Positions 1 to 64,000 of a stretch of DNA of 64,000 nucleotides are shown here, in pieces; positions within the stretch are counted from its first letter, which is position 1, and each line of letters starts with the position of its first letter. This stretch comes from Allobosea sp. Root483D1 (GTDB taxonomy: Bacteria > Pseudomonadota > Alphaproteobacteria > Rhizobiales > Beijerinckiaceae). The translations under genes were made by a program, and so were the position numbers. The notes below the pieces were generated by a model that saw only the letters and a list, made by a program, of their open reading frames with translations, did not search any database and was not told the origin of the DNA. The stretch covers positions 273,931-337,930 of the forward strand of contig NZ_LMJW01000023.1 of NCBI RefSeq assembly GCF_001429505.1, read 5' to 3'.

Positions 1-78
1 AGTGACATTGTTGTGTGCCACATAGGCCGCAACGATCATCGCGGACAGATCGATAAGCTGGTTGTTGTCTTCAGGCAT
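1..78 (-). CDS. MucR/Ros-family regulator, 5' end only (runs off window)
   Basis: The 26 residues visible read MPEDNNQLIDLSAMIVAAYV and continue AHNNVT to the window edge. They match the N-terminus of the intact MucR-type protein at 3556-4029, which has ELLELTTSVVAAYVANNNI, so this is a second paralog. MucR/Ros proteins are DNA-binding silencers of exopolysaccharide, motility and horizontally acquired genes. The zinc-finger half lies outside the window, so integrity cannot be judged. The start is the ATG whose complement is at 76-78. Confidence 0.6.
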   Translation of the reverse strand, partial: MPEDNNQLIDLSAMIVAAYVAHNNVT

Positions 79-230
79 TCGCATTTGTGATCCCCGGAGA
101 TGACGGAATGGACGGTGACGCAGACATTGCCGTCGCCGAAAGGGGTGAGCGAGCCGCGACGCCGAGCGGCTCGCAACAGTTTTGGAGGTTGCCTCTGAAC
201 ATCATACTGAGCTGGAGGCCTGCAGTCCGT

Positions 231-662
231 CTATTTCTTCCAATCGCCCGCGAAATAAGTGGCACTCGTCGATGCTGCCGGCAACGCCGGGCGCTGGCGA
301 TCCGATCGGCTAGCCTGATCGTGGGGGCCGAACCTCGTCGGCCCTAGCCGGTCGTCGCCAAATAAGTCGCCGATTTCAATCCGCTTCCGACACAGGCGCG
401 TCAATTCCGCAACGCGGTCGAGGCACTCGGCGAAGCCGACGCCATCGAGGTGCGCGACGAGGGTGTACACATCGCCCTTCGCATCCGAGAAGGGATCGAA
501 CCATCCCCTGCCCTCGTGGATCACGATGATGACGGCGTCGCCTCGGCGGTATTTGACCGCGCGGCGCGTGCTCACTTTCACATCGATCGCGAAGCCCGAC
601 TTCTCCAGCACGGCTGCGCAGGCAACGCGATATCTCAGCTCTTCAACCTCATTCCTCTGCAT
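231..662 (-). pseudogene. Truncated N-terminus of a DUF3991/toprim-type plasmid protein
   Basis: From the ATG at 662 the first ~90 residues (MQRNEVEELRYRVACAAVLE, later FDPFSDAKGDVYTLVAHLDG and FAECLDRVAEL) look like the zinc-ribbon/DUF3991 N-terminus found ahead of a toprim domain in many alphaproteobacterial plasmid proteins. Those proteins are usually over 300 residues, whereas this one stops after 143, and the last ~40 residues look unrelated. No toprim acidic motif follows. I read it as a deletion remnant. A longer frame extends upstream to 857 but has no coherent content. Confidence 0.5.
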
Positions 663-876
663 GTTCTCTCCCGTCCCGCCTTTTTGGCGACCGGCCCTTC
701 CTGTGCGGGTTTCCGTCCCCATGCGTTGCGGGGCCACTCCCCAGCTGCCGCGAAGAGCGAAGGCAGCAAGGGCGTGGCTGGCAACTCCATGAAATCTTCT
801 GCACGGCCAGCCAGCCGCGGCGCAGCTTCCTTGCGGCCGCCCGCTCGCGAGCGACATCCGTTAGGGCGGACCCGGC

Positions 877-1263
877 TCAATGAGCCGGCCCTATCGTGTG
901 GGAATCAAACTCGTGGATGATAGTGACTTCGCCATCATCGAGCTCATCGCTCGGCGGGACGCCATACTTGCGATCGACCTGGAACAGCGTGACCGCGACC
1001 ATCGGCGTCCGTGCGAGCTGGAAGGCGTGGTTCTGGGCGAGCGACAGATCGTGCGACATCGTGAAGACTCCATCCGGGAGCGGGCCAATTCCCGCTCGAT
1101 GGCTCGTCGAAGGGCCGGGGCCGGTCGCGATCACCGCGAAGGCGAAGCCGAAAGCGGCGGCACGCTCGCGTAGCCGACCCCAAACGGGCTGATCGTTGAA
1201 GATCCGGAACCGGACCAGGACGCCATCACCCGAGAGCGGGATTGGCTGGTCGCGGTGGTCCAA
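877..1263 (-). CDS. Hypothetical protein, 128 aa
   Basis: An open frame of 128 residues with a balanced, protein-like composition (for example VRFRIFNDQPVWGRLRERAA, TPMVAVTLFQVDRKYGVPP, DGEVTIIHEFDSH). I do not recognise a family. There is no signal peptide or membrane segment. A small hairpin (arms CCGGCTC and GAGCCGG) spans its stop codon at 872-888. It sits between two decayed genes and may itself be a remnant. The start is uncertain. Confidence 0.4.
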   Translation of the reverse strand: MDHRDQPIPLSGDGVLVRFRIFNDQPVWGRLRERAAAFGFAFAVIATGPGPSTSHRAGIGPLPDGVFTMSHDLSLAQNHAFQLARTPMVAVTLFQVDRKYGVPPSDELDDGEVTIIHEFDSHTIGPAH

Positions 1264-1436
1264 GCTTTCGAGCGCACTGCTCCGCCAGAGGCTGGCTGCT
1301 GGCCGCCGCGGGGGAAGGCCGGATCATGCTGCCCGTAGGGGTGAAAATGGAGGTTTTCAGAGTCGGCAATAAACCGGCCCTCAGCAGTACATCCCGAGCA
1401 TGGACTTTAAGCTTCCGCGGTTTTGTCCACTCCTGA

Positions 1437-1850
1437 TTGACTCTAGGAAGCCGGATCAAAGTGGTGCTGGATGGACGGGCTGAACTCGCGCCCGGTCCCG
1501 CCGCCACCGAACTGGCCGGCGAGGCGGTCGCGATGAGGCAGGCCGCGTTGCGGCGCCATGGCATCATCGCGCCGGCGATCTCGGATCCCCGCTTCGGGAC
1601 CTTCTTCCGTAATCTGGCTGGCGACGCGGCGGACGGTTCGCCCTTGCGGATCGCGCTGATCTCCTGTGCCGACCAGCCGATCGGCATCGATCTCTCGCTG
1701 GACTGCAAGGGCACGAGCTTCGGCCATGTCATCGCGGCCCACCCGACCATGAGCGCGGCGGCGTCGGCGGCATCCTGATCCAGCACAGCTTCGCCGGCGC
1801 GCTCCTTCCCACCTCTGCTCGCCCTGCCACCACCACCCGCCTGAGCCTGT
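1437..1850 (+). pseudogene. Decayed GNAT (BioF2-type) acetyltransferase fragment
   Basis: The first part reads LDGRAELAPGPAATELAGEA, then MRQAALRRHGI and SDPRFGTFFRNLA, followed by a segment ending GTSFGHVIAAHP. This is the pattern of the BioF2-like acetyltransferase domain in polysaccharide-associated GNAT proteins. Around 1745 the frame shifts: the neighbouring frame continues DHERGGVGGILIQHSFAGAL, the expected next segment with the acyl-CoA-binding glycines. The N-terminal half of the family is missing, so this is a 5'-truncated, frameshifted remnant. Confidence 0.5.
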
Positions 1851-1904
1851 CATACCGGGAGCTAGGCAGGCGAGCCCTCGTGCGAGTTGCAGGAGCCGCA
1901 GTGG

Positions 1905-2016
1905 TTGCTCATTTTTTTATGATCAAATAATATCAGTTGAACATATATTGATGGTCAATTCAGCTTTCTCCGCTCATATATGAATGTTAATTATCTCCCA
2001 GGTTGGACACATAATC
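1905..2016 (+). promoter_or_regulatory. AT-rich promoter region of the mobile mystery A/B operon
   Basis: This stretch is strikingly AT-rich against GC-rich flanks and lies directly before the A gene. It holds TATA-like tracts (ATAATAT, CATATAT twice) and imperfect dyads such as TTGA...TCAA at ~1935-1960. I infer a promoter with an operator for the HTH protein encoded next. No exact -35/-10 pair is claimed. Confidence 0.4.
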
Positions 2017-2478
2017 ATGAACCCAAACCAAGCTGCCCTGGCGCGTAAGCAACTGGAACGACGAGTTGCGCCCTTACGCGATTTAAATGTCGTCGCTCCA
2101 CCCCGCGGCTGGATGAAGGCCATCCGCGAAGCTCTGGGCATGAGCACCCGGCAGCTCGCCGCTCGCATGAAGGCGGCTCCGTCCCGCGTCCCTGCTATTG
2201 AAAAGGCGGAAGTCTCTGGCGCCACAACGATCAGAACGCTGCGCGAGGCGGCCGCAGCGATGAACTGCACATTCGTCTACGCTTTCGTTCCGACCAAGCC
2301 CCTCGACGAAATTCTGCGCGACCGCGCCGCTCAGAAAGCGGGTCGAGATATCATACGCCTCGACCACACCATGCGACTGGAAAACCAGGCACTCCTGAAG
2401 TCGGATCTCGACGAGGAGCGGCGCCGCATAATCGACGTCATCCTCTCAGGCTCCCCGCGCAGACTTTGGGACGATTGA
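2017..2478 (+). CDS. Mobile mystery protein A (HTH antitoxin-like partner)
   Basis: A 153-residue protein with a central helix-turn-helix (MKAIREALGMSTRQLAARMK, then VPAIEKAEVSGATTIRTLRE). N-terminal LARKQLERRVAPL and C-terminal DHTMRLENQALL are the hallmarks of mobile mystery protein A. The ATG at 2017 is preferred over 1984 because MNPNQAALARKQLE is the usual family start. The gene ends 9 bp before the Fic gene, so the two are co-transcribed. By context it is the DNA-binding, probably neutralising partner of the Fic protein. The pair is typical of mobile elements, and its molecular targets are not established. Confidence 0.85.
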   Translation: MNPNQAALARKQLERRVAPLRDLNVVAPPRGWMKAIREALGMSTRQLAARMKAAPSRVPAIEKAEVSGATTIRTLREAAAAMNCTFVYAFVPTKPLDEILRDRAAQKAGRDIIRLDHTMRLENQALLKSDLDEERRRIIDVILSGSPRRLWDD

Positions 2479-2487
2479 ATAATCGCC

Positions 2488-3078
2488 ATGCCCGACCCGC
2501 TATTCGATGAGGACGATGACGCCAATACGCCGCTGACCGCTGAGGAACGCGAGCAGCTCATCCCCGCATACATCACCTTGCGACATGAGCTGAACGAGGC
2601 CGAGCAGGTCAACATCGGCGAGGCGCTGCGCTGGGCGATGTCGCGCAAGCGCGATGTCCTCGATCAGGACTTCCTGAGCGAATTGCACAGACGCATGTTC
2701 GGCGACGTCTGGCGCTGGGCCGGGCAATATCGCACGACCGCGCGGAACATCGGCGTCGACGCCTATCGCATTGCGACGGATGTCAGGCAGCTCGTCGACG
2801 ATGCACGGTATTGGGTCAAGCATGGGACCTTTCCGCCCGATGAAACCGCCGTACGGTTCAGCCATCGTCTCGTCGCCATCCATCCTTTCCCGAATGGCAA
2901 CGGACGGCTCTCTCGCCTCGTCGGCGACCTCCTTGCTCGCCAGCTCGGCCAACCCGCCTTCTCCTGGGGGCGCTCAAGCCTGATCGACGCAGGCGCGACA
3001 CGTGTCCATTATGTCGAGGCGCTCTGGGCGGCCGATAATCACGACATCGAGCCGTTGCTTCTCTTCGCCCGTTCCTAG
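2488..3078 (+). CDS. Mobile mystery protein B, Fic/DOC-family protein
   Basis: A 196-residue Fic-domain protein. The catalytic motif HPFPNGNGR starts at about residue 132 and fits HxFx(D/N)GNGR, the AMP-transferase signature whose histidine is catalytic. An upstream helix with LHRRMFGDVWRWAGQYR is also typical. Fic enzymes transfer AMP (or other nucleotide moieties) to hydroxyl side chains of target proteins. It is the second gene of the A/B pair, with a 9-bp gap. I see no inhibitory (S/T)xxxE(G/N) helix that I could assign confidently. The substrate is unknown. Confidence 0.85.
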   Translation: MPDPLFDEDDDANTPLTAEEREQLIPAYITLRHELNEAEQVNIGEALRWAMSRKRDVLDQDFLSELHRRMFGDVWRWAGQYRTTARNIGVDAYRIATDVRQLVDDARYWVKHGTFPPDETAVRFSHRLVAIHPFPNGNGRLSRLVGDLLARQLGQPAFSWGRSSLIDAGATRVHYVEALWAADNHDIEPLLLFARS

Positions 3079-3243
3079 TGATTGATCGGAACAAGGGAGT
3101 CCAAGTTCAGATTCCGCTTCGGGCGTCCTCGATGTCTTCAATGGGGTTGTTCGCACCCACTGGGGAGGTCGATATGAAGTCGGAATCGGAACCTATCAAA
3201 GACGACACGAACCAATAGGCGAAGCGGTCGGTCTCGCCCTTGA

Positions 3244-3399
3244 TCGAGGGTCGAACACCTTGCACTTGGCGGGGTCGGCAAATTCTCGGCAGCAAAGCGC
3301 GAAGCACGCCAGGCTCGCAATCCCTCCACCGAAGCGGTGTTCGATGTCGCCACCAGGATAGTTGTCAAGTTCAAGGTGCCAAAGATCTCACTGAGTTGA
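3244..3399 (+). pseudogene. 3' fragment of an HU/IHF-type DNA-binding protein gene
   Basis: Starting right after an in-frame stop at 3241, the frame reads RVEHLALGGVGKFSAAKREA, then RQARNPSTEAVFDVATRIVV and KFKVP before a stop. This is the C-terminal half of an HU-type protein, including the DNA-intercalating arm motif (RNP-x-T) and the closing KFK. The N-terminal dimerisation helices are absent, so it is a truncated relic. It is too short and too broken to be functional. Confidence 0.55.
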
Positions 3400-3555
3400 T
3401 CAAAAATCTGATCGATAAGAGGTAGGGTTCCGGAGTTACGTCCGAAAACTGTACCTCTTCAGCGACCGCATTACCTCGTGGGATAGACTTTCCTGTTCAT
3501 CGTCGATAATCCGGTTATCAAGCGCTGACCTCACTCCTTCGCCCTGGAGAGCCGA

Positions 3556-4029
3556 ATGTCCGACAACAACGCCGAGCTTCTCGAACTGACGACCTCGGTC
3601 GTTGCGGCCTATGTCGCGAATAACAATATTCAGCCATCGGATCTCGTGGCCCTGATCGCCAGCACGTATTCAGCACTTGCCAAGCTTGGCTCAGCGCCGG
3701 CACCTGCTCCCAATGCGGCACTGGTTCCCGCCGTCCCGATCCGCAAGTCGGTCACGCCCGAAGCAATCATCTGCCTCGAAGACGGCAAGTCTTTCAAATC
3801 GCTGAAGCGTCACCTCAACACATCCTACGGCCTGACGCCTGAAGAATATCGCCGGAAATGGGGCCTGCCGGTCGACTATCCGATGGTCGCTCCGGCCTAT
3901 GCCGAAGCACGCTCTGCGCTCGCCAAGTCGATGGGCCTGGGGCGCAAGGCCGCCCCCAAGCCCGCTGTATCAGAGAAGGTCAAACCAGCGGTGAGGGCGA
4001 AAGCGCCACAGGCAAAGGCTTCGGCGTAG
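3556..4029 (+). CDS. MucR/Ros-family transcriptional regulator
   Basis: A 157-residue MucR-type protein. The N-terminus (LLELTTSVVAAYVANNNIQ, then LVALIASTYSALAKLG) forms the oligomerisation region. The core VTPEAIICLEDGKSFKSLKR continues HLNTSYGLTPEEYRRKWGLP. In the usual zinc finger the second ligand is Cys or Asp and the last is His. Here the second ligand is Asp (CLED) and the last His position appears to be Ser (HLNTSY), so zinc binding is doubtful, as in some rhizobial Ros/Ml relatives. The tail is Lys/Ala-rich. It probably acts as a gene silencer. Stand-alone gene. Confidence 0.85.
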   Translation: MSDNNAELLELTTSVVAAYVANNNIQPSDLVALIASTYSALAKLGSAPAPAPNAALVPAVPIRKSVTPEAIICLEDGKSFKSLKRHLNTSYGLTPEEYRRKWGLPVDYPMVAPAYAEARSALAKSMGLGRKAAPKPAVSEKVKPAVRAKAPQAKASA

Positions 4030-4115
4030 TCCCTCCGAGCCAATGGGCAAGGGGTTCCCCATGCCGCGATCTCCGTTATCCGGATGTACCGGCAACTCCC
4101 GATCGGGCAGTTCGC

Positions 4116-4571
4116 TCAGCTGCATACCGCTCCCAGGATCGCAGCCTTCGTCTGCTCCTCGCCTAAATGCCTTTTTGGCGGACAGACGCCTCGCGCCGTC
4201 CCACGCAATGGTGTCGCAATCGCAGACCTGCGACGGCACAGCGGCTTCTCCACCTCACCCGCCAGATCGCTCGATGCCTCCGCTCCACGCCCCAGGAAGA
4301 CGAAGACGACGTTCGCGGTCACGACGGTGACGGCGCAGAGCATCAGGAGCAGGGTGGCGAACCCGGCCATGAGCGGCAGGACGAGCAACGGCGCCGAGAG
4401 CGCGATCATCAGGCGGCCGGCAGCGATCTCGCTCAGGCCGTCGCTGCCGATGAAGCGCACCGGCAGCAGGATCAGCAGCACTACGAGGGCATAGGCTGGC
4501 GCCGCCGCCAGCAACTGCACCCCGACGCTGTTCCTCGATTTCGGGGCATCGCCAAGCGAATATCGGCGCAT
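4116..4571 (-). CDS. Putative small membrane protein (uncertain)
   Basis: A 151-residue frame whose first 100 residues hold two or three convincing hydrophobic segments (VGVQLLAAAPAYALVVLLIL; LMIALSAPLLVLPLMAGFAT; LLLMLCAVTVVTANVVFVFL). The last ~50 residues are basic and look like read-through into unrelated DNA. No family is recognised. It could be the surviving part of a larger transporter or a real small inner-membrane protein. Codon content is GC-rich like its neighbours. Confidence 0.35.
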   Translation of the reverse strand: MRRYSLGDAPKSRNSVGVQLLAAAPAYALVVLLILLPVRFIGSDGLSEIAAGRLMIALSAPLLVLPLMAGFATLLLMLCAVTVVTANVVFVFLGRGAEASSDLAGEVEKPLCRRRSAIATPLRGTARGVCPPKRHLGEEQTKAAILGAVCS

Positions 4572-5190
4572 CGAGCCTCAAGGCCGCTCCGGCACTCCGT
4601 TTTCTCGTCAATAGCGCGCGCCGCGTCATTGCGAGCATCAACGTCGTAGCCATGCTGACAGCTCGATCGACGCGGTTCTCGACCACGTCGTGAGGCTGGG
4701 AACTCGCCGAGACGAGCTCGCGGACGTTGCTGTCGTAGATGCCGATGTACTCGTACTCGGCCCGCCTGGTGTCGTTCGAGCTCTCTGGACTTGGCAGAAC
4801 GCGATGTTCGGCATTTGCTTGTAGCTATCTGCCAGTCCCAGTTCCCAGGGCATCCATGTAACCCACGAGCGTCATCACCTGCAGCTCGTTCAGCTTGATA
4901 CCACTTGGGTTACGCGACACCAGGGCAGCGGACCGGCTATCCCAGAACCGGACATTCCAACCGTCTGGAATGGGTCAGCTCCAGTCATTCCGACCGACGC
5001 GCCGCCCGCGGCTTTTTTAGCCGCACATACACGGCAATCAATTCGCTGGTGCGTTCAGCTATTGCTGCCTGCTCTGCCAAGGAGAGCTTCGATAGAGTCA
5101 CGGCCCACGATGTCGCCATTGGTGCGCCTCCCTCATTCTGACTTGAACGACGCATTCTTCGGCACGAGGCATCGGCCAGTGCTCATGGGA
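4572..5190. other. No intact gene; degenerate tract
   Basis: About 620 bp without a supportable gene. On the minus strand at roughly 4830-4600 one frame gives a protein-like stretch (RRAEYEYIGIYDSNVRELVS, then QPHDVVENRVDRAV) but it has no start and runs into an unrelated tail. I read it as part of a decayed gene that I cannot identify. Nothing recognisable was seen at 4850-5190. Confidence 0.4.
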
Positions 5191-5478
5191 TCAGGCGTGA
5201 ACTTTCGCGGTCAACTCGACGCCAAGGGCCTTCATCACCGCGATCGTCGTCTTTAGAGTTGGATTGCCGCTGGCGCTGAACGACCGGTAGAGCTGCTCGC
5301 GCGAGAGACCGGTCTGATTGGCGATCTGCGCCATCCCCTTCGCCCGGGCGACCACGCCCAGCGCATGCGCGATATAGCCGCTGTCTTCCGTATGAAAGGC
5401 TTCAGCCATGAAGGTCGCGACAGCCTCGTCAGAGGTCAGATCCTCGGCCGGGTCGTAGGTTGTCAGTTTTTCAGGCAT
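5191..5478 (-). CDS. HigA-type antitoxin (addiction module antidote, HTH)
   Basis: A 95-residue protein starting MPEKLTTYDPAEDLTSDEAV, with a helix-turn-helix (MAQIANQTGLSREQLYRSFS) and the typical ending NPTLKTTIAVMKALGVELTA. This is the pattern of the 'probable addiction module antidote' family that neutralises RelE/HigB-like toxins and represses its own promoter. It overlaps the upstream toxin gene by 8 bp. The toxin comes first in the operon, which is the HigBA order. Confidence 0.85.
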   Translation of the reverse strand: MPEKLTTYDPAEDLTSDEAVATFMAEAFHTEDSGYIAHALGVVARAKGMAQIANQTGLSREQLYRSFSASGNPTLKTTIAVMKALGVELTAKVHA

Positions 5479-5776
5479 CTGTTTCACCCCATTCTCTCGC
5501 CAGCCGTTTGGCAATCCTGATATCTTTGGCCTGGCTGCTCTTGTCGCCGCCGCAGAGCAGCACAATCACGGTCGTGCCGCGTTTTTGGAAGTAAACCCGG
5601 TAGCCGGGACCGTGGTGGATCCGCAGCTCGCTGATCCCCTCTCCGACCGGCTCAGCATCGCCAGCATGTCCATAGGCAAGACGATCCAAGCGCGACGCAA
5701 TCAAGGCTCGGGCCCGCTGATCCTTCAGGCGCGTTCGCCATTTCCGAAACGTCTCGGTCTGCTCAAGTTCGAACAT
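5471..5776 (-). CDS. RelE/HigB-type toxin (addiction module killer protein)
   Basis: A 101-residue basic protein, MFELEQTETFRKWRTRLKDQ to a C-terminus ending LAREWGETD. Motifs ISELRIHHGPGYRVYF and VIVLLCGGDKSSQAKDI are diagnostic of the RelE-superfamily phage-derived/HigB group, which act as ribosome-associated mRNA interferases. It is the first gene of the pair. Its start codon lies only 8 bp from the palindromic operator at 5785-5800, implying tight autoregulation and a very short leader. Confidence 0.85.
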   Translation of the reverse strand: MFELEQTETFRKWRTRLKDQRARALIASRLDRLAYGHAGDAEPVGEGISELRIHHGPGYRVYFQKRGTTVIVLLCGGDKSSQAKDIRIAKRLAREWGETDA

Positions 5777-5784
5777 GGGTCGAT

Positions 5785-5800
5785 GTAGTTTTAAAACTAC
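5785..5800. promoter_or_regulatory. Perfect 16-bp palindromic operator of the HigBA-like module
   Basis: GTAGTTTTAAAACTAC is a perfect palindrome directly upstream of the toxin start and is flanked by CGAT/TCGATG. It is AT-rich in a GC-rich setting and is the natural binding site for the antitoxin's HTH. It probably overlaps the promoter. Confidence 0.75.
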
Positions 5801-5887
5801 TCGATGTCAACCGGCAATATTGGCGGCGGGTTTTCCGCGGATCCAAAACCAAACAGCGCCGATCTCAAATGGGCTGACAGGCCCCTC

Positions 5888-7090
5888 CTATAAAATCCCC
5901 CAGGCCCGGTAGCGCTTCCGGCCGGTGAGCTCGCGCGGCAGGCTGCCGCCGAGCTCCCTCATCATCGCGTCGATCGCCTGCGGCGAGACGTTCAACCGCA
6001 CTGATGCCAGTTGCACGGTGACCAGCGGCGACGACACGAACAGCTCGACCAGCTCCGCCAATTTCGAATTCCCCCGCCGGCCCTCGCACTTCCGCAGCAT
6101 TAGCTCCCGAGCCAATGCAAGCCGGTCGCAATCCGCCTGACCGAACGCCGCCGCCTCGCCAAAAGCGCCAAGCAGCCCCGCAACCCGGACGCTGCGCGCC
6201 AAATGCGGGCTCCACCGGAATTTCCCCCGCCTCAACCCCAGCCCGAGCGCCGGCAGATGCGCCGCCGCCAGCCCGCGCTGCCGCAAAATCGTCGCGGCGA
6301 ACGCAAAGCCGAGCTCGCCGGCGCGTTCGGAGGGCTCGAGCCAAAGCCAGGCATCGAGCGCGAGTGCGGCGGCGAGCGCCGCCGGCAGCCCCCTCCCCTC
6401 CTCCAGGATGGTGAGCCAGCGCGCGAACCGTCCGGCGGCGTCATAGCCCGGATCGCGCAGTGTCAGGTTTCTGCGGCCATCGTCGGAGGACAGATCGTTC
6501 CAGGCATCGAGCTTTTTTCGCGTGCGCACCAAGAGTGCATCGATCTCGGCGAAGGCCGGATCGGCAGAATCGTCCTCCTCGCCTAGGTCGAATTCATCCT
6601 GGTCGACGGGGCCTTCCTCGTCGTCTTCACGGTCGATCCGGACCCAGGGTGCTGCGACCATTTTCGTAGCTTCCGGCGTCGTCGCACTCCTGTCCGACCT
6701 ATCTTCTTCCGGTGATGCACCGATGCCAAGCCGCAGCCGAAGGGCACTGGCGCCCAAGACTTCCGCCGGCTCGCGTCGGGCCAGGCGCCGGCGCTCGTCC
6801 AGGATGGTCGCGGCCCGGGCGATTTCGCGGGTGGGGCTGCGCACATCCATGCCGGCGTCGTGCAGGACGAGGTCTTCGAGCGGGCACAGGCCGCCGCTGA
6901 GCCCGATCAGCGCCTGAGCCTCAAAGGCGTGCCCGCGCTGGCGCACGCCCTCGGCCAGGACCGGCTCGGCGCGGGCGAGCCGCTCATCGAAGCGGACGAG
7001 CGCGATTGACGCGGCTTCAGAGGCTGCTGCGCAGTCCGAAACCAGCGCCTGGCGATCAGCATAAGGGAAATCGTAGCGGATTGAATTCAC
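5888..7090 (-). CDS. RHE_PE00001-family protein (DUF1612 plus C-terminal HTH)
   Basis: A 400-residue protein of the RHE_PE00001 family, found on rhizobial plasmids. The N-terminus (YADRQALVSDCAAASEAASI, then ALIGLSGGLCPLEDLVLHDA) is the DUF1612 region. A Glu/Asp-rich linker lies near residues 150-190. The C-terminus (VQLASVRLNVSPQAIDAMMR, ending in GRKRYRAWGIL) is a helix-turn-helix. The biochemical role is unknown. It is transcribed away from the tyrosine recombinase at 7308, and the gap between them holds a large dyad, suggesting a functional pair in which this protein could bind the dyad as regulator or accessory factor. Confidence 0.8.
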   Translation of the reverse strand: MNSIRYDFPYADRQALVSDCAAASEAASIALVRFDERLARAEPVLAEGVRQRGHAFEAQALIGLSGGLCPLEDLVLHDAGMDVRSPTREIARAATILDERRRLARREPAEVLGASALRLRLGIGASPEEDRSDRSATTPEATKMVAAPWVRIDREDDEEGPVDQDEFDLGEEDDSADPAFAEIDALLVRTRKKLDAWNDLSSDDGRRNLTLRDPGYDAAGRFARWLTILEEGRGLPAALAAALALDAWLWLEPSERAGELGFAFAATILRQRGLAAAHLPALGLGLRRGKFRWSPHLARSVRVAGLLGAFGEAAAFGQADCDRLALARELMLRKCEGRRGNSKLAELVELFVSSPLVTVQLASVRLNVSPQAIDAMMRELGGSLPRELTGRKRYRAWGIL

Positions 7091-7163
7091 CCAATTATTC
7101 TACCATACCCAATCTAAATATCTATTTGTTTGTTTCACATCGACATCAACCAGTACCTGTCAC

Positions 7164-7196
7164 TCACTATCGATAATTACATCTTATCGATAGTGA
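7164..7196. promoter_or_regulatory. loxP-like 13-7-13 bp perfect dyad between recombinase and RHE_PE00001 gene
   Basis: Left arm TCACTATCGATAA (7164-7176), spacer TTACATC (7177-7183), right arm TTATCGATAGTGA (7184-7196). The arms are exact reverse complements over 13 bp and the 7-bp spacer is asymmetric. That is the architecture of a core site for a tyrosine recombinase, and such a gene starts 112 bp away. It could instead be an operator for the divergent HTH protein. The site is AT-rich against its surroundings. Confidence 0.6.
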
Positions 7197-7307
7197 TGGA
7201 CATAGGCCCGGACATCGGCGATTCTGGCGCTCCAAACCGCCGCCGGCGACGTCAGTCGGTCGTCCGGTCGACGAAATCGGCCCGCGTCAGCCGCAGCAAG
7301 AGCGCCC

Positions 7308-8474
7308 ATGACCTCGACATCCCTGCTCTCGGCCGAGACAGAAACGCGGCGCGCCCTGCAGCTCGACGCGCTCGCCGGCATTTTGCCGCTGGAGCGTCGC
7401 GACAAGCTGGCCACCATTCTGACCGATGATGATGTCGCGACGCTTCGGCACCTGGCCAAGGAGGGCATGGGCGAGAACTCGCTCCGCGCGCTGGCCTCGG
7501 ATCTGGCCTATCTCGAAGCCTGGTCATTCGCTTCGACAGGCTCTGCCCTGCCCTGGCCGGCGCCCGAAGCGCTGGTGTTGAAATTCGTCGCCCATCATCT
7601 CTGGGATCCGACACAACGCGAAAGCGATCCCGCGCATGGCATGCCAGCCGAGGTCGACGCCGCCCTGCGCGCCGGCGACCATTTGCGCAGCGAGGGCCCC
7701 CACGCGCCCTCGACGGTCAAACGCCGCCTGGCGCATTGGGCGACCCTGCATCGTTGGAAGGGACTTGAAAGCCCGCTCGGCACGCCGGCGATCCGCACCA
7801 GCATGCGCCTTGCGGTCAGGGCCAGCGCAAAACCGCGCCGGCGCAAAAGCAAACGCGCGGTGACGCGCGACATTTTGGACCGCCTGATCGCGACCTGTCA
7901 GACCGACCGCCTCGCCGACACGCGCGATCTTGCCATCCTGCTCGTCGCCTTCGCCTCCGGTGGGCGCCGGCGCAGCGAGGTCGCGCGGTTACGCCTCGAG
8001 CAGCTCACCCTTGAGGCCGATGTCCCGCTCGATCCTGATGACCCAAACTCACCGCGCCTGCCCTGCATGGCGATCGCGCTGGGCCGCACCAAAACCGCTC
8101 AGGCCGACGATGATGCCCGGGTTCTGCTGATCGGGCCGCCCGTGGCGGCGCTGCGCGAATGGATCGAGCGCGCCGCCATCAAGACGGGGGCCGTGTTCCG
8201 GGCGATCGACCGCTGGGAGGCGATCGACGACCGCGCGCTGACGCCGCAGGCGATCAACCTGATCCTGAAGCGACGCTGCGCCATGGCCGGGCTCGAGCCG
8301 ATCGAGTTTTCCGCGCATGGCCTGCGCTCTGGCTATCTCACTGAAGCGGCGCGCACCGGCGTCACCCTGCCCGCCGCCATGCGCCAATCCCAGCATCGCT
8401 CGGTCCAGCAGGCCGCGCGCTACTATAATGACGCCGACCAGGCGCTGGGCAAGGCCGCAAGGCTAGCGATCTGA
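7308..8474 (+). CDS. Tyrosine-type site-specific recombinase
   Basis: A 388-residue protein with an N-terminal core-binding domain (ATLRHLAKEGMGENSLRALA, then APSTVKRRLAHWATLHRW) and a C-terminal catalytic domain. Visible catalytic residues are Arg in SGGRRRSEVARLRL (~residue 221), the H-x-x-R box in SAHGLRSGYLTEAA (~336), and the nucleophile in ARYYND (~371). Such enzymes cut and rejoin DNA at short inverted-repeat sites, and on plasmids they resolve multimers or drive cointegration. The dyad at 7164-7196 is the obvious candidate target. I infer a dimer-resolution role, although integration of the plasmid or a neighbour is also possible. Confidence 0.85.
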   Translation: MTSTSLLSAETETRRALQLDALAGILPLERRDKLATILTDDDVATLRHLAKEGMGENSLRALASDLAYLEAWSFASTGSALPWPAPEALVLKFVAHHLWDPTQRESDPAHGMPAEVDAALRAGDHLRSEGPHAPSTVKRRLAHWATLHRWKGLESPLGTPAIRTSMRLAVRASAKPRRRKSKRAVTRDILDRLIATCQTDRLADTRDLAILLVAFASGGRRRSEVARLRLEQLTLEADVPLDPDDPNSPRLPCMAIALGRTKTAQADDDARVLLIGPPVAALREWIERAAIKTGAVFRAIDRWEAIDDRALTPQAINLILKRRCAMAGLEPIEFSAHGLRSGYLTEAARTGVTLPAAMRQSQHRSVQQAARYYNDADQALGKAARLAI

Positions 8475-9470
8475 GCCTCCTTTCGGGCCGTCAGCATGTT
8501 CCGGGCAATCCGCGGAGACGCTGCCGTGCCGAGGAGCGACAGCGCCCCAACGCACAGCTCGGCCAGGCGATCGCCTCGCCGAGGCGGCCGCTGGCGCCGA
8601 TGACCTCTCGGAGGATGAGCTGGCGCTCTTGTCGGAGGTCTAGTTCAAGCTCGGCATGTTGGGCATCGTCATCATCGACCGGGATTGGATCGCCGATCAA
8701 GTCGAGTCGCGCCGGACTGCGACTGGATCAGCGGTCGTCGAACCAACACTAACCTCTACCGGCAGTGCCGCGGATCGAACCCGTGCGCCAGCGTGCGACC
8801 AGCGCACACAGGCCCTCGGGCGATTGCTGTTGCCAGGAGCATTCATCCGACCGCGGGCAGTCAAAAGTGCGACGACGCATCGGATCGCTCGGCGTGGCCA
8901 CGCACCACCCTCCCTACGCTCGCCATCGCGATCTTGCCGGTCGCCACGCGTCCAGCTTGACAGATCGCGCCATCGAACCAGCGACACGCTTCCCGTGCGC
9001 ACGGCGCATTCACCGCGCCGTTCCAGCTCGATCCACCGGCCGCGAACAGCAGGTACATCGTCGCCGGGGAAAATCTAGCACTTTTCATGGGGAATCCGAG
9101 CTCGCTACGCTATCCCCGCTTCCTGCAGCGCTGACAGCGACTGCGGGAGACGAACAATCTCTTTCGACCCGCAGCGACAACCCCTGCCCCGACAGCCAAG
9201 TCTCTCCCTCGACCGCGCGCACGGGTCCGATGCCCTTTTCTTGCTCGAGCTCGACGCGGCTATAGGCCACCGCGATCCGCCCCAGATTGACCGCCCTGTC
9301 ACGCATCGACCGTCACCGAGCGGCGCATGGCGTTCCGAAAGCAGTACGGTCAGGATTGCCCGCGACAGTTTTATCATGCCCTCCATCACAGCCCCTCCTA
9401 ACGCCTCCCGCAAGGCCTCGATCACCTGCGGCCAAGCATCCCAAGAGAGCGTGGCCGCGTGGCAGCAGTC
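8475..9470. other. Roughly 1 kb without a recognisable intact gene
   Basis: Between the recombinase and repC I find no gene I can name. On the minus strand two neighbouring frames give short protein-like pieces: IEALREALGGAVMEGMIKLS near 9425-9350 and RDRAVNLGRIAVAYSRVELE near 9306-9240. Together they could be one small frameshifted protein downstream of repC. Another minus-strand piece near 9088 begins MKSARFSPATMYLLFAAGGS. None is certain, and the rest looks like decayed sequence. Confidence 0.4.
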
Positions 9471-10700
9471 TCAGGCCCGCTTCTTTTCGCGTCGCCGGCT
9501 GCCTATCAACGCCATCAGCATCGGCCCAAGCGAAAACTCGGCCGCTTGCGCCTTTCGCGTCAACTCGCGCAAATAGCCGCCGGCGCTGGTGATCGCCTCG
9601 CCGCGTTGCAGGATCGCCGCCACTACGATCGAGGCCTGAACTTCGTCCATTATGCCGATGGCGTCTTCCCAGGCACTCGGGCTGATCCCCAGCATCGGCC
9701 GGACGACAGCGACCGTCGCCAAAAAGTCGCGCCAGTTCGCAATCCCGCCCCTCGAATAGTCGATCAGGTCCGGGCAGGCGTCCAAAACCATCCCCAGCGG
9801 GAACGTCCCTTCCGGCATCCGCTTCGGTTCCGGCACGATCTCCAAACCACCCCCCCTGCTTTCTGGAAAGCTAGGTTCAAGATCAGGAAGGGAGTCTGGA
9901 TTTGAATTCTGTATGTGACGCTCAATATGAGACTCATTGCCGCTCATATTTTGAACTTTGATATGATTTTCCAGTAGGTTGAGGATTTCGTCGGCCAGCA
10001 GCGAGAGTTCCTCGGCAATCGGCTCCAGCGTCAGACGCGTCGCGCTGCGCGGAATCCGCGCCATGATATCGCGATAGAGCTGGTGAATCTCGGCCCACTC
10101 GGCAGGGCCCTGGCCACCGTGCCGCGTCGGGACGCCCTCCTCGAGCCCCGTCGCGATCATCTTGACGATGTCGCGCCGGCAGATCGTGATCCGCTCCCGG
10201 ACCAGGCGTAGCGCCCGGGCTTCGGTCTCGACCTCGTCGGCCAGGGCTTCGAATTCCTCAGACCGCACGACCAGAGGGGCGAGATCGAAGCCGAAAGCGA
10301 GCTCGATCTCGCCTGCCCTGCCCTTACGGGCATAGCGCTTGCCGTTGGGGCTATCGCGCCGGATGATCAGCCCGGTATCGACCAGGGCCGCCAGATGGCG
10401 CCGGAGCGTTGCCATCGGCATCCCGTGCGCCCGCAAGGAGAGCTGCTGGTTCGATGGGAAAACAACGAGGCCTTCACCGGTCAGAACGGTTTCGGGGTGA
10501 AAGGACAACAGCGCGTCCAAGACAGCCAGGGCGCGCTCTGGGACGCCGAGCGCGTTCTTGGCCGTGCAGATCGCGCGGAAGATGTTCCATTTGTGAACCG
10601 CTTTCTCCGGCGGCCGTGTCTTTGCGCTCGCCTGACTTGCCACATGCGCAAGCGTCAGCGATCGCCGCCCGAAGGGCGTCGTCGAGAGTCGTGAGTCCAT
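9471..10700 (-). CDS. repC: RepC replication initiator
   Basis: A 409-residue RepC-type initiator, third gene of the repABC operon. RepC binds and opens the plasmid origin, which in this family lies inside repC itself. Recognisable features are the N-terminal winged-helix region (SNQQLSLRAHGMPMATLRRH, then LVDTGLIIRRDSPNGKRYA) and the C-terminal RepC signature (AGGYLRELTRKAQAAEF, then LGPMLMALIGSRRRE). It starts 163 bp after repB, and the intervening gap encodes an antisense RNA. Coding sequence near 9900-9980 is unusually AT-rich. A second 3' copy of repC lies at 45978-46145. Confidence 0.93.
   Translation of the reverse strand: MDSRLSTTPFGRRSLTLAHVASQASAKTRPPEKAVHKWNIFRAICTAKNALGVPERALAVLDALLSFHPETVLTGEGLVVFPSNQQLSLRAHGMPMATLRRHLAALVDTGLIIRRDSPNGKRYARKGRAGEIELAFGFDLAPLVVRSEEFEALADEVETEARALRLVRERITICRRDIVKMIATGLEEGVPTRHGGQGPAEWAEIHQLYRDIMARIPRSATRLTLEPIAEELSLLADEILNLLENHIKVQNMSGNESHIERHIQNSNPDSLPDLEPSFPESRGGGLEIVPEPKRMPEGTFPLGMVLDACPDLIDYSRGGIANWRDFLATVAVVRPMLGISPSAWEDAIGIMDEVQASIVVAAILQRGEAITSAGGYLRELTRKAQAAEFSLGPMLMALIGSRRREKKRA
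9895..9980. other. Candidate oriV: AT-rich island with inverted repeat inside repC
   Basis: Within repC this stretch is clearly AT-rich and encodes an Asn/His/Ser-rich linker (NHIKVQNMSGNESHIERHIQ). It contains an inverted repeat, AATATGAG at 9924-9931 and CTCATATT at 9943-9950, and CTCA-containing near-repeats about 10-12 bp apart. Established knowledge places oriV of repABC plasmids in an AT-rich segment of repC. Assignment here is by that analogy. Confidence 0.5.
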
Positions 10701-10768
10701 GATCCCTGCCGTTTTTAGGGCAAAGGAAAACGGCTCGCCGAAACGGCGCGGAATCTCGCAAGAGACTC

Positions 10769-10853
10769 TTGACGGTGATTCGTGGAAGTGCGATTCTGCG
10801 TTTGCTTAGGACACAGAGAAGGGCTTCCGGAACATCGTTTCGGGGGCCTTTTT
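10769..10853 (+). ncRNA. incA: Counter-transcribed RNA (incA-type) controlling repC
   Basis: Opposite in strand to repABC and within the repB-repC gap. A promoter TTGACG (10769-10774), 17-bp spacer and GATTCT (10792-10797) predict a start near 10804. An intrinsic terminator follows: stem arms 10822-10833 (GGCTTCCGGAAC) and 10837-10848 (GTTTCGGGGGCC) pair over 12 positions including wobbles, with a 3-nt loop and then TTTTTC. The RNA would be about 50 nt. RepABC plasmids use such antisense RNAs to block repC expression and to set incompatibility and copy number. Confidence 0.75.
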
Positions 10854-10863
10854 CTTTTGCGGG

Positions 10864-11853
10864 CTAATCTCCGTTTGTGGTTGCACCCGCCCGACGCCTG
10901 AAATCATCGTACAGACGATCCAGATTATCGGACAAATATTGGCCGAACGCCTTGGCATCCGGTCCCTTGGCCTTAATCGCCAAAGTGAATTTTCGCCCCT
11001 CGGCCAGCATCTCCGCCGCGACGGCACCGTCGCTTGGAGTCCACCTTTGCTTATCGGGTTCGCTGCGGCTGCGGCTCTGTTTTGCCTTGAGGCGGCGTTC
11101 AACAGCAGCGAAGCGCTCTTCTGTGGGGAGTTCTGCAAAGCCTTCGGCATCGACCACGGCGATTGCCGCCTCGTAATGCGATGGGCGTTCGAGCAGCAGC
11201 TTCAAATCATACCAACGATCGCGGCCGATACCCTTCGCCGGTCCGATTGCCCGCAGCACCTTTTCGGGAAGGCTCGCGACGGAGAGCATCTTCGAAAGGG
11301 TCGACCTGTCCAGGGCAAGAGCGGTCATGACGATGGCGTTGTCATCGTCATAACGCAGCTTCGCCAGTTTGGACGCATACAACGCCTTTTCGATGAAGGA
11401 GAGATTCGCGCGGGCCGAATTCTCCTGGCCCTGGGCAACCACGTGTTCCTGGTCCTTCATCTCCTTGATGACGGCCCGGACCTTGCGGCCGAGGAGCTTG
11501 GCGACTTTCAGGCGGCGATGGCCGAAGACCACCATATAGCGCTGGCTCGAGACCGGGTGAGGGCGCACGAGAATCGGGCTGTCCTGCCCGCGCGCGCGGA
11601 TCGCTTCCAGGATCTCATTGAAGTCCTGCTCGTTCTCTTCGAGTCGATCCTTGACGAAGGAGGGATCGACGGTATCGGGATCGAGTTCGACTATAGGCTC
11701 GCCTTCCATGAGCCTGTCGGCGCGCGCAGTGATCTCGTTGAGCGAATTCAGGAAGGATTTCGACGCACCCTTGATTGCATAGTCAAGCGCGGGCTGCTTC
11801 TCAGAAGGAGCATCCTCGGTCATCAGGTTTGCGAAGGGATTTTTACGAGCCAC
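10864..11853 (-). CDS. repB: RepB, ParB-type partitioning protein
   Basis: A 329-residue RepB. Residues ~50-150 hold the ParB N-terminal domain (VELDPDTVDPSFVKDRLEEN, ILVRPHPVSSQRYMVVFGHR, later ENSARANLSFIEKALYA), followed by the HTH region with ALDRSTLSKMLSVASLPEKV. RepB binds parS sites, loads onto DNA and is moved by the RepA ATPase. The start MARKNPFANLM is the family consensus. It follows repA by 72 bp in one operon. No perfect parS was identified with certainty. Confidence 0.93.
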   Translation of the reverse strand: MARKNPFANLMTEDAPSEKQPALDYAIKGASKSFLNSLNEITARADRLMEGEPIVELDPDTVDPSFVKDRLEENEQDFNEILEAIRARGQDSPILVRPHPVSSQRYMVVFGHRRLKVAKLLGRKVRAVIKEMKDQEHVVAQGQENSARANLSFIEKALYASKLAKLRYDDDNAIVMTALALDRSTLSKMLSVASLPEKVLRAIGPAKGIGRDRWYDLKLLLERPSHYEAAIAVVDAEGFAELPTEERFAAVERRLKAKQSRSRSEPDKQRWTPSDGAVAAEMLAEGRKFTLAIKAKGPDAKAFGQYLSDNLDRLYDDFRRRAGATTNGD

Positions 11854-11925
11854 TCCGCGGCCTCCTCATGGGGCGCATGCCCTTGAAATAGAAGTTGTTT
11901 TTGTCCGTTTTTACGGCGGTCAACA

Positions 11926-13113
11926 TCACAGCCGCCCCCATGCCTGATGGATGAGACCTTGCACTTCGAAATTGACTGCATCCATGCACTCGATCGCGCG
12001 ATCATATGTTTCGCGCGTGAAGTTCGCTCGCTCCACCTCATAGAGCGTCTGCTTAGTCAAACCGGCATCTGAAATCGCGGTCGACTTCACCATCTGCGCC
12101 TTAAGCATTTCCGCTGCGAGCATGCTCTGCATGAGGCCAAGCATCTCGACCTGCGGCACGTCCGTCGGCTCGAAGCGGGTGATGAGATAGCGCAGCCAGT
12201 CCATGCGAACTTCGGCTCCTGCGTCCTTGATGGTCTTGGCTATATTCCCGAGCATCAGCAGGAACTGGCTCATGGACATCAGATCCAGCATCTGCGGATG
12301 AACTGTGATGAGAACCGATGTCGCCGCGATCAGCGCCGTTAGCGTCAGGTAGCCGAGTTGGGGCGGGCAATCGACGACGACGACGTCATAGGAGGAATCG
12401 ACCTCCTTCAGCGCGTTACCGAAACGCGTGAAGAAGCGCTTGCCCTCAGCCGAATTCTGCATCGCCAAAGGCGTGTCGTATTCGTATTCCTGAAGCTCAA
12501 GGTTTGCAGGAATGACGTCCAGTGATGGGAAGTTCGTCGGCAGGATAACGTCCCGAATGGACTTGCGCTGTTCATCGTAACGGATTGCGTCATAAAGCGA
12601 GGGGTTCTTGTCGAGCTCCGGCTGAAATCCATACAACGCCGATAGTGAAGCTTGCGGATCGAGATCGACGGCGAGGACCCTGTGGCCAGTCAATGCGAGG
12701 TGCTGCGCCAGATGTGCCGCCGTCGTGGTCTTGCCCGAGCCTCCCTTGAAGTTGACGACGGCGATGACCTGCAGCTTCTCACCCGGCTTGCGGTGAGGGA
12801 CGTATTTCTTGACCTCTGACCGACCGTTCTTATCGAGATAATGACGCAGCTCGAGCATTTGCTCTGCGGTATAGAAGCGGCGCCCGCCGGCGCCGGTCGA
12901 AGGCTTCGGCCCTTTGCCTTCGAGATGAAGGCGCTTGAGATTGTTGGGACTGACGCCCAGATAGTGGGCTACCTCCGCCATGGGGAAACGCCTCAGCGTC
13001 TTCTGGGCATTGGGCGGAAATTTCTCCAAGCGAAGTTGATTAAGCTTGCGCGAGATCTCCGCGCCCTGTTGGAGAATTTTATCGTCAAACTCGAACGGAG
13101 CGAGGGCGTTCAT
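11926..13113 (-). CDS. repA: RepA, ParA-type partitioning ATPase
   Basis: A 395-residue RepA with an N-terminal winged HTH (AEVAHYLGVSPNNLKRLHLE) and a deviant Walker A, KGGSGKTT at residues 123-130, then VDLDPQASLSALYGF and VVVDCPPQLGYLTL (Walker B region). It drives plasmid segregation with RepB and represses the repABC promoter. The ATG at 13113 (MNALAPFEF) is preferred over an upstream start at 13197, because residues before it are not family-like. First gene of the replication operon. Confidence 0.93.
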   Translation of the reverse strand: MNALAPFEFDDKILQQGAEISRKLNQLRLEKFPPNAQKTLRRFPMAEVAHYLGVSPNNLKRLHLEGKGPKPSTGAGGRRFYTAEQMLELRHYLDKNGRSEVKKYVPHRKPGEKLQVIAVVNFKGGSGKTTTAAHLAQHLALTGHRVLAVDLDPQASLSALYGFQPELDKNPSLYDAIRYDEQRKSIRDVILPTNFPSLDVIPANLELQEYEYDTPLAMQNSAEGKRFFTRFGNALKEVDSSYDVVVVDCPPQLGYLTLTALIAATSVLITVHPQMLDLMSMSQFLLMLGNIAKTIKDAGAEVRMDWLRYLITRFEPTDVPQVEMLGLMQSMLAAEMLKAQMVKSTAISDAGLTKQTLYEVERANFTRETYDRAIECMDAVNFEVQGLIHQAWGRL

Positions 13114-13142
13114 ATTTCGGATGCCTGGGACCAAATAGCGCC

Positions 13143-13165
13143 AATTCGGCAACTTTCGCCGATTT
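13143..13165. promoter_or_regulatory. Dyad upstream of repA (possible RepA/RepB operator)
   Basis: An imperfect inverted repeat about 30 bp upstream of the repA ATG: arms AATTCGGC and GCCGATTT around a 7-bp spacer, with 7 of 8 positions matching. Its position suits autoregulation of repABC. It is short, so the call is tentative. Confidence 0.3.
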
Positions 13166-13221
13166 GTCGCCAGTATGTCCGATTCGCCCGCTCGCACAAC
13201 AAAAATCAGGTTAATGGAATC

Positions 13222-13362
13222 TTAATGCACGAGCCTGTGTAGCACCTCCAACACGAGCTCTATTTCGAGTTCCTTTGCAAAAACAGCATACTCGGAGAAT
13301 GCCGATCCGCCCTTGTGCTCAATAGCCTGTCGTGGAAAGCCATTGATCAAGCCGGCAACCAT
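13222..13362 (-). CDS. Small ORF (46 aa) between luxR and repA
   Basis: A 46-residue frame, MVAGLINGFPRQAIEHKGGS then AFSEYAVFAKELEIELVLEV and LHRLVH. The composition is protein-like, with an amphipathic C-terminal helix. The segment V-x-G-L-x-x-G-F-P followed by a helix loosely recalls the start of TraM-type quorum-sensing antiactivators, and its position next to a LuxR gene fits. The similarity is weak and half the family length is missing. It may be a remnant or an unrelated leader peptide. Confidence 0.3.
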   Translation of the reverse strand: MVAGLINGFPRQAIEHKGGSAFSEYAVFAKELEIELVLEVLHRLVH

Positions 13363-13460
13363 GACGCTGAACGCCTTACATCGTGAGCTTTTCAGGGAAA
13401 CATTTCCGACTCAGATCGCCAACAGCCATCGAAACGCACAGTTGTAGCGGCGATCGAGCT

Positions 13461-14186
13461 TCACGTTATCGTCCCGCCTTGGAGCGCAATAGCCACCGCC
13501 TGCGGCAGGGTCTCGGCGCCGAGCCTTACTCGCGCATTGTCGAGGTGGAACTTCACCGCCCGTGGTGTGACTCCAATGATCATCGCGGTCGCCTCCATCG
13601 ATTTGCCGCGAGCAGCCCAAGTGAGACATTCTCGCTCGCGCTGGGTCAACGGCACAGCCTCATTGCGCGGAGACCGCAGCACCAATTTGGCATCTGCATG
13701 AGCGTGGAATGTCAGCCCGATCAGTTGGACGATGTCGTTCGCTTCCGTGACCATCCTTCCATGCGCTGAACTGACCTCGTCGACTGCGAAGGTGAAGGCG
13801 GCGAACCGATTGAAGCCGCCGGTGATCGCAACCGAAACGCCATGGCGGATGCCGAATTCATCGGCGTCGTCGAAGAGCCGCTTTTGGGCGCGCAGCGGAA
13901 ATCGACGTGCAGCTTCGCGGGTCCATTGCAGGGTCGAGCGGCCGCTTCGGGCAAAGGCGATCACCGGATCGACATCCTCATAGCCCTCGGCGAAATAATG
14001 CTCGCTCCATCGCTTGGGATAAGACGAGATCAAAACCGGATCGAGATCGCCGAGGCCGAGATAGGCGAAGTACCGGAAGCCCATTCTCTCCGCGACTCGC
14101 CGGCCGACGCGCTCGAACTCCGCTTCTCCTGCCGACGAATGCAGGCCGTCGACCAGCTCCTGATAAGCCAATTCCACCGATTTCAT
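13461..14186 (-). CDS. LuxR-family quorum-sensing regulator (TraR-like)
   Basis: A 241-residue LuxR-type regulator. Residues ~1-160 form the autoinducer-binding domain (ERVGRRVAERMGFRYFAYLG, YPKRWSEHYFAEGYEDVDPV, with the W/Y/D residues that line the AHL pocket). The C-terminus is a GerE/LuxR HTH (LTQRERECLTWAARGKSMEA, then RAVKFHLDNARVRLG). The ATG at 14186 is chosen because the longer upstream frame lacks family content. It is divergent from the AHL synthase, with a lux box between them. It probably activates synthase and transfer genes when bound to AHL. Confidence 0.9.
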   Translation of the reverse strand: MKSVELAYQELVDGLHSSAGEAEFERVGRRVAERMGFRYFAYLGLGDLDPVLISSYPKRWSEHYFAEGYEDVDPVIAFARSGRSTLQWTREAARRFPLRAQKRLFDDADEFGIRHGVSVAITGGFNRFAAFTFAVDEVSSAHGRMVTEANDIVQLIGLTFHAHADAKLVLRSPRNEAVPLTQRERECLTWAARGKSMEATAMIIGVTPRAVKFHLDNARVRLGAETLPQAVAIALQGGTIT

Positions 14187-14305
14187 CGGGCTTCCTTGAA
14201 TGAGGTCGCCTTGTTTCGCGCGCCTGATGATCCTCTTGCGTTTGATGCGAACGGCTTTGCCTGAAAGATGCGGCGAGAACACGGCCACAACTTTAGAGGG
14301 AACCC

Positions 14306-14325
14306 ACCTGTCACATCCGACAGGT
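14306..14325. promoter_or_regulatory. lux box upstream of the AHL synthase gene
   Basis: ACCTGTC ACATCC GACAGGT: 7-bp perfect arms and a 6-bp spacer, 20 bp in all. The outer ACCTGT...ACAGGT matches the classical lux-box half-sites exactly. It is centred 69 bp before the synthase ATG, as expected for LuxR-type activation at about -42. It is the only such site I found in the window. Confidence 0.85.
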
Positions 14326-14384
14326 CCGATCGGTCGCCGCCTCTGGTTGATTAGCCTGGAGATCAACGCGATTCGGAGGCAACC

Positions 14385-15017
14385 ATGCAGATCGTCGAAC
14401 TGAGGCGCGCCGGGCATTGCGCAAACGTCTCGCTGCTCACAGGCATGCACCGCTTGCGGCGAAAGGTCTTCAAGGACAGGCTTGACTGGTCGGTTGCTGC
14501 CACAGGCGACCTCGAGACCGATTATTTGGACACGCAAGATGCGACCTATCTCGTGGTCGCCGATCGTGGTTGCGTGTTGGGATGCGTCCGGCTGTTGCCG
14601 ACCACGGGCCCGAACATGCTGGCCGACACGTTCTCGGAGCTTCTGGACGACGCAGCTGCGCCTCGCTCCAACCTCGTCGCGGAAAGCTCGCGCTTCTGTG
14701 TCGATACCGAACTCACCACCACAGCGAAGGGGGGCCTGCGGCGAGCGACGTTCATGCTCTTCGCCGCGATGCTCGAATGGGCCGACGCGAGGGGATTGAC
14801 GTCCATCGCGACAGTAACTGACCTGCGGATGGAGCGCATTCTGCGCCGCGCCGGATGGAGCTTGCAGCGTCTGGGGAAGCCCCGCCGCATCGGATCAACA
14901 GTTGCGGTCGCCGGCTTGCTGCCGGTCGAGAATTGCGCCCTCGAAGCAATCCGCCGCAACGGCGACCTGGCCGTGCCGGTTCTTCCGATCGATGTGCCGC
15001 TGCCAATGGCCGCGTGA
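14385..15017 (+). CDS. Acyl-homoserine-lactone synthase (LuxI/TraI family)
   Basis: A 210-residue autoinducer synthase. The conserved N-terminal signature HRLRRKVFKDRLDW has the invariant Arg, Phe and Trp. YLDTQDATYLVVAD, VLGCVRLLPTTGPNMLAD and VAESSRFCVDTEL carry the catalytic acidic residues and the Glu-Ser-x-Arg box. It makes AHL from S-adenosylmethionine and acyl-ACP. The gene opens the transfer block and is preceded by a lux box, implying positive feedback. The acyl chain cannot be predicted. Confidence 0.92.
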   Translation: MQIVELRRAGHCANVSLLTGMHRLRRKVFKDRLDWSVAATGDLETDYLDTQDATYLVVADRGCVLGCVRLLPTTGPNMLADTFSELLDDAAAPRSNLVAESSRFCVDTELTTTAKGGLRRATFMLFAAMLEWADARGLTSIATVTDLRMERILRRAGWSLQRLGKPRRIGSTVAVAGLLPVENCALEAIRRNGDLAVPVLPIDVPLPMAA

Positions 15018-15035
15018 TAGGCGCGGATCAACCAG

Positions 15036-15482
15036 ATGATCAAAACCATAGTGTTTGCGGCCGGGCTCGCCGGCCTCTCGATCGGCGCCGCACGCGCGGA
15101 CGAGTGGGGCTGCACCGTTCTGCTCTGTCTCGCCAATCCCGGTGGTCCAGCGCAGTACGCGGCCTGCGTGCCGCCAGTGACAAAACTCTGGTCACATCTT
15201 AAGCGGGGAGGGGCCTTTCCCACTTGCTCAGGCGAGGGATCAAGCACGTCGCCGGTGGGCTACGATCCATACGAGCCATGCCATGACGGCTATCTGATGC
15301 GCGAGCTTGGGCGCGATGGCACAGTACGGCCGGCATGTGTCTCGGTGAAGCCGGTTCGCGAGTGCGACAGCACAGACGTGGCCTGCCAGCCGCATGATGT
15401 GCAGGCGATCCGCCATCGCGCCCAACCCAATTTCATCGACGTCACTGGCCCGGACGGCGTCAGCACACGAGTGTGGTTCTGA
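15036..15482 (+). CDS. TrbM-like conjugal transfer protein, secreted
   Basis: A 148-residue periplasmic protein. A signal peptide (IKTIVFAAGLAGLSIGAARA) is followed by DEWGCTVLLCLANPGGPAQY, AACVPPVTKLWSHLKRG and AFPTCSGEG, the TrbM pattern with conserved paired cysteines. TrbM is a conjugative-transfer accessory whose exact role is unclear. It starts 18 bp after the AHL synthase, and its stop overlaps the virB1 start (TGATG), so it is in the same operon. Confidence 0.8.
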   Translation: MIKTIVFAAGLAGLSIGAARADEWGCTVLLCLANPGGPAQYAACVPPVTKLWSHLKRGGAFPTCSGEGSSTSPVGYDPYEPCHDGYLMRELGRDGTVRPACVSVKPVRECDSTDVACQPHDVQAIRHRAQPNFIDVTGPDGVSTRVWF

Positions 15483-16045
15483 TGGAGGCGACCGACATCA
15501 CCGTGATGATCGAGCACTGCACACCGCCCGTGCTTGCACGGCCCGTCGCCGCGATCCTCAGGCAGGCGAGCGCGTTCGAGCCTTTGCTCGTCACGATTGC
15601 CGGCAAGCGGCCGATCAGAATCCTGGCGGAGTCCAAGCCAGAAGCGATCGCGCTCGCCAGTGAAGCGGTCGTGGCGGGACAGGCGGTGCGCGTTGGTCTG
15701 GCCCAACTCGATAGCCGGGATCTCAAGGAAGCCGGGCTCACCATGGCCGCGGCCTTCGACCCTTGCACCCATATCGGCGCCGTCGGGCGCGCCTTCGAGA
15801 ACCGCAAGGCGAAAATGGTCGGTCGTGGCGTCGGCGCGGCTCCGGCGGCTGAGCAGGCGATCGCTTCGTTCAAGGTCGCGCAGACTGAAAAGCCCGCATC
15901 GTCTGCGGCGGCCAAGCTGGGCACCGAGACAGGTTCGAGCGAGCCGGAACCTCCTCAGGAGGGCATCGCATCCGCCAAGGACCCGCCGTCCTGGAACGTC
16001 TATGGCACGCGGCGCCGCGCGTCCCTGCTGATCTACAGCCGCTGA
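15482..16045 (+). CDS. virB1: VirB1-like protein lacking the catalytic glutamate
   Basis: A 187-residue protein aligned to VirB1 lytic transglycosylases: HCTPPVLARPVAAILRQASA, then FEPLLVTIAG, VGLAQLDSRDLKEAGL and AAFDPCTHIGAV. In active enzymes the segment before FxPL is x-E-S, with the catalytic Glu. Here it is Q-A-S with Ala at residue 29, and the later Q-(I/L)-(N/D)-S box is QLDS. It has no obvious signal peptide. It probably keeps a structural role or is decaying. The C-terminal ~60 residues are Ala/Ser/Glu-rich. The ATG overlaps the upstream stop. Confidence 0.75.
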   Translation: MEATDITVMIEHCTPPVLARPVAAILRQASAFEPLLVTIAGKRPIRILAESKPEAIALASEAVVAGQAVRVGLAQLDSRDLKEAGLTMAAAFDPCTHIGAVGRAFENRKAKMVGRGVGAAPAAEQAIASFKVAQTEKPASSAAAKLGTETGSSEPEPPQEGIASAKDPPSWNVYGTRRRASLLIYSR

Positions 16046-16115
16046 ACACGCCGATTTCGATCCCACGGCCGCCCGACATCGCGCGGCACCGAACACTCAT
16101 GCCCGGAGACCTTCC

Positions 16116-16412
16116 ATGCCTATGCCGCTTCGCGCCTGCGCCGCGCCCGCAACGATGGCTGCGGTTCTCACACTCCTCGTCGTGGAACCGGCGCTAGCTC
16201 AGACCGCCAACATCGAAGGCGTGCTGCAAAACATCGTCACGATGCTGACCGGCAATGTCGCGCGCCTGCTGGCGACACTCGCCGTGATCATCGTCGGCAT
16301 CGCTTGGATGTTCGGCTATCTCGACCTTCGCAAGGCCGCCTATGTCGTGCTCGGCGTCGCCATCGTCTTCGGCGCCTCCGAAATCGTCTCGACCCTGACC
16401 GGCGGCGCCTGA
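16116..16412 (+). CDS. virB2: VirB2, T4SS major pilin
   Basis: A 98-residue pilin precursor. A long signal sequence (ACAAPATMAAVLTLLVVEPA, cleavage after ALA near residue 28) is followed by NIEGVLQNIVTMLTGNVARL and two hydrophobic segments (LATLAVIIVGIAWMFGYLDL; AAYVVLGVAIVFGASEIV), as in VirB2/TrbC pilins. It forms the conjugative pilus. Positioned directly before virB3. Confidence 0.88.
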   Translation: MPMPLRACAAPATMAAVLTLLVVEPALAQTANIEGVLQNIVTMLTGNVARLLATLAVIIVGIAWMFGYLDLRKAAYVVLGVAIVFGASEIVSTLTGGA

Positions 16413-16421
16413 GTTCGGCTG

Positions 16422-16763
16422 ATGACGATCGAGCCCGAGCGCCTGACCGAAGACACGCTGTTCCTCGCCTGCACCAGGCCTGCGATGATCGCGGGCGTGA
16501 CGATGGAGGCGATGGCCATCAACGTGATGGCGTCCTGCATCCTGTTTTTGATGGCGGGCTCGATCGTCTACGGGCTGATCGCCTTGCCGATCCATATGAT
16601 CTGCCGCGCGATCTGCCGGCACGACCCGAACCAGTTTCGGCTGTTAGTCGCCTGGCTCGAAACACGCGGCCGTGCGCGCAACGGCGCGGTCTGGGGCGGC
16701 TCGTCGCCGACGCCGTTGCGCTTGTTGCGTCGCTTCAAGGTCCATGAGGTGGCAAATGGCTGA
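16422..16763 (+). CDS. virB3: VirB3, T4SS inner-membrane protein
   Basis: A 113-residue VirB3: the conserved N-terminus EDTLFLACTRPAMIAGVTME is followed by a hydrophobic pair (MASCILFLMAGSIVYGLIAL; PIHMICRAICRHDPNQFRLL) and a basic tail. VirB3 works with the VirB4 ATPase in pilus biogenesis. Its last 8 bp overlap the virB4 start, so the two are translationally coupled. Confidence 0.88.
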   Translation: MTIEPERLTEDTLFLACTRPAMIAGVTMEAMAINVMASCILFLMAGSIVYGLIALPIHMICRAICRHDPNQFRLLVAWLETRGRARNGAVWGGSSPTPLRLLRRFKVHEVANG

Positions 16764-19122
16764 GGCCGCCCGCCTGAGGGCTCGCGAGATCGAGCCCGAT
16801 GTTCATCTTCCTTACGTCCGGCACGTGACCGACACGGTGATCAGCCTGTCGACGCGGGCGCTGATGACCACGATCCAGCTCGACGGCATCGCCTTCGAGA
16901 CAGCCGATACCGGCTCTCTCAACGATCTCCATGCAAAGCTCAACCTGACGCTACGCAATCTCGCCGACGACCGGCTGGCGCTCTGGACGCATCTGATCCG
17001 GCGGCGCGATGACGGCTATCCGGAGGGCTCTTTCTCTTCCGTCTTCGCGCGCGATCTCAACCATGGCTATCGCGGGGCCATCCGGAATGCCGACCTTTTC
17101 CGCAACGAGCTTTACCTCACGATCGTCTGCCATCCCGGGCGCGATCGGACGGAAGGCGCCGCAAGGTTTGTTTCCCGTCTCGGCCAGGCGCGCCGCAGGG
17201 GAGGGGAGGTCGATGCCGCTTCCCTCAAGCGGCTGAACGATGCCGCGCGCGACATCGTCGCGGCGCTCGGCCGCTATGGCGCGACGCAGGTAGGCATCGT
17301 CGAGCGCGACAGCCTCTTGTTCTCCGAGCCGATGCAGTTGCTGCACCTGCTGGCATCGAGCGAGGAACTGCCGACTGCGCTGCCGGCGGGCCGGATCGGC
17401 TCGGCGATCTACACCAACCGTGTGATTTTTGGCCGCGAGGCAATCGAGGTTCGGGCGGCAGGCGGCTCTCTTTATGCTGGCATGTTCGGCCTGAAGGAAT
17501 ACCCGGCCTCGACCAAGCCCGGCATGCTGAATGGCCTGCTCTCGGCTCCGTTCGCGTTCGTGCTGTCTCAAAGCTTCGCCTTCCTGTCGAAGGCCAACGC
17601 CAAGACCGTGCTGACTCGCAAGCAGAACCAGCTCGTCTCGACGCGGGACGTCGCCGCGTCCCAGATCGGCGACCTCGACGACGCGCTAGACGATCTCGAA
17701 TCCAACCGCTTCGTCATGGGCGACCACCACCTCTCGCTGCTGGTGCGCGGCGACAGTCCAAAAGGGCTGATGGAAACGATGGCGCAGGCGCGACGCGTCC
17801 TGTCCGAAGCCGGGGCGGTGGTCGCGCGCGAGGATCTTGGGTTGGAAGCGGCCTACTGGGCGCAGATGCCGGGCCTGTTCAAGCACCGGGCGCGGTCGGG
17901 CGCGATCACCTCACGCAATCTTGCGGCGCTGTCGCCATTCCACAGCCATCCGGCCGGCAAACCCGATGGCAATCACTGGGGGCCGTCCGTCGCCATGCTG
18001 AAGACGGCGTCGGGCTCGCCCTATCATTTTTCGTTCCATACCGGCGATCTCGGTAACACCTTAATTTGCGGCCCATCGGGCTCCGGCAAGACGGTGCTGC
18101 AGAACTTCCTGCTGGCTCAGGCGGAAAAGTTCGGCTGCCAGCGCGTGATGTTCGACAAGGATCGTGGAGCCGAACTTTTTGTGCGCGCCTCGGGCGGAAC
18201 ATATCTCACGCTGAAGAATGGCGTTTCCACAGGCTGCGCGCCGTTGAAGGCGCTCGAGCTGACGCCAGCCAATCTCGCTTTTTTGGGCGAGCTCGCCCGA
18301 AAACTCGTCACGGTCGAGGGCAAGCCGCTTTCCGTCGTCGATGAGGAGCGGATCGATTCCGGCCTGGAGGCGATGCGGGCGTTGCCTCGGCAGGAGCGGT
18401 CGCTATCGGCGCTGCGCGCCTTCCTGGGGCAGCAAGATCGCGAGGGCATCGGCGCCAGGCTCGAGCGCTGGTGCAAGGGCTCTCCGCTCGGCTGGGTCCT
18501 CGATGCCGACGAAGACGCGATCACGCTGAATGCGGACTTCATTGGCTTCGACATGACCGATGTGCTCGATCACCCGGTCGTGCGCACACCGCTGATGATG
18601 CTGCTGTTTCATCGCGTCGAGCAGCTCATCGATGGCCGCCGAATCATCATCGACATCGACGAATTCTGGAAGGCGCTCGGCGACGACGCATTTCGTGCGC
18701 TGGCTAACGACAAGCTCAAAACGATCCGGAAGCAGAACGGAGTGATGGTGTTTGCGACGCAGTCGCCTCGCGACGCGCTGGCCTCTCCGATCGCCCACAC
18801 CATCGTCGAGCAGTGCCCGACGCAAATCTTCATGCCGAACCCGCGCGGCACGCGCTCCGACTATGTCGATGGCTTCCACCTGACGGAGACGGAGTTCCGC
18901 CTGATCAAGGAGGAACTGTCGGCCGAGAGCAGGCGCTTCCTGATCAAGCAGAACGGCCAGTCCGTCGTCGCCGAGCTCGATCTCGGCGGCATGGATGATG
19001 CGCTCGCCGTGCTGTCGGGTCGCACAGAGACTGTCGAGCTGCTCGACCGCATCCGTGCGGAGACCGGTGACGACCCAGCAGCATTCCTTCCCCGTTTCCA
19101 CGCCGAGCGACGGAGAGCCTGA
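16756..19122 (+). CDS. virB4: VirB4, T4SS ATPase
   Basis: A 788-residue CagE/TrbE/VirB4-family ATPase. Residues ~1-400 are the N-terminal domain (DVHLPYVRHVTDTVISLSTR). Walker A GPSGSGKTVLQNFLLAQ lies near residue 440, and Walker B RIIIDIDEFWKALGD with the downstream FATQSPRDALASPIAHTIVE follow. It energises pilus assembly and substrate transfer at the inner membrane. The ATG at 16756 is chosen because it overlaps the virB3 stop, and a longer frame from 16672 would duplicate virB3 coding. Length is normal for the family. Confidence 0.93.
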   Translation: MAEAARLRAREIEPDVHLPYVRHVTDTVISLSTRALMTTIQLDGIAFETADTGSLNDLHAKLNLTLRNLADDRLALWTHLIRRRDDGYPEGSFSSVFARDLNHGYRGAIRNADLFRNELYLTIVCHPGRDRTEGAARFVSRLGQARRRGGEVDAASLKRLNDAARDIVAALGRYGATQVGIVERDSLLFSEPMQLLHLLASSEELPTALPAGRIGSAIYTNRVIFGREAIEVRAAGGSLYAGMFGLKEYPASTKPGMLNGLLSAPFAFVLSQSFAFLSKANAKTVLTRKQNQLVSTRDVAASQIGDLDDALDDLESNRFVMGDHHLSLLVRGDSPKGLMETMAQARRVLSEAGAVVAREDLGLEAAYWAQMPGLFKHRARSGAITSRNLAALSPFHSHPAGKPDGNHWGPSVAMLKTASGSPYHFSFHTGDLGNTLICGPSGSGKTVLQNFLLAQAEKFGCQRVMFDKDRGAELFVRASGGTYLTLKNGVSTGCAPLKALELTPANLAFLGELARKLVTVEGKPLSVVDEERIDSGLEAMRALPRQERSLSALRAFLGQQDREGIGARLERWCKGSPLGWVLDADEDAITLNADFIGFDMTDVLDHPVVRTPLMMLLFHRVEQLIDGRRIIIDIDEFWKALGDDAFRALANDKLKTIRKQNGVMVFATQSPRDALASPIAHTIVEQCPTQIFMPNPRGTRSDYVDGFHLTETEFRLIKEELSAESRRFLIKQNGQSVVAELDLGGMDDALAVLSGRTETVELLDRIRAETGDDPAAFLPRFHAERRRA

Positions 19123-19817
19123 TGAAACTCGCCCATGCGATGATCCTTGCCGGCCTTGCCGGATGGCCCGCAGCCGGCTTCGCCCAGCAAGGGGTCCCGG
19201 TGTTCGACGCCGGCGCGATCGCAAAACATGTCGAGCAGATTGGCAAGCTGGCCCAGCAGATCAAGACGATGCAGGCGCAGCTGACCCAGGCCAAGCAGCT
19301 CTATGAGTCCTTCAACAAGCTGACCGACGTCAACGATATCGCCTCGCTCCTGAGCAGCTCGGAGTTCCGTAAATACTTGCCGAAGGAGTTCGGCGAGATT
19401 GAAAGGCTGGTCTCCGGGACCGGAACCGGTTCGCTCACAGGCGAGGTCGGTCGCTATCTCGATCAGAACCGCGCCTACCAGGGCGGCGACGCGAATTCAT
19501 TCTATCGCAGCGAACTCGATCGCATCGCGCGCCAGACCGGCGCCAAGCATTCAATCGGCCAGAGCGTCTACGACACAGCTTCAAAACGCATCGACGGGCT
19601 GGAGGAGCTTCGCCAGAAGATCACGACGGCCAAGGACGCCAAGGACGTGCTCGACCTATCTGCCCGCATTCAGGCCGAGCAGGCCATGCTGCAGAACGAG
19701 GTTCTTCGCATGCAGGGCCTCGCCATGGTCCAGCAGGCGCGCGGCGACATGGATGGACAACGCCAGAAAGAGCGCGAGCGGCAGTTCATCGACGAGATGA
19801 AGGCCGCCTTGCAATGA
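19122..19817 (+). CDS. virB5: VirB5, minor pilus component
   Basis: A 231-residue secreted protein. The signal peptide AMILAGLAGWPAAGFA is followed by the family start GVPVFDAGAIAKHVEQIGKL and a long coiled-coil (QIKTMQAQLTQAKQLYESFN; later LSARIQAEQAMLQNEVLRMQ). VirB5 sits at the pilus tip and aids recipient contact. Its ATG overlaps the virB4 stop (TGATG). Confidence 0.88.
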   Translation: MKLAHAMILAGLAGWPAAGFAQQGVPVFDAGAIAKHVEQIGKLAQQIKTMQAQLTQAKQLYESFNKLTDVNDIASLLSSSEFRKYLPKEFGEIERLVSGTGTGSLTGEVGRYLDQNRAYQGGDANSFYRSELDRIARQTGAKHSIGQSVYDTASKRIDGLEELRQKITTAKDAKDVLDLSARIQAEQAMLQNEVLRMQGLAMVQQARGDMDGQRQKERERQFIDEMKAALQ

Positions 19818-20145
19818 AGAGAGTGTCGATTCCGTTGGGCGCTGCACTTCTTCTTGCAGGATGTGGCGAGCAGCCGGCGAGACATCGGACGGCGCCCGTA
19901 CCAGTCCAGAGCGTCTCGTCAATCGCGTTACGGCACCGACGGTCATCTGGTTTCTTGAAAACCCAGAGGCGCTTGAGAGCACTTGGAAGCTCTGCCGGAC
20001 GAACCCCGGCGAACACGGCCTCAAAAGCGCATGCGTCAACGCCGACCAAGCGAATGAGCGAGTGCTCGTGCTTGGCCGGAGCGCGCGCTCAATTCCATGG
20101 AGCCTTGATCAGACATGGCCATCACGATCTTCGACGACTTCCTGA
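19814..20145 (+). pseudogene. EexN-type entry-exclusion lipoprotein, split across two frames
   Basis: The first ~22 residues (MKRVSIPLGAALLLAGCGEQ) are a lipoprotein signal with lipobox LAGC. The family body, APTVIWFLENPEALESTWKL then CRTNPGEHGLKSACVNADQA, lies in the next frame from about 19930. EexN proteins are ~75-90 residues and block redundant transfer into cells already holding the plasmid. A single shift between ~19880 and 19930 would join the parts. As sequenced, no functional product results. It lies between virB5 and virB6, the usual place. Confidence 0.65.
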
Positions 20146-21077
20146 AGGAGTTCGAACAGCCGATTACGACCTTTGTGTCGTCGTCGGTCTCAAACCTCGC
20201 GTCTTTTGTCGACGGCCCGCTGCGCGTGGCTGTTTTGCTCTATGTGGTGCTCTATGGGTTCGCCGTCATGCGCGGCGCAATCGCCGAACCGATCCAGGAG
20301 TTTGCCTGGCGAGCCATGAGGCTTGTCCTCATCGTGCTCCTTGCATCGAATGCGAGCTCCTTTCAGCAATACGTTACCAACCTCTTCTTCACATCGTTGC
20401 CGAAAGAGATCGGGAACGCGTTAGCCGGAACCGCTCTCGACACTTCTTCCGGCCAGCCGTTCGATCGTCTGCTCACAAAGGGGATCGAGGTATCCCAGAA
20501 AATCTATGAACAAGCCGGACTGACCACGATAGCGCCCGCACTTGTTGCGGCGATCCTCGCAGTTTTCACGGCGGTCTCCGGCTTCTTGCAGTTCGCAATC
20601 CTGCTTTACGCCAAAATCGGCTTGGCGGTCGTCATCGCGCTCGGGCCAATTTTCATCGCATTGGCATTATTCGATGCGACGCGACCATTCACCGAAGCTT
20701 GGACCCGGCAAGTCGCAAACTTTCTGATTCTGCATGTTCTCGTCGTCGCGCTCGTCGGGCTGATGCTTACATCGGTCCAGGGCTTCGTCGAGAAGTACGG
20801 CGCGGGCACGACGACGGGCGGCGGACTGATGGTCGGCGCTGTCGCGATCAGCGCGGTGCTTGGCCTCGCTGCGTACATTGCCCTGCAACTCCCCGCCATC
20901 GCAGGCGGCCTGGCCGGAGGCGGCGCCTCGCTCGCGGCCAGGGTTGTTACCAGCGCCATCACCGCGAACGCCGCCTCGGCCGCTGTCGGCGCTTATGCCG
21001 GCGCCCAGGCCGCCGCCACTCGAACAGCCGCTCGTATCCGCGCCCGTCGTCAGGGCGGCGAGATCAGACGCGTCTGA
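20115..21077 (+). CDS. virB6: VirB6/TrbL, polytopic T4SS membrane protein
   Basis: A 320-residue inner-membrane protein with six or more hydrophobic segments, e.g. LRVAVLLYVVLYGFAVMRGA, APALVAAILAVFTAVSGFLQ, ILLYAKIGLAVVIALGPIFI and NFLILHVLVVALVGLMLTSV. The central LGPIFIALALFDATRPFTEAW is the TrbL/VirB6 signature. It forms part of the translocation channel. The Ala-rich C-terminus ends in basic residues. The gene overlaps the end of the broken eexN frame. Confidence 0.9.
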   Translation: MAITIFDDFLKEFEQPITTFVSSSVSNLASFVDGPLRVAVLLYVVLYGFAVMRGAIAEPIQEFAWRAMRLVLIVLLASNASSFQQYVTNLFFTSLPKEIGNALAGTALDTSSGQPFDRLLTKGIEVSQKIYEQAGLTTIAPALVAAILAVFTAVSGFLQFAILLYAKIGLAVVIALGPIFIALALFDATRPFTEAWTRQVANFLILHVLVVALVGLMLTSVQGFVEKYGAGTTTGGGLMVGAVAISAVLGLAAYIALQLPAIAGGLAGGGASLAARVVTSAITANAASAAVGAYAGAQAAATRTAARIRARRQGGEIRRV

Positions 21078-21138
21078 ATTCACCTCCCACGCCAGGAACA
21101 ACAGCATCCGCCCAAGGTGGCGAAGAAGGGGTCGTTCA

Positions 21139-21438
21139 ATGAGATGTCGCGTGATCACTAGCATTGTGCTGGCCATGGCGGTGACGGGCTGCGCAGGCTG
21201 GAACAAGGGCGCGCCGTCATGCGACGGCTCCGCCAAACGCCCTCTCAACCGCTCGCTCTGGGATTGGGAGACCAAGCCTGCCGCGATCCCCACACCGGAC
21301 CTGCCGCCGGTCAAGCGGCTCGGTCGAGCGGAGCCGTTCGGGGTTGGCAGCCAGGTCGCGCAGGTGTGGGGCGAGGGGGCATCGTTCGACATCGCGCGAT
21401 CGTTCCTGCCCTGCAGGGAGGCCTCGCGCCATGGTTAG
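21139..21438 (+). CDS. virB7: VirB7-position lipoprotein
   Basis: A 99-residue lipoprotein: the signal MRCRVITSIVLAMAVTGC has its lipobox Cys at residue 18, then a hydrophilic chain ending SFLPCREASRHG. Classical VirB7 is about half this length, so assignment rests on lipobox plus position between virB6 and virB8. It would anchor VirB9 at the outer membrane. Its stop overlaps the virB8 start by 8 bp. Confidence 0.65.
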   Translation: MRCRVITSIVLAMAVTGCAGWNKGAPSCDGSAKRPLNRSLWDWETKPAAIPTPDLPPVKRLGRAEPFGVGSQVAQVWGEGASFDIARSFLPCREASRHG

Positions 21439-22102
21439 GCCCGACGACCTGAAGGACTATTTCGACAATGCGCGGCGTTGGGAACAGGATCTGCTTCTGA
21501 CGGCGCAGCGATCAAAGCGGCTGGCCTGGTTCGTGGCGACGGCAGCCTGCGTGCTCGCGACCGCCGCCGTCGGCGCGGTCGCGGCGCTTGCGCCCCTGAA
21601 GACCGTCGAGCCCTTCGTCATCCGCGTCGACAACGCGACCGGCATCGTCGAGACGGTCTCGGCGCTTGGCGCGTCGCCGCGCAGCTATGACGAGGCAGTC
21701 ACCAAGTATTTCCTCGGCCGCTACGTCCGCTCGCGCGAGGGCTATAGCCAGGCCGAGGCTGCGAGCAATTTCCAGACGGTAGCGTTGTTGTCGTCGCAAG
21801 CCGAACAGGCGCGCTTCGCCGCCGTCTATCGCGGCTCGAACCCGGAAAGCCCGCAGGTGTTGCATGGTCGGTTCGGCGTCGCCGAGGTCCGAATCAAGGC
21901 GATATCGCTGCTTGCCGACAATCTCGCCTCAGTCCGCTTTTTGAAGCAGAGCCGCAAGGGCGACGAGACCACCATCACGCATTGGATCGCGACGCTGACC
22001 TTCGCCTATGTCAACGCGCCGGTCTCCTCGACCGATCGCCTGATCAACCCGCTCGGCTTCCTTGTCTCGGAATACCGCGCCGATCCGGAGGTCGCGCCGT
22101 GA
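21431..22102 (+). CDS. virB8: VirB8, T4SS assembly protein
   Basis: A 223-residue bitopic protein. A short cytoplasmic start (PDDLKDYFDNARRWEQDLLL) leads to one transmembrane helix (LAWFVATAACVLATAAVGAV) and a periplasmic NTF2-like domain (LKTVEPFVIRVDNATGIVET; YDEAVTKYFLGRYVRSREGY; ending LGFLVSEYRADPE). VirB8 nucleates the channel. The ATG at 21431 overlaps the virB7 stop, and the longer upstream frame is not family-like. Confidence 0.9.
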   Translation: MVRPDDLKDYFDNARRWEQDLLLTAQRSKRLAWFVATAACVLATAAVGAVAALAPLKTVEPFVIRVDNATGIVETVSALGASPRSYDEAVTKYFLGRYVRSREGYSQAEAASNFQTVALLSSQAEQARFAAVYRGSNPESPQVLHGRFGVAEVRIKAISLLADNLASVRFLKQSRKGDETTITHWIATLTFAYVNAPVSSTDRLINPLGFLVSEYRADPEVAP

Positions 22103-22956
22103 GCCGTGCCATGCTCGCTATTCTCCTCATGGCGCTCGCGCTCGGCCTCGGCCTGCCTTCTGTCGCGCTACAACTCCCGACTGCCGGCGCGCGCGACGAG
22201 CGCGTGCGCTTCGTCGCCTATGATCCGGCCAATGTCGTCAAGGTCAACGGCGTGATCCGGGCTTCGACCCAGGTGATCTTTGCCGAGGATGAGGAGATCG
22301 CCCATGTCGCGATCGGCGACTCGATCGCCTGGGAGGTCGCCCCGGCCGGCTCGATCCTTTTCGTCAAACCCCGCGAAAAACACCCGCCAACCAATCTGCA
22401 GGTCGTGACGACAAGGCGCGATGGGCGCAAGCGCTCCTACCAGTTCGAGCTCTCGATCACCGAAGCCTCGCTGAAGGAGAGCTATTTCGTCGTGAAATTC
22501 TCATACCCGAGCGACGAAGCTGATCGCCGCCGCGCGGAGAACGAGGCGCGCGGCCAGCAGCGCGAAAGCGCGGTCATCGAACAGACTTTTGACTTGCACC
22601 AGCAATATGGCGCCCGCAACTGGCGCTTCTCGGCGCAAGGACCGGCCGACCTCGAGCCGGACGGCGTCTTCGACGACGGCAAGGTCACGAGCTTTCGCTT
22701 CGCGGGCAACCGCGAGGTGCCGGCGATCTACATGGTCGGGTCGGACGGCGAGGAAAGCCTCGTGCCGAAGGATGTTCGCGGCGAGGTCGTCGTCGTCCAT
22801 GCGACTGCGCGCGAGTTCCGGCTGCGCCGCGGCACGGAGGTTCTGTGCATCTTCAACGAAGCCTTTGACGCCGTCGGTGTGAGCCCGGGCACGGGCACAA
22901 CGAGCCACAGCATCGCGCGCACCCAGAAGCAGGGTGCGCCTGCGCGCCGCCGCTGA
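22099..22956 (+). CDS. virB9: VirB9, outer-membrane core protein
   Basis: A 285-residue secreted VirB9/CagX. The GTG start at 22099 overlaps the virB8 stop (GTGA); ATG at 22111 is the alternative. The signal peptide is MLAILLMALALGLGLPSVAL. Body motifs are YDPANVVKVNGVIRASTQVI, FAEDEEIAHVAIGDSIAWEV, PREKHPPTNLQVVTTRRDGR and, near the C-terminus, RNWRFSAQGPADLEPDGVFD. It forms the outer-membrane ring with VirB7 and VirB10. Confidence 0.9.
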   Translation: MSRAMLAILLMALALGLGLPSVALQLPTAGARDERVRFVAYDPANVVKVNGVIRASTQVIFAEDEEIAHVAIGDSIAWEVAPAGSILFVKPREKHPPTNLQVVTTRRDGRKRSYQFELSITEASLKESYFVVKFSYPSDEADRRRAENEARGQQRESAVIEQTFDLHQQYGARNWRFSAQGPADLEPDGVFDDGKVTSFRFAGNREVPAIYMVGSDGEESLVPKDVRGEVVVVHATAREFRLRRGTEVLCIFNEAFDAVGVSPGTGTTSHSIARTQKQGAPARRR

Positions 22957-22966
22957 AGAGGACGAC

Positions 22967-24133
22967 ATGACCGATCAGAACACGTCATCTGGTGTCGAAG
23001 GCGAACGCGGCATCACGCCGGTCTCCGGGCCGGTCGAGGGGCAGGGGCGGGCGCTCGCCAAGCGCGGCATCGGCGCAGCCGCGCTGATCGCCTTCTCCGT
23101 GCTGGTGATCTGGAGCACCTGGAAATCCGAAAAGCCTGCAGAGCAGGGCGGCACTAAACCGATCATTCGCCAGACCACGGCCTTCGAGCCCGCGCGAGAG
23201 CCACCGGCGCCTGTCCCCGTCCAGCAGGCGGCGGTGCCGGTTCTGCCGCCTCAGCTCGCACCCGCAGCAGCACCGCCGCAAACCGACAAACTGATGGAGA
23301 GCGCCAGGCGCGCGCCGGTCCTCGCTTTCGATCGACCGGGTCGCGGATCGTCAGGCGACGGGGCAGGGCAGGGGGCTTCCTTGCCCGGCTCGCCCCTGCT
23401 CGCCGGGGCTGCCGAACCGCGCAACGAACTGAGCGAAAAACTCAAGGCCACGACCATCGAGGGGGTGCGCGCCGCGCGCCTGCCCAACCGCAATCTCCTG
23501 GTGACACAGGGCACCGCCATCCCCTGCGTGCTTGAGACGGCGATGTCGTCGGATGTGCCGGGTTTCGTTTCCTGCGTCGTTTTGCGCGATGTCCTCTCGG
23601 ATTCCGGCCACGTCGTCTTGATGGAGAAGGGGACGCAGGTCATCGGCGAATATCGCGGCCAGGTCCGGAAGGGCTCCAGGCGCATGTTCGTGCTCTGGGC
23701 CCGCGCCAAAACTCCAACCGGCGTCATCGTCGCGCTGGCTTCGCCCGCAACCGACGCGCTCGGCCGCGCCGGCTTCGACGGCGAGATCGACACGCATTTC
23801 TGGGAGAGGTTCGGAGCGGCGCTGCTGCTCTCGATCGTCAGCGACGCCGCCGCGATCGGTCGCCAGCAGCTCGAAGCCGCCGAGATCGAAATCCGCAACA
23901 CGTCCGGCGCGGCCAACACCGCTGCCGGTATCGCCGTCGAGCGTTCGATCGACATCCCGCCGACGCTGAACAAGAAACAGGGTGAACGGGTCAGCATCTT
24001 TGTCGCCCGCGATCTCGATTTCTCCAACGTCTATGATCTCAAGCGCATCGAAAGTCGGTCGCGGATTCTCGATCGCACTGTGCAAGGTATCGATGCAGGT
24101 TTGGCTCCTGGCTCACGGGTCACGAAGCCATGA
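22967..24133 (+). CDS. virB10: VirB10/TrbI, T4SS bridging protein
   Basis: A 388-residue bitopic protein. One transmembrane helix (GIGAAALIAFSVLVIWSTW, residues ~30-50) is followed by a Pro/Ala-rich periplasmic linker. The conserved TrbI C-terminus has RNLLVTQGTAIPCVLETAMS, DSGHVVLMEKGTQVIGEYRG, PLNKKQ-type ending PPTLNKKQGERVSIFVARDL. It spans both membranes and senses ATP energy. The ATG at 22967 starts 10 bp after virB9. The end overlaps virB11. Confidence 0.9.
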   Translation: MTDQNTSSGVEGERGITPVSGPVEGQGRALAKRGIGAAALIAFSVLVIWSTWKSEKPAEQGGTKPIIRQTTAFEPAREPPAPVPVQQAAVPVLPPQLAPAAAPPQTDKLMESARRAPVLAFDRPGRGSSGDGAGQGASLPGSPLLAGAAEPRNELSEKLKATTIEGVRAARLPNRNLLVTQGTAIPCVLETAMSSDVPGFVSCVVLRDVLSDSGHVVLMEKGTQVIGEYRGQVRKGSRRMFVLWARAKTPTGVIVALASPATDALGRAGFDGEIDTHFWERFGAALLLSIVSDAAAIGRQQLEAAEIEIRNTSGAANTAAGIAVERSIDIPPTLNKKQGERVSIFVARDLDFSNVYDLKRIESRSRILDRTVQGIDAGLAPGSRVTKP

Positions 24134-25224
24134 CCTGCCTCGCGGCCGTGCCAGTCGAGGCCGACGATATCATCGCAGTCGCGCCAGCCGTAATGGCCGC
24201 GCCGTCGGCAGTCGAACGGCACGCCAGCCGGGTCGTCCTCGAGCGCTATCTCACGCCGCTCTCGCCGTTCCTGGCGCAACCTGACTTGACCGAGATCGTC
24301 GTCAACCAGCCGGGCGAAGTCTTCACGGAAGGGCCGGGCGGCTGGCGCTGCCATGCGCTGTCCGATCTCAGCCACGCGCATCTTATGCACTTGGCGACCG
24401 CCGCTGCCGGCTACACCCGGCAAGATATCGGGCCCGATCATCCGATTGTCTCGACGACGCTGCCGGGCGAGGAACGCTGCCAGATCGTAGTCCCGCCTGC
24501 GGTGCCGACCGGAACGGTCAGCCTGACCATCCGAAAACCTTCGACTGTCACGATGACGCTGGAGGATTTCGAGGAGCGCGACCTGTTCTCGGGCATTCGC
24601 GTCACGAGCGACGATCTCTCGGAGCATGAGCAGGAGCTGGTCCGCTTGCGCGATGCCGGAGAGTGGCGAGAGTTTCTGGCGCTCGCCGTCAGAAGCCGCC
24701 GGAACATCATCATCTCGGGTGCGACCGGGTCGGGCAAGACCACGTTATCCAAAGGTCTGATCGCCCAGATTCCGGCGACCGAACGCCTCGTCACCATCGA
24801 GGACACGGCCGAGCTCGTCCTGCCGCAGCCAAATCATGTGCGCCTGCTCTACGCCAAGGACGGGCAAGGCCTTGCCAAGGTTGGCCCGCGCGAGTTGCTG
24901 GAATCCTGCCTGCGCATGCGGCCCGACCGCATCCTGCTGCAGGAGCTGCGCGACGGCACCGCCTTCTTCTACCTGCGCAATGTGAATTCCGGTCATCCAG
25001 GCTCGATCACCACCGTCCATGCCGATTCCGCGCGCCTCGCCTTCGAGCAGTTGACGCTCTTGGTGAAAGAGAGCGCCGAGGGCAGGGACCTTGACCGCGA
25101 CGACATTCGCAACCTGCTGCGCCAGACCGTCGATATCGTCATCCAGATGAAACGCGAGCACGGCCGCTTCCGCATCACGGAGATCGACTATGACCCCGTT
25201 CGAAAGCGTCTCGCCCGCGCGTAA
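24130..25224 (+). CDS. virB11: VirB11, traffic ATPase
   Basis: A 364-residue VirB11/PilT-class hexameric ATPase. Walker [15 protein letters not shown] is near residue 196. [20 protein letters not shown] (Asp box) and [20 protein letters not shown] (Walker B) follow, then [20 protein letters not shown] (His box). It powers pilus assembly and DNA transfer from the cytoplasmic face. Overlaps virB10 by 4 bp and virD4 by 35 bp. Confidence 0.93.
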
Positions 25225-27127
25225 GGTGGCGCTCCGGATCGCTCTCGCGCTCGCCGCCATCGCCGTCTTCCTTTTCGTTGGCTCGAACGTCTTGCTGCTG
25301 GGCTTGCGTAGCCACGATGGCGGTTTCCACTGGAACGAACTCGCGCTGGCCTGGCCGCACTACGGCGCGGATGAACGCCTCGACCGCTGGATCACGTTTG
25401 GCACGCTGGCGGGCACGATCGCAGCCTTTGGGCTGATGGGCATGATCCTTCGGACAAAGCCGCGCCCGCTGCACGGTGAGGCACGCTTCGCCACCGAGCG
25501 CGATATCCGAAAGGCGGGCCTGCGGGCGAAGCAAGGCATCCTGCTTGGTCGAAAGGACGGCCGGTTCCTCTGCTTCGGCGGTCCAGAGCACGTCATGGTC
25601 TATGCGCCAACGCGTTCGGGCAAAGGCGTTGGCTACGTCATTCCAAACCTGTTGAATTGGCCTGATTCCGTCGTCGTCCTCGACGTCAAGAAGGAGAACT
25701 TTGACCGCACCGCGGGTTTTCGTGAGGCGAGCGGGCAGGCGGTTTTCTTGTTCGATCCGCTGGACGAGCACGGCCGCACGGCCCGCTACAATCCGCTGGC
25801 TTACGTCCGCCGCGATCCTGTCGATCTTTATGACGACCTCCAGCGCATCGCGGTCATGCTGTTCCCGGCCGAGAATCGCGCCGACCCCTTCTGGTTCGAG
25901 ACGGCTCGATCGGCATTCGTGGCAATCGGTGGCTATGTCGCCGAGACACCCGGTCTGCCGCTGACCATTGGCGAGATCCTGCGGCAGCTCTCGGCCTCGA
26001 GCGATCTGAAGGCTCACTTCCTCGCGGCGATGAAGGAGCGCGCCAGGAGCACGGCGCCGCTCTCGTCACACTGCGTAGGAGCTTTGAACGACTTTCTGTC
26101 CGCTTCCGAGAACACCATGAACTCGGTGCGCAAGACGACGACCGCGCGGCTGGGCTTGTGGCTCAATCCGCGCATCGACGCGGCGACCTCGGCGAACGAT
26201 TTCGACCTGCGCGACCTGCGCTCCCGGCCGATGTCGATTTATCTCGGCGTCACGCCTGACAATCTCGACCGCATGGCCCCGCTGCTCAACCTGTTCTTCC
26301 AACAGGTCATCGATCTGAACAGTCGCGAGTTGCCGGAGCAGAACCCAAAACTCAACCGCCATGTCATGCTGTTGCTCGACGAGTTTCCGGCGCTCGGCCA
26401 TGTCGGCGTGCTCGCCAAATCCGTGGCCTTCGTCGCCGGCTATGGCATTCGTCTCCTCACCATCATCCAGAGTCCAGCCCAACTGCGCGCGATCTACGGC
26501 CCCGATCTCGCCAAGACGATCATGACCAATCATGCGATCGAGGTCGTGTTCGCGCCGAAAGAGCAGGACGTTGCCAACGAACTCTCCGAACGGATCGGCT
26601 ACGACACTGTGAAATCCAAAAGCCGATCTCGGCCTTGGGGCCTGTCGTCTGGCAAGCGCAGCGAGTCGGTTTCAGACCAGCGCCGCGCGCTGATGCTGCC
26701 GCAGGAGCTCAAGCTGCTCCCGTCATCAAAAGCCTTCATCCTCGCGACCAGCGTGCCGCCGATGATCTGCGACAAGATCATCTATTACGACGATGCAGCC
26801 TTTACCGCGCGCTTGAGACCGGTACCGGTGATCGCCCCCAATCGCGGCCCCTCGAACATGCTGCTGGCCAGCGAGATCACCGAGCTCAAATCCGCCGTCG
26901 CCGAACTGCAGGCGACGTTCCGGACCCGGCTCATGACCGATGAGGAAATCGCCGATGCGTCGTTGATCCCCGACGATGCGACCTTTGACTTCGGCGACGT
27001 TTCCGTCGCTCTCGAGGGGCTGTCCGAGGACGAACTCAAGGGCTGGTGCTCGCGGGTGATCGATGCAGCGATCATCCCGACGAAGGAGACCGTTGGATTG
27101 GTGAGGGAGGCGCACCGTGGACGGTGA
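25190..27127 (+). CDS. virD4: VirD4/TraG coupling protein
   Basis: A 645-residue type IV coupling protein. Two N-terminal transmembrane helices ([40 protein letters not shown]) precede Walker A (VYAPTRSGKGVGYVIPNLLN, ~residue 140) with VVVLDVKKENFDRTAGFREA. Walker B is LLLDEFPALGHVGVLAKSV, and YGIRLLTIIQSPAQLRAIYG follows. It delivers the relaxase-DNA complex to the channel. Translationally coupled to virB11; its end overlaps the next gene by 11 bp. Confidence 0.93.
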   Translation: MTPFESVSPARKVALRIALALAAIAVFLFVGSNVLLLGLRSHDGGFHWNELALAWPHYGADERLDRWITFGTLAGTIAAFGLMGMILRTKPRPLHGEARFATERDIRKAGLRAKQGILLGRKDGRFLCFGGPEHVMVYAPTRSGKGVGYVIPNLLNWPDSVVVLDVKKENFDRTAGFREASGQAVFLFDPLDEHGRTARYNPLAYVRRDPVDLYDDLQRIAVMLFPAENRADPFWFETARSAFVAIGGYVAETPGLPLTIGEILRQLSASSDLKAHFLAAMKERARSTAPLSSHCVGALNDFLSASENTMNSVRKTTTARLGLWLNPRIDAATSANDFDLRDLRSRPMSIYLGVTPDNLDRMAPLLNLFFQQVIDLNSRELPEQNPKLNRHVMLLLDEFPALGHVGVLAKSVAFVAGYGIRLLTIIQSPAQLRAIYGPDLAKTIMTNHAIEVVFAPKEQDVANELSERIGYDTVKSKSRSRPWGLSSGKRSESVSDQRRALMLPQELKLLPSSKAFILATSVPPMICDKIIYYDDAAFTARLRPVPVIAPNRGPSNMLLASEITELKSAVAELQATFRTRLMTDEEIADASLIPDDATFDFGDVSVALEGLSEDELKGWCSRVIDAAIIPTKETVGLVREAHRGR

Positions 27128-28220
27128 TCGCAAAATCGAGGCAGAGTTCGCGATCGAGCACGGCCCTGAAAAGGATCGGGCCGCCAACCGTTCCTCAGGC
27201 GCATCTCCAAGAGCCAAAGCCGAACAAGCGGAGTTTGATCTTGGGCCGAATGCGAACCTCGACGGCGACACAGCCATGCCAGAGCGCCTCCGACGCAAAT
27301 ACTATGTCGCGGAAGCGGGCGCCGGAAACGAAGCAAAGGTCTATGCCGATCCCAAAGGTGAGTATCTTGCGTTCAAGGTCTCGGTCGCGCGCTTGGCGAC
27401 GCGGCTCGAAGATGCCGGCGTCATCCGAGACATGGTGTCGATCGCTCAGCACCGGAGTTGGCGGGAGCTTGAGCTGCGCGGTTCGGAAGAGTTTCGGCGC
27501 ACCGCCTGGCTCGAAGCCTCGGTGCGCGGTTTGTCCGTGCGTGGGTACGAGCCAGACCCGGTTGATCGGGCCGCCTTGTCTTTTCGGACAAAGGCAGAGG
27601 ACCGGTCAACGCGAGCGCCGTCACAATCCCGGCGGCCCGAAGCGGAAGCGTCGGAGACGAAATTCGTGGCAGGCGTTTCGACCAAAAGACCGATCGACGT
27701 CACCGTACCTCCGCCTGAGCGCAGCACCCAGACAAGGCGCCAAACCGAGAACGATCCAGCGCCGTTCCAGGGGCCGATTGGCTCAGATCGATCATCGTCG
27801 CGGGGAGCCTATATTGCGGGGCAACGGCCTGCAGACAGGCCAGGCACGACGATCGAAGTCGTGCAGCTGAGAGCCGCAGCTTCACATCAATCTTCACGCA
27901 TCGCCTGGCAGCGGCGTGCCGAGATGTTTCGGTCGGGCGATCGTCTGCCTAACGCAGGCGATGACGTCGTCAGAGCCGCACGGTCGCAGCTCGCGGCGAT
28001 CGAGCGGGCTTTGACCAAAGCCATTCGCGATCCGGAATTGCGGCGTACCGTCGTCGCTCACGCGAAGGAGCGGATTGCGGAACAGCTTGAGAGAGGCGGG
28101 GAATTCAAGCACGCGGAACTGCGAGAGCGAACGCCACATAGCAAACGTTCGCCGGAAGGCAGATCCGACCCAAGGCGCCAAAACCGGTCGGATCGAACTG
28201 AGGTCCAGCGGGAGCGATGA
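27117..28220 (+). CDS. LPD7-domain protein, probable transfer-associated
   Basis: A 367-residue hydrophilic protein from a GTG start overlapping virD4. Residues ~55-150 fit the large polyvalent protein-associated domain 7: RRKYYVAEAGAGNEAKVYAD, YLAFKVSVARLATRLEDAGV, IRDMVSIAQHRSWRELELRG, TAWLEASVRGLSVRGYEPDP. LPD7 is found at the C-termini of relaxases and other conjugative polyproteins. No relaxase HUH motif or primase motif is visible here. The rest is Arg/Glu-rich and probably disordered. It could be the detached C-terminal part of a relaxase or a DNA-processing accessory. Confidence 0.65.
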   Translation: MDGDRKIEAEFAIEHGPEKDRAANRSSGASPRAKAEQAEFDLGPNANLDGDTAMPERLRRKYYVAEAGAGNEAKVYADPKGEYLAFKVSVARLATRLEDAGVIRDMVSIAQHRSWRELELRGSEEFRRTAWLEASVRGLSVRGYEPDPVDRAALSFRTKAEDRSTRAPSQSRRPEAEASETKFVAGVSTKRPIDVTVPPPERSTQTRRQTENDPAPFQGPIGSDRSSSRGAYIAGQRPADRPGTTIEVVQLRAAASHQSSRIAWQRRAEMFRSGDRLPNAGDDVVRAARSQLAAIERALTKAIRDPELRRTVVAHAKERIAEQLERGGEFKHAELRERTPHSKRSPEGRSDPRRQNRSDRTEVQRER

Positions 28221-28606
28221 GGTTCTGCTCAACAGACAAAGTCAACGATTTGCGCCTGCACCCGGTTTTCTCCAGCGAGATGGAGTGTATCGCCGCGCGC
28301 ACGATGTTTTCGTCAGCCAGATTTCGGTGGCGTCCTCGCCTTTCTGCAGCAGCCGGCACGGCACCGAAAATCCTTCGGGAGGTGCTTTACTTTGGCGAGT
28401 TGCTTGAGCGCCGGCCGCCTACGTTCGCCGGCGACGACTTTGTAGTGGCCTTCGGCATTGAACTTGACGTTGAGCCCTTGCCTGAGCCCGTGCGCACGGA
28501 TGCTGACTGCCAGTTGGTCGATGCCGTCCTTGCGTCCGGCCTGGCGCACATTCTCGGGCGAGGGCATCAGCATTGAGGGCAATGGTAACCGGAGCGTAAC
28601 GACCAT
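28221..28606 (-). pseudogene. Decayed ParB-domain gene fragment
   Basis: From 28606 the minus strand encodes LRLPLPSMLMPSPENVRQAG, GIDQLAVSIRAHGLRQGLNV, GHYKVVAGERRRPALKQLAK and VKHLPKDFRC, the start of a ParB/Spo0J nuclease-like domain as in plasmid ParB proteins of the ~600-700-residue class. Frame slips follow: the expected box (A)ENVVRAAMHP appears as ENIVRAAIHS in another frame near 28290. The protein ends there, so only ~100 residues of the domain remain. Confidence 0.6.
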
Positions 28607-28621
28607 GTTATTACGGCGCTT

Positions 28622-28640
28622 GTAATGATCCCATCATTAC
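28622..28640. promoter_or_regulatory. Perfect palindromic operator of the TacAT module
   Basis: GTAATGAT CCC ATCATTAC: 8-bp perfect arms with a 3-bp spacer, ending 29 bp before the antitoxin ATG. Related half-sites (GTTATTACG, CGTAACGAC) lie just upstream at ~28600-28617. Ribbon-helix-helix antitoxins of the TacA type bind such palindromes to repress their own operon. Confidence 0.7.
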
Positions 28641-28669
28641 GCTATATTGAAAGGCAGAGGAGTGTCCCA

Positions 28670-28963
28670 ATGGCCACGTCACACACAAGCAATGCGGAGC
28701 GTAGCGAACCGCTGAACATCCGCATCAAGCCTAGCATCCGCAGCCTCATTGACCGAGCCGCAGAGCTGGTGAAGCAGAACCGCACCGACTTCATGCTCGA
28801 GGCGTCGGAGCAGCGCGCGCAACGCGTGCTGCTGGATCGCGTCGTGTTCCCGGTAAGCCAGGAAGCATACGCTGAGTTCGTAGCTCGACTCGATGCGCCG
28901 GCACAGCCGAACGAGCGCCTGAAGCGCACCATGACCGCAAAGGCGCCGTGGGACGCCGCGTGA
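28670..28963 (+). CDS. TacA-type antitoxin (DUF1778, ribbon-helix-helix)
   Basis: A 97-residue DUF1778 protein: RSEPLNIRIKPSIRSLIDRA (RHH strand and helix), QNRTDFMLEASEQRAQRVLL, and a C-terminal toxin-binding tail (FVARLDAPAQPNERLKRTM, ending in AKAPWDAA). It neutralises the adjacent GNAT toxin and represses the operon with it. The ATG at 28670 follows a perfect palindrome and a purine-rich leader. Overlaps the toxin start (GTGA). Confidence 0.9.
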   Translation: MATSHTSNAERSEPLNIRIKPSIRSLIDRAAELVKQNRTDFMLEASEQRAQRVLLDRVVFPVSQEAYAEFVARLDAPAQPNERLKRTMTAKAPWDAA

Positions 28964-29469
28964 CGCTTTTTGCACCCGCCCCCCTGGCCGTGGATCACGA
29001 TCTTACCGAATTCGACTCCGGTATCGCCGAGCTCGATGACTGGCTACGGAAGCGTGCGCGCTCCAACCAGGCTACCGGCGCTTCGCGCACCTTCGTGTTG
29101 TGCGACGGCAAACGCGTCGTCGGCTACTACGCGCTCGCTACCGGCGCCGTTGCACAGAAAGATGCTCCTGGGCGCATCAAGCGCAACATGCCTGATCCGA
29201 TTCCATTTGCCGTGCTCGGCCGCCTCGCCATCGACCAGGCATTCCAGGGCCGAGGCATCGGTCGCGCACTCGTGCGCGATGCCGGTCTTAGGCTGCTGCA
29301 GGCAGCGGAGATCGTCGGCATTCGGGGCATGCTCGTGCACGCGATATCCGAGGATGCGAAGGCCTTTTACCTTGCGCTTGGCTTCGCCCCGTCTCCTAGC
29401 GAGCCCATGATGCTGATGGTCACGCTGCACGATCTAACAGCTGCGATTGAAGCGGGAAAACCCGCCTAA
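28960..29469 (+). CDS. TacT-type GNAT toxin (aminoacyl-tRNA acetyltransferase)
   Basis: A 169-residue GNAT. VTLFAPAPLAVDHDLTEFDS and SGIAELDDWLRKRARSNQAT are the TacT N-terminus. VLGRLAIDQAFQGRGIGRAL holds the acetyl-CoA loop Q-G-x-G-x-G/A, and AKAFYLALGFAPSPSEPMML carries the conserved Tyr-x-x-x-GF. TacT enzymes acetylate the amino group of charged tRNAs and stop translation. The GTG at 28960 overlapping the antitoxin stop is chosen; GTG at 28948 is in frame. Confidence 0.9.
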   Translation: MTLFAPAPLAVDHDLTEFDSGIAELDDWLRKRARSNQATGASRTFVLCDGKRVVGYYALATGAVAQKDAPGRIKRNMPDPIPFAVLGRLAIDQAFQGRGIGRALVRDAGLRLLQAAEIVGIRGMLVHAISEDAKAFYLALGFAPSPSEPMMLMVTLHDLTAAIEAGKPA

Positions 29470-29805
29470 CGCTGAAGCGCTTCCGTGTCGGAAGCGATCC
29501 GAGCCGACAGCTCTGCATTCAGCCGTGACGACCACGGGCACCAGGCGTTGCCCGGAAGAGAATCACTCCCAACGTCGGCAAGATACTTTTCGACGTAGGT
29601 GACATTGGCGTCGCACACCTCTGCGGCCAGCTCAAAAGAGGAAATCGAGTCTGGCTCGAGATGGGAGGACATGCACTTTCGTGGCCGAAGGATTGGCGAG
29701 GATCGATCGAGCCTCGTCGATCTTCGCGACGTCCACGAGTTTGAGAATGAACTCGTGCAGGACGCCGTCAGGCGATTTCTGCTGATCGCTGGAATAGGCT
29801 GCCAT
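29466..29805 (-). pseudogene. Unrecognised minus-strand remnant downstream of tacT
   Basis: Two neighbouring minus-strand frames give protein-like pieces. From an ATG at 29805: MAAYSSDQQKSPDGVLHEFI, then KLVDVAKIDEARSILANPSA, 57 residues to a stop at 29632. Just downstream in another frame: ELAAEVCDANVTYVEKYLAD, then SRLNAELSARIASDTEALQR. They may be one frameshifted small protein convergent with tacT. I do not recognise the family. Confidence 0.3.
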
Positions 29806-29933
29806 GTCGCCCCCACCGCGGCGAGTCCGTTACCAGCGATCCTGACTTCCAATAATGCACCGTGCAAGGCACAGCTTGGCGAAGCAGCAATCTAGCGCGC
29901 ACCGGATCGCAGTAGCCGCTGCCCCCGCAGTTG

Positions 29934-30252
29934 CTAGGCGCGTTCCAAATCCTCGCCGCCGAACTTCACCTTGGACGGGAGCGCATGACGATGTCGCCCT
30001 CGGCTAGCGTCGGGGCGAGCTGGGTCTCGACATAGAGATCGAATGCGACCCGATCCACCGCTTGTCGACGACCATCGGGCGGTCAGGCCGTAACAGCGCA
30101 GGCCCGCGATGAAGCTCTGGGCTCGCCAGTGCCCGAAGGGAGTGGACTCGCGCAACCTCTCTCCACATGGGCTGCGGCTACGCAGCCCGACCAACTTTGT
30201 GTTGATCGAGGTTTGGTCGATGAAGACGAATGGAACTGAACAGATCGGCCTG
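29934..30252 (-). pseudogene. IS630-family transposase fragment (DDE core)
   Basis: The frame starting near 30240 encodes FVFIDQTSINTKLVGLRSRS, GERLRESTPFGHWRAQSFIA and GLRCYGLTA, the first catalytic Asp region of IS630-type DDE transposases (FIDET...). After a frameshift near 30080 a second frame continues VDRVAFDLYVETQLAPTLAE then GDIVM, where the second Asp of the triad would follow. It ends abruptly, and both ends of the element are missing. Confidence 0.6.
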
Positions 30253-30400
30253 CGGCAGCCCACTGTCTGCGCGCCTGTCGATAAGTTCCATAAGATACCT
30301 TATGCGAATTGGACCTGTCGAACCTCATTAGAAGGGTCGCGCCCCTCCTCATTAGACATGTCATTTTTTTCTCGGCGTTGCGGCTGGGGAGTTGCGGGCG

Positions 30401-31694
30401 ATGACGGTGTTATCGATGAGCCGGACGGAAATCGACCGGGTTCATGTGCTGAAGGATCTGCTGGCGGAGCGGATTCTAACTGGCGAAGCGGCACAGCTCC
30501 TTGGCGTGAGCTCACGCCAGGTCTTTCGGCTGTCGCGGGCCTATCACGATGGCGGCCCGGCGGCGCTGGTCTCCAAGAAGCGAGGCAAGGCGAGCAACTA
30601 CCCCTCCCTGGTTCGGACGCAGGCCATCGCGTTGATCAGGGCCAACTACCTTGATTTTGGGCCGACGCTGGCGGCCGAGAAGCGTGCGGAGCGCCATGGG
30701 CTAAGGCTCGGCGTCGAGACCGTACGACGCTGGATGATCGCCGACGGGATCTGGCGCGATCGCCGGGAGCGGCTCAAGCCGGTGCACCAGCCGCGCCATC
30801 GTCGCGACTGTGTCGGTGAGCTCGTCCAGATCGATGGCTCGCAGCATTGGTGGTTCGAAGACCGCGGCCCGCAATGCACCCTGCTCGTCTGCATCGATGA
30901 TGCGACCAGCCGCCTGATGCACCTGCAGTTCGTCACGGCGGAGTCGACCTTCGACTACTTTGCAGCGACGCGCAGCTATCTGCAGCGATGGGAAGCCTGT
31001 CGCCTTCTACTCGGACAAGCACGCGACGTTTTGGGTCAACAATGTCGGCGCCACCGGCGGCAACGGCAACGGCATGACCCAGCTCGGCCGGGCGCTGGAT
31101 CAGCTCAACATCGACATCATCTGCGCGAACGTTCCGCAGGCCAAAGGCCGGGTCGAGCGAGCCAACGGCACTCTGCAGGACCGGCTGGTGAAGGAACTGC
31201 GGCTCGAAGGAATATCCTCAATCGAGGCTGGCAACGCCTTCCTGCCGGGCTGCATGGAGGACTTCAACCGACGCTTCGCCAAGGGTCCCTTCAACGACAA
31301 GGATTTGCATCGCCCGGTCGCTGATAACGACGATATTGACGAGGCCTTCGCCTGGAAGGAGGAGCGGACGGTTTCGCAGAGCCTGACACTGCAATACGAC
31401 AAGATGCTGTTCATCCTCGAGCCAACGCCGATGACACGCCCCCTCGCCCGTCAGCGTGTCACGATCTACGACTATCCGGATGGTCGGTTTGCGATCCGGC
31501 ACCAGGGCCTCGACCTGCCCTATCGGACTTTCGACAAGGTTCAGCAGGTCGATCAGGCCACGATCGTCGAGAACAAACGGTTAGGTGTGACGCTGGCCTA
31601 CATTGCCGAGCGCCAGAAGGAGCTCAACATGTCACGCAGCGGCCGAGCACCTCGACGGCAGGGTCAGGGTAAGAGCAACTTCAGGGCGGGCTAG
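30401..31694 (+). pseudogene. ISNCY-family transposase, frameshifted
   Basis: The N-terminal frame (MTVLSMSRTEIDRVHVLKDL; ILTGEAAQLLGVSSRQVFRL; VGELVQIDGSQHWWFEDRGP) carries the HTH and the first catalytic Asp of ISNCY/IS1202-type DDE enzymes. Near 30990 the frame changes. GKPVAFYSDKHATFWVNNVG then supplies the second Asp, and VPQAKGRVERANGTLQDRLV the Glu, with a normal C-terminus (DIDEAFAWKEERTVSQSLTL). One extra base (or two missing) in CTGCAGCGATGGGAAG explains the break. Otherwise full-length. No clear terminal inverted repeats were found. Confidence 0.8.
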
Positions 31695-31754
31695 AGCAGC
31701 GAACAAGCCAGACAATCCGGGATGTTGGGTCGCAAGCGGCCGTCGCTGGCGGCG

Positions 31755-32294
31755 TTACAGGGCAGAGGATCGATAGTTCCTCCGCGTGAGCCGATATGAT
31801 TTCATTGGAATGGCGCCGTACATCATATCGCCCGCGTGCTGCATCCCGATCTTCTCTGCAATACGATGCGATGCGACATTCCGAGTATCGATGTCGGCGA
31901 CTATCTCGGGAAGACCGATTTGATCGAATGCGTAGGACACAAAAGGCCGTGCTGCCTCCGTTCCATATCCCTGCCCCCAAGCTGATCTATTCAGACGCCA
32001 GCCAATCTCCACTTTCGGGCCGATGCCGTCGTATGGGATCAAGAGTACCCATCCTAAAAAACGACTTTCGGTGTCTCGGCTAAAAATTGACCAGTAGCCA
32101 AGCCCCTTGCCAAAATCGGTTTGGATGCGTTCTCTCAAGAAGGCTTCATGCTTCTCAGTATCGTCCCACGGGCCAGGAATGTACTGGACTACCCGTGGGT
32201 CGCGATCCATCGCCAGACACGCTTCGAAATCGACCATCGTTCGGGGCCGGAGAGCTAGGCGATCGGTCTCGAAAGCGGGAAGCACAACGAACAC
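31755..32294 (-). CDS. GNAT-family N-acetyltransferase (RimJ/RimL-like)
   Basis: A 179-residue acetyltransferase of the ribosomal-protein/RimJ-like group: FETDRLALRPRTMVDFEACL, GYWSIFSRDTESRFLGWVLL, WRLNRSAWGQGYGTEAARPF (acetyl-CoA-binding Q/R-G-x-G-x-A loop) and IDTRNVASHRIAEKIGMQHA. The substrate cannot be inferred. It lies between an IS remnant and the Xre-RES module and is probably cargo. Start MFVVLPAFETDRL is typical. Confidence 0.8.
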   Translation of the reverse strand: MFVVLPAFETDRLALRPRTMVDFEACLAMDRDPRVVQYIPGPWDDTEKHEAFLRERIQTDFGKGLGYWSIFSRDTESRFLGWVLLIPYDGIGPKVEIGWRLNRSAWGQGYGTEAARPFVSYAFDQIGLPEIVADIDTRNVASHRIAEKIGMQHAGDMMYGAIPMKSYRLTRRNYRSSAL

Positions 32295-32298
32295 TAAT

Positions 32299-32570
32299 GA
32301 TAATGCTGAAAGCCGAAAAGGGCCGTTCTCTGCCCTTCAGTGGGAGCGTCGCGCCCTGCCCACACGGCCGCTTGTACCCGCGCCGCAGCGCGGCCGAGCA
32401 ACCCTGACCATCTCTGCCGCGCTGCTTGGCACGCTGTGCAAGTGCGAAGAGATGCAACTGACGCTGGTCGCCGGCGGGCGGGAGCTTATGGAAGCCGGCT
32501 CTACAACGATCCGAGCCACCGCGAGGTTCTCGGTTACATCGCGGTTCACGCGGATCCTTGAACTCAGCGC
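32299..32570. other. Intergenic tract without a supported gene
   Basis: About 270 bp between the GNAT gene and the Xre-RES operator. A short plus-strand frame ends RLYNDPSHREVLGYIAVHAD just before 32561, but it has no convincing start and I recognise no family. It is probably a remnant. Confidence 0.35.
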
Positions 32571-32602
32571 GTCAACTGTCATATAAAATCACGACAGTTG
32601 AC
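32571..32602. promoter_or_regulatory. Operator-promoter of the first Xre-RES module
   Basis: Arms GTCAACTGTC (32571-32580) and GACAGTTGAC (32593-32602) are exact reverse complements over 10 bp with a 12-bp spacer ATATAAAATCAC. The spacer contains a -10-like TATAAA. The antitoxin ATG lies 4 bp after the right arm. Binding of the Xre antitoxin would occlude the promoter. Confidence 0.8.
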
Positions 32603-32605
32603 TAG

Positions 32606-33100
32606 ATGAAGTGCGCCATGGCGGTTGCGGCCGAAAAGATGCCACCGGAAACCGGTGGAACTCTACATAGGGTGACGGAGCTCCTGGGCGGCGCTAGGCT
32701 GCTAGCGTGGCGCGTCACCAGCTCCCTCGATGCGCATGAGATGCTTTTGCGAGGCTTACCGCCTTCGGCATTGGATCATCTGGTCGGGCAACTCACCTAC
32801 ATTCGCAAGGCGGATTCGCTGGAGAAGGCTTTCGGCATGAGTCTGCGAACCTACCAACGACGGAAGGATGCGCCGGCGAAACCACTGAGCCAAGAGCAGA
32901 GCGGACGGGCTTGGAAGTTTGCTGAAATTCTGTCCAAGGCGACGGATGTGTTCGGGTCTCAGGCGGAAGCGGAGCAGTGGCTAGAGCGTCCGGCGATCGG
33001 CCTTGACCAGCGTCGCCCGATCGACCTTCTGGCGACGCCGGCCGGCGTCGAGCTGGTCGAGGAGCACCTGACCCGGCTCGACTATGGTGTGTATGCGTGA
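32606..33100 (+). CDS. Xre/MbcA/ParS-type antitoxin of a RES module
   Basis: A 164-residue protein with the Xre-like HTH (LVGQLTYIRKADSLEKAFGM, SLRTYQRRKD) and C-terminal DUF2384 toxin-binding domain (RAWKFAEILSKATDVFGSQA, AEQWLERPAIGLDQRRPIDL, GVELVEEHLTRLDYGVYA). It neutralises the RES toxin, and its C-terminus blocks the toxin's active site in studied homologues. Starts at 32606, 32618 or 32639 are all ATG; the first is nearest the operator. Overlaps the toxin start by 4 bp (GTGA). Confidence 0.9.
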   Translation: MKCAMAVAAEKMPPETGGTLHRVTELLGGARLLAWRVTSSLDAHEMLLRGLPPSALDHLVGQLTYIRKADSLEKAFGMSLRTYQRRKDAPAKPLSQEQSGRAWKFAEILSKATDVFGSQAEAEQWLERPAIGLDQRRPIDLLATPAGVELVEEHLTRLDYGVYA

Positions 33101-33615
33101 CGCCATTGCCGAGTGTACTTGGAGGCGCCGAGCTGGTGGCTTGGCGCCTCGACCAGGCCATCTACGCAACCACGTGGGATAGCGGAGAGGGAGCTTATCG
33201 AGTCGGCGGGCGCTGGAACAGCGCTGGTGTGAGGGTGCTCTATTGTGCGTTCGACCCTGCGACGGCAATTCTCGAAGTAGCCGTTCACAAGGGCTTTCGC
33301 GCCCTCGACACAGTTCCACATGTCATGACCGCGGCCACCATATCAGATATCGCCGGGGTCCATATCGTTACGCCTGATCAGATACCAAATCCGAATTGGC
33401 TTCGACCCGGAATTCCGAGTGCCGGTCAACAAGCTTTCGGCGATGGTCTGCTACGCGAGCATTCTTTTGTCGTCGTTCCGAGCGTAGTTTCGACCCATAG
33501 CTGGAATCTGCTCTTCACCGCCAGAGCGCCAGGATACTCGCTCAAAGCTCAGGAACCATTCGCGCTCGACGCGTCTCCACCCGCCGTCGTCGCTCTGAAA
33601 CTGCGTAGCGTTTAG
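33097..33615 (+). CDS. RES-domain toxin (NAD+-depleting)
   Basis: A 172-residue RES toxin: AWRLDQAIYATTWDSGEGAY, GGRWNSAGVRVLYCAFDPAT, AILEVAVHKGFRAL. Conserved Arg, Glu and Ser that name the family are present (RVGGRW, LEVAVH, and S in VVPSVVSTHSWNLL). RES toxins degrade NAD+ by phosphorolysis or hydrolysis and arrest growth. The GTG start overlaps the antitoxin stop. Confidence 0.9.
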   Translation: MTPLPSVLGGAELVAWRLDQAIYATTWDSGEGAYRVGGRWNSAGVRVLYCAFDPATAILEVAVHKGFRALDTVPHVMTAATISDIAGVHIVTPDQIPNPNWLRPGIPSAGQQAFGDGLLREHSFVVVPSVVSTHSWNLLFTARAPGYSLKAQEPFALDASPPAVVALKLRSV

Positions 33616-33702
33616 CTCGGCATAGGCCGCCTACTCGGCAGCCGCTCAGAACGTATGCTCCCTCTCGTACTCTGGCCAGCTGCCGGTTCTGTGGACGGTG
33701 AG

Positions 33703-33885
33703 TTAAGCTAATCCGACCTTCTTTTCGAACTCGACCGGACTGAGATAGCCGATGGTCGAGTGCCTGCGGATCGTGTTGTAGAAGCGCTCGATGTAGTCGA
33801 ACACATCAGCCCGGGCCGCGTCACGCGTCCGGTAGCGCTTGTCCCTGATGCGCTCGGTTTTCAGCGAGGAGAAGAAGCTCTCCAT
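33703..33885 (-). pseudogene. IS3-family transposase, C-terminal 60 residues
   Basis: ESFFSSLKTERIRDKRYRTR, DAARADVFDYIERFYNTIRR and HSTIGYLSPVEFEKKVGLA are the end of the integrase domain of an IS3-type OrfB, including the catalytic Glu in (M)ESFF. The two Asp residues are missing. The sequence breaks off at ~33888, where a second, oppositely oriented IS3 remnant begins. Confidence 0.75.
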
Positions 33886-33888
33886 GGA

Positions 33889-34002
33889 CCGCCCTCACGC
33901 CCTGCTCGGTCGGCAGACGCCCGCGGCCTTCACCTCGACCTTCCCCCACGACGGGCTCTGGCGCTGTGCGCAAGCACAGAGCCCGTCGCTTCATCTGCCC
34001 GA
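33889..34002 (+). pseudogene. Second IS3-type transposase 3' remnant, opposite strand
   Basis: The plus strand reads DRPHALLGRQTPAAFTSTFP directly from the breakpoint. RPH-x-x-LG-x-x-(T/P)P-x-x-F is the C-terminal motif of another IS3/IS481-type transposase. Only this tail remains. The two tails meet at ~33888, a scar of nested insertion and deletion. Confidence 0.5.
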
Positions 34003-34159
34003 ACGCGCTCCAAAATTGCCGGAAACGAACTCAGCGCTGGATAAAATCTGGGGCAACGTCAGTCAGAGTCACTCACTTTCTGCAGCGGCGACAACGTACC
34101 GGCGGTGTCTAACGCTCTATCGTCATAGACTGTCGCCACTAACGTTGGACCGGCTTCTC

Positions 34160-35149
34160 CTACGTATTGAGAGCTCTAATTCTAAGCCTGGTGAGAACCA
34201 GGAACATGAAAGAAGCGCAAACGAGAAGAACCCGACCTGGCAAAGCGTTGGTGCCGTACAAATCAACTTCAATTACGAAGCCCCACCAACAGTAAACAAG
34301 CACCGCCCCGCTCGCCAAAGCAAACCGATGCCGATCGCTCCAATCTGATCGACGCGATGACCAGGTAACGAAATAAAGCATGCCAAGCGCTAATGACAGG
34401 CTGAGGCAGGCGGTGATCCAAGCCGGGATGCCGGCTTTGGGGGCGAATTCCTGGATCATATAAAACGCCGAGCCTACGGCTAGGACGAGAGCACCCATAC
34501 TCCATGGTGGCGGTGTGTCGGCAAGTCCTCCTGACGATATCTTGGCGTCAGAATTTTCTCGCTTAGGGGGAAACAAGACAAATGCCACCACTATCAAAGC
34601 GACCGCCACACTGGCGCTAGCTGCAAACTGCATCGGCGAAGCGACGAACTGATCTTTTATGATAAAATGCGTCATCAGGATCGCAATGCTTGATGCAAAT
34701 AGACCAGCGACAACACAAATGCCTTTAGCGCTGAGCCAAGGCTCCAATCGCGTCTTGGTGAAGATTACCTCCGTTAGAGCGATTGGCGTGCAGATGCTCC
34801 ATGCAACATGGAGGATGACCACGAAAACGATCCACGATGGGGATGTGCCAAGGGCCTCGACATATCCGTAGTCTAACAGCCGTTGCCCCTCGAAATTCGG
34901 GTTGAACCACGATTGCGTCGCGAAGGCCTCCTCAACAACAGCATAGGCGAACGCCAAGGTCGCTATCGTAGGCCAACCTCGGCCGGTTTTACGCGCCAAT
35001 TCCCGAATGAGTACCGCACCGGAGCCGTACAAAAGCGAGAGAACAGGAAGCAGGACAATCCACGTCGTAGGGACGTTTCCCAAGAGATACTCGGCGATCA
35101 GTGGCGTGATTATGAATAGACATAGGACAGGGGCCAGATGCTTCAGCAT
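34160..35149 (-). CDS. Polytopic membrane protein, unknown function
   Basis: A 329-residue inner-membrane protein with about ten hydrophobic segments: LAPVLCLFIITPLIAEYLLG, TWIVLLPVLSLLYGSGAVLI, IVFVVILHVAWSICTPIALT, GICVVAGLFASSIAILMTHF, ASVAVALIVVAFVLFPP, WSMGALVLAVGSAFYMIQEF, VLLVCASFMFLVLTRLRI. E-E-A-F-x-T after the third segment is notable. The ATG at 35149 is chosen because the longer frame is basic and unrelated. It is divergent from a TetR regulator with operators between, so it is probably its target. No family recognised. Confidence 0.75.
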   Translation of the reverse strand: MLKHLAPVLCLFIITPLIAEYLLGNVPTTWIVLLPVLSLLYGSGAVLIRELARKTGRGWPTIATLAFAYAVVEEAFATQSWFNPNFEGQRLLDYGYVEALGTSPSWIVFVVILHVAWSICTPIALTEVIFTKTRLEPWLSAKGICVVAGLFASSIAILMTHFIIKDQFVASPMQFAASASVAVALIVVAFVLFPPKRENSDAKISSGGLADTPPPWSMGALVLAVGSAFYMIQEFAPKAGIPAWITACLSLSLALGMLYFVTWSSRRSDWSDRHRFALASGAVLVYCWWGFVIEVDLYGTNALPGRVLLVCASFMFLVLTRLRIRALNT

Positions 35150-35248
35150 GGGCGTGCCTTTCCCAGTATATGCGATCCCGACGCGGCGGCATGACGCGCG
35201 GAGGACGAGAGAGGCACAGGGTTCATGGGCAAGGCTCCGGTCGCGGAA

Positions 35249-35301
35249 AACATACGTATGTTCTGTACATTTGTATAGATATTCCGTACAAACGTATAGA
35301 T
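35249..35301. promoter_or_regulatory. Triple TetR operator-like repeats
   Basis: Three related AT-rich sites in the divergent gap: the perfect palindrome AACATACGTATGTT (35249-35262), then TACATTTGTATAGAT (35266-35280) and TACAAACGTATAGAT (35287-35301). All share ACA-nnn-GTAT. The last two are direct repeats 21 bp apart, i.e. two helical turns. They are likely binding sites for the TetR protein, controlling both genes. Confidence 0.6.
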
Positions 35302-35329
35302 TGCCTGAGATTTCACATGGGGACGCGAC

Positions 35330-35896
35330 GTGGGCCAAAAAGACGACCTGATGAAAGGCGCCCAGAAATGCATTCGCGAAAAGGGTTTCGCCCATACCAC
35401 TGCGCGCGACATAGCTGCCGCTTCTAGCGCAAACCTGGCTTCCATCGGCTATCACTACGGCTCGAAGGATGGCTTGATGACTCAGGCAATCATCAAAATG
35501 CTCCGCGAGTTTGGGGAGCAGTTCGACCCAGCTCAGGACACGAAGGCCCTGCCCTTCGCGGAGCGCTTCGCCGCGTATTGGAACGGTTTATCACAGGCCA
35601 TCCGCCATGATTCCCTGTCTGCCATTGCCGGCTTCGAAAACGCTGCGGTGGCGGCGCGTGTACCGGAGCTCCGGTCGATCATTGCCGCCGGCCAACAGCA
35701 GGCCCGAACGGAAATCGGTGCCGACTACACGAACGGCGCGGCAGATCTCAACACCCAGAGAATTGTCGGGTCCTTGATGCTCGCGGTTTCAACGGGCTTG
35801 ATCGCCCAGTTGATTATGGATGCCAATCAGGCACCTTCAGGCGAGGAAATTGTGACGGCATTTCGATACCTCGGAAACGCTCTGGCAGAAACATAA
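35330..35896 (+). CDS. TetR/AcrR-family transcriptional repressor
   Basis: A 188-residue TetR-type regulator. The HTH is KGFAHTTARDIAAASSANLA, then SIGYHYGSKDGLMTQAI. The C-terminal ligand domain ends GEEIVTAFRYLGNALAET. The GTG at 35330 or ATG at 35351 may be the start. Divergent from the membrane protein at 34160-35149; the ligand is unknown but may be related to whatever that protein moves or senses. Confidence 0.85.
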   Translation: MGQKDDLMKGAQKCIREKGFAHTTARDIAAASSANLASIGYHYGSKDGLMTQAIIKMLREFGEQFDPAQDTKALPFAERFAAYWNGLSQAIRHDSLSAIAGFENAAVAARVPELRSIIAAGQQQARTEIGADYTNGAADLNTQRIVGSLMLAVSTGLIAQLIMDANQAPSGEEIVTAFRYLGNALAET

Positions 35897-36031
35897 AATG
35901 CGTTCATCAGCATGAGGGTTCTCAGGAAATTGAGTATACTTGGTCGGCACATGCTGCATTTGGACAGAAGTTCTCCCCCTCACCGCGCTCCCGGAACGGC
36001 ATTGTCTAACCGAGCGATTAACAGTTGTCCC

Positions 36032-36934
36032 TTACGGGCTGAGTAAGGGCCGGATAACGCTGAGGTTTTCGATGGTGTGGGACAGATGCACCCGCAAGCG
36101 CTCGGCCGCGTCCGCCTGCCGCGCCGCGGCAAGGCAGTCGAGAATGGCGAGATGGTCTTCGCATTGCTGCCGGTAGCGCTTGCGGTCGAGCATGGAGCGA
36201 TAGGACAGCAGACGCCGGACGCGGTTGATCCGCCGGATCGTGTCGAGGAAAAATGGATTGCCCGATCCCGCTACGATGGTCTCGTGGAAGCGGACGCCGC
36301 GTTCGTGGAGCGCATCAGCGCTGTCTGTCTCGATCGCGCCCGCGAGCAGGCGCTCCTCGGCGGCGCGGCATGCTGCGATGGCCTCCGGCGCGAGGTGATA
36401 TCCCGGCTCCAGCAGTGCCGCAGGTTCGAGAGCGAGGCGCAGTCGGTAGGTCTGCTCCAGGCTTTCTGGCGTGTTCAACACCGGCGCGAAAGTCCAGCCA
36501 TAGCCCGCGCGTCGCTCCGCCCATCCTTCCTGGCTGATACGGTTCAGCACGGCGGCAAGCTCGGCACGGGTAAGTCCATAGCCCAGTCTGAGATCGGACT
36601 CGCTGATCTGTTCGGGTAGCCGACCTCGCAGATGGTCATCGGCAATGCGGAAGTAAGCCTGCGTGACGGCATCTGGCTTCGAAAGGCCGAGCGTTTCGCT
36701 GGAGGGCGGTGCATCCTGACCGACAAAGAAGCCCCGATTGCGCTCGTGCCGGAGGACCCCCTTTTCGGCGAGAAGCTGAAGAGCCTGTCCAATCGGGAAA
36801 CGCGACACGCCGAGGCGCGTCGCGATGTCTTGTGAGCGAAGATGGGTGCCCGGCGGCAGGCCACCATCCCGGATTTCGCCGAGAATCCGGGCGGCAAGCG
36901 GAGTCGCCAGGTCCCGTCTTCCGCTGCCCGCCAT
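36032..36934 (-). CDS. GntR-family regulator (FadR subfamily, FCD domain)
   Basis: A 300-residue regulator. The N-terminal winged HTH is LAARILGEIRDGGLPPGTHL, SQDIATRLGVSRFPIGQALQ, LLAEKGVLRHERNRGFFV. The FCD effector domain has QTYRLRLALEPAALLEPGYH, HERGVRFHETIVAGSGNPFF (metal-binding His) and CEDHLAILDCLAAARQADAA. FCD proteins sense small carboxylates. It is 62 bp downstream of the TctC gene on the same strand and probably regulates this set, sensing a tri- or dicarboxylate. Start at MAGSGRRDL; a frame extends to 36991. Confidence 0.85.
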   Translation of the reverse strand: MAGSGRRDLATPLAARILGEIRDGGLPPGTHLRSQDIATRLGVSRFPIGQALQLLAEKGVLRHERNRGFFVGQDAPPSSETLGLSKPDAVTQAYFRIADDHLRGRLPEQISESDLRLGYGLTRAELAAVLNRISQEGWAERRAGYGWTFAPVLNTPESLEQTYRLRLALEPAALLEPGYHLAPEAIAACRAAEERLLAGAIETDSADALHERGVRFHETIVAGSGNPFFLDTIRRINRVRRLLSYRSMLDRKRYRQQCEDHLAILDCLAAARQADAAERLRVHLSHTIENLSVIRPLLSP

Positions 36935-36996
36935 TGTATGCCCCCGCGCCGCCGCTATCGTTGGTCTAGGGACGGCGTGGCCAGGGAGCAAGCGGG

Positions 36997-37965
36997 CTAT
37001 TTCACCAGACCGATGGTCTTGAGGATGTCACCGACCCTAACCTGTTCCTCCTTCAGGAATTTCACGAAGGGTTCGCCGGCGAGATAGTAGTCGTCCCAGC
37101 CGCGCGCCTTGAGGAGGGCCTTCCACTCGGCGCTGGCGACCAGACCATCGAAGAGCTTGGTCAGTTGCGCCTTCTGATCCGCCGAAATGCCGGGTCCGGC
37201 CATCACGGCGCGCCAGTTTACGACCTCGACGTCATAGCCAAGCTCCTTGAGCGTGGGCACGTCGACGCCTTCGAGCCGCTTGCCGGACGAGATCGCCAGT
37301 GCGCGCAGCTTGCCGGCCTTGATCTGACCCTCGAACTCGCCATAGCCGGAGACGCCGGCGGTCACACGGCCGCCGAGCATGGCCGCCAGCGCTTCGCCGC
37401 CGCCGGAGAAGGCGACGTAGTTGACCTTGCCGGCATCGGCTCCCGCCGCCTTCGTCGCCAGCGCCGCGAGAATATGGTCCGCGCCGCCGGCCGACCCGCC
37501 CGCCCAGGTGACGCGGGCGACGTCCGCCTTGATCGCCGCCAGGAAGTCCTTGACGGTCTTGTGCGGTGAGTTTTCCGGGACAACGATGACCAGCGGATCG
37601 CCCGTCAGTCGTGCCAGCGGCGTCACCTGGTCGAGGCTGACGGGCGACTTGTTGGTCAGGATAGCGCCGACCATGGTGATGCCGTTGACCATGAGTTGGT
37701 TCGGATCGCCCTTGGCGCCATTGATGAACTGCGCCAGCCCGATCGTACCACCGGCGCCGGTCACGTTATTGACCTGGACGCTGCGGACAGCCTTGGTCTC
37801 GGTCAGGACCTGCTGGATCGCGCGCGCCGCGCCGTCCCAACCGCCGCCAGGACCAGCCGGAGCCATGATTTTCAGCTCCTGGATGGGCGACTGGGCCAGT
37901 GCGAAGCCCGATGTCAGCGACAGGGCCGCGATGCCGGCGGCCAGGAAAACTCTGCGGGTCGTCAT
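36997..37965 (-). CDS. TctC/Bug-type tricarboxylate-binding periplasmic protein
   Basis: A 322-residue secreted binding protein: signal peptide [20 protein letters not shown], then IKIMAP-like [40 protein letters not shown] and [20 protein letters not shown]. These are the hallmarks of Bug/TctC receptors of the tripartite tricarboxylate transporter. The partner TctA/TctB membrane genes are absent here, so it is an orphan receptor that may act with a chromosomal transporter or as a sensor. 42 bp downstream of the aconitase gene. Confidence 0.88.
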
Positions 37966-38007
37966 GATGATCCTCCCAGGTGACAGTGTTCGCGCTTCTT
38001 GCGCTGT

Positions 38008-40680
<2,673 letters not shown>

Positions 40681-40689
40681 GCCTCAATA

Positions 40690-40713
40690 TGCATAATTGC
40701 GACAATAAATGCA
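40690..40713. promoter_or_regulatory. Imperfect palindrome upstream of the aconitase gene
   Basis: TGCATAATTG-CGA-CAATAAATGCA, 10 bp before the start codon on the minus strand. The arms match (TGCAT/ATGCA and ATTG/CAAT) with a one-base bulge. AT-rich. The GntR regulator of the cluster is the natural candidate to bind it. The size fits a FadR-type operator, but the TnGTnnnACnA consensus is not obvious. Confidence 0.4.
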
Positions 40714-41124
40714 ATATCTCGCACCGGAGTACTGGGTTCTCAGTGGTGCGGCAGTTTCTCGATTCCCCTTCTGGCCGAACGCTTCAATATTTTTAAGTGG
40801 GTGGGAAACGTCCGGAATTGGGAAGCGGTTCTACGTCGGCTATGGGCGCACTACCGAAGCAACGGATCCTCCGCAGCCGATCATAGCGAACGACCGCCAA
40901 AGACGGACTTTCCGGGATGGGCCTATCACGCGGGCCGTGGACGACCTCTGCGCTTGTAAGAGCAAAAATGGACGTCTTCCTCAGGATCGTGTCAAAAGAC
41001 ATAGGCGAGATCCGTCATTGATGCTGTGAGGCTGCTCACGATCGCGGAATGCGCATCTGCCTTGAGTTACTACTTGATCCGGCAGCGCGCAGCGTCGGCT
41101 CTCTGCAAACGCGAAAAGGCAGTC
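40714..41124. other. Intergenic region between aconitase and kaiC genes
   Basis: About 410 bp holding the divergent promoters. No gene, repeat or RNA could be recognised apart from the palindrome at 40690-40713. A frame from 41026 runs into kaiC but its first 33 residues are not family-like. Confidence 0.4.
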
Positions 41125-42564
41125 ATGGCCAAACGGAAAAAGCAGCTCGTCGTAAGTTCCGGTATTGTCGGTCTTGACGAAATCCTTCGCGGCGGTCTCC
41201 CCGCTTCTAATCTTTATATCATGCAGGGCGCTCCAGGAGCGGGCAAGACAACTGCGGCTCTGCAGTTTCTGCGTGCCGGTGTCGATGCCGGAGAACGCTG
41301 CATTTATGTCAGCCTTTCGCAGACTGCCTCGGAACTCCAATCAATCGCCCTTTCACATGGCTGGACGCTTGATGGCATTCGCGTTGAGGAACTCTCGGCT
41401 TCGGAAGCGGTCAACGGGGCTGCGGACCAGACCATTTTCCAGACGGCAGAACTTCGGCTGGACGAAACACGCATGGCGATCGAGAGCGCAATCGAGGAGC
41501 ATAAGCCCCAGCGGCTTGTGTACGATTCTTTGCTCGAAATCCGGCTGATTACTGGAGACACGCCCCGTTTTCGGCGTGAACTCATCGGCTTCAAGGCGTT
41601 TCTGGCCAAAAAGGGGATCGTTGCCCTCCTGCTGGATACCCAGACTAACGGCGGCGAGCGGAGCGGCGAGGAAATCGAGGGCATCGCGCACGGCGTAATC
41701 CGTTTCGACAAGTCGCTCGAAGAGTACGGAGCCGTGCGGCGGCGCATCGAAGTCAGCAAAATGAGAGGCGTGGCTTTCGCTGACGGCTACCATGACATGG
41801 CCATTCGCGAGGGCGAGGGCGTCGTGGTGTTTCCGAGGATTGTTCCGGGGTCCGCGGTCGAGATCGTCAAGCCTCAGCTCATCAAATCGGGGGTCGAGGC
41901 GCTCGATGAAATGTTCGGCGGCGGGCAGGAATCAGGGACGATCACGCTCGTCATCGGTCAGTCCGGCACCGGCAAATCCACGATGTCATCGCTTTACGCA
42001 ACGGCCGCCCTGCAGCGAGGCGAAAGCGTTGCTCTCTTCTTGTTTGAGGAGCGTCTAGAAACCTTCTTTCGGCGTTCGGAAGGTCTCGGCATGGACCTGC
42101 GCCAGTTTCACAAGGATGGCCAACTCGTCATTTGCGATTTTAGTCCGAACGAGATTTCGCCGGGCGAGTTCGGTCAAATTGTTCAGCGGGTTGTCGCGGA
42201 AAACAAGACGCGCGTCGTCGTGATCGATAGCTTTACCGGCTACCTGAATTCGTTGCCGCATCGCGACAAGGCAGTTCGAGATATCCAGTCACTTCTAAAA
42301 CATCTAGCCCGCGCGAATGTTTTGACGATGCTGATCGTCGCACAGCACGGGTTGCTGGGGCAAAATGTCGGGATAGACGTCGACGTCAGCTTTCTCGGCG
42401 ATACTGTGCTTCTGCTTCGTATCATTGAGCATGAAGGTCGGCTCAGGCGGAGCATTACCGTCGTCAAAAAGCGGCACGGCCCACATGATCTCGATGTACG
42501 GGAACTCGTTATCGCTAGCGCCGGCATCTCAGTCGTTTCCTATAATCCCCTTCCCGACACGTGA
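41125..42564 (+). CDS. KaiC-like double RecA-fold ATPase
   Basis: A 479-residue protein with two KaiC/RecA domains. Domain 1: SSGIVGLDEILRGGLPASNL, Walker A GAPGAGKTTAALQF (residues ~35-43). Domain 2: KSGVEALDEMFGGGQESGTI, Walker A GQSGTGKSTMSSLY (~280) and RVVVIDSFTGYLNSLPHRDK (Walker B). A C-terminal segment RRSITVVKKRHGPHDLDVRE matches other KaiC homologues. No KaiA or KaiB is present. Such KaiC homologues act in stress or light signalling with kinases, not necessarily in clocks. The ATG at 41125 is chosen; its stop overlaps the kinase start (GTGA). Confidence 0.88.
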   Translation: MAKRKKQLVVSSGIVGLDEILRGGLPASNLYIMQGAPGAGKTTAALQFLRAGVDAGERCIYVSLSQTASELQSIALSHGWTLDGIRVEELSASEAVNGAADQTIFQTAELRLDETRMAIESAIEEHKPQRLVYDSLLEIRLITGDTPRFRRELIGFKAFLAKKGIVALLLDTQTNGGERSGEEIEGIAHGVIRFDKSLEEYGAVRRRIEVSKMRGVAFADGYHDMAIREGEGVVVFPRIVPGSAVEIVKPQLIKSGVEALDEMFGGGQESGTITLVIGQSGTGKSTMSSLYATAALQRGESVALFLFEERLETFFRRSEGLGMDLRQFHKDGQLVICDFSPNEISPGEFGQIVQRVVAENKTRVVVIDSFTGYLNSLPHRDKAVRDIQSLLKHLARANVLTMLIVAQHGLLGQNVGIDVDVSFLGDTVLLLRIIEHEGRLRRSITVVKKRHGPHDLDVRELVIASAGISVVSYNPLPDT

Positions 42565-43607
42565 GCCTCGTTGCGCCAAATAGTATTGGAATGCTCGACT
42601 GGGTGCTTATCCTGGCGCCTTATCGCAGGGACGCCTCCTATATGGAGACGCTGCTGCTCGAGCATGGGCTCCGTGCTCAGGCAGTGACCGCCACAGAACT
42701 GGCAGATCGCCTCGCGGAATTTCCCGGCGTACTCGTCGTCACGCACGAGGCCCTGAATCCGGTCGCGATTCAAGTCATTGCTCAATTCCTCCAGGACCAG
42801 CCGAACTGGTCCGAAATTCCCATTGTCGTCCTGCTCGACCGTGCAGCGCCTCAATCCCGAATCCAATCAGCGCTCGCCAGCGCTTGGCTTCGATCGCGCC
42901 AGACATTTTACCAGCGCCCCGTGGCTGCGCTTGAACTGGTCAGTGGAATTCAGTCCGCGCTTCTGACCCGGTTCCGGCAACGTGAGGTTCGGGACTACCT
43001 CGAGCGGGAAACGGAACTTCGGCTCGAACTCAATCACCGCGTGAAGAACATTCTCGCCAGCGTAATTTCGATTTTCCAGATGACGCGGCGTGGCGCGAGT
43101 TCGGCTGACGGCCTAGCGGAGGATTTTGCCGGCCGCCTGTCGGCGCTGTCGAACGTCCACTCCGTCGTTTTCAACGCCGGCGGAGAAGAAGCCCAACTGA
43201 AGGACATCATTGCCGCGACGGTTGCGCCTTATCGAGCCGAGGGAGCATCCAGCATTCACACAAGCGGCCCCGACATTTTGGTAGAGCGCGGAGTGGGCAC
43301 AACATTAGCTCTGTGTCTGCATGAGCTTGCCACAAACGCGATAAAATACGGGGCTCTGTCTAACCCCGACGGCCGGATTGCATTGACCTGGGATCTCTCC
43401 GCTGGTCCCGATCCACTCCTGACAATCTCCTGGATTGAAAGCGGTGGGCCGCCCGTCATCGAGCCGTCACGCGTAGGCTACGGAACACGTTATATGCGCT
43501 CGGCGTTGACCAGCGCGTTCGGAGAGCGACCCGAGTTCGTGTTCGCTCCCGAAGGTTTTCGGTTCGCAGTGCGCGGGCCCCTGTCGCGTCTGGCACAGAA
43601 ACCATGA
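42561..43607 (+). CDS. HWE/HisKA_2-type histidine kinase with pseudo-receiver
   Basis: A 348-residue soluble kinase. Residues ~10-145 form a receiver-like fold (DWVLILAPYRRDASYMETLL; GVLVVTHEALNP) whose phospho-acceptor Asp is replaced (VVTHEAL), so it is a pseudo-receiver. The dimerisation box ELRLELNHRVKNILASVISI contains the phosphorylated His, and LALCLHELATNAIKYGALSN is the N-box of HWE-type ATPases. The final G-box is YGTRYMRSALTSAFG. It is coupled to the KaiC gene by GTGA overlap and followed by a response regulator 6 bp on. ATG at 42591 is an alternative start. Confidence 0.87.
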   Translation: MSLVAPNSIGMLDWVLILAPYRRDASYMETLLLEHGLRAQAVTATELADRLAEFPGVLVVTHEALNPVAIQVIAQFLQDQPNWSEIPIVVLLDRAAPQSRIQSALASAWLRSRQTFYQRPVAALELVSGIQSALLTRFRQREVRDYLERETELRLELNHRVKNILASVISIFQMTRRGASSADGLAEDFAGRLSALSNVHSVVFNAGGEEAQLKDIIAATVAPYRAEGASSIHTSGPDILVERGVGTTLALCLHELATNAIKYGALSNPDGRIALTWDLSAGPDPLLTISWIESGGPPVIEPSRVGYGTRYMRSALTSAFGERPEFVFAPEGFRFAVRGPLSRLAQKP

Positions 43608-43613
43608 GGGATT

Positions 43614-43993
43614 ATGAGCGTAAAGGCGCCTCTTCGGCTGTTTTATCTGGAGGATAATCCCCTTATCGTCTTTCATGTCGAAGCCATGATCGAAGACATC
43701 GGCCACGTCTTCGCGGGCTCGCTGAGCAGCTTTGCGGAACTCAAAGCTTCGTTCAGCAAGATCGCAATGGATGGCGCATTGATCGACATCGATCTGGCCG
43801 ACGGCACAACAGGCCCGAGGCCGCAGAGTGGCTGTTGAACAAGGGCATCCCGTCAATATTCGTCACCGGCCAAACCGAGATTGCCGCCAAACACGCCAAT
43901 CTGTCGCTGGGCGCGATCATAAAACCCATTGCGAAAGAAGAGATGGCCGCAAAGTTGGAGCTTTTCAGGTCGGTTATTATTTCGAAAGGCTAA
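43614..43993 (+). pseudogene. Single-domain response regulator, frameshifted
   Basis: The first frame encodes PLRLFYLEDNPLIVFHVEAM and MDGALIDIDLADGTTG, with the acidic pair (E-D) and phospho-acceptor Asp (DIDLADG). It stops at 43838. In the adjacent frame PEAAEWLLNKGIPSIFVTGQ and AIIKPIAKEEMAAKLELF supply the Thr and the conserved Lys-Pro of a receiver, ending at 43993. Adding one C to the GGCCC run near 43822 restores a ~126-residue receiver. It is either a real mutation or a sequencing error. Confidence 0.75.
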
Positions 43994-44004
43994 GGTTTAC
44001 GAAC

Positions 44005-44637
44005 TTATACCATACAGGTCGGATTTGGACCGAAACAGCCTGCCGTCTGCGGCCTAACGGATGCAGGGCGAACGGTGCTGACGGAGGCCCGCGCCGTCAC
44101 TAATGGCGTGAACCGGCTGCGTGCCAAGGACAGCTGATCTTTCGGAAGTCGACCACTTGGATCGATGACGGTTACCTTGTGCGGCAATTCCGGTCCCGAT
44201 TTCCACAGCACCAGATTGAGATCGTCCGCTTCGGCTCCTGGTGCAAAGCTGGGTACGCAGATACCGGCGATGCCCTGCGAGCTCAATCGACGATAGATCG
44301 ACCATGACGGGGGCCGACGACCCTCGGCGAGGGCTGAAGCCCAGGCGCAGGTCATTTCATCGAAATCAACCGCGTGCTCCCGCCGACCCTGCTCGGTCGT
44401 CAGATCCGCTATATCCTCGCAGTCGATCTCGTAGGAGCACAGGATGCATGGGTCGATCCGATGCGCGAAGCCCTGATTGGCCTCCTTGATCGCCGTCATG
44501 ATGCTCAAGCCGAGATAGAGCGCAGGAACCCCTTTTGGATTGAAGCGAGCGCCCCGGATCGCCGCGCCGTCCCCGGACGTCGGCTTAAAGGCCCACCGCG
44601 GATCATGCGCTCGATAGCAGGTCCCGATGAACCTCAC
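44005..44637 (-). CDS. RES-domain toxin of the second Xre-RES module
   Basis: A 210-residue RES protein: VRFIGTCYRAHDPRWAFKPT, IRGARFNPKGVPALYLGLSI, MTAIKEANQGFAHRI. Arg in RGARFNP, Glu in IKEA and a Ser-containing C-terminal segment (LARSRFTPL) fit the family. The GTG at 44637 is chosen since it overlaps the antitoxin stop (GTGA) and the upstream frame is meaningless. Distinct in sequence from the RES toxin at 33097. Confidence 0.85.
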   Translation of the reverse strand: MRFIGTCYRAHDPRWAFKPTSGDGAAIRGARFNPKGVPALYLGLSIMTAIKEANQGFAHRIDPCILCSYEIDCEDIADLTTEQGRREHAVDFDEMTCAWASALAEGRRPPSWSIYRRLSSQGIAGICVPSFAPGAEADDLNLVLWKSGPELPHKVTVIDPSGRLPKDQLSLARSRFTPLVTARASVSTVRPASVRPQTAGCFGPNPTCMV

Positions 44638-45047
44638 GCAAATCCGCCGACAGCCATATGGTCGAGATAGTCCCGAACGGCCGCAGCCTTGCCATCCTTG
44701 ACGAGGGCCTCGGCGGTCCGCCCGCCGAATGCCGGCAATGGCTGGGCCCGATACCAAGCCATGGCCTGTTCCTGGCCACCAGCCCATTCCGTCACGCGGC
44801 TGATGATCTCCAGCATTTCACGAAGCCGCCCCTGGGCCTTTGGCGCACTGCTGCGCTCGACCCGGTAGAGGGTCTCGCGCGCAAGACCAGCCGTGTCCGC
44901 GAGCTGGGACTTGGACATCCCAAAGCCGTCCGCGAGCTGACCGATCGCGATCCTGCCAGCCCGATCCATATAGGACAGGACCAAAGACTCACTCTGAGAG
45001 GTAGCCTTCACGGCTTGAGCCATCATCACCGCCATATCATTTGCCAT
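44634..45047 (-). CDS. Xre-type antitoxin of the second RES module
   Basis: A ~137-residue antitoxin: RIAIGQLADGFGMSKSQLAD, TAGLARETLYRVERSSAPKA (HTH), and DUF2384-type C-terminus (EWAGGQEQAMAWYRAQPLPA, FGGRTAEALVKDGKAAAVRD, YLDHMAVGGFA). The first ATG at 45047 falls inside the operator dyad, so an ATG at 45035, 45026 or 45023 may be the true start. Transcribed towards the RES gene. Confidence 0.85.
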   Translation of the reverse strand: MANDMAVMMAQAVKATSQSESLVLSYMDRAGRIAIGQLADGFGMSKSQLADTAGLARETLYRVERSSAPKAQGRLREMLEIISRVTEWAGGQEQAMAWYRAQPLPAFGGRTAEALVKDGKAAAVRDYLDHMAVGGFA

Positions 45048-45071
45048 ATTATCTGTGCGCAATATATGGCA
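45031..45071. promoter_or_regulatory. Operator of the second Xre-RES module
   Basis: Inverted repeat TGCCATAT (45042-45049) and ATATGGCA (45064-45071), 14-bp spacer, plus a third GCCATAT at 45031-45037 as a direct repeat 12 bp from the left arm. AT-rich spacer suits a promoter. Candidate binding sites for the Xre antitoxin. The half-site differs from that of the first module. Confidence 0.65.
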
Positions 45072-45197
45072 TCCTCAGCCTCGTTACAATCCGCAGCCGG
45101 ACTATCACCGTATTATCGGCGCCAGATCGCTTTGCTGAAGCACGCAAGCCGCTCTGATGATCGAAATGAGCGCATCCCGAGTGAGACGAAGGCCCCT

Positions 45198-45530
45198 TCA
45201 GCCACCGAGGTTCGCTGGTGCGGATGCGGTCATTGCAATTGGGACCGCTGGGCGTAGCCCCAGGCCCTGCAGGTTCAGCCAAGCCTCGATCTCGCGCGCC
45301 CGGGTCAGGCCAATACCCGGCTCCTCCAGCAACTCGCCTAGAGAATAAGCCGCGGCAATTTCGCTGAGCTTCTGACCGCGCTGTTTCAGGCTCCGACCGC
45401 CCACATGGGCATAGCGACCGTGCAAGAGCACGTTTCGGGCAACGCGTGGGAGGCGGTGGGGCATGAAGGCTACTATCGCTGCTTCATCACCACGATCAAG
45501 AAGCACGGCTGCCGCTGCGGCAAATCGCAT
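45198..45530 (-). CDS. Hypothetical protein downstream of the WGR gene, 110 aa
   Basis: A 110-residue protein, MRFAAAAAVLLDRGDEAAIV with HRLPRVARNVLLHGRYAHVG and a C-terminal part (KLSEIAAAYSLGELLEEPGI, GLTRAREIEAWLNLQGLGLR) that resembles a helix-hairpin-helix DNA-binding fold. I do not recognise a named family. It starts 26 bp after the WGR gene on the same strand and is probably co-transcribed. The pair sits downstream of a repC relic. Confidence 0.5.
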   Translation of the reverse strand: MRFAAAAAVLLDRGDEAAIVAFMPHRLPRVARNVLLHGRYAHVGGRSLKQRGQKLSEIAAAYSLGELLEEPGIGLTRAREIEAWLNLQGLGLRPAVPIAMTASAPANLGG

Positions 45531-45555
45531 TTCCCGCGTCTGCGGCCGTGTAACC

Positions 45556-45867
45556 CTAGATCTGTCGAGTTCGATCAAGATCCTCCCAACCCCTCCCCGC
45601 CTGCAGCACGATCCGATAGCCACGCTTCGTCTTTCTGAGTAGCCAATCCTCGAGCGCCTCAGCGGCTTCCTCAAGATCTCCGTAGAGATCGAGACGGCGC
45701 CGGCCAGGGCTGCCCCGCCGTCCCCATTCGCGCACCAGAGCCGCGTCGCCAAACAGCGTTGGTTCCACAGCCAGCACATAGAAACGGGCCATGTTCTGCT
45801 GCGGGTCGCTGCGATCCAACACCAGCATCTGCAGGCGGGGCGAGGTCGTCTCGATGACGCTGTCCAT
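45556..45867 (-). CDS. WGR-domain protein
   Basis: A 103-residue protein: SPRLQMLVLDRSDPQQNMAR leads into FYVLAVEPTLFGDAALVREW and GRRGSPGRRRLDLYGDLEEA, the WGR fold named after the Trp-Gly-Arg seen here (EWGR). Short single-WGR proteins are common on rhizobial plasmids. WGR folds bind nucleic-acid ends in PARP-type proteins. ATG at 45867 chosen; the longer frame upstream is out-of-phase repC remnant. Confidence 0.75.
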   Translation of the reverse strand: MDSVIETTSPRLQMLVLDRSDPQQNMARFYVLAVEPTLFGDAALVREWGRRGSPGRRRLDLYGDLEEAAEALEDWLLRKTKRGYRIVLQAGRGWEDLDRTRQI

Positions 45868-45977
45868 GCGCACATCTCGCGCCGGGTCCAAGCCCCCGTC
45901 CAACGCAAAGGTTGAATCGATCCGACGCCACTGATTCACATCGTCGATGAAACGTTCCGTTTGCGAACTCTCCGCGG

Positions 45978-46145
45978 TTAGACACGTTGCTTCTCGCGTT
46001 TGCGGCTGCCGATCAGCGCCATCAGCATTGGTCCGAGCGAGAATTCGCCGGCCTCGGCCCTTCGTGTCAGCCCGCATAGATAACCACCTGCACTATTGAT
46101 CGCTTCGGCCCGCTGCAGAATGGCTGCCACCACAACAGCGGAAGC
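45978..46145 (-). pseudogene. Second repC, 3' terminal fragment
   Basis: The minus strand encodes VVVAAILQRAEAINSAGGYL, CGLTRRAEAGEFSLGPMLMA and LIGSRKREKQRV, then TAA. It matches residues ~350-409 of the intact RepC (VVAAILQRGEAITSAGGYLR and on) closely but not identically, so it comes from a different repABC replicon. At ~46140 it fuses to the DUF1254 remnant. This is a relic of plasmid fusion or recombination. Confidence 0.8.
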
Positions 46146-46745
46146 AGGTGGAAGCCCTTTTGGACCTCGCGGGCGGCGGGCAGGTCGGCCTCGCCGTTGA
46201 CGAAGATGCGTTGCCGGCGACGGCGATAGTCGTGCGAACCTTGATCTGCTTCATCGTGGCAGGGATGGGGCCGGTGTAGTCGGGCCCCGTGACTAGGAAC
46301 AGACCGGGCTCAGGCCCCTTGCTGCCGCCGATGTTGTAGACGACCTGGTCATAGTAGTCGCCGATCTGGACGATGAACCAGCGCTTCTCGGTGAGGGCCG
46401 GGACGCTGACGACGATTGGCTCGGCACTCAAGTCCATCGCCGAGTAGCCGTCGATCGAGACGTTGTTGGGCGTGTTGAGAAACTTGTCGGCGGCGTCTTC
46501 AGATCCGCGTATTTTCGGTACTAATTTAGGCCAACCCCGTTGACCTCAAGGCCTGCATAGAGGGTGTGGACCAGGTCGACGAACGGTCGGCCCCAAATCG
46601 CAGTCTGGACGCCTGCTGTGTAGACCTGCTCCTCCCGGATCTGACTGGGGGACAGCTTTGCTCTGGCATCTTGCGCATTCGCCGCGTAGGCGAACGCAAC
46701 CAACACCACCGCAGCTACGACTGATTTCAACATGGGGATCTCCAT
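46146..46745 (-). pseudogene. DUF1254-domain envelope protein, broken
   Basis: The 5' part is intact: signal peptide MLKSVVAAVVLVAFAYAANA, then LSPSQIREEQVYTAGVQTAI, WGRPFVDLVHTLYAGLEVNG. A stop follows at 46521. The next family segments reappear in other frames: NVSIDGYSAMDLSAEPIVVS, VPALTEKRWFIVQIGDYYDQ, VYNIGGSKGPEPGLFLVTGP and, after another slip, INGEAD-like VNGEADLPAAREVQKGFHLL. The remaining two thirds of the gene is replaced by the repC fragment. DUF1254/DUF1214 proteins are periplasmic and of unknown function. Confidence 0.7.
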
Positions 46746-47394
46746 GGCCGTGTCTGACGACAGCGCGGAACTGCGACTTAGGCATTACAGCGTCAATATG
46801 TAGCGACCGGAGGAGCAACGACATGCTTCCAAGCGGACCTATCGAATAGCTGCACCGGGTGGAAAGCGGTCATTTGCGTGCGAACCACAAGCGGACAGTA
46901 TTCCACCGACGACACCCCGATCGAGACAGGCTGCTTCCGGCATGACTTCAGTTTGGCGTTCTCCACCCCGGGGAGCCGATATAACCCGCCCAGTCCGGAT
47001 TTGGCCCGGTCTCAGCGCCTCGCGCCAACTGCGGGAACAGCTTCAGTTGAGCGATGGGAAGCCGAGCTTATGGCGCTCAGTGACGTCAGGATCTCCGCCA
47101 GCCTCGGCCGCGAGATACAACATGTATCTCTTCCGCTCTAGCGGGGTGTCGGGCGCACCGCGCTGCCCCCGTCGCTTGGCTCGAATTTCTCTCCGTCTTC
47201 GGTCGAGACACGATACTTCGGCATGTCGCACTCCCTTTGATGAGGCTTCGCGGTGTGGAACCGCAGGCAGACCTTTCGGTCCCGTCGCGCTCAAAGCTGA
47301 GGATCTGTTCGTTCATGCTACTCCCCAAGGATGACGGAACGTAATTTAACCGCTACCCTCGCCGGCGGTGCATGGTGAGGACGTTGCGGTCGTT
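46746..47394. other. No intact gene; contains one copy of a ~110-bp repeat
   Basis: About 650 bp without a supportable gene. A minus-strand start with a good ribosome site (GGGAG before ATG at ~47224) reads MPKYRVSTEDGEKFEPSDGG but stops after 28 residues. The adjacent frame then reads DTPLERKRYMLYLAAEAGGD, then TERHKLGFPSLN, the repeated motif also present near 52440-52550. It is probably one small frameshifted gene. Confidence 0.45.
47040..47165 (-). repeat. Diverged repeat, copy 1
   Basis: This segment encodes DTPLERKRYMLYLAAEAGGD and HKLGFPSLN on the minus strand. It is about three quarters identical at DNA level, by eye, to 52436-52555 (DTPLERKRYTHCLAAEAGGY, HKLDIPSLN). Conservation of reading frame suggests a small duplicated gene rather than a non-coding repeat. 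Confidence 0.55.
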
Positions 47395-47490
47395 ATGGAA
47401 AAGTTGGTCGCCAATAATTTGCGCGGGATGTTGCTAAGGGTTGCGCTGGTCGTAGCGATCGGGACAGCGCTGGCGCTTCCGATACTCTGA
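47395..47490 (+). CDS. Possible 31-aa membrane peptide
   Basis: MEKLVANNLRGMLLRVALVV then AIGTALALPIL: a 31-residue frame with one hydrophobic helix after a basic start. No clear ribosome site and no homologue known to me, so it may be chance. Confidence 0.25.
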   Translation: MEKLVANNLRGMLLRVALVVAIGTALALPIL

Positions 47491-47670
47491 TCAGCTTTCG
47501 AGAATTGCTGAGCTGCCGACGTGCAGCAGGTCGCTGTAGGGCATGCGCCCTTCAGCGATGAGTAGCGTGGCGCAGCTTCTCGTCATCCGTTCCGCCGCGA
47601 CGGAGCGATTTCGGCTGCGACTTCCGGCTGCACCGAGGCGACGCCTTCTTCGAAGCGCAGGGCGCTTAGC

Positions 47671-48597
47671 TCAGCTGGACATATCCCGCGCTCCAAAGGT
47701 GCTGAGGTCGGAAATTGTCTCACACCTCAAAAGGGCCCATTCAGCATCCTCGCACTCACCATTCAGCGCGCTTTGATAGAGCTGCTCCAATCCGATGCGC
47801 AGCTGATAGCCTAGGAACCGCTGCGCCCGAACAAGAGCGGGATCGCGGTGTTCAAAATATCGCGCTTGGTGCTCCATGCAGGTGAGCCACGGGCGCCAAA
47901 AGAAAATGTTGGCAAGATCGTATAGGGGGTCGCCGATGAGCGCCTCGCTCCAATCTATAACCCCAGTGATCCGACCGCCTTCGGACAGCACATTGTTGGA
48001 GCCGAAGTCGCCGTGAACCAAACGGTGCTCATCCGAATACTGACTGGCGCTGCTCAGGAGAAATTCTAAAGCGCGCGCCACCACCTTCGCCTTCTCTCCG
48101 AGGCCGAGCGCTGCCCAGTCGTATTGCATGGGATCGGCTACTGCGAGCACGAATGAGCGCCAGCTCGCAAATCGGCCAACACCGTCGGATCCGAAGGGGC
48201 CGAAACCAATCTGCTCGGGCTCAATTGACGATATTGCGGATAGGACTTCAGCAACAGGAGTCAAGACAGCCGACAGACTCGCCTCGTTCAAATCCTGCAG
48301 GGTGATGCCAGGCGCTCGGCGAGAGACGCAGTAACTTAGATCTTGATCGAAGGCGCCCACACTTACGATTTTTGGAACTGGTAATTCGGCTGAGGTAAAA
48401 TTTTGATAGACGTAGGCGTCTTTGCGGAAATCTTCGATATGACCGTTTAGTCGCAGGACGTACTCACCATCACGAGCCTTGAACGCGAACGCGCGCGACT
48501 CCTCACCCTCTTTGAGTTGAACAATATTACCGACCTCGGAGAACATTCGGTTGAGGAATGATTCAATCTCAATTTTAGCGACATAAGCCTTTTTCAT
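47671..48597 (-). CDS. APH(4)-like aminoglycoside phosphotransferase (hygromycin B kinase-type)
   Basis: A 308-residue kinase closely following the hygromycin B 4-O-kinase layout: VQLKEGEESRAFAFKARDGE, YVLRLNGHIEDFRKDAYVYQ, YCVSRRAPGITLQDLNEASL, GFGPFGSDGVGRFASWRSFV, and the Brenner box RLVHGDFGSNNVLSEGGRIT with the metal site GVIDWSEALIGDPLYDLANI. Catalytic Asp is in HGDFGSNN. ANIFFWRPWLTCMEHQARYF is especially APH(4)-like. It would phosphorylate hygromycin-type aminoglycosides in the cytoplasm. Divergent from the APH(3')-like gene across a ~200-bp gap. AT content is higher than its neighbours. Confidence 0.85.
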   Translation of the reverse strand: MKKAYVAKIEIESFLNRMFSEVGNIVQLKEGEESRAFAFKARDGEYVLRLNGHIEDFRKDAYVYQNFTSAELPVPKIVSVGAFDQDLSYCVSRRAPGITLQDLNEASLSAVLTPVAEVLSAISSIEPEQIGFGPFGSDGVGRFASWRSFVLAVADPMQYDWAALGLGEKAKVVARALEFLLSSASQYSDEHRLVHGDFGSNNVLSEGGRITGVIDWSEALIGDPLYDLANIFFWRPWLTCMEHQARYFEHRDPALVRAQRFLGYQLRIGLEQLYQSALNGECEDAEWALLRCETISDLSTFGARDMSS

Positions 48598-48800
48598 TTT
48601 TGCACCAGTAATCCTCGAAACGGCGGCCCAAATTCGCGTTTTGTTGCTTCCACGCCAATCATCCGGGCCACTTTCGTAAGTTGAGGATTGCTCCCTTCGG
48701 CAGTTCGCGCCGTCCGGTAGGGACGATTGCCCTCCATTGTCGACGTCTAGACGGGCGAAAATCTCGCCTATAAACCGGCCCGCTGACATTACTGACGTGG

Positions 48801-49643
48801 TTGGAGCAAAGCGGGATTTTGAGCAATCAGGACGGTCCAAACAAATTCCACGCCGGTGCCGAGGCGCTCATTTCGCAAGCTCCTGAGGCATGGAAAGGAC
48901 GGATAGCCGAATACAGCTGGGTGCAGCAAACACTTGGCTGCTCAGACGCGGGTGTTTTTCGGCTGGTTGGAAATGGCAAGCCGCCGCTGTTCGTCAAGAC
49001 CGAGCCGGCTTCTCCGATGAGTGAAGTTCCCGACGAGGGAAACCGCTTGCGCTGGCTAGCCAGCGCAGGCATCCCAGGCGCACAAGTCATTGATGAAGCG
49101 TCGGAAGCCGGGCGGCACTGGCTTTTGCTGAGCGCGGTTCCTGGCTTAGACCTGCTTTCGGCCAGCTTAGAGCCCCTAAAGAAGATGGAGGTCATCGCAG
49201 ACGCGCTCCGACTCCTGCATCGCCTCGACACGGCCTCTTGCCCCTTTGATCATAGAGCTGAACATCGCATCCAACGGGCTCAGGCGCGTATGTTAGCGGG
49301 GCTAGTGGATGAAGACGATCTCGATGAAGAACACCAAGGTCTCCTTCCAATTGACCTGTTCGCTCGGTTGAAAGCCCGCCAGCCCACGCACGAAGATTTG
49401 GTAGTGACACATGGTGACGCTTGCCTACCAAACATCATGGTCGATGGGGGCAAATTCTCGGGCTTCATCGATTGTGGCCGACTGGGTGTGGCTGACCGAT
49501 ATCAAGATCTGGCTTTGACCACGCGCGACATCGCCGAGGAATTAGGCGACGACTTTGTCAAGCCGTTTCTTGAACGGTACGGAGTTGCGCATCTCGATCC
49601 GGACCGCGTCGCATTTTATCGCCTGTTGGATGAGTTCTATTGA
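48801..49643 (+). CDS. APH(3')-II-like aminoglycoside phosphotransferase
   Basis: A ~270-280-residue kinase of the APH(3') family: [80 protein letters not shown], and the active site [20 protein letters not shown] then [20 protein letters not shown]. The end FYRLLDEFY matches the usual LLDEFF. It phosphorylates the 3'-hydroxyl of kanamycin/neomycin-type drugs. No ATG precedes the conserved part; TTG at 48801 or 48819 must serve. Clearly related to, but diverged from, the classical nptII product. Confidence 0.88.
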
Positions 49644-49700
49644 GGCTAATTGCTCCGCACGGCACGTAACCCCGAGGCGGCATGAAGCCTCCTTTGATGA

Positions 49701-49937
49701 TCAATATCGCCCTTCCGAGGGACGGCGGTCGATCTCGCGCAGGTCTCGGCTCACGGCGCAGAAGTTTTCGGCCGCCGCTTGGTGGCGCCGCCAGGCTTCG
49801 ATCGGCTCCTTTGCAGGCTGCATGGTACTCCACTGCTTGTGAGGGGCGTCGATCGCTACACGATCGTCGGGATCAAGCCCTGCGGCCCGGCACATGGCAC
49901 GTGCTATGATTTCGACGCGCTCTGGGACTCCCGCCAT
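49701..49937 (-). CDS. Small hypothetical protein, 78 aa
   Basis: A 78-residue protein, MAGVPERVEIIARAMCRAAG with LDPDDRVAIDAPHKQWSTMQ, resembling short phage/plasmid hypothetical proteins that begin RxExIARAMCxAxGxDPD. The C-terminal part is less coherent. It is alone on the minus strand. Function unknown. Confidence 0.5.
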   Translation of the reverse strand: MAGVPERVEIIARAMCRAAGLDPDDRVAIDAPHKQWSTMQPAKEPIEAWRRHQAAAENFCAVSRDLREIDRRPSEGRY

Positions 49938-50215
49938 TGCAACTATTCCTCGCTACTGAGTCAATTTAGCCCCCCAGTTCCACCATCGAGCGCTCTGACA
50001 AAGCCGACGTCTACGGCAAAAGACACGATTGCCTTCGGACGAAAGGATCACGCTTGCGATCACATCAGCGGGCTTGGATGTCGCGCGCGCGGTCGTAGCC
50101 CTCGGAAGGAATCAAGACCGCTCGGACCGACGATCGCGTACCGGAACATCCCGCCATGCCACCCGTTCCCCGTTCCAACAGTCCGCGCGGCACGCGCCGA
50201 AATGGAGGACGCCCA

Positions 50216-50455
50216 ATGATGCATGTGGACCAGATTCGCGAAGGCCTGCAGGTGGTCGGTTCCGACCAGTGCCATGTCGGCACGGTCGATGCTCTCACGG
50301 GGCAGTTGCTGAAGCTCAAGAAGAACGATCCGGCCTCGGGCGGAACCCACCACTACCTCGATATCGGCCTGATCGCCGACATCGAAGGTGACACGATCAA
50401 GTTGCTCGTCACGGCGGATGACGCCAGGCAGCGCTGGTCGGACGAGAGCGACTAG
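50216..50455 (+). CDS. DUF2171 (PRC-barrel-like) protein
   Basis: A 79-residue protein: [40 protein letters not shown], then [19 protein letters not shown]. This is the DUF2171 pattern, a small PRC-barrel-like domain common in alphaproteobacteria and often linked to stress genes. A strong ribosome site (GGAGGA at 50204-50209) fixes the start at 50216, or the next ATG at 50219. It is followed 44 bp on by the TPP enzyme. Confidence 0.8.
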
Positions 50456-50499
50456 GCCTTCTCTCGTTCCACAGTTTCAGCTCTTCCGCGGAGGCCACG

Positions 50500-52287
50500 A
50501 TGGCAGAAAACGTCGCCGACTTCATCTGGAACCGCCTGCATGATTGGGGCGTGCGCCGCGTCTACGGCTATCCGGGCGACGGGATCGGCGGCCTTATCGC
50601 GGCGCTCCAGCGACAGGACGGGCGGATCGCCTTTGTGCAGGCGCGTCATGAAGAGACGGCGGCGCTGATGGCCTCGGGCGAGAGCCGCTTCACCGGCGAG
50701 GTCGGAGTCTGCATCGCGACGTCTGGCCCCGGAGCCGTGCATATCTTGAACGGGCTTTACGATGCCCGCCTCGATCATCGTCCTGTGCTGGCCTTGGTCG
50801 GGCAGCAGGCTCGCAGTGCGATGGGAGCGCACTATCAGCAGGACCTCGACCTGCAGAGCCTCTTCAAGGATGTCGCTGGCGCCTACGTCGAAACGGCGAG
50901 CGTTCCGGAACAAGTTCCACATCTGATCGATCGCGCCTATCGCATCGCCAAGGCCGAGCGACGCGTCACCTGCGTGATCCTGCCGAACGATCTGCAATTG
51001 CAGGAGATGCGGCAACCGGCTCGCGAGCACGGCATGACCTTTTCCGGCGTTGGCGTCGAGATGTCGGCGCCCGTGCCCGGCCGGTCTGCACTGCAGCGTG
51101 CAGCCGACATCCTCAATTCCGGCGAGAAGGTTGCGATGCTGGTCGGTGCTGGTGCGATAGGCGCTACCGACCAAGTATTGGCTGTCGCCGAGACGCTGCA
51201 GGCGGGCATCGCGAAGGCCTTGCTCGGCAAGGCCGCCGTGCCGGATGACGTCGCCTTCTGCACGGGCTCGATTGGGCTGCTCGGCACGAAGGCCAGTTGG
51301 GAGTTGATGCAGGGCTGCGACACGTTCCTCATGGTCGGCTCCGGCTTCCCCTATGCCGAGTTCCTGCCCAAGCCCGGTCAGGCGAGAGGCGTTCAGATTG
51401 ACGTCGACGCGGGCATGCTCGGCCTGCGCTACCCGATGGACATCAATCTGATCGGGGATGCTACCGCAACGCTCACAGCCCTGCTTCCGCTGCTCGAACA
51501 GAAATCGGCGCCGGACTGGCGTGCCGAGATCGAGGAGAATACCCGCAAATCCTGGGCCGAGCTTGTCGACCTGGCGGCAGTCGAGGCCGACCCGATCAAC
51601 CCGCAGCAAGTTGCGCACGAGCTCTCCGCGCGGCTGCCTGAAGCGAGCATCGTCACAGCCGACAGCGGCACGACCACGGTCTGGTACGCGCGCAATCTGC
51701 GCTTTCGCGCCGGAATGATGGGCTCCGTTTCGGGCACGCTCGCAACCATGGGATGCGCTGTACCGTACGCGATCGCTGCGAAGTTCGCGTACCCGGAGCG
51801 CCCGGTCGTCGCGCTTGTCGGCGACGGGGCCATGCAGATGAATGGTCTCGGCGAACTCGTCACGATCGCCAAGTACTGGCGCGATTGGAGCGACCCGCGC
51901 CTTATCGTCATGGTGCTCAATAATCGCGAACTGGCCTATGTGACCTGGGAGGAGCGCATACAGGCCGGGGACCCGAAATGGCCTAGCAGCCAGCATCTGC
52001 CGGACCTGCCCTATGCCGACATCGCCCGACTAATGGGCCTCGATGGCGAGCGCGTTACCGAGCCGAGCGAAGTCGGCCCGGCTTGGGATCGGGCGCTCGC
52101 TGCCGAACGCCCCTTCGTCCTGGATATGGTGACCGACCCCGACATTCCGCCGTTGCCGCCCCATATCACGTTCGAGCAAGCGCGTGGCTTTGCGGGTGCA
52201 CTTGCTGCCGGCGACCCTGCCGCGGGCAGCGTGCTGGCAAAGACGGCGCGCTCGGTGTTGACGACCTTGCTGCCAGGGCGAGGCTGA
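50500..52287 (+). CDS. Thiamine-pyrophosphate enzyme (pyruvate oxidase/acetolactate synthase family)
   Basis: A 595-residue three-domain TPP enzyme. The N-terminal pyrimidine-binding domain has the catalytic Glu in VQARHEETAALMASGESRFT and VGVCIATSGPGAVHILNGLY. The central domain is NSGEKVAMLVGAGAIGATDQ. The C-terminal TPP domain has ALVGDGAMQMNGLGELVTIA then VLNNRELAYVTWEERIQAGD, with the GDG...NN metal motif. It decarboxylates a 2-oxoacid, pyruvate being the likeliest. This group is annotated 'thiamine pyrophosphate-requiring protein'; a FAD-site signature is not certain. Probably co-transcribed with the DUF2171 gene. Confidence 0.88.
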   Translation: MAENVADFIWNRLHDWGVRRVYGYPGDGIGGLIAALQRQDGRIAFVQARHEETAALMASGESRFTGEVGVCIATSGPGAVHILNGLYDARLDHRPVLALVGQQARSAMGAHYQQDLDLQSLFKDVAGAYVETASVPEQVPHLIDRAYRIAKAERRVTCVILPNDLQLQEMRQPAREHGMTFSGVGVEMSAPVPGRSALQRAADILNSGEKVAMLVGAGAIGATDQVLAVAETLQAGIAKALLGKAAVPDDVAFCTGSIGLLGTKASWELMQGCDTFLMVGSGFPYAEFLPKPGQARGVQIDVDAGMLGLRYPMDINLIGDATATLTALLPLLEQKSAPDWRAEIEENTRKSWAELVDLAAVEADPINPQQVAHELSARLPEASIVTADSGTTTVWYARNLRFRAGMMGSVSGTLATMGCAVPYAIAAKFAYPERPVVALVGDGAMQMNGLGELVTIAKYWRDWSDPRLIVMVLNNRELAYVTWEERIQAGDPKWPSSQHLPDLPYADIARLMGLDGERVTEPSEVGPAWDRALAAERPFVLDMVTDPDIPPLPPHITFEQARGFAGALAAGDPAAGSVLAKTARSVLTTLLPGRG

Positions 52288-52301
52288 GGAGATCAGACAG
52301 G

Positions 52302-52568
52302 TCAGTGGTCGTAATGCTCGCATCGCTCGACTTCTTGCAAAGCCTCGTCGCCCTTTCCATTACGAAAGCAAGCGCAAGCTTTTGATGCGTGCGGTTGAAC
52401 GACGCCATGCTCGCCTCGACTGGCCAAAATCTTGTTGAGTGACGGAATGTCGAGCTTATGGCGCCCAGTGACGGCAAGGTATCCCCCAGCCTCGGCCGCG
52501 AGGCAATGCGTGTATCTCTTCCGCTCAAGCGGTGTGTCGGCAACTGCTCCACTGGCGGGGAGAGTCAA
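52302..52568 (-). CDS. Small uncertain ORF containing repeat copy 2
   Basis: An 88-residue frame carrying DTPLERKRYTHCLAAEAGGY then GRHKLDIPSLNKILASRGEH. The first half is shared with the remnant near 47100, and the second half is Cys/His/Glu-rich. It ends 15 bp from the TPP gene's stop, convergent. It could be a real small gene or a relic of the duplicated one. Confidence 0.35.
   Translation of the reverse strand: MTLPASGAVADTPLERKRYTHCLAAEAGGYLAVTGRHKLDIPSLNKILASRGEHGVVQPHASKACACFRNGKGDEALQEVERCEHYDH
52436..52555 (-). repeat. Diverged repeat, copy 2
   Basis: Partner of the segment at 47040-47165. Both begin with TCGAGCTTATGGCG-like sequence on the plus strand (GCCGAGCTTATGGCGCTCAG versus GTCGAGCTTATGGCGCCCAG) and end near TATCTCTTCCGCTC. 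Confidence 0.55.
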
Positions 52569-52571
52569 ACT

Positions 52572-52814
52572 TCAGGTCTCGACTCGCTTATTGGCCGCCT
52601 TCGCGGCGGCGAGGAATGCGTCTCGCGCCTCACTGGGTGGCTTCTGCCCATCTATCGCCTCAGCGCAGGCTTTGAGCGCCACTCGCCACTCTGGCCCATG
52701 CGGTGGCCAAGCGAATAGTAGCTGAGCGGCCTTCTGTACCGATTTCACCGCATGCAATCGCCCATCTCTTGTCGGTCCGATGCGGACGGGCGGGCTGAAC
52801 TTGTGTTGCTCCAT
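52572..52814 (-). CDS. DUF982 protein
   Basis: An ~80-residue DUF982 protein: EQHKFSPPVRIGPTRDGRLH, AVKSVQKAAQLLFAWPPHGP, EWRVALKACAEAIDGQKPPS, EARDAFLAAAKAANKRV. This small family is typical of Rhizobiales and of unknown function. Start at 52814 (MEQHKF) or 52820. Confidence 0.8.
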   Translation of the reverse strand: MEQHKFSPPVRIGPTRDGRLHAVKSVQKAAQLLFAWPPHGPEWRVALKACAEAIDGQKPPSEARDAFLAAAKAANKRVET

Positions 52815-52863
52815 GAACACCTCAGCCCATATGCGCGCGAAACTTGAACTGTCTGAAAATCAA

Positions 52864-52891
52864 GTGGCCCCGCGCCGGAACACGGGGCCAC
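52864..52891 (-). terminator. Terminator of the large DUF1236 gene
   Basis: Stem GTGGCCCCG (52864-52872) and CGGGGCCAC (52883-52891), 10-nt loop. On the minus strand it lies 8 bp after the DUF1236 stop and is followed by the T-rich TTGATTTTC. Confidence 0.65.
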
Positions 52892-52898
52892 GTTCAAG

Positions 52899-54341
52899 TC
52901 ACTCGATCACGTCAACAATCTCACGACTTTTCGGATCGACGATCAGCACGTCGTCGCCGATCAGCGCGTAGTGAAAGCCGCGCAGCTGCTGGTCCTGCTG
53001 CTCGACCTCGGCAGGAAGCGGTCGCAAGGCAACCTGCGCTGGCAGGACTGCACCCTTCAAGCCGTCGACACCCTGGATTTCGCCCGGACGGGCGTCGGCC
53101 AGGATCATGCGCGCAAGTTCGTGCCGGTCGGTTGTCCCGTTCGACGGAGCTGGACTGGCTGTCGCCCTCGTGTTGGCAGGTACTGCGGCCGCCGAGCGCG
53201 GCGCGTTCTTGTCGACGACCTCGATGATGCGGCGCGTGCGCGGCTCGACGATCGCGACCTCCTCGCTCTCCGTCATGACGTACTGATAGCCGCGCCAGTC
53301 CGGATGACGCTCGATCACCTCGTCGGGGAGGTCGTAATAGGGCACGCCAACAGGCAGGACGACGCCTTCTCGAAAAACCACCGTGTCCGGCCGGTGCCAG
53401 CGCCGGACATCGCGCCGATGCTCGAAGGCCGCGTAGATGTCGACGCTGCCACCTCCACCGCCGCCACGATCGATCACCTCTACAATGCGCCGGCTGCGCG
53501 GATCGACGATGACGATTTCCCGCTCCGAGACTGTATAGCGGTAGTCGCGATATTGCGGCCGGATCGCAGCGATCTCGCTTGGCAATGGCTGTAGTTGCAC
53601 GCGCGACGGCAATTCGGCGCCGACCGAGACGGAAACCCCGAGGCTCTGGACAGGGCGAACCTCATTACGCTCGACGCGCTGGCGGACCGTGTCGGCGATG
53701 CGTTGATTATCGGCGGCGCCTGCCTGGGCGGTGTCGCTGCCCTGCCCGCCTGGCGAAGTGCGGTTCTGGGCTGGCTGCGAGCTCGTCGCCCCAGGCTGCG
53801 TCGCGTCCGGACGCTGTGCGTTGGCGGCCGGCCGCTGCTGGTCGTCCTGCTTCGGGGCCGGCTGGGCCGTGCTCGGCGTACCCGACCGATTCTCCGGCCG
53901 CTGCGGCTGCGCAGTTTCAGGAGAACGAGGCGTACGATTGTCGGGCTGCGGCTGATCAGACGACCTGCGGCCGTTGCGATCGTCCTGTCGCTCGCGCTGC
54001 GCCTGATCGCGTTGCTGCTTCTCGTCCCGCCGCTGCTCCTGCTGAGCGCGCGGATTCGGAGCCTGATCGGACCGCTCGCGTTGAGCCTGGTCGCGCTCGC
54101 GTCGCTGGATCTGGCCGCGCTGCGGGTCCTGGCTTGGCTGGATGTCGCGGCGCTCGGGACCTGGCGAGTGCATCCGTTGCGCCGGGCCCCGTTCAGGCTC
54201 AAGCGCACGTACCGGGGCTTCGCGCGTTGGACGCTCCACCGGGACTGGGCCTTCCCCCGGGCCAATAATGACTGGTTGTGCCCATGCGACCCCGGCGTGA
54301 GCCATGATCGCAATGGTGGCGATGCCTGCAAATTGTTTCAT
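52899..54341 (-). CDS. Secreted multi-repeat DUF1236 protein with Arg/Gln-rich linker
   Basis: A 480-residue exported protein. The signal peptide QFAGIATIAIMAHAGVAWA is followed by ~170 residues rich in Arg, Gln, Asp, Glu and Pro (e.g. RRERDQAQRERSDQAPNPRA). Three DUF1236-type modules follow, each ending in a variant of 'vIVDPrtRrIvEVI': YTVSEREIVIVDPRSRRIVE, QYVMTESEEVAIVEPRTRRI and HYALIGDDVLIVDPKSREIV. DUF1236 is a periplasmic/envelope domain of unknown function in Rhizobiales. Followed by a hairpin terminator; its paralog at 54493 lies upstream on the same strand. Confidence 0.8.
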   Translation of the reverse strand: MKQFAGIATIAIMAHAGVAWAQPVIIGPGEGPVPVERPTREAPVRALEPERGPAQRMHSPGPERRDIQPSQDPQRGQIQRRERDQAQRERSDQAPNPRAQQEQRRDEKQQRDQAQRERQDDRNGRRSSDQPQPDNRTPRSPETAQPQRPENRSGTPSTAQPAPKQDDQQRPAANAQRPDATQPGATSSQPAQNRTSPGGQGSDTAQAGAADNQRIADTVRQRVERNEVRPVQSLGVSVSVGAELPSRVQLQPLPSEIAAIRPQYRDYRYTVSEREIVIVDPRSRRIVEVIDRGGGGGGSVDIYAAFEHRRDVRRWHRPDTVVFREGVVLPVGVPYYDLPDEVIERHPDWRGYQYVMTESEEVAIVEPRTRRIIEVVDKNAPRSAAAVPANTRATASPAPSNGTTDRHELARMILADARPGEIQGVDGLKGAVLPAQVALRPLPAEVEQQDQQLRGFHYALIGDDVLIVDPKSREIVDVIE

Positions 54342-54454
54342 GGGATGCTCCCTGAACTCAGGCGCCGGCACTTCGAAGAAGAAATTGACGCATGTCCCTG
54401 CTCATTGAGGGACGGAGGCACCTTCGAAGGTTGCCGATCGACCTATGAGATAGC

Positions 54455-54482
54455 GAGCCCCGCATCAGGCGATGCGGGGCTC
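54455..54482. terminator. Perfect 12-bp hairpin between the two DUF1236 genes
   Basis: GAGCCCCGCATC (54455-54466), loop AGGC, GATGCGGGGCTC (54471-54482). It lies 10 bp after the stop of the small DUF1236 gene on the minus strand. No T-tract follows, so it may act as an mRNA-stability element rather than a terminator. Confidence 0.6.
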
Positions 54483-54492
54483 GACAACCGGC

Positions 54493-54906
54493 TTATTCGA
54501 TCACCTGGACAACCCTGCGGGTTCCCGGCTCGACCAGCACGGTGCGGTTGTTGACCACTGTATAGCGGTACCCCTTGACGCCATACTCGGCCGGAACCTC
54601 GCGATAGGTCACGCCCCGCTCTGGTAACACCGCCCCGACGCGGACGTCTTCGGCATAGGTGTAAGAGGGAACCCGTTGTTCGGTCACATAGGTTTTGAAG
54701 CGCGGTGTGTTGTCCCCGATGATGCCGCCGACGACAGCTCCACCCACGCCGCCGACAACGGCGCCTACGGGGCCACCAACGACCGCGCCACCGACAGCTC
54801 CAGCCGCCGCACCGCCGGCCGCGCCACCCTGGGCGCCTTGGGGATTTTGGGCGAGTGCCGCCATCGGAGCCAGTGCGATTGCGGCCGCAAGAACGATCTT
54901 CTTCAT
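54493..54906 (-). CDS. Secreted glycine-zipper DUF1236 protein
   Basis: A 137-residue exported protein. Signal peptide KKIVLAAAIALAPMAALAQ, then a glycine-zipper helix (AGGAAAGAVGGAVVGGPVGA, VVGGVGGAVVGGIIGD), then one DUF1236 module (YTYAEDVRVGAVLPERGVTY, VKGYRYTVVNNRTVLVEPGT, RRVVQVIE). Glycine zippers insert in membranes, so it is probably envelope-anchored. ATG at 54906 follows an AGGAGG-type site (complement CCTCCT at 54915). Confidence 0.85.
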   Translation of the reverse strand: MKKIVLAAAIALAPMAALAQNPQGAQGGAAGGAAAGAVGGAVVGGPVGAVVGGVGGAVVGGIIGDNTPRFKTYVTEQRVPSYTYAEDVRVGAVLPERGVTYREVPAEYGVKGYRYTVVNNRTVLVEPGTRRVVQVIE

Positions 54907-55140
54907 CTTCCAACCTCCTGGTAATCCCCCCAGGCCGAGGCTCAAACTTAGAATCCTTATAAATTGTTCCCCCAGAGGAGAAGGTGAGCGACCTAATCGG
55001 CTTGCCAGATGGGTGAGAGTGCCAGATTTCCCAATGGGCTTACGCCGCATTGCTTGGAGGTTCGAGGCGCCGGCGTCGACAAAAGGCCATATGCTCGATA
55101 TGCAACGCCTCCCGTTCCGACCGGTCCGGGCTCAGGCCAG

Positions 55141-56166
55141 CTACCGGCAGCTGAGGTCGAAGCGGCCGCCGGTGGCAGCGGGCAGGCCTGCTTCGGCTGT
55201 CTGCGACCGACGAGCCTCGTTCAACGAACGGCGATATTCGCTGGGCAACCGGCCAAAAGCTTCCCTGAATTTCCGCCCGAAATGGGTCATGTCCGAAAAT
55301 CCCCAATTGTACGCAATATCACTCACAGTCCGGTGCAATTGCGAAGGGTCCTCAAGCGCTTTCCTGCAACGTGCCAGCCGCCTTTCCTGGATGACGCGCG
55401 AGACCGACGTGCTTTCATCCGCTAGCGCGGCATTGGCGTAACGCAAGCTCACGCCGGCCGCGGCAGCAACCGATCTTAGGTCGAGCTGCGGCTCATGCAG
55501 GCGTGCTTCAATTGCGGCACGCACTTTCATGCGGACCAGTGCACGTGCTGACGAGGCGCTCGGCGCTTTCTCTCCCGCCGCTTTTCCCAGGCACAGCGCG
55601 ATGAGATCAAGTGTCTGGTTCCTGATCGCTTCTTGGGCCGATGGGCTCAAGCTATCGACGAACGATGGAAGCATTGCGAGAAAACTCGAGGTCAACCCAA
55701 TCTCAGCCTCAATCGGTCTAAGGGAGCGGGCGGTGACCGCGCGTAGGGGCCCCAAGTGCGCTTCTAGTTGGCGCCTCGGCACTTTGACTACTAGCAGCCT
55801 CGAATCGGCCGAAAACTCGCCCCTATAGGGCAAGCACGGATCCAGAAGGGTCATGTCGCCTGGACCGAGGAATGCGTCCCGGCCCTCCTGCTCCAGCACC
55901 AAATGGCCTGCTGCCTGGCGGCAGATCAGAACTTCATCAAAATTCGCATTTGCAGCGTGGTCGGCGCTGTGAACGACCGCCATCGCCGCGTTGCTGAATT
56001 CAACTAAACCGAGGTCAGCGAGAGCGCTCGACCGAAGCTCTGCCTGAAATTCCGGTCGGCAGCGCGGCTTTGAATCGTGTTGGATCACGTTCTGGCACGC
56101 GACGCTGTGCCAGTAGTCGAACCGGTTGCGACGCGGAACGTCCGCCGTCGAGAATACCAACTTCAC
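55141..56166 (-). CDS. AraC-family regulator (AraC-binding-like N-terminus)
   Basis: A 341-residue regulator. N-terminus FSTADVPRRNRFDYWHSVAC is that of the 'AraC-binding-like' group; EFSNAAMAVVHSADHAANAN and GPGDMTLLDPCLPYRGEFSA form the effector cupin. The C-terminal AraC HTH pair is LDLRSVAAAAGVSLRYANAA then RTVSDIAYNWGFSDMTHFGR, KFREAFGRLPSEYRR. Divergent from the LOV-GGDEF-EAL gene across ~110 bp. Ligand unknown. Confidence 0.87.
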   Translation of the reverse strand: MKLVFSTADVPRRNRFDYWHSVACQNVIQHDSKPRCRPEFQAELRSSALADLGLVEFSNAAMAVVHSADHAANANFDEVLICRQAAGHLVLEQEGRDAFLGPGDMTLLDPCLPYRGEFSADSRLLVVKVPRRQLEAHLGPLRAVTARSLRPIEAEIGLTSSFLAMLPSFVDSLSPSAQEAIRNQTLDLIALCLGKAAGEKAPSASSARALVRMKVRAAIEARLHEPQLDLRSVAAAAGVSLRYANAALADESTSVSRVIQERRLARCRKALEDPSQLHRTVSDIAYNWGFSDMTHFGRKFREAFGRLPSEYRRSLNEARRSQTAEAGLPAATGGRFDLSCR

Positions 56167-56278
56167 TTCAGCCCCTTGGTTGGCAACGACGGCCGATCAC
56201 TTATGCCCACCCAGCCGATCGCCCGACGCTCTAGTCGAATAAGGTCCATGAAATCACAACCATGGCGTCAATCCCGAT

Positions 56279-58045
56279 ATGAGCAAGACCCTCGAACCGG
56301 ATTTAGTCAAACCCGAATTGCAGATTGACCAGCGCGCCTACGGACATGATCAACTCACCCTCAAGCCGGATCTGACAAGCCTGCTTGACCTATCGACAGA
56401 TGGAGTACTCGTTGGCGATCTGCACGATAACGATTGCGCGCTGATATATGTTAATCCGGCGTTTGAGCGTATTACAGGGTATACAAAGAGCGAAGCAATT
56501 GGAAAAAATTGCCGTTATCTTCAGGGAGGAGATCGACTTCAGCCAGAAATTGAGCGTCTTCGCGAGGCGATAGATAATCGACGGAGCGTTTGCGTAACAC
56601 TGAGAAATTATCGCAAAGACGGACAAATGTTCTGGAACGAGCTTAGGCTCACGCCGATCAATATCGTTGATGGCCGGCCCGCTCATTACCTCGGGCTGAT
56701 GCGGGACGTAACAGTCCGGAAGCGCGCCCTGGACCATGTCGAGCAAAATGCCCGTATCGATCTTTTGACGGGCGCACTCAACCGCAATGCATTTGCGGAC
56801 GAGCTTACTCGTCTCGCAGGAGAGAAGTCAGCTCCGATGCTTGTCGCCAAGATCGATGTTGCGGGCTTTCATGAAATCAACTCGGGCTATGGTTACGATG
56901 CCGGTGACGCGGTATTGAGACAGATTGCCGAGCGCATCCGGAGCGTGGGCTTCGCCATCGTTTCGCGAACAGGGTCCAATGAATTCGCGGTCGTGCAGCC
57001 GCTCGGGCACCCGAATAACACTTTAGAGACGATCAATTTGATCCGCTCTGCTTTGGCGTCAGACTTCCTCGTGTCGGGAGCGACGATCAATATCCGCTTT
57101 GCCATTGGCTTTGTCGTCGGCGTTTCCGCCTTGGATGGGACGAAGTTGATGCGTCAGGCCGACTCCGCTCTGCGACGCTCCAAATCCAGCAATTTTCTCG
57201 ATGTGTCCGAGTTTAAAGCCGAGGATGAGATGCGCAGTCGCAATCGCATCCGGATGACCCGCGAGATGCAGCAGGCGCTGGAAAATGACGAGTTCGGATT
57301 TCAGTATCAACCCAAAATAGATCTCTCGACAGGAGCCATTGCGGGGGGCGAGGCCTTGTTGCGCTGGCGTCACGGCCTATTCGGCACGCAACTGCCCGGG
57401 AGCTTCATCTCCCATGCCGAGGACACGGGGCTGATCCTCGAGATCAGCAGGCGCGGGCTACGCGCTGTGGCAGACTTCGCCGCCCGGATAAATCAAGGGC
57501 GCAGCCGGGCGCTCAACATCTCGATCAATGTGTCAGCCATCGAGTTCAGGCACCGCGACATGCCTGCGTTCGTGGATGAGGTTATTTCGGCGAGCAGTGT
57601 CGATCCTCGCTGGATCACGCTTGAGCTCACGGAAAGCAAGATGGCGGAGAGTTCGCCCGCTATGATCGCAATCATGACGCGCCTTCGGAGCCTCGGCGTT
57701 GGCCTCTCGATCGATGACTTCGGAACCGGATACGCTAATCTGCGCTATTTAGAAGAGTTTCCCATTACGGAACTCAAGATTGATCGCAGCTTCATCCGGG
57801 GTCTGGGCCAAAGCCGCTCGAAAAACATTATTGTCGAAGCGATCGTTCGTCTGTCCGATGAACTGGGATTTCAAATCGTTGCGGAAGGCATTGAGACGCA
57901 AGAGGAATGCGCGCGGCTGCGAGATCTAGGGTGCCATTTCGGCCAGGGCTTTCTGTTCGGCAAGGCAATCGATCCAGAGGCCTTCGCAGAGGTCGTCGCG
58001 CAAACGGTGGCGATGAGCGCAACTCGAACCAACGACGATAAATGA
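56279..58045 (+). CDS. LOV-GGDEF-EAL protein, blue-light-linked c-di-GMP phosphodiesterase
   Basis: A 588-residue signalling protein. Residues ~35-150 are a PAS domain with the LOV flavin motif GKNCRYLQGGD (Cys78 is the flavin-adduct Cys) and LRNYRKDGQMFWNELRLTPI. Residues ~165-320 are GGDEF-like, but the active loop reads RTGSNEFAVV, so cyclase activity is probably lost. Residues ~330-575 are EAL: GGEALLRWR, INVSAIEFRHRD, LELTESKMAE, SIDDFGTGYANLRYLEEFPI, ELKIDRSFIRG and IVAEGIETQEEC keep the metal and catalytic residues. It would hydrolyse c-di-GMP under light control. Confidence 0.9.
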   Translation: MSKTLEPDLVKPELQIDQRAYGHDQLTLKPDLTSLLDLSTDGVLVGDLHDNDCALIYVNPAFERITGYTKSEAIGKNCRYLQGGDRLQPEIERLREAIDNRRSVCVTLRNYRKDGQMFWNELRLTPINIVDGRPAHYLGLMRDVTVRKRALDHVEQNARIDLLTGALNRNAFADELTRLAGEKSAPMLVAKIDVAGFHEINSGYGYDAGDAVLRQIAERIRSVGFAIVSRTGSNEFAVVQPLGHPNNTLETINLIRSALASDFLVSGATINIRFAIGFVVGVSALDGTKLMRQADSALRRSKSSNFLDVSEFKAEDEMRSRNRIRMTREMQQALENDEFGFQYQPKIDLSTGAIAGGEALLRWRHGLFGTQLPGSFISHAEDTGLILEISRRGLRAVADFAARINQGRSRALNISINVSAIEFRHRDMPAFVDEVISASSVDPRWITLELTESKMAESSPAMIAIMTRLRSLGVGLSIDDFGTGYANLRYLEEFPITELKIDRSFIRGLGQSRSKNIIVEAIVRLSDELGFQIVAEGIETQEECARLRDLGCHFGQGFLFGKAIDPEAFAEVVAQTVAMSATRTNDDK

Positions 58046-58055
58046 GCCACGCGCC

Positions 58056-58187
58056 ATGGATGAGCAAAGTGACTCTGAGGAACCTGAGCGCACGCGGGTC
58101 ACTTGCGTGACTCAATGGATATTCATTTTCGTATTGGTGGGAGGAATCCTCTTAGGCGCGGTGCAGGTCGCGCTAAACTGGTGGTGA
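58056..58187 (+). CDS. 43-aa single-pass membrane protein
   Basis: MDEQSDSEEPERTRVTCVTQ then WIFIFVLVGGILLGAVQVAL and NWW. An acidic N-terminus precedes one strong transmembrane helix. It starts 10 bp after the LOV-GGDEF-EAL stop, so it may share its transcript. No homologue recognised. Confidence 0.45.
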   Translation: MDEQSDSEEPERTRVTCVTQWIFIFVLVGGILLGAVQVALNWW

Positions 58188-58699
58188 CGTTTTTTATGAC
58201 AGACGTGAATCCAGCGGGCCCAGCGAGGCGGCCGGAGGTGTTCACGATCAAGACTTGTGCGATGGCGGAGCCCATATCCCGCGGCAAGACCGCTTGCAGA
58301 CGTCAGCTTGGCGGCCCAAATGATCCCTGCGGCGACCCGGTGCCGCACTAGTAAGTGAGACCGGACATGGCAGGAAAACCCAGCACACCGGTGACCGGGC
58401 TCGACGTAATCATATCGTCATTAGTGAAGATCCGTCCGAGGGGGTGGTTATCAAGCTCGCCATCGAGGGCTGAACCGACGTCGACCTCCTCTTCCCTCAA
58501 TTGACTCTGGTCAAACTGCAATCCGCTCTGGCCAAAATGGATCAGTGGCACGCAGATTTGCGCCCAGCGCAGTAGCAAAAAAGGCCCCGGCGGCGCGAGC
58601 CGACGAGGCAGATTTTTTGTCACGCTGTGCCTCTCGCCGAGCTGAGGCTGTTTTTCCGGCAAGGCTAAGTGCTGCGCGAGCGCCGATTTGGAAGCCTGT
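58188..58699. other. About 500 bp without a supported gene
   Basis: Open frames here (plus strand to 58351, minus strand 58890-58348) are basic, low in hydrophobic content and overlap the next gene, so I do not accept them. No repeat or RNA was recognised. Confidence 0.4.
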
Positions 58700-59242
58700 T
58701 TAGATCGCACCGTACCGATACGGCGCGGCCGACTCATCGAAACGACTCCAGCCACTTTGGCGATATTCGGCCAGACGGGCCTCGCGGTCGATCGGGGTCG
58801 CCCCGTCCATGATGGCTTCGACCTCGGCCGCCTGGCTCTCCTGCGCTCGAACGGAGACGACAGAGCCGCCTCGGCGAACCGTTTCGGCATAGTAATGCGC
58901 GCTGTCTTCGTCCTCTCCGGCGCTGGTCATCGCGCCGATGATTCCACCGGTGGCGCCGCCCGCCGCCGCTCCAGCCAGCGTTGAAGCCAGCCACCCGGCG
59001 GCGACCACCGGTCCCACACCAGGGATGGCGAGCAGACCCAGGCCAGCCAGCAGGCCGGCAGTGCCGCCGATCGCGGCACCGATGCCAGCGCCCTCGCCGG
59101 CATTACTGTCATCGTTGTCCGCTTTTTCGTGACGTCCGAGCAGACTGATATCGGAACTGGCGACGCCAGCGGCTTCCAGCTGATTCACAACGCCCTGCGC
59201 GGAGGCGTAATCATCATAGGCGCGAGTGATCGTGCGGGTCAT
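58700..59242 (-). CDS. YflT-like general stress protein with glycine-zipper region
   Basis: A 180-residue protein. The N-terminal YflT/DUF1269-like fold is RTITRAYDDYASAQGVVNQL, EAAGVASSDISLLGRHEK. A Gly/Ala-rich hydrophobic middle follows (GIGAAIGGTAGLLAGLGLLA; GWLASTLAGAAAGGATGGII), then a second fold half (DSAHYYAETVRRGGSVVSVR, IDREARLAEYRQSGWSRFD). This group is found in stress-response gene clusters of Rhizobiales. Function unknown. Confidence 0.8.
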   Translation of the reverse strand: MTRTITRAYDDYASAQGVVNQLEAAGVASSDISLLGRHEKADNDDSNAGEGAGIGAAIGGTAGLLAGLGLLAIPGVGPVVAAGWLASTLAGAAAGGATGGIIGAMTSAGEDEDSAHYYAETVRRGGSVVSVRAQESQAAEVEAIMDGATPIDREARLAEYRQSGWSRFDESAAPYRYGAI

Positions 59243-59255
59243 TTGACTCTCCTTT

Positions 59256-59555
59256 TCAGTTGCGGGTGATGTTTCCGCGGTAGTCGACCGAGACGTTCAC
59301 CTGCGCACCCGAATGCGTGGCGGTGCCCTTCCAGACACCGTTATCGTCCTTCTTGAGCTCGCCGACATTGGTGAAGCCGTTGGCCTCGAGACGGCTCTTC
59401 GCCTGTCCCTCGGTGAAGCTATTCGCGCCGGGAAGCGGAGCGTTCGCGTCAGCCGGTGCATTCGGCGCCGGCGTCGGCGAAGTGGTGCTCGTTTGTGCAA
59501 TGCCGCCGACCGGAATCAGGACGCACAAAGCCATCGTGAGAAGCGCACGTTTCAT
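59256..59555 (-). CDS. Small secreted PepSY-like protein
   Basis: A 99-residue exported protein: signal peptide KRALLTMALCVLIPVGGIAQ, a Thr/Pro/Ala linker, then GANSFTEGQAKSRLEANGFT, NVGELKKDDNGVWKGTATHS, VNVSVDYRGNITRN. The single fold is like a PepSY/YpeB domain. 13 bp downstream of the YflT-like gene's start, same strand, so it lies upstream of it in the transcript. Confidence 0.75.
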   Translation of the reverse strand: MKRALLTMALCVLIPVGGIAQTSTTSPTPAPNAPADANAPLPGANSFTEGQAKSRLEANGFTNVGELKKDDNGVWKGTATHSGAQVNVSVDYRGNITRN

Positions 59556-59889
59556 GATCGTTCCCCATTTTTGAAGGCGCCGTGAGGCTGCAAATCAGAA
59601 CGGCAGGCTGCGCAAGATGTTCCCACAAACGGGAATTTTCAGGCGGGCAGGTTCGTCTCGGACAAGTGTCAAAGATGCGCTCGCGAAAGCTGGGGCTGCA
59701 CCTCAGGGCCCATTTCTCTCAACGCGCGCTAGTCAGGTCTCAGGAGTCGGCGCCATCACGTTCGGAATGCCGCTCAACTGGCCGCCAACGACTGTTGAGC
59801 CGGAGGACAGCTTCAATCGGAACATCCCGGAGGGGCTCTCGTTTTCTTGCCGCGTGACAATTCTGGCGCGTTTGGCGGGAGAGCTCTTT

Positions 59890-59964
59890 ATGAACGGCAT
59901 CATCTACATCATCGGCCTCGTCGTGGTCGTTCTGGCCATCTTGTCCTTCCTCGGCCTCCGCTAG
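59890..59964 (+). CDS. 24-aa hydrophobic protein
   Basis: MNGIIYIIGLVVVVLAILSF then LGLR. A single helix, preceded by GGGAGAGC about 6 bp upstream and 11 bp before the next gene. I recall near-identical tiny proteins next to such membrane genes in Rhizobiales. Probably translated, function unknown. Confidence 0.55.
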   Translation: MNGIIYIIGLVVVVLAILSFLGLR

Positions 59965-59975
59965 GAGTTGATGTC

Positions 59976-60851
59976 ATGGCAATCGACACAACGGATGTGG
60001 TCGTCGTTGCTCCCAGCACCGGCAACAGTTCTTCCTATCTCGACTGGAGTCCGATCATCGGCGGCGCTGTAATCGCTGCCGCCATCACCACCATCATGGC
60101 GGCTTTCGGTTCCGCCATCGGGCTTTCGATGGTCTCCGCCGACACCTCCCGCTCTTCCGGTCTGACCGCCTTGGCGATCGCGGCTGGACTCTGGGCACTT
60201 TGGATAACGATCTCGGCCTGCGCCGCCGGAGGCTATCTGGCGGGGCGCATGCGTCGACCAACTCCCGATGCCACCGTGCATGAACGCCATGTGCGCGATG
60301 GCGCGCACGGGCTGGTCGTTTGGGCAGCGGGCGCCCTGCTTGTCGCGATGCTTACCAGCTCCGCGCTCACCGGCGCCGCCAAAACCGCCGCGACCGGCGT
60401 AGCCGCGGCGGCTACGGGCGCAGGCGCGCTGATTAGCCAGCAAGTCGATCCGCTTGGCTCGGCATTGGACTCAGTAATGCGCTCCACTGCCGCCCAGCCC
60501 GTATCGACCGCGGAACGCGAGGAAGCTTCTCGCGTCTTAAGCCGCAGCCTGGCGAGCGGCGCGCTCGATCCCGCTGACCGCAGCTACATCGCCAACCGGC
60601 TCGCCGCGCGGTCGAACATCTCGCAGCAGGATGCCGAGAAGCGCATCGACGATGCCTATACGAAGCTCAATCAGGCAAAAGAGACGGCAAAGCAGGCGGC
60701 AGAACGCGCTCGCCGGATGGGCGTCATAACAGCATTCCTGACCGCAGCGGCCCTGCTGGCAGGCGCTGCCGCAGCCTGGTTCGCGGCTGTCCTTGGCGGC
60801 AAGCACCGTGACGAAGAGATAGATCTCAGCGCATTGTTTGGATCGCGCTAG
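59976..60851 (+). CDS. Polytopic membrane protein (PhnA-like in rhizobial annotation)
   Basis: A 291-residue membrane protein: helices at YLDWSPIIGGAVIAAAITTI, TALAIAAGLWALWITISACA, HGLVVWAAGALLVAMLTSSA and near the end GVITAFLTAAALLAGAAAAW. Between the third and fourth helices lies a charged helical region (KRIDDAYTKLNQAKETAKQA). This architecture is usually labelled 'PhnA-like' or hypothetical, with no proven function. Preceded by the 24-aa gene; followed by a strong terminator. Confidence 0.7.
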   Translation: MAIDTTDVVVVAPSTGNSSSYLDWSPIIGGAVIAAAITTIMAAFGSAIGLSMVSADTSRSSGLTALAIAAGLWALWITISACAAGGYLAGRMRRPTPDATVHERHVRDGAHGLVVWAAGALLVAMLTSSALTGAAKTAATGVAAAATGAGALISQQVDPLGSALDSVMRSTAAQPVSTAEREEASRVLSRSLASGALDPADRSYIANRLAARSNISQQDAEKRIDDAYTKLNQAKETAKQAAERARRMGVITAFLTAAALLAGAAAAWFAAVLGGKHRDEEIDLSALFGSR

Positions 60852-60879
60852 TCCGTCCCGTCGCTGCCGAGATGTACTG

Positions 60880-60909
60880 ACGGCGCCGCCTTTGTCGGGG
60901 CGGCGCCGT
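60880..60909. terminator. Bidirectional hairpin terminator between convergent genes
   Basis: ACGGCGCCGCC (60880-60890) and GGCGGCGCCGT (60899-60909), an 11-bp perfect stem with an 8-nt loop. It separates the plus-strand membrane gene (ending 60851) from the minus-strand gene ending at 60932. No long T-tract. Confidence 0.65.
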
Positions 60910-60931
60910 ATCAAAGCGATCAGACGATGTT

Positions 60932-61567
60932 CTATGCGCCGGTATCGCTGTGCGCCGCGCTGATAGGCTTTGACTCAGGCGAGTTCTTGAACCGCAGGAA
61001 GATCGACAGCACAACGAGAACTGCCGTCGAGAGAAATTCTGACTGCCAGTTCTGGAAGGACTCGAACCAAAACCGCGCGTCGACAAGATAGGCGAGCGCC
61101 GTTTTGACTTCCTCGTTGTGAAGCAAGGCTTCCTGGTTCGAAGCAGAAGCGCTCGCTAGCCAATGCAGTACGAAGGACACCACGAAAAGGCCCGCCAATG
61201 CGAGCCCGAGAGAATGGGCGTAGAGCCATTGCAGAGCAGGAGATTTGCGGTGCCAGCTTTTAGGTAGCTCCTCACTGTCACGTTCTGGCGCATCAGGATC
61301 GCGGGACTCAGCCGATCCGCGCTGGAACAGCGTGGCCGTGAGCATGACATAGGCTGCCATCTGCAAAAACTCACTCTCCCAGTTCTCGAAGAGCGCCGAC
61401 AGAAATGCCCCGGACGAAACATACGAAAGGACACCCAGAGGCGGCTGGCCATGGTTTGCCAGCATTTCATTTTCGACCTTTAGGCCTGAAGCGACCATCC
61501 CCAAAATGCACAGCGCAGTGACGCTCAGGAGGGTGATGGTCAATCCGTTGTCGCGCAAAGATCTCAT
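60932..61567 (-). CDS. DUF6766 membrane protein
   Basis: A 211-residue protein with four membrane helices in two repeated halves: TITLLSVTALCILGMVASGL then FENWESEFLQMAAYVMLTAT, and HSLGLALAGLFVVSFVLHWL then FQNWQSEFLSTAVLVVLSIF. The repeated F-(E/Q)-N-W-(E/Q)-S-E-F-L motif is the mark of DUF6766. Function unknown. Divergent from the ferritin-like gene. Confidence 0.8.
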   Translation of the reverse strand: MRSLRDNGLTITLLSVTALCILGMVASGLKVENEMLANHGQPPLGVLSYVSSGAFLSALFENWESEFLQMAAYVMLTATLFQRGSAESRDPDAPERDSEELPKSWHRKSPALQWLYAHSLGLALAGLFVVSFVLHWLASASASNQEALLHNEEVKTALAYLVDARFWFESFQNWQSEFLSTAVLVVLSIFLRFKNSPESKPISAAHSDTGA

Positions 61568-61750
61568 GATGGTCTTTCCCTGGCAGAGGCGTTTTTCAGA
61601 GTGCTAACGGCCGGTCCCCATATTGGTTCGCTCGCCGTCATGCAGGCCCAAACGGGGCCGAAGCAGGCTCATCCAAAATCGCGAAAAGGGATCGGAACCG
61701 AGATGCATTCTGGTCGTTAGGGAGTCGCCCAACACCGGAGGAAAAAACTC

Positions 61751-62257
61751 ATGGCAACCGAACCCAAAACCCTCGACGACCTGTTCCTCGATACCCTCAA
61801 GGACATCTATTACGCCGAAAAGCAGATCCTGAAGGTGCTTCCCAAAATGGCGAAGGCTGCGAAATCGCCGGAGCTCAAGCAGGCCTTCGAGAAGCATCGC
61901 GACGAGACCGAGACGCATGTCGAACGCCTGGCCGATGTCTTCGAAATCATCGGCAAGGCGCCGCGCGGCAAAACCTGCGACGCGATCCTCGGGATCATCG
62001 AGGAAGGCAAATCGATCATCGAAGAATTCGAGGGCAGCCCAGCGCTCGACGCCGGCCTTCTCGCTTCGGCTCAGGCCGTCGAGCATTACGAGATCTCGCG
62101 CTACGGCACGCTGAAAGCCTGGGCGCAGCAGCTTGGCCTTGCCAATGCCGTGAAGCTGCTCGACCAGACGCTGACCGAGGAGCTCAAGACCGACCAGGCG
62201 CTGTCCTCACTCGGCGAAAGCAAGGTCAACAAGCAGGCTCAAGCCAAGGCTGCGTGA
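61751..62257 (+). CDS. Ferritin-like protein (YciE/YciF, DUF892)
   Basis: A 168-residue four-helix protein: KTLDDLFLDTLKDIYYAEKQ, ILKVLPKMAKAAKSPELKQA, KHRDETETHVERLADVFEII, GLLASAQAVEHYEISRYGTL, LDQTLTEELKTDQALSSLGE. Glu and His residues of the di-metal site (YYAEKQ, H-x-x-E-T, VEHYE, LxEE) are present. DUF892 proteins are stress-induced. Followed by an intrinsic terminator. Confidence 0.88.
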   Translation: MATEPKTLDDLFLDTLKDIYYAEKQILKVLPKMAKAAKSPELKQAFEKHRDETETHVERLADVFEIIGKAPRGKTCDAILGIIEEGKSIIEEFEGSPALDAGLLASAQAVEHYEISRYGTLKAWAQQLGLANAVKLLDQTLTEELKTDQALSSLGESKVNKQAQAKAA

Positions 62258-62263
62258 CTTAAT

Positions 62264-62297
62264 GCGGCTCCGGCAACGCCGGAGCCGCCTTTCCTTT
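62264..62297 (+). terminator. Intrinsic terminator after the ferritin-like gene
   Basis: GCGGCTCCGGC (62264-62274), loop AAC, GCCGGAGCCGC (62278-62288), then CTTTCCTTT. Perfect 11-bp stem, seven bases after the stop codon. Confidence 0.8.
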
Positions 62298-62309
62298 GAC
62301 GAGCGTATC

Positions 62310-62738
62310 ATGCCCGACAAAACCGACCCGGTTTCCAATCTTGGCCAATCGTCGTTGTTCACCCGACTGTCGCAGGCCGTAGCCCGCTATGCCGGTAAGC
62401 CTGCCACATCGTTCATCGCGCTTTCGGTCGTGATCGTGTGGGCGCTGTCGGGCCCCTTCTTCGGCTTCAACGACACCTGGCAGCTGGTGATCAACACGTC
62501 GACCACGATCATTACCTTCCTGATGGTCTTCGTGATCCAGAACAGCCAGAACCGCGACACTGCCGCGATGCAGATCAAGCTCGACGAGCTCTTGTCCAAG
62601 GTCGAAGGCGCGCGTGAAGAGCTGATGGACCTCGAGGAACTCGACGAAGATAAGCTCGCGACCATTCGCGATGACTATGAAAAGCGAGCGGCGACAGCCC
62701 GTAGCCAACCTAATTGTAGCGTTCCGGGACTAACGTGA
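62310..62738 (+). CDS. Low-affinity iron permease family protein
   Basis: A 142-residue membrane protein: LFTRLSQAVARYAGKPATSF, IALSVVIVWALSGPFFGFND, TWQLVINTSTTIITFLMVFV, IQNSQNRDTAAMQIKLDELL. This is the Fet4-like low-affinity iron permease family of small bacterial proteins. N-P/F-Q-N-x-Q-x-R-D is diagnostic. It ends with a GTGA overlap to a decayed second copy. Confidence 0.87.
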   Translation: MPDKTDPVSNLGQSSLFTRLSQAVARYAGKPATSFIALSVVIVWALSGPFFGFNDTWQLVINTSTTIITFLMVFVIQNSQNRDTAAMQIKLDELLSKVEGAREELMDLEELDEDKLATIRDDYEKRAATARSQPNCSVPGLT

Positions 62739-63387
62739 GTGAAGCACCACCAACCGTAGACACCCTGTCAGGCGAGGCCCCCTCGCCCTCCCGGTTAACG
62801 CGCCTCTCTAAGCGGCGGCGCGGTGGACCAGCCGCTCGCCTGTTGTGTTCATCGCTTTCGGTTCGATGGTCCTGTGGCTTCTGGCCGGGCCGTCGTTCGG
62901 TTTCAGCGCATCTTGGCAGCTGGTCACGAGCACTGCCTTCACGATCACTGTCGCCGTCGCTGAGTCCTGTAGCGCGGGTGCTCTGGCCAGTAGTTTAGCG
63001 AAAGCGGAAGGCGCCGGAGACGCTCTCTATGGCGGCTTTGTGACGTATCTCGCAACCGCCAAAATCGACCTCCTCGACGTGTCGGCTAGTGAGATCGAGG
63101 CGCCCTCTGCCGTGTCACGCCCGGTCGCACGCGCCATGGCGGAGGGCGTTCTGGCGAACACGACGGCCGATCTTGCATTAGCCATTACCGGAGTAACCGG
63201 CCCTGTCCCCGACGAACGCGGTAACCCGCGGGGCCGTGTTTTCATTGCCGTGGCATCCAGACGCAGCGAACGCCTTGAATACCACTGTGAGTTCGGTCCC
63301 TTTCCGCCGCCCGTCTTGCTCGATGCCGCCCTTCGAACGGCCATCGTCTTAGGCCGCGAAGCCCTGCGATCGCACCGGGCTGTCTAA
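62735..63387 (+). pseudogene. Iron-permease N-terminus fused to CinA C-terminal domain, frameshifted near the 5' end
   Basis: The GTG at 62735 opens a permease-like start (PSPSRLTRLS). Near 62815 a base is missing (AAGCGGCGGCGCGG), and the adjacent frame continues AAARWTSRSPVVFIAFGSMV, LWLLAGPSFGFSASWQLVTS. Right after TAFTITV it joins AVAESCSAGALASSLAKAEG, DALYGGFVTYLATAKIDLLD, AVSRPVARAMAEGVLANTTA, DLALAITGVTGPVPDERGNP: the CinA/PncC nicotinamide-nucleotide amidase domain. An in-frame product from GTG 62845 or ATG 62863 would still carry one membrane helix plus CinA. Confidence 0.7.
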
Positions 63388-63455
63388 ACTCAAGAACTCT
63401 TCGAACAGATCGCCCGGAAAAGCGTTGGAGGCTCAAAACCACAGGAGGTTTTTCC

Positions 63456-64000
63456 ATGAACGCGATGCGTGAACAGAGCCGGTCAGTCTGGATGGATGTC
63501 GAAGTCGCCTCCCATTCCGCGCCGCTTACCGAAAACGCAAAGGCTGACGTGGCCATCGTAGGTGCCGGGATCGCGGGTCTATCGATCGCCTACGAGTTGG
63601 CGCTGCGCGGCCACTTGGTGGTCGTTCTGGACCGCGGACCCATTGCAGGTGGCATGACGGCGAGGACGACCGCGCATCTGGCGCCTGTCTGCGACGACTC
63701 GCTTTCCGAACTGCTTTCGATGCGAGGCCAAGAATTGGCGAGCGGATTTCAGGCCAGCCAGAGCGCTGCCGTTGACCGGATCGAGGCAATTCAAGCGGAA
63801 CTCGATATCGACTGCGAGTTCCGCCGATTGGACGGCGTTCTCTTTCTCGATCCCGCAAGCGAGCCATCGGTTTTGGACGATGAAGTCTCGGCTGCCAGCG
63901 AGATCGGCGTAAAGGTCGAGCGCGGCAAAGGTTTGCCGCTCGAGACGCTGCAAGATCGCCCCTTCCTTCGCTACCCCGACCAGGCCACGTTTCATCCGCT
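63456..64000 (+). CDS. FAD-dependent oxidoreductase, 5' part (runs off window)
   Basis: The first ~181 residues are present. After QSRSVWMDVEVASHSAPLTE comes the dinucleotide fold DVAIVGAGIAGLSIAYELAL (GxGxxG), then RGHLVVVLDRGPIAGGMTAR and TTAHLAPVCDD. This matches DAO-type oxidoreductases that often end in a Rieske [2Fe-2S] domain; that part would lie beyond the window. Strong ribosome site AGGAGG at 63443-63448 fixes the start. Confidence 0.85.
   Translation, partial: MNAMREQSRSVWMDVEVASHSAPLTENAKADVAIVGAGIAGLSIAYELALRGHLVVVLDRGPIAGGMTARTTAHLAPVCDDSLSELLSMRGQELASGFQASQSAAVDRIEAIQAELDIDCEFRRLDGVLFLDPASEPSVLDDEVSAASEIGVKVERGKGLPLETLQDRPFLRYPDQATFHP

Follow-up and report, generated by a model that had tools for sequence, protein, structure and literature searches.

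The question raised by this locus is what a perfect inverted repeat does between the genes of a tyrosine recombinase and of a protein of the RHE_PE00001 family, close to the replication genes of a repABC plasmid. The window, by which we mean the whole 64-kb stretch of DNA analysed, lies within a contig of 450,822 bases, and its nearest relative among the 79 loci compared comes from Bosea (93% identity). The repeat, here called dyad 1, is a putative core recombination site of the att type at positions 7164-7196, with no strand assigned. It reads TCACTATCGATAA-TTACATC-TTATCGATAGTGA, that is, two perfect 13-bp arms around the asymmetric 7-bp spacer TTACATC; with the arms extended to 19 bp (7158-7202), complementarity is 89%. 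No other dyad in the window has perfect arms of at least 13 bp and a spacer of 5-9 bp, and when the gap between the two genes (7091-7307) was dinucleotide-shuffled 2000 times, an arm of 11 bp was reached in only 2 of the 2000 shuffles. A previous interpretation made from the DNA letters, referred to below as the sequence-only reading, had reported a perfect 33-bp dyad with this geometry in the divergent gap, and the present analysis confirms it.

On one side of the gap stands the RHE_PE00001 family gene (5888-7090, minus strand, GTG start), whose product carries DUF1612 and a C-terminal HTH_13 domain and scores 285.8 bits against NF040876, above the curated cut-off of 250. On the other side, 111 bases from dyad 1, begins the gene of an IntA-family tyrosine recombinase (7308-8474, plus strand), a protein of 388 aa matching Phage_integrase (PF00589, E 1e-12). 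Its residues R221, K262, H337, R340, H363 and Y372, invariant in all 53 aligned sequences (the window's included), are presumably the catalytic ones (R, K, H, R, H/W, Y), as judged from the alignment with Cre and from familiar motifs. Both neighbours, the recombinase with all its catalytic boxes and the protein with a C-terminal HTH, are as the sequence-only reading had described them. About 1 kb past the recombinase follow repC, repB and repA, for plasmid replication and partition (9471-13197, minus strand). Also near the replication region, at 1984-3078, is an ORF that by eye resembles an HTH partner, and next to come is the gene of a 'mobile mystery protein B' with a Fic domain (TIGR02613). 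The whole genome holds one recombinase of the IntA family and one site of the dyad 1 type; a second core without mismatches, found by a looser search (C1:611920), was set aside, since by eye it resembles a terminator hairpin behind a stop codon.

To which known system would such a pair belong? By sequence, the best solved-structure matches to the recombinase are Cre and its derivative Tre (1crx, E 3.4e-07). The site of Cre, loxP of phage P1, has a 13-8-13 arrangement, and the likeness lies in Cre being the nearest solved relative and in the two 13-bp arms around an asymmetric spacer. The differences are a spacer of 7 instead of 8 bp, arms that differ from the well-known letters of loxP, a plasmid instead of a phage, and the presence of a partner gene and a second dyad; with its 13-7-13 site, and with Cre only a distant relative at that E value, the window falls outside Cre/loxP proper. 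Xer recombination at cer and psi takes place at a core site with nearby accessory sites for accessory proteins, and the arrangement proposed here, a core site with a nearby site for a DNA-binding protein, is similar in this respect. Contrary to Xer, there is a single recombinase, the accessory protein would come from another family, and the scores lie far under the cut-offs (XerD, 23.2 against 329.6 bits; XerC, 20.5 against 335.15 bits), which places the enzyme outside XerC/XerD.

The closest counterpart is found in Rhizobium etli. The recombinase is 62% identical (233/373 aa) to the integrase of p42a, which we take to be the IntA described in PMC4928290 because it adjoins attA (statements on this and the other papers cited refer to the portions of their text that were available). 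There, the attA and attD sites of R. etli CFN42 are given as 23-bp sites with the core CGATAA-N7-TTATCG, and this 23-bp core is stated to be required for IntA, which in vivo brings about integration and excision by attA/attD recombination, with fusion of plasmids, and uses attA and attD equally (PMC4928290). In the p42a record attA lies about 100 bp before the integrase gene, a place like that of dyad 1, and in the window the same core is found close to the recombinase gene. The window departs from that system in having a dyad of 33 bp, other outer arm bases and an adjoining RHE_PE00001 gene. A looser likeness, by description, is to the Cre-like 'XerD' (CDS5) of pSmeLPU88b, a tyrosine recombinase downstream of repABC for which the authors suggest a role in plasmid maintenance via dimer resolution; in the text available, neither a site nor an RHE partner is described for it (PMC10194956). 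The sequence-only view of a Cre-like recombinase with a core site thus stands, with 1crx as the best structure match and with IntA fusing plasmids at such sites (PMC4928290), while its presentation of the pair as an undescribed system does not, since the recombinase half belongs to the known IntA system. The module is not new in kind; what is new is the anatomy of the site.

The next question is which of the two genes dyad 1 follows. In a cleaned count of loci, with duplicates removed, longer flanks fetched, and a site defined by a GATA/TATC core together with 8 or more of the 13 arm pairs, dyad 1 is present in 58 of the 59 loci with both genes, in 30 of the 54 with the recombinase only (some of these 54 have short flanks), and in 5 of the 20 with RHE_PE00001 only (an earlier count, with duplicates kept, gave 61/62, 32/54 and 5/19). 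The sequence-only reading had held that a dyad varying freely beside a conserved recombinase would speak against it; no such variation was seen where the dyad was found, and 24 of the 54 recombinase-only loci have no dyad by the site rule. Among the five RHE-only loci with dyad 1, one lies by a contig end (L206), one has a partial RHE_PE00001 gene (L205), one has a serine recombinase (L180), and one is at a contig end with a recombinase at the other end of the same contig (L179); for L204 no circumstance of this sort explains the site. From these frequencies it follows that dyad 1 belongs to the recombinase. In keeping with this, it tracks the recombinase (partial r 0.64, 0/2000) and not the RHE_PE00001 helix (partial r -0.39). 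Its arms vary in compensating pairs, position 5 being T-A in 49 and C-G in 11 of the 73 distinct sites (positions 8-12 are part of the selection rule).

The spacing of the genes could nevertheless be read as that of an operator. In 57 of 63 loci, dyad 1 lies 73-97 bp from the RHE_PE00001 start, also where the recombinase is 2.4 kb off; in the other six (L033, L038, L039, L050, L203 and L204), for which some starts were inferred, the distance is 159-342 bp. This nearly fixed distance, together with the position in a divergent promoter gap, is what would favour dyad 1 being an operator, for RHE_PE00001 or for the recombinase promoter, instead of a crossover site. We regard this as very improbable: 15 of the 20 RHE_PE00001 loci lacking the recombinase also lack dyad 1, for which reason we rejected it as an RHE_PE00001 operator; the distance to the recombinase varies 30-fold (between 79 and 2465 bp where both genes are present); the R. 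etli relative of dyad 1 is, in the available text, a reported recombination site (PMC4928290); and the spacers vary among loci, yet match within genomes. Still another explanation is that the recombinase mainly inserts and removes neighbouring cassettes at dyad 1. Three annotated relatives in which dyad 1 and the recombinase are set apart have different genes in between, coding for toxin-antitoxin, DUF3800 or unnamed proteins, and one locus (L041) has a second site match, with 3 mismatches, between its site and the recombinase. However, that locus apart, no second copy of the site was seen flanking such genes in the loci compared, and the intervening genes seem to form one operon together with that of the recombinase (in one relative, start codons overlap stop codons), so we give hardly any credence to cassette movement as the main activity.

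Cre-like strand exchange needs equal spacers. There are 45 types among the 73 distinct dyad 1 sites. In one genus (g123, of family f24, inferred to be probably Rhizobiaceae), the 7-bp spacer is identical in 35 of 52 within-genome pairs, where permutation gives a mean of 11.7 and none of 5000 permutations reaches 35; one genome (G487) has five sites on five contigs with the common spacer GGGTTAC and differing outer arm bases. In a second genus of the same family (g167), 5 of 40 pairs are identical, against a permuted mean of 1.9 (219/5000). The match within genomes is thus beyond chance in one genus and weak in another; contigs of one replicon and the common ancestry of co-resident plasmids could contribute to it.

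A second element, which the sequence-only reading had missed, emerged when the stretch between dyad 1 and RHE_PE00001 was aligned over the loci. This dyad 2, of 29 bp and mostly starting 27 or 28 bp after dyad 1, keeps its position over clades, whereas its arms vary with the clade. Bradyrhizobium has ACGGAAGCTA, Mesorhizobium has AGTCAACTTA, and Agrobacterium, R. rhizogenes and S. meliloti have AGGAACTNTA, in each case this or a similar sequence; the Bosea clade has AAACAA... We counted it where the best dyad of the flank had at least 7 of 10 pairs and started at +26 to +29 from dyad 1, and compared the counts with 200 shuffles. Of the 61 loci with both genes, 35 had it, or 31 of 45 when the Bosea type is excluded (shuffles: mean 0.6, maximum 3), as did 13 of 22 with the recombinase only (mean 0.4, maximum 4) and 3 of 6 without recombinase (mean 0.08, maximum 1); the opposite flank of dyad 1, searched for the same dyad, gave 0/61, 0/22 and 0/6. 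Only 4 of 16 loci of the Bosea type pass, and the window is among those that fail: its dyad 2 (7107-7135, no strand assigned, 28 bp from dyad 1) has only 6 of 10 pairs, and the best dyad of that flank is at +17. As its own dyad is weak, the assignment of this proposed RHE_PE00001 binding site in the window rests on position and on the relatives.

Dyad 2 is also present where RHE_PE00001 is not. The R. etli plasmids p42a and p42d have no RHE_PE00001 gene, yet they carry ACGGAA...TTCCGT 28 bp from attA and attD, a feature that goes unremarked in the available text of PMC4928290; neither 'accessory' nor 'IHF' was found when that text was searched. The attA fragment primed there (Table 1 primers, p42a 2252-2687) would, by our inference, include dyad 2 too (PMC4928290). 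At p42d (L002:5738-5827) and at two further loci (L175 and L180), att-type sites with dyad 2 adjoin genes of serine recombinases, 64-65% identical to that of pTiC58, and not IntA, as if the serine and IntA kinds replaced each other in one slot.

These observations bear on the main rival to a role of RHE_PE00001 in recombination, according to which dyad 2 is merely the operator of the RHE_PE00001 gene, the spacing to dyad 1 is ancestral, and IntA acts alone at dyad 1. The account would agree with the available text of the IntA paper, which names the 23-bp core only (PMC4928290), and with the existence of RHE_PE00001 genes that have a dyad-2-like sequence and no recombinase nearby. Thus, among the 15 RHE_PE00001 loci that lack both recombinase and dyad 1, 9 show a GGAA...TTCC dyad at 54-69 bp ahead of the start (L084, which is p42e, L090, L091, L092, L096, L097, L098, L123 and L124), while L099, L102, L103 and L121 have other dyads there and L093, with its copy L207, no convincing dyad before the start. 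Against it stands the retention of dyad 2, again at 27-28 bp, by RHE-less loci: 18 of them gave no RHE_PE00001 profile hit over a flank of 2.8 kb or more, and 11 of these 18 keep at least 7 pairs, p42a attA and p42d attD included. In 4 of these 11, however, the RHE_PE00001 start is still seen before it breaks off, and others have, by eye, a start-like stretch; because RHE-less loci often keep this start-codon region, dyad 2 may linger by recency, and recent loss of the gene is a fair rival to selection for dyad 2. We consider an RHE_PE00001 unconnected with recombination somewhat unlikely, with appreciable weight.

Whether RHE_PE00001 itself reads dyad 2 was approached through its recognition helix. 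An Arg at position 4 of the HTH_13 recognition helix occurs together with a G at arm base 4 of dyad 2 in 71 of 75 loci, six of which were re-anchored on dyad 1; the discordant loci are L039, L102, L121 and L196 when one arm is asked, and L039, L093, L121 and L207 when both are. As the position was chosen after viewing the same alignment, the match is post hoc. It is seen within a Mesorhizobium group, where three loci (L043, L053 and L087) have Arg and arms ACGGAAG or ACAGAAG, and six (L049, L051, L052, L054, L056 and L058) have Gln and arms AGTCAA or AGTCCA, the dyad 1 arms being nearly identical between the two sets. On the RHE_PE00001 tree the Arg changed at least 4 times and the G at least 7 times, and independent switch pairs number 2 on well-supported branches and 4 on all, too few for a sign test to reach significance. 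With the rest of RHE_PE00001 held constant, the partial Mantel correlation between helix and dyad 2 is weak (r 0.09, 132/2000). A second contact, between an Arg at helix position 8 and a C at arm base 6, was discarded as independent evidence, being essentially confined to one clade.

Our preferred reading, which we hold to be rather probable, is that of a site-specific recombination module of the repABC plasmid, with IntA-family exchange at dyad 1, RHE_PE00001 on dyad 2 and a possible modulation of the first by the second. By homology, the recombinase would bind both 13-bp arms of dyad 1 and exchange strands within the asymmetric 7-bp spacer, so that plasmid dimers would be resolved in cis, and replicons fused when the site of another plasmid has the same spacer. 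With a single site in the genome, resolution in cis would be the likelier daily use here, and in genomes with several sites the matching spacers speak for fusion, the outcome reported for R. etli. In a second step, for which there is fair support, RHE_PE00001 would bind dyad 2 through its C-terminal HTH and, as dyad 2 stands in front of its own gene, would repress itself. In a third and least certain one, RHE_PE00001 beside the core site may act as an accessory factor, favouring or blocking IntA synapsis or setting its direction. This accessory role, already suggested by the sequence-only reading, finds support in the near-fixed distance from the site to RHE_PE00001 and in a dyad 2 that changes with the helix; it is weakened by the 20 of 79 RHE_PE00001 loci without such a recombinase nearby and by the proposal, in the text available, that RHE_PE00001 on p42e of R. 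etli is essential (PMC9022086), which together imply that the protein has another role. The N-terminus of DUF1612 has been described as Fic-like (PMC2686095), and the RHE_PE00001 profile gave 0 matches to solved structures at E up to 5. In the mainly open-access literature searched, partly as portions of texts, no tie of RHE_PE00001/DUF1612 to recombination and no account of dyad 2 or of RHE_PE00001 as a recombinase partner were found, and the description of its role as lacking a known function holds there.

Other arrangements of the same kind were observed on the way. At L066:2099-4474, a DUF1403 protein (PF07183, E 1e-66), with a C-terminal end that by eye is HTH-like, is divergent from a second tyrosine recombinase, in parallel to the module described above. 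The core dyad of this unit, GATAATGTTGCATTATC, precedes the recombinase by 25 bp and is separated by 84 bp from the start of DUF1403, with a further inverted repeat between, and its core class CCGATAATNTTGCATTATCGG was found in at least 12 genomes of one genus among the matches listed. The DUF1403/second-recombinase unit is present in all five loci (L012, L013, L066, L067 and L078) in which, to the right of dyad 1, RHE_PE00001 has a normal start and breaks off after some 25 codons at a comparable junction, a pattern suggestive of recurrent replacement of, or insertion in, the RHE_PE00001 gene. A literature search for DUF1403 gave nothing. At L111 and L115, from another family of the window's order, HTH_13-like proteins under the family cut-offs are encoded close to a dyad that is CGATAA-N7-TTATCG or resembles it, and a further dyad follows at a distance of 27 bp, possibly a third version of the module.

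A wider conjecture, rather doubtful as a whole, would make RHE_PE00001 (DUF1612) and DUF1403 two branches of one class of cognate accessory factors, which would sit on a second dyad at a fixed distance and from there gate the Cre-like recombinases of plasmids. Co-resident plasmids would then form a fusion network defined by spacers and switched by proteins, in which the RHE_PE00001 of p42e could serve, in trans, attA and attD, which have no RHE_PE00001 gene beside them. In R. etli, according to the available text, IntA offers one of the ways for the symbiotic plasmid to become joined to a conjugative plasmid and be carried along (PMC3224233), and the recombinase of the window has matches over at least 80% of its length in 719 plasmid records. 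Should fusion on many plasmids be controlled by a partner protein that has a site of its own, a family of unknown role would gain a function, and it would become easier to tell which plasmids are able to fuse and at what time; the set of Cre-like tools would also grow by one for which nature supplies many spacers. The locus thus suggests how many plasmids of soil bacteria may control their fusion and separation.
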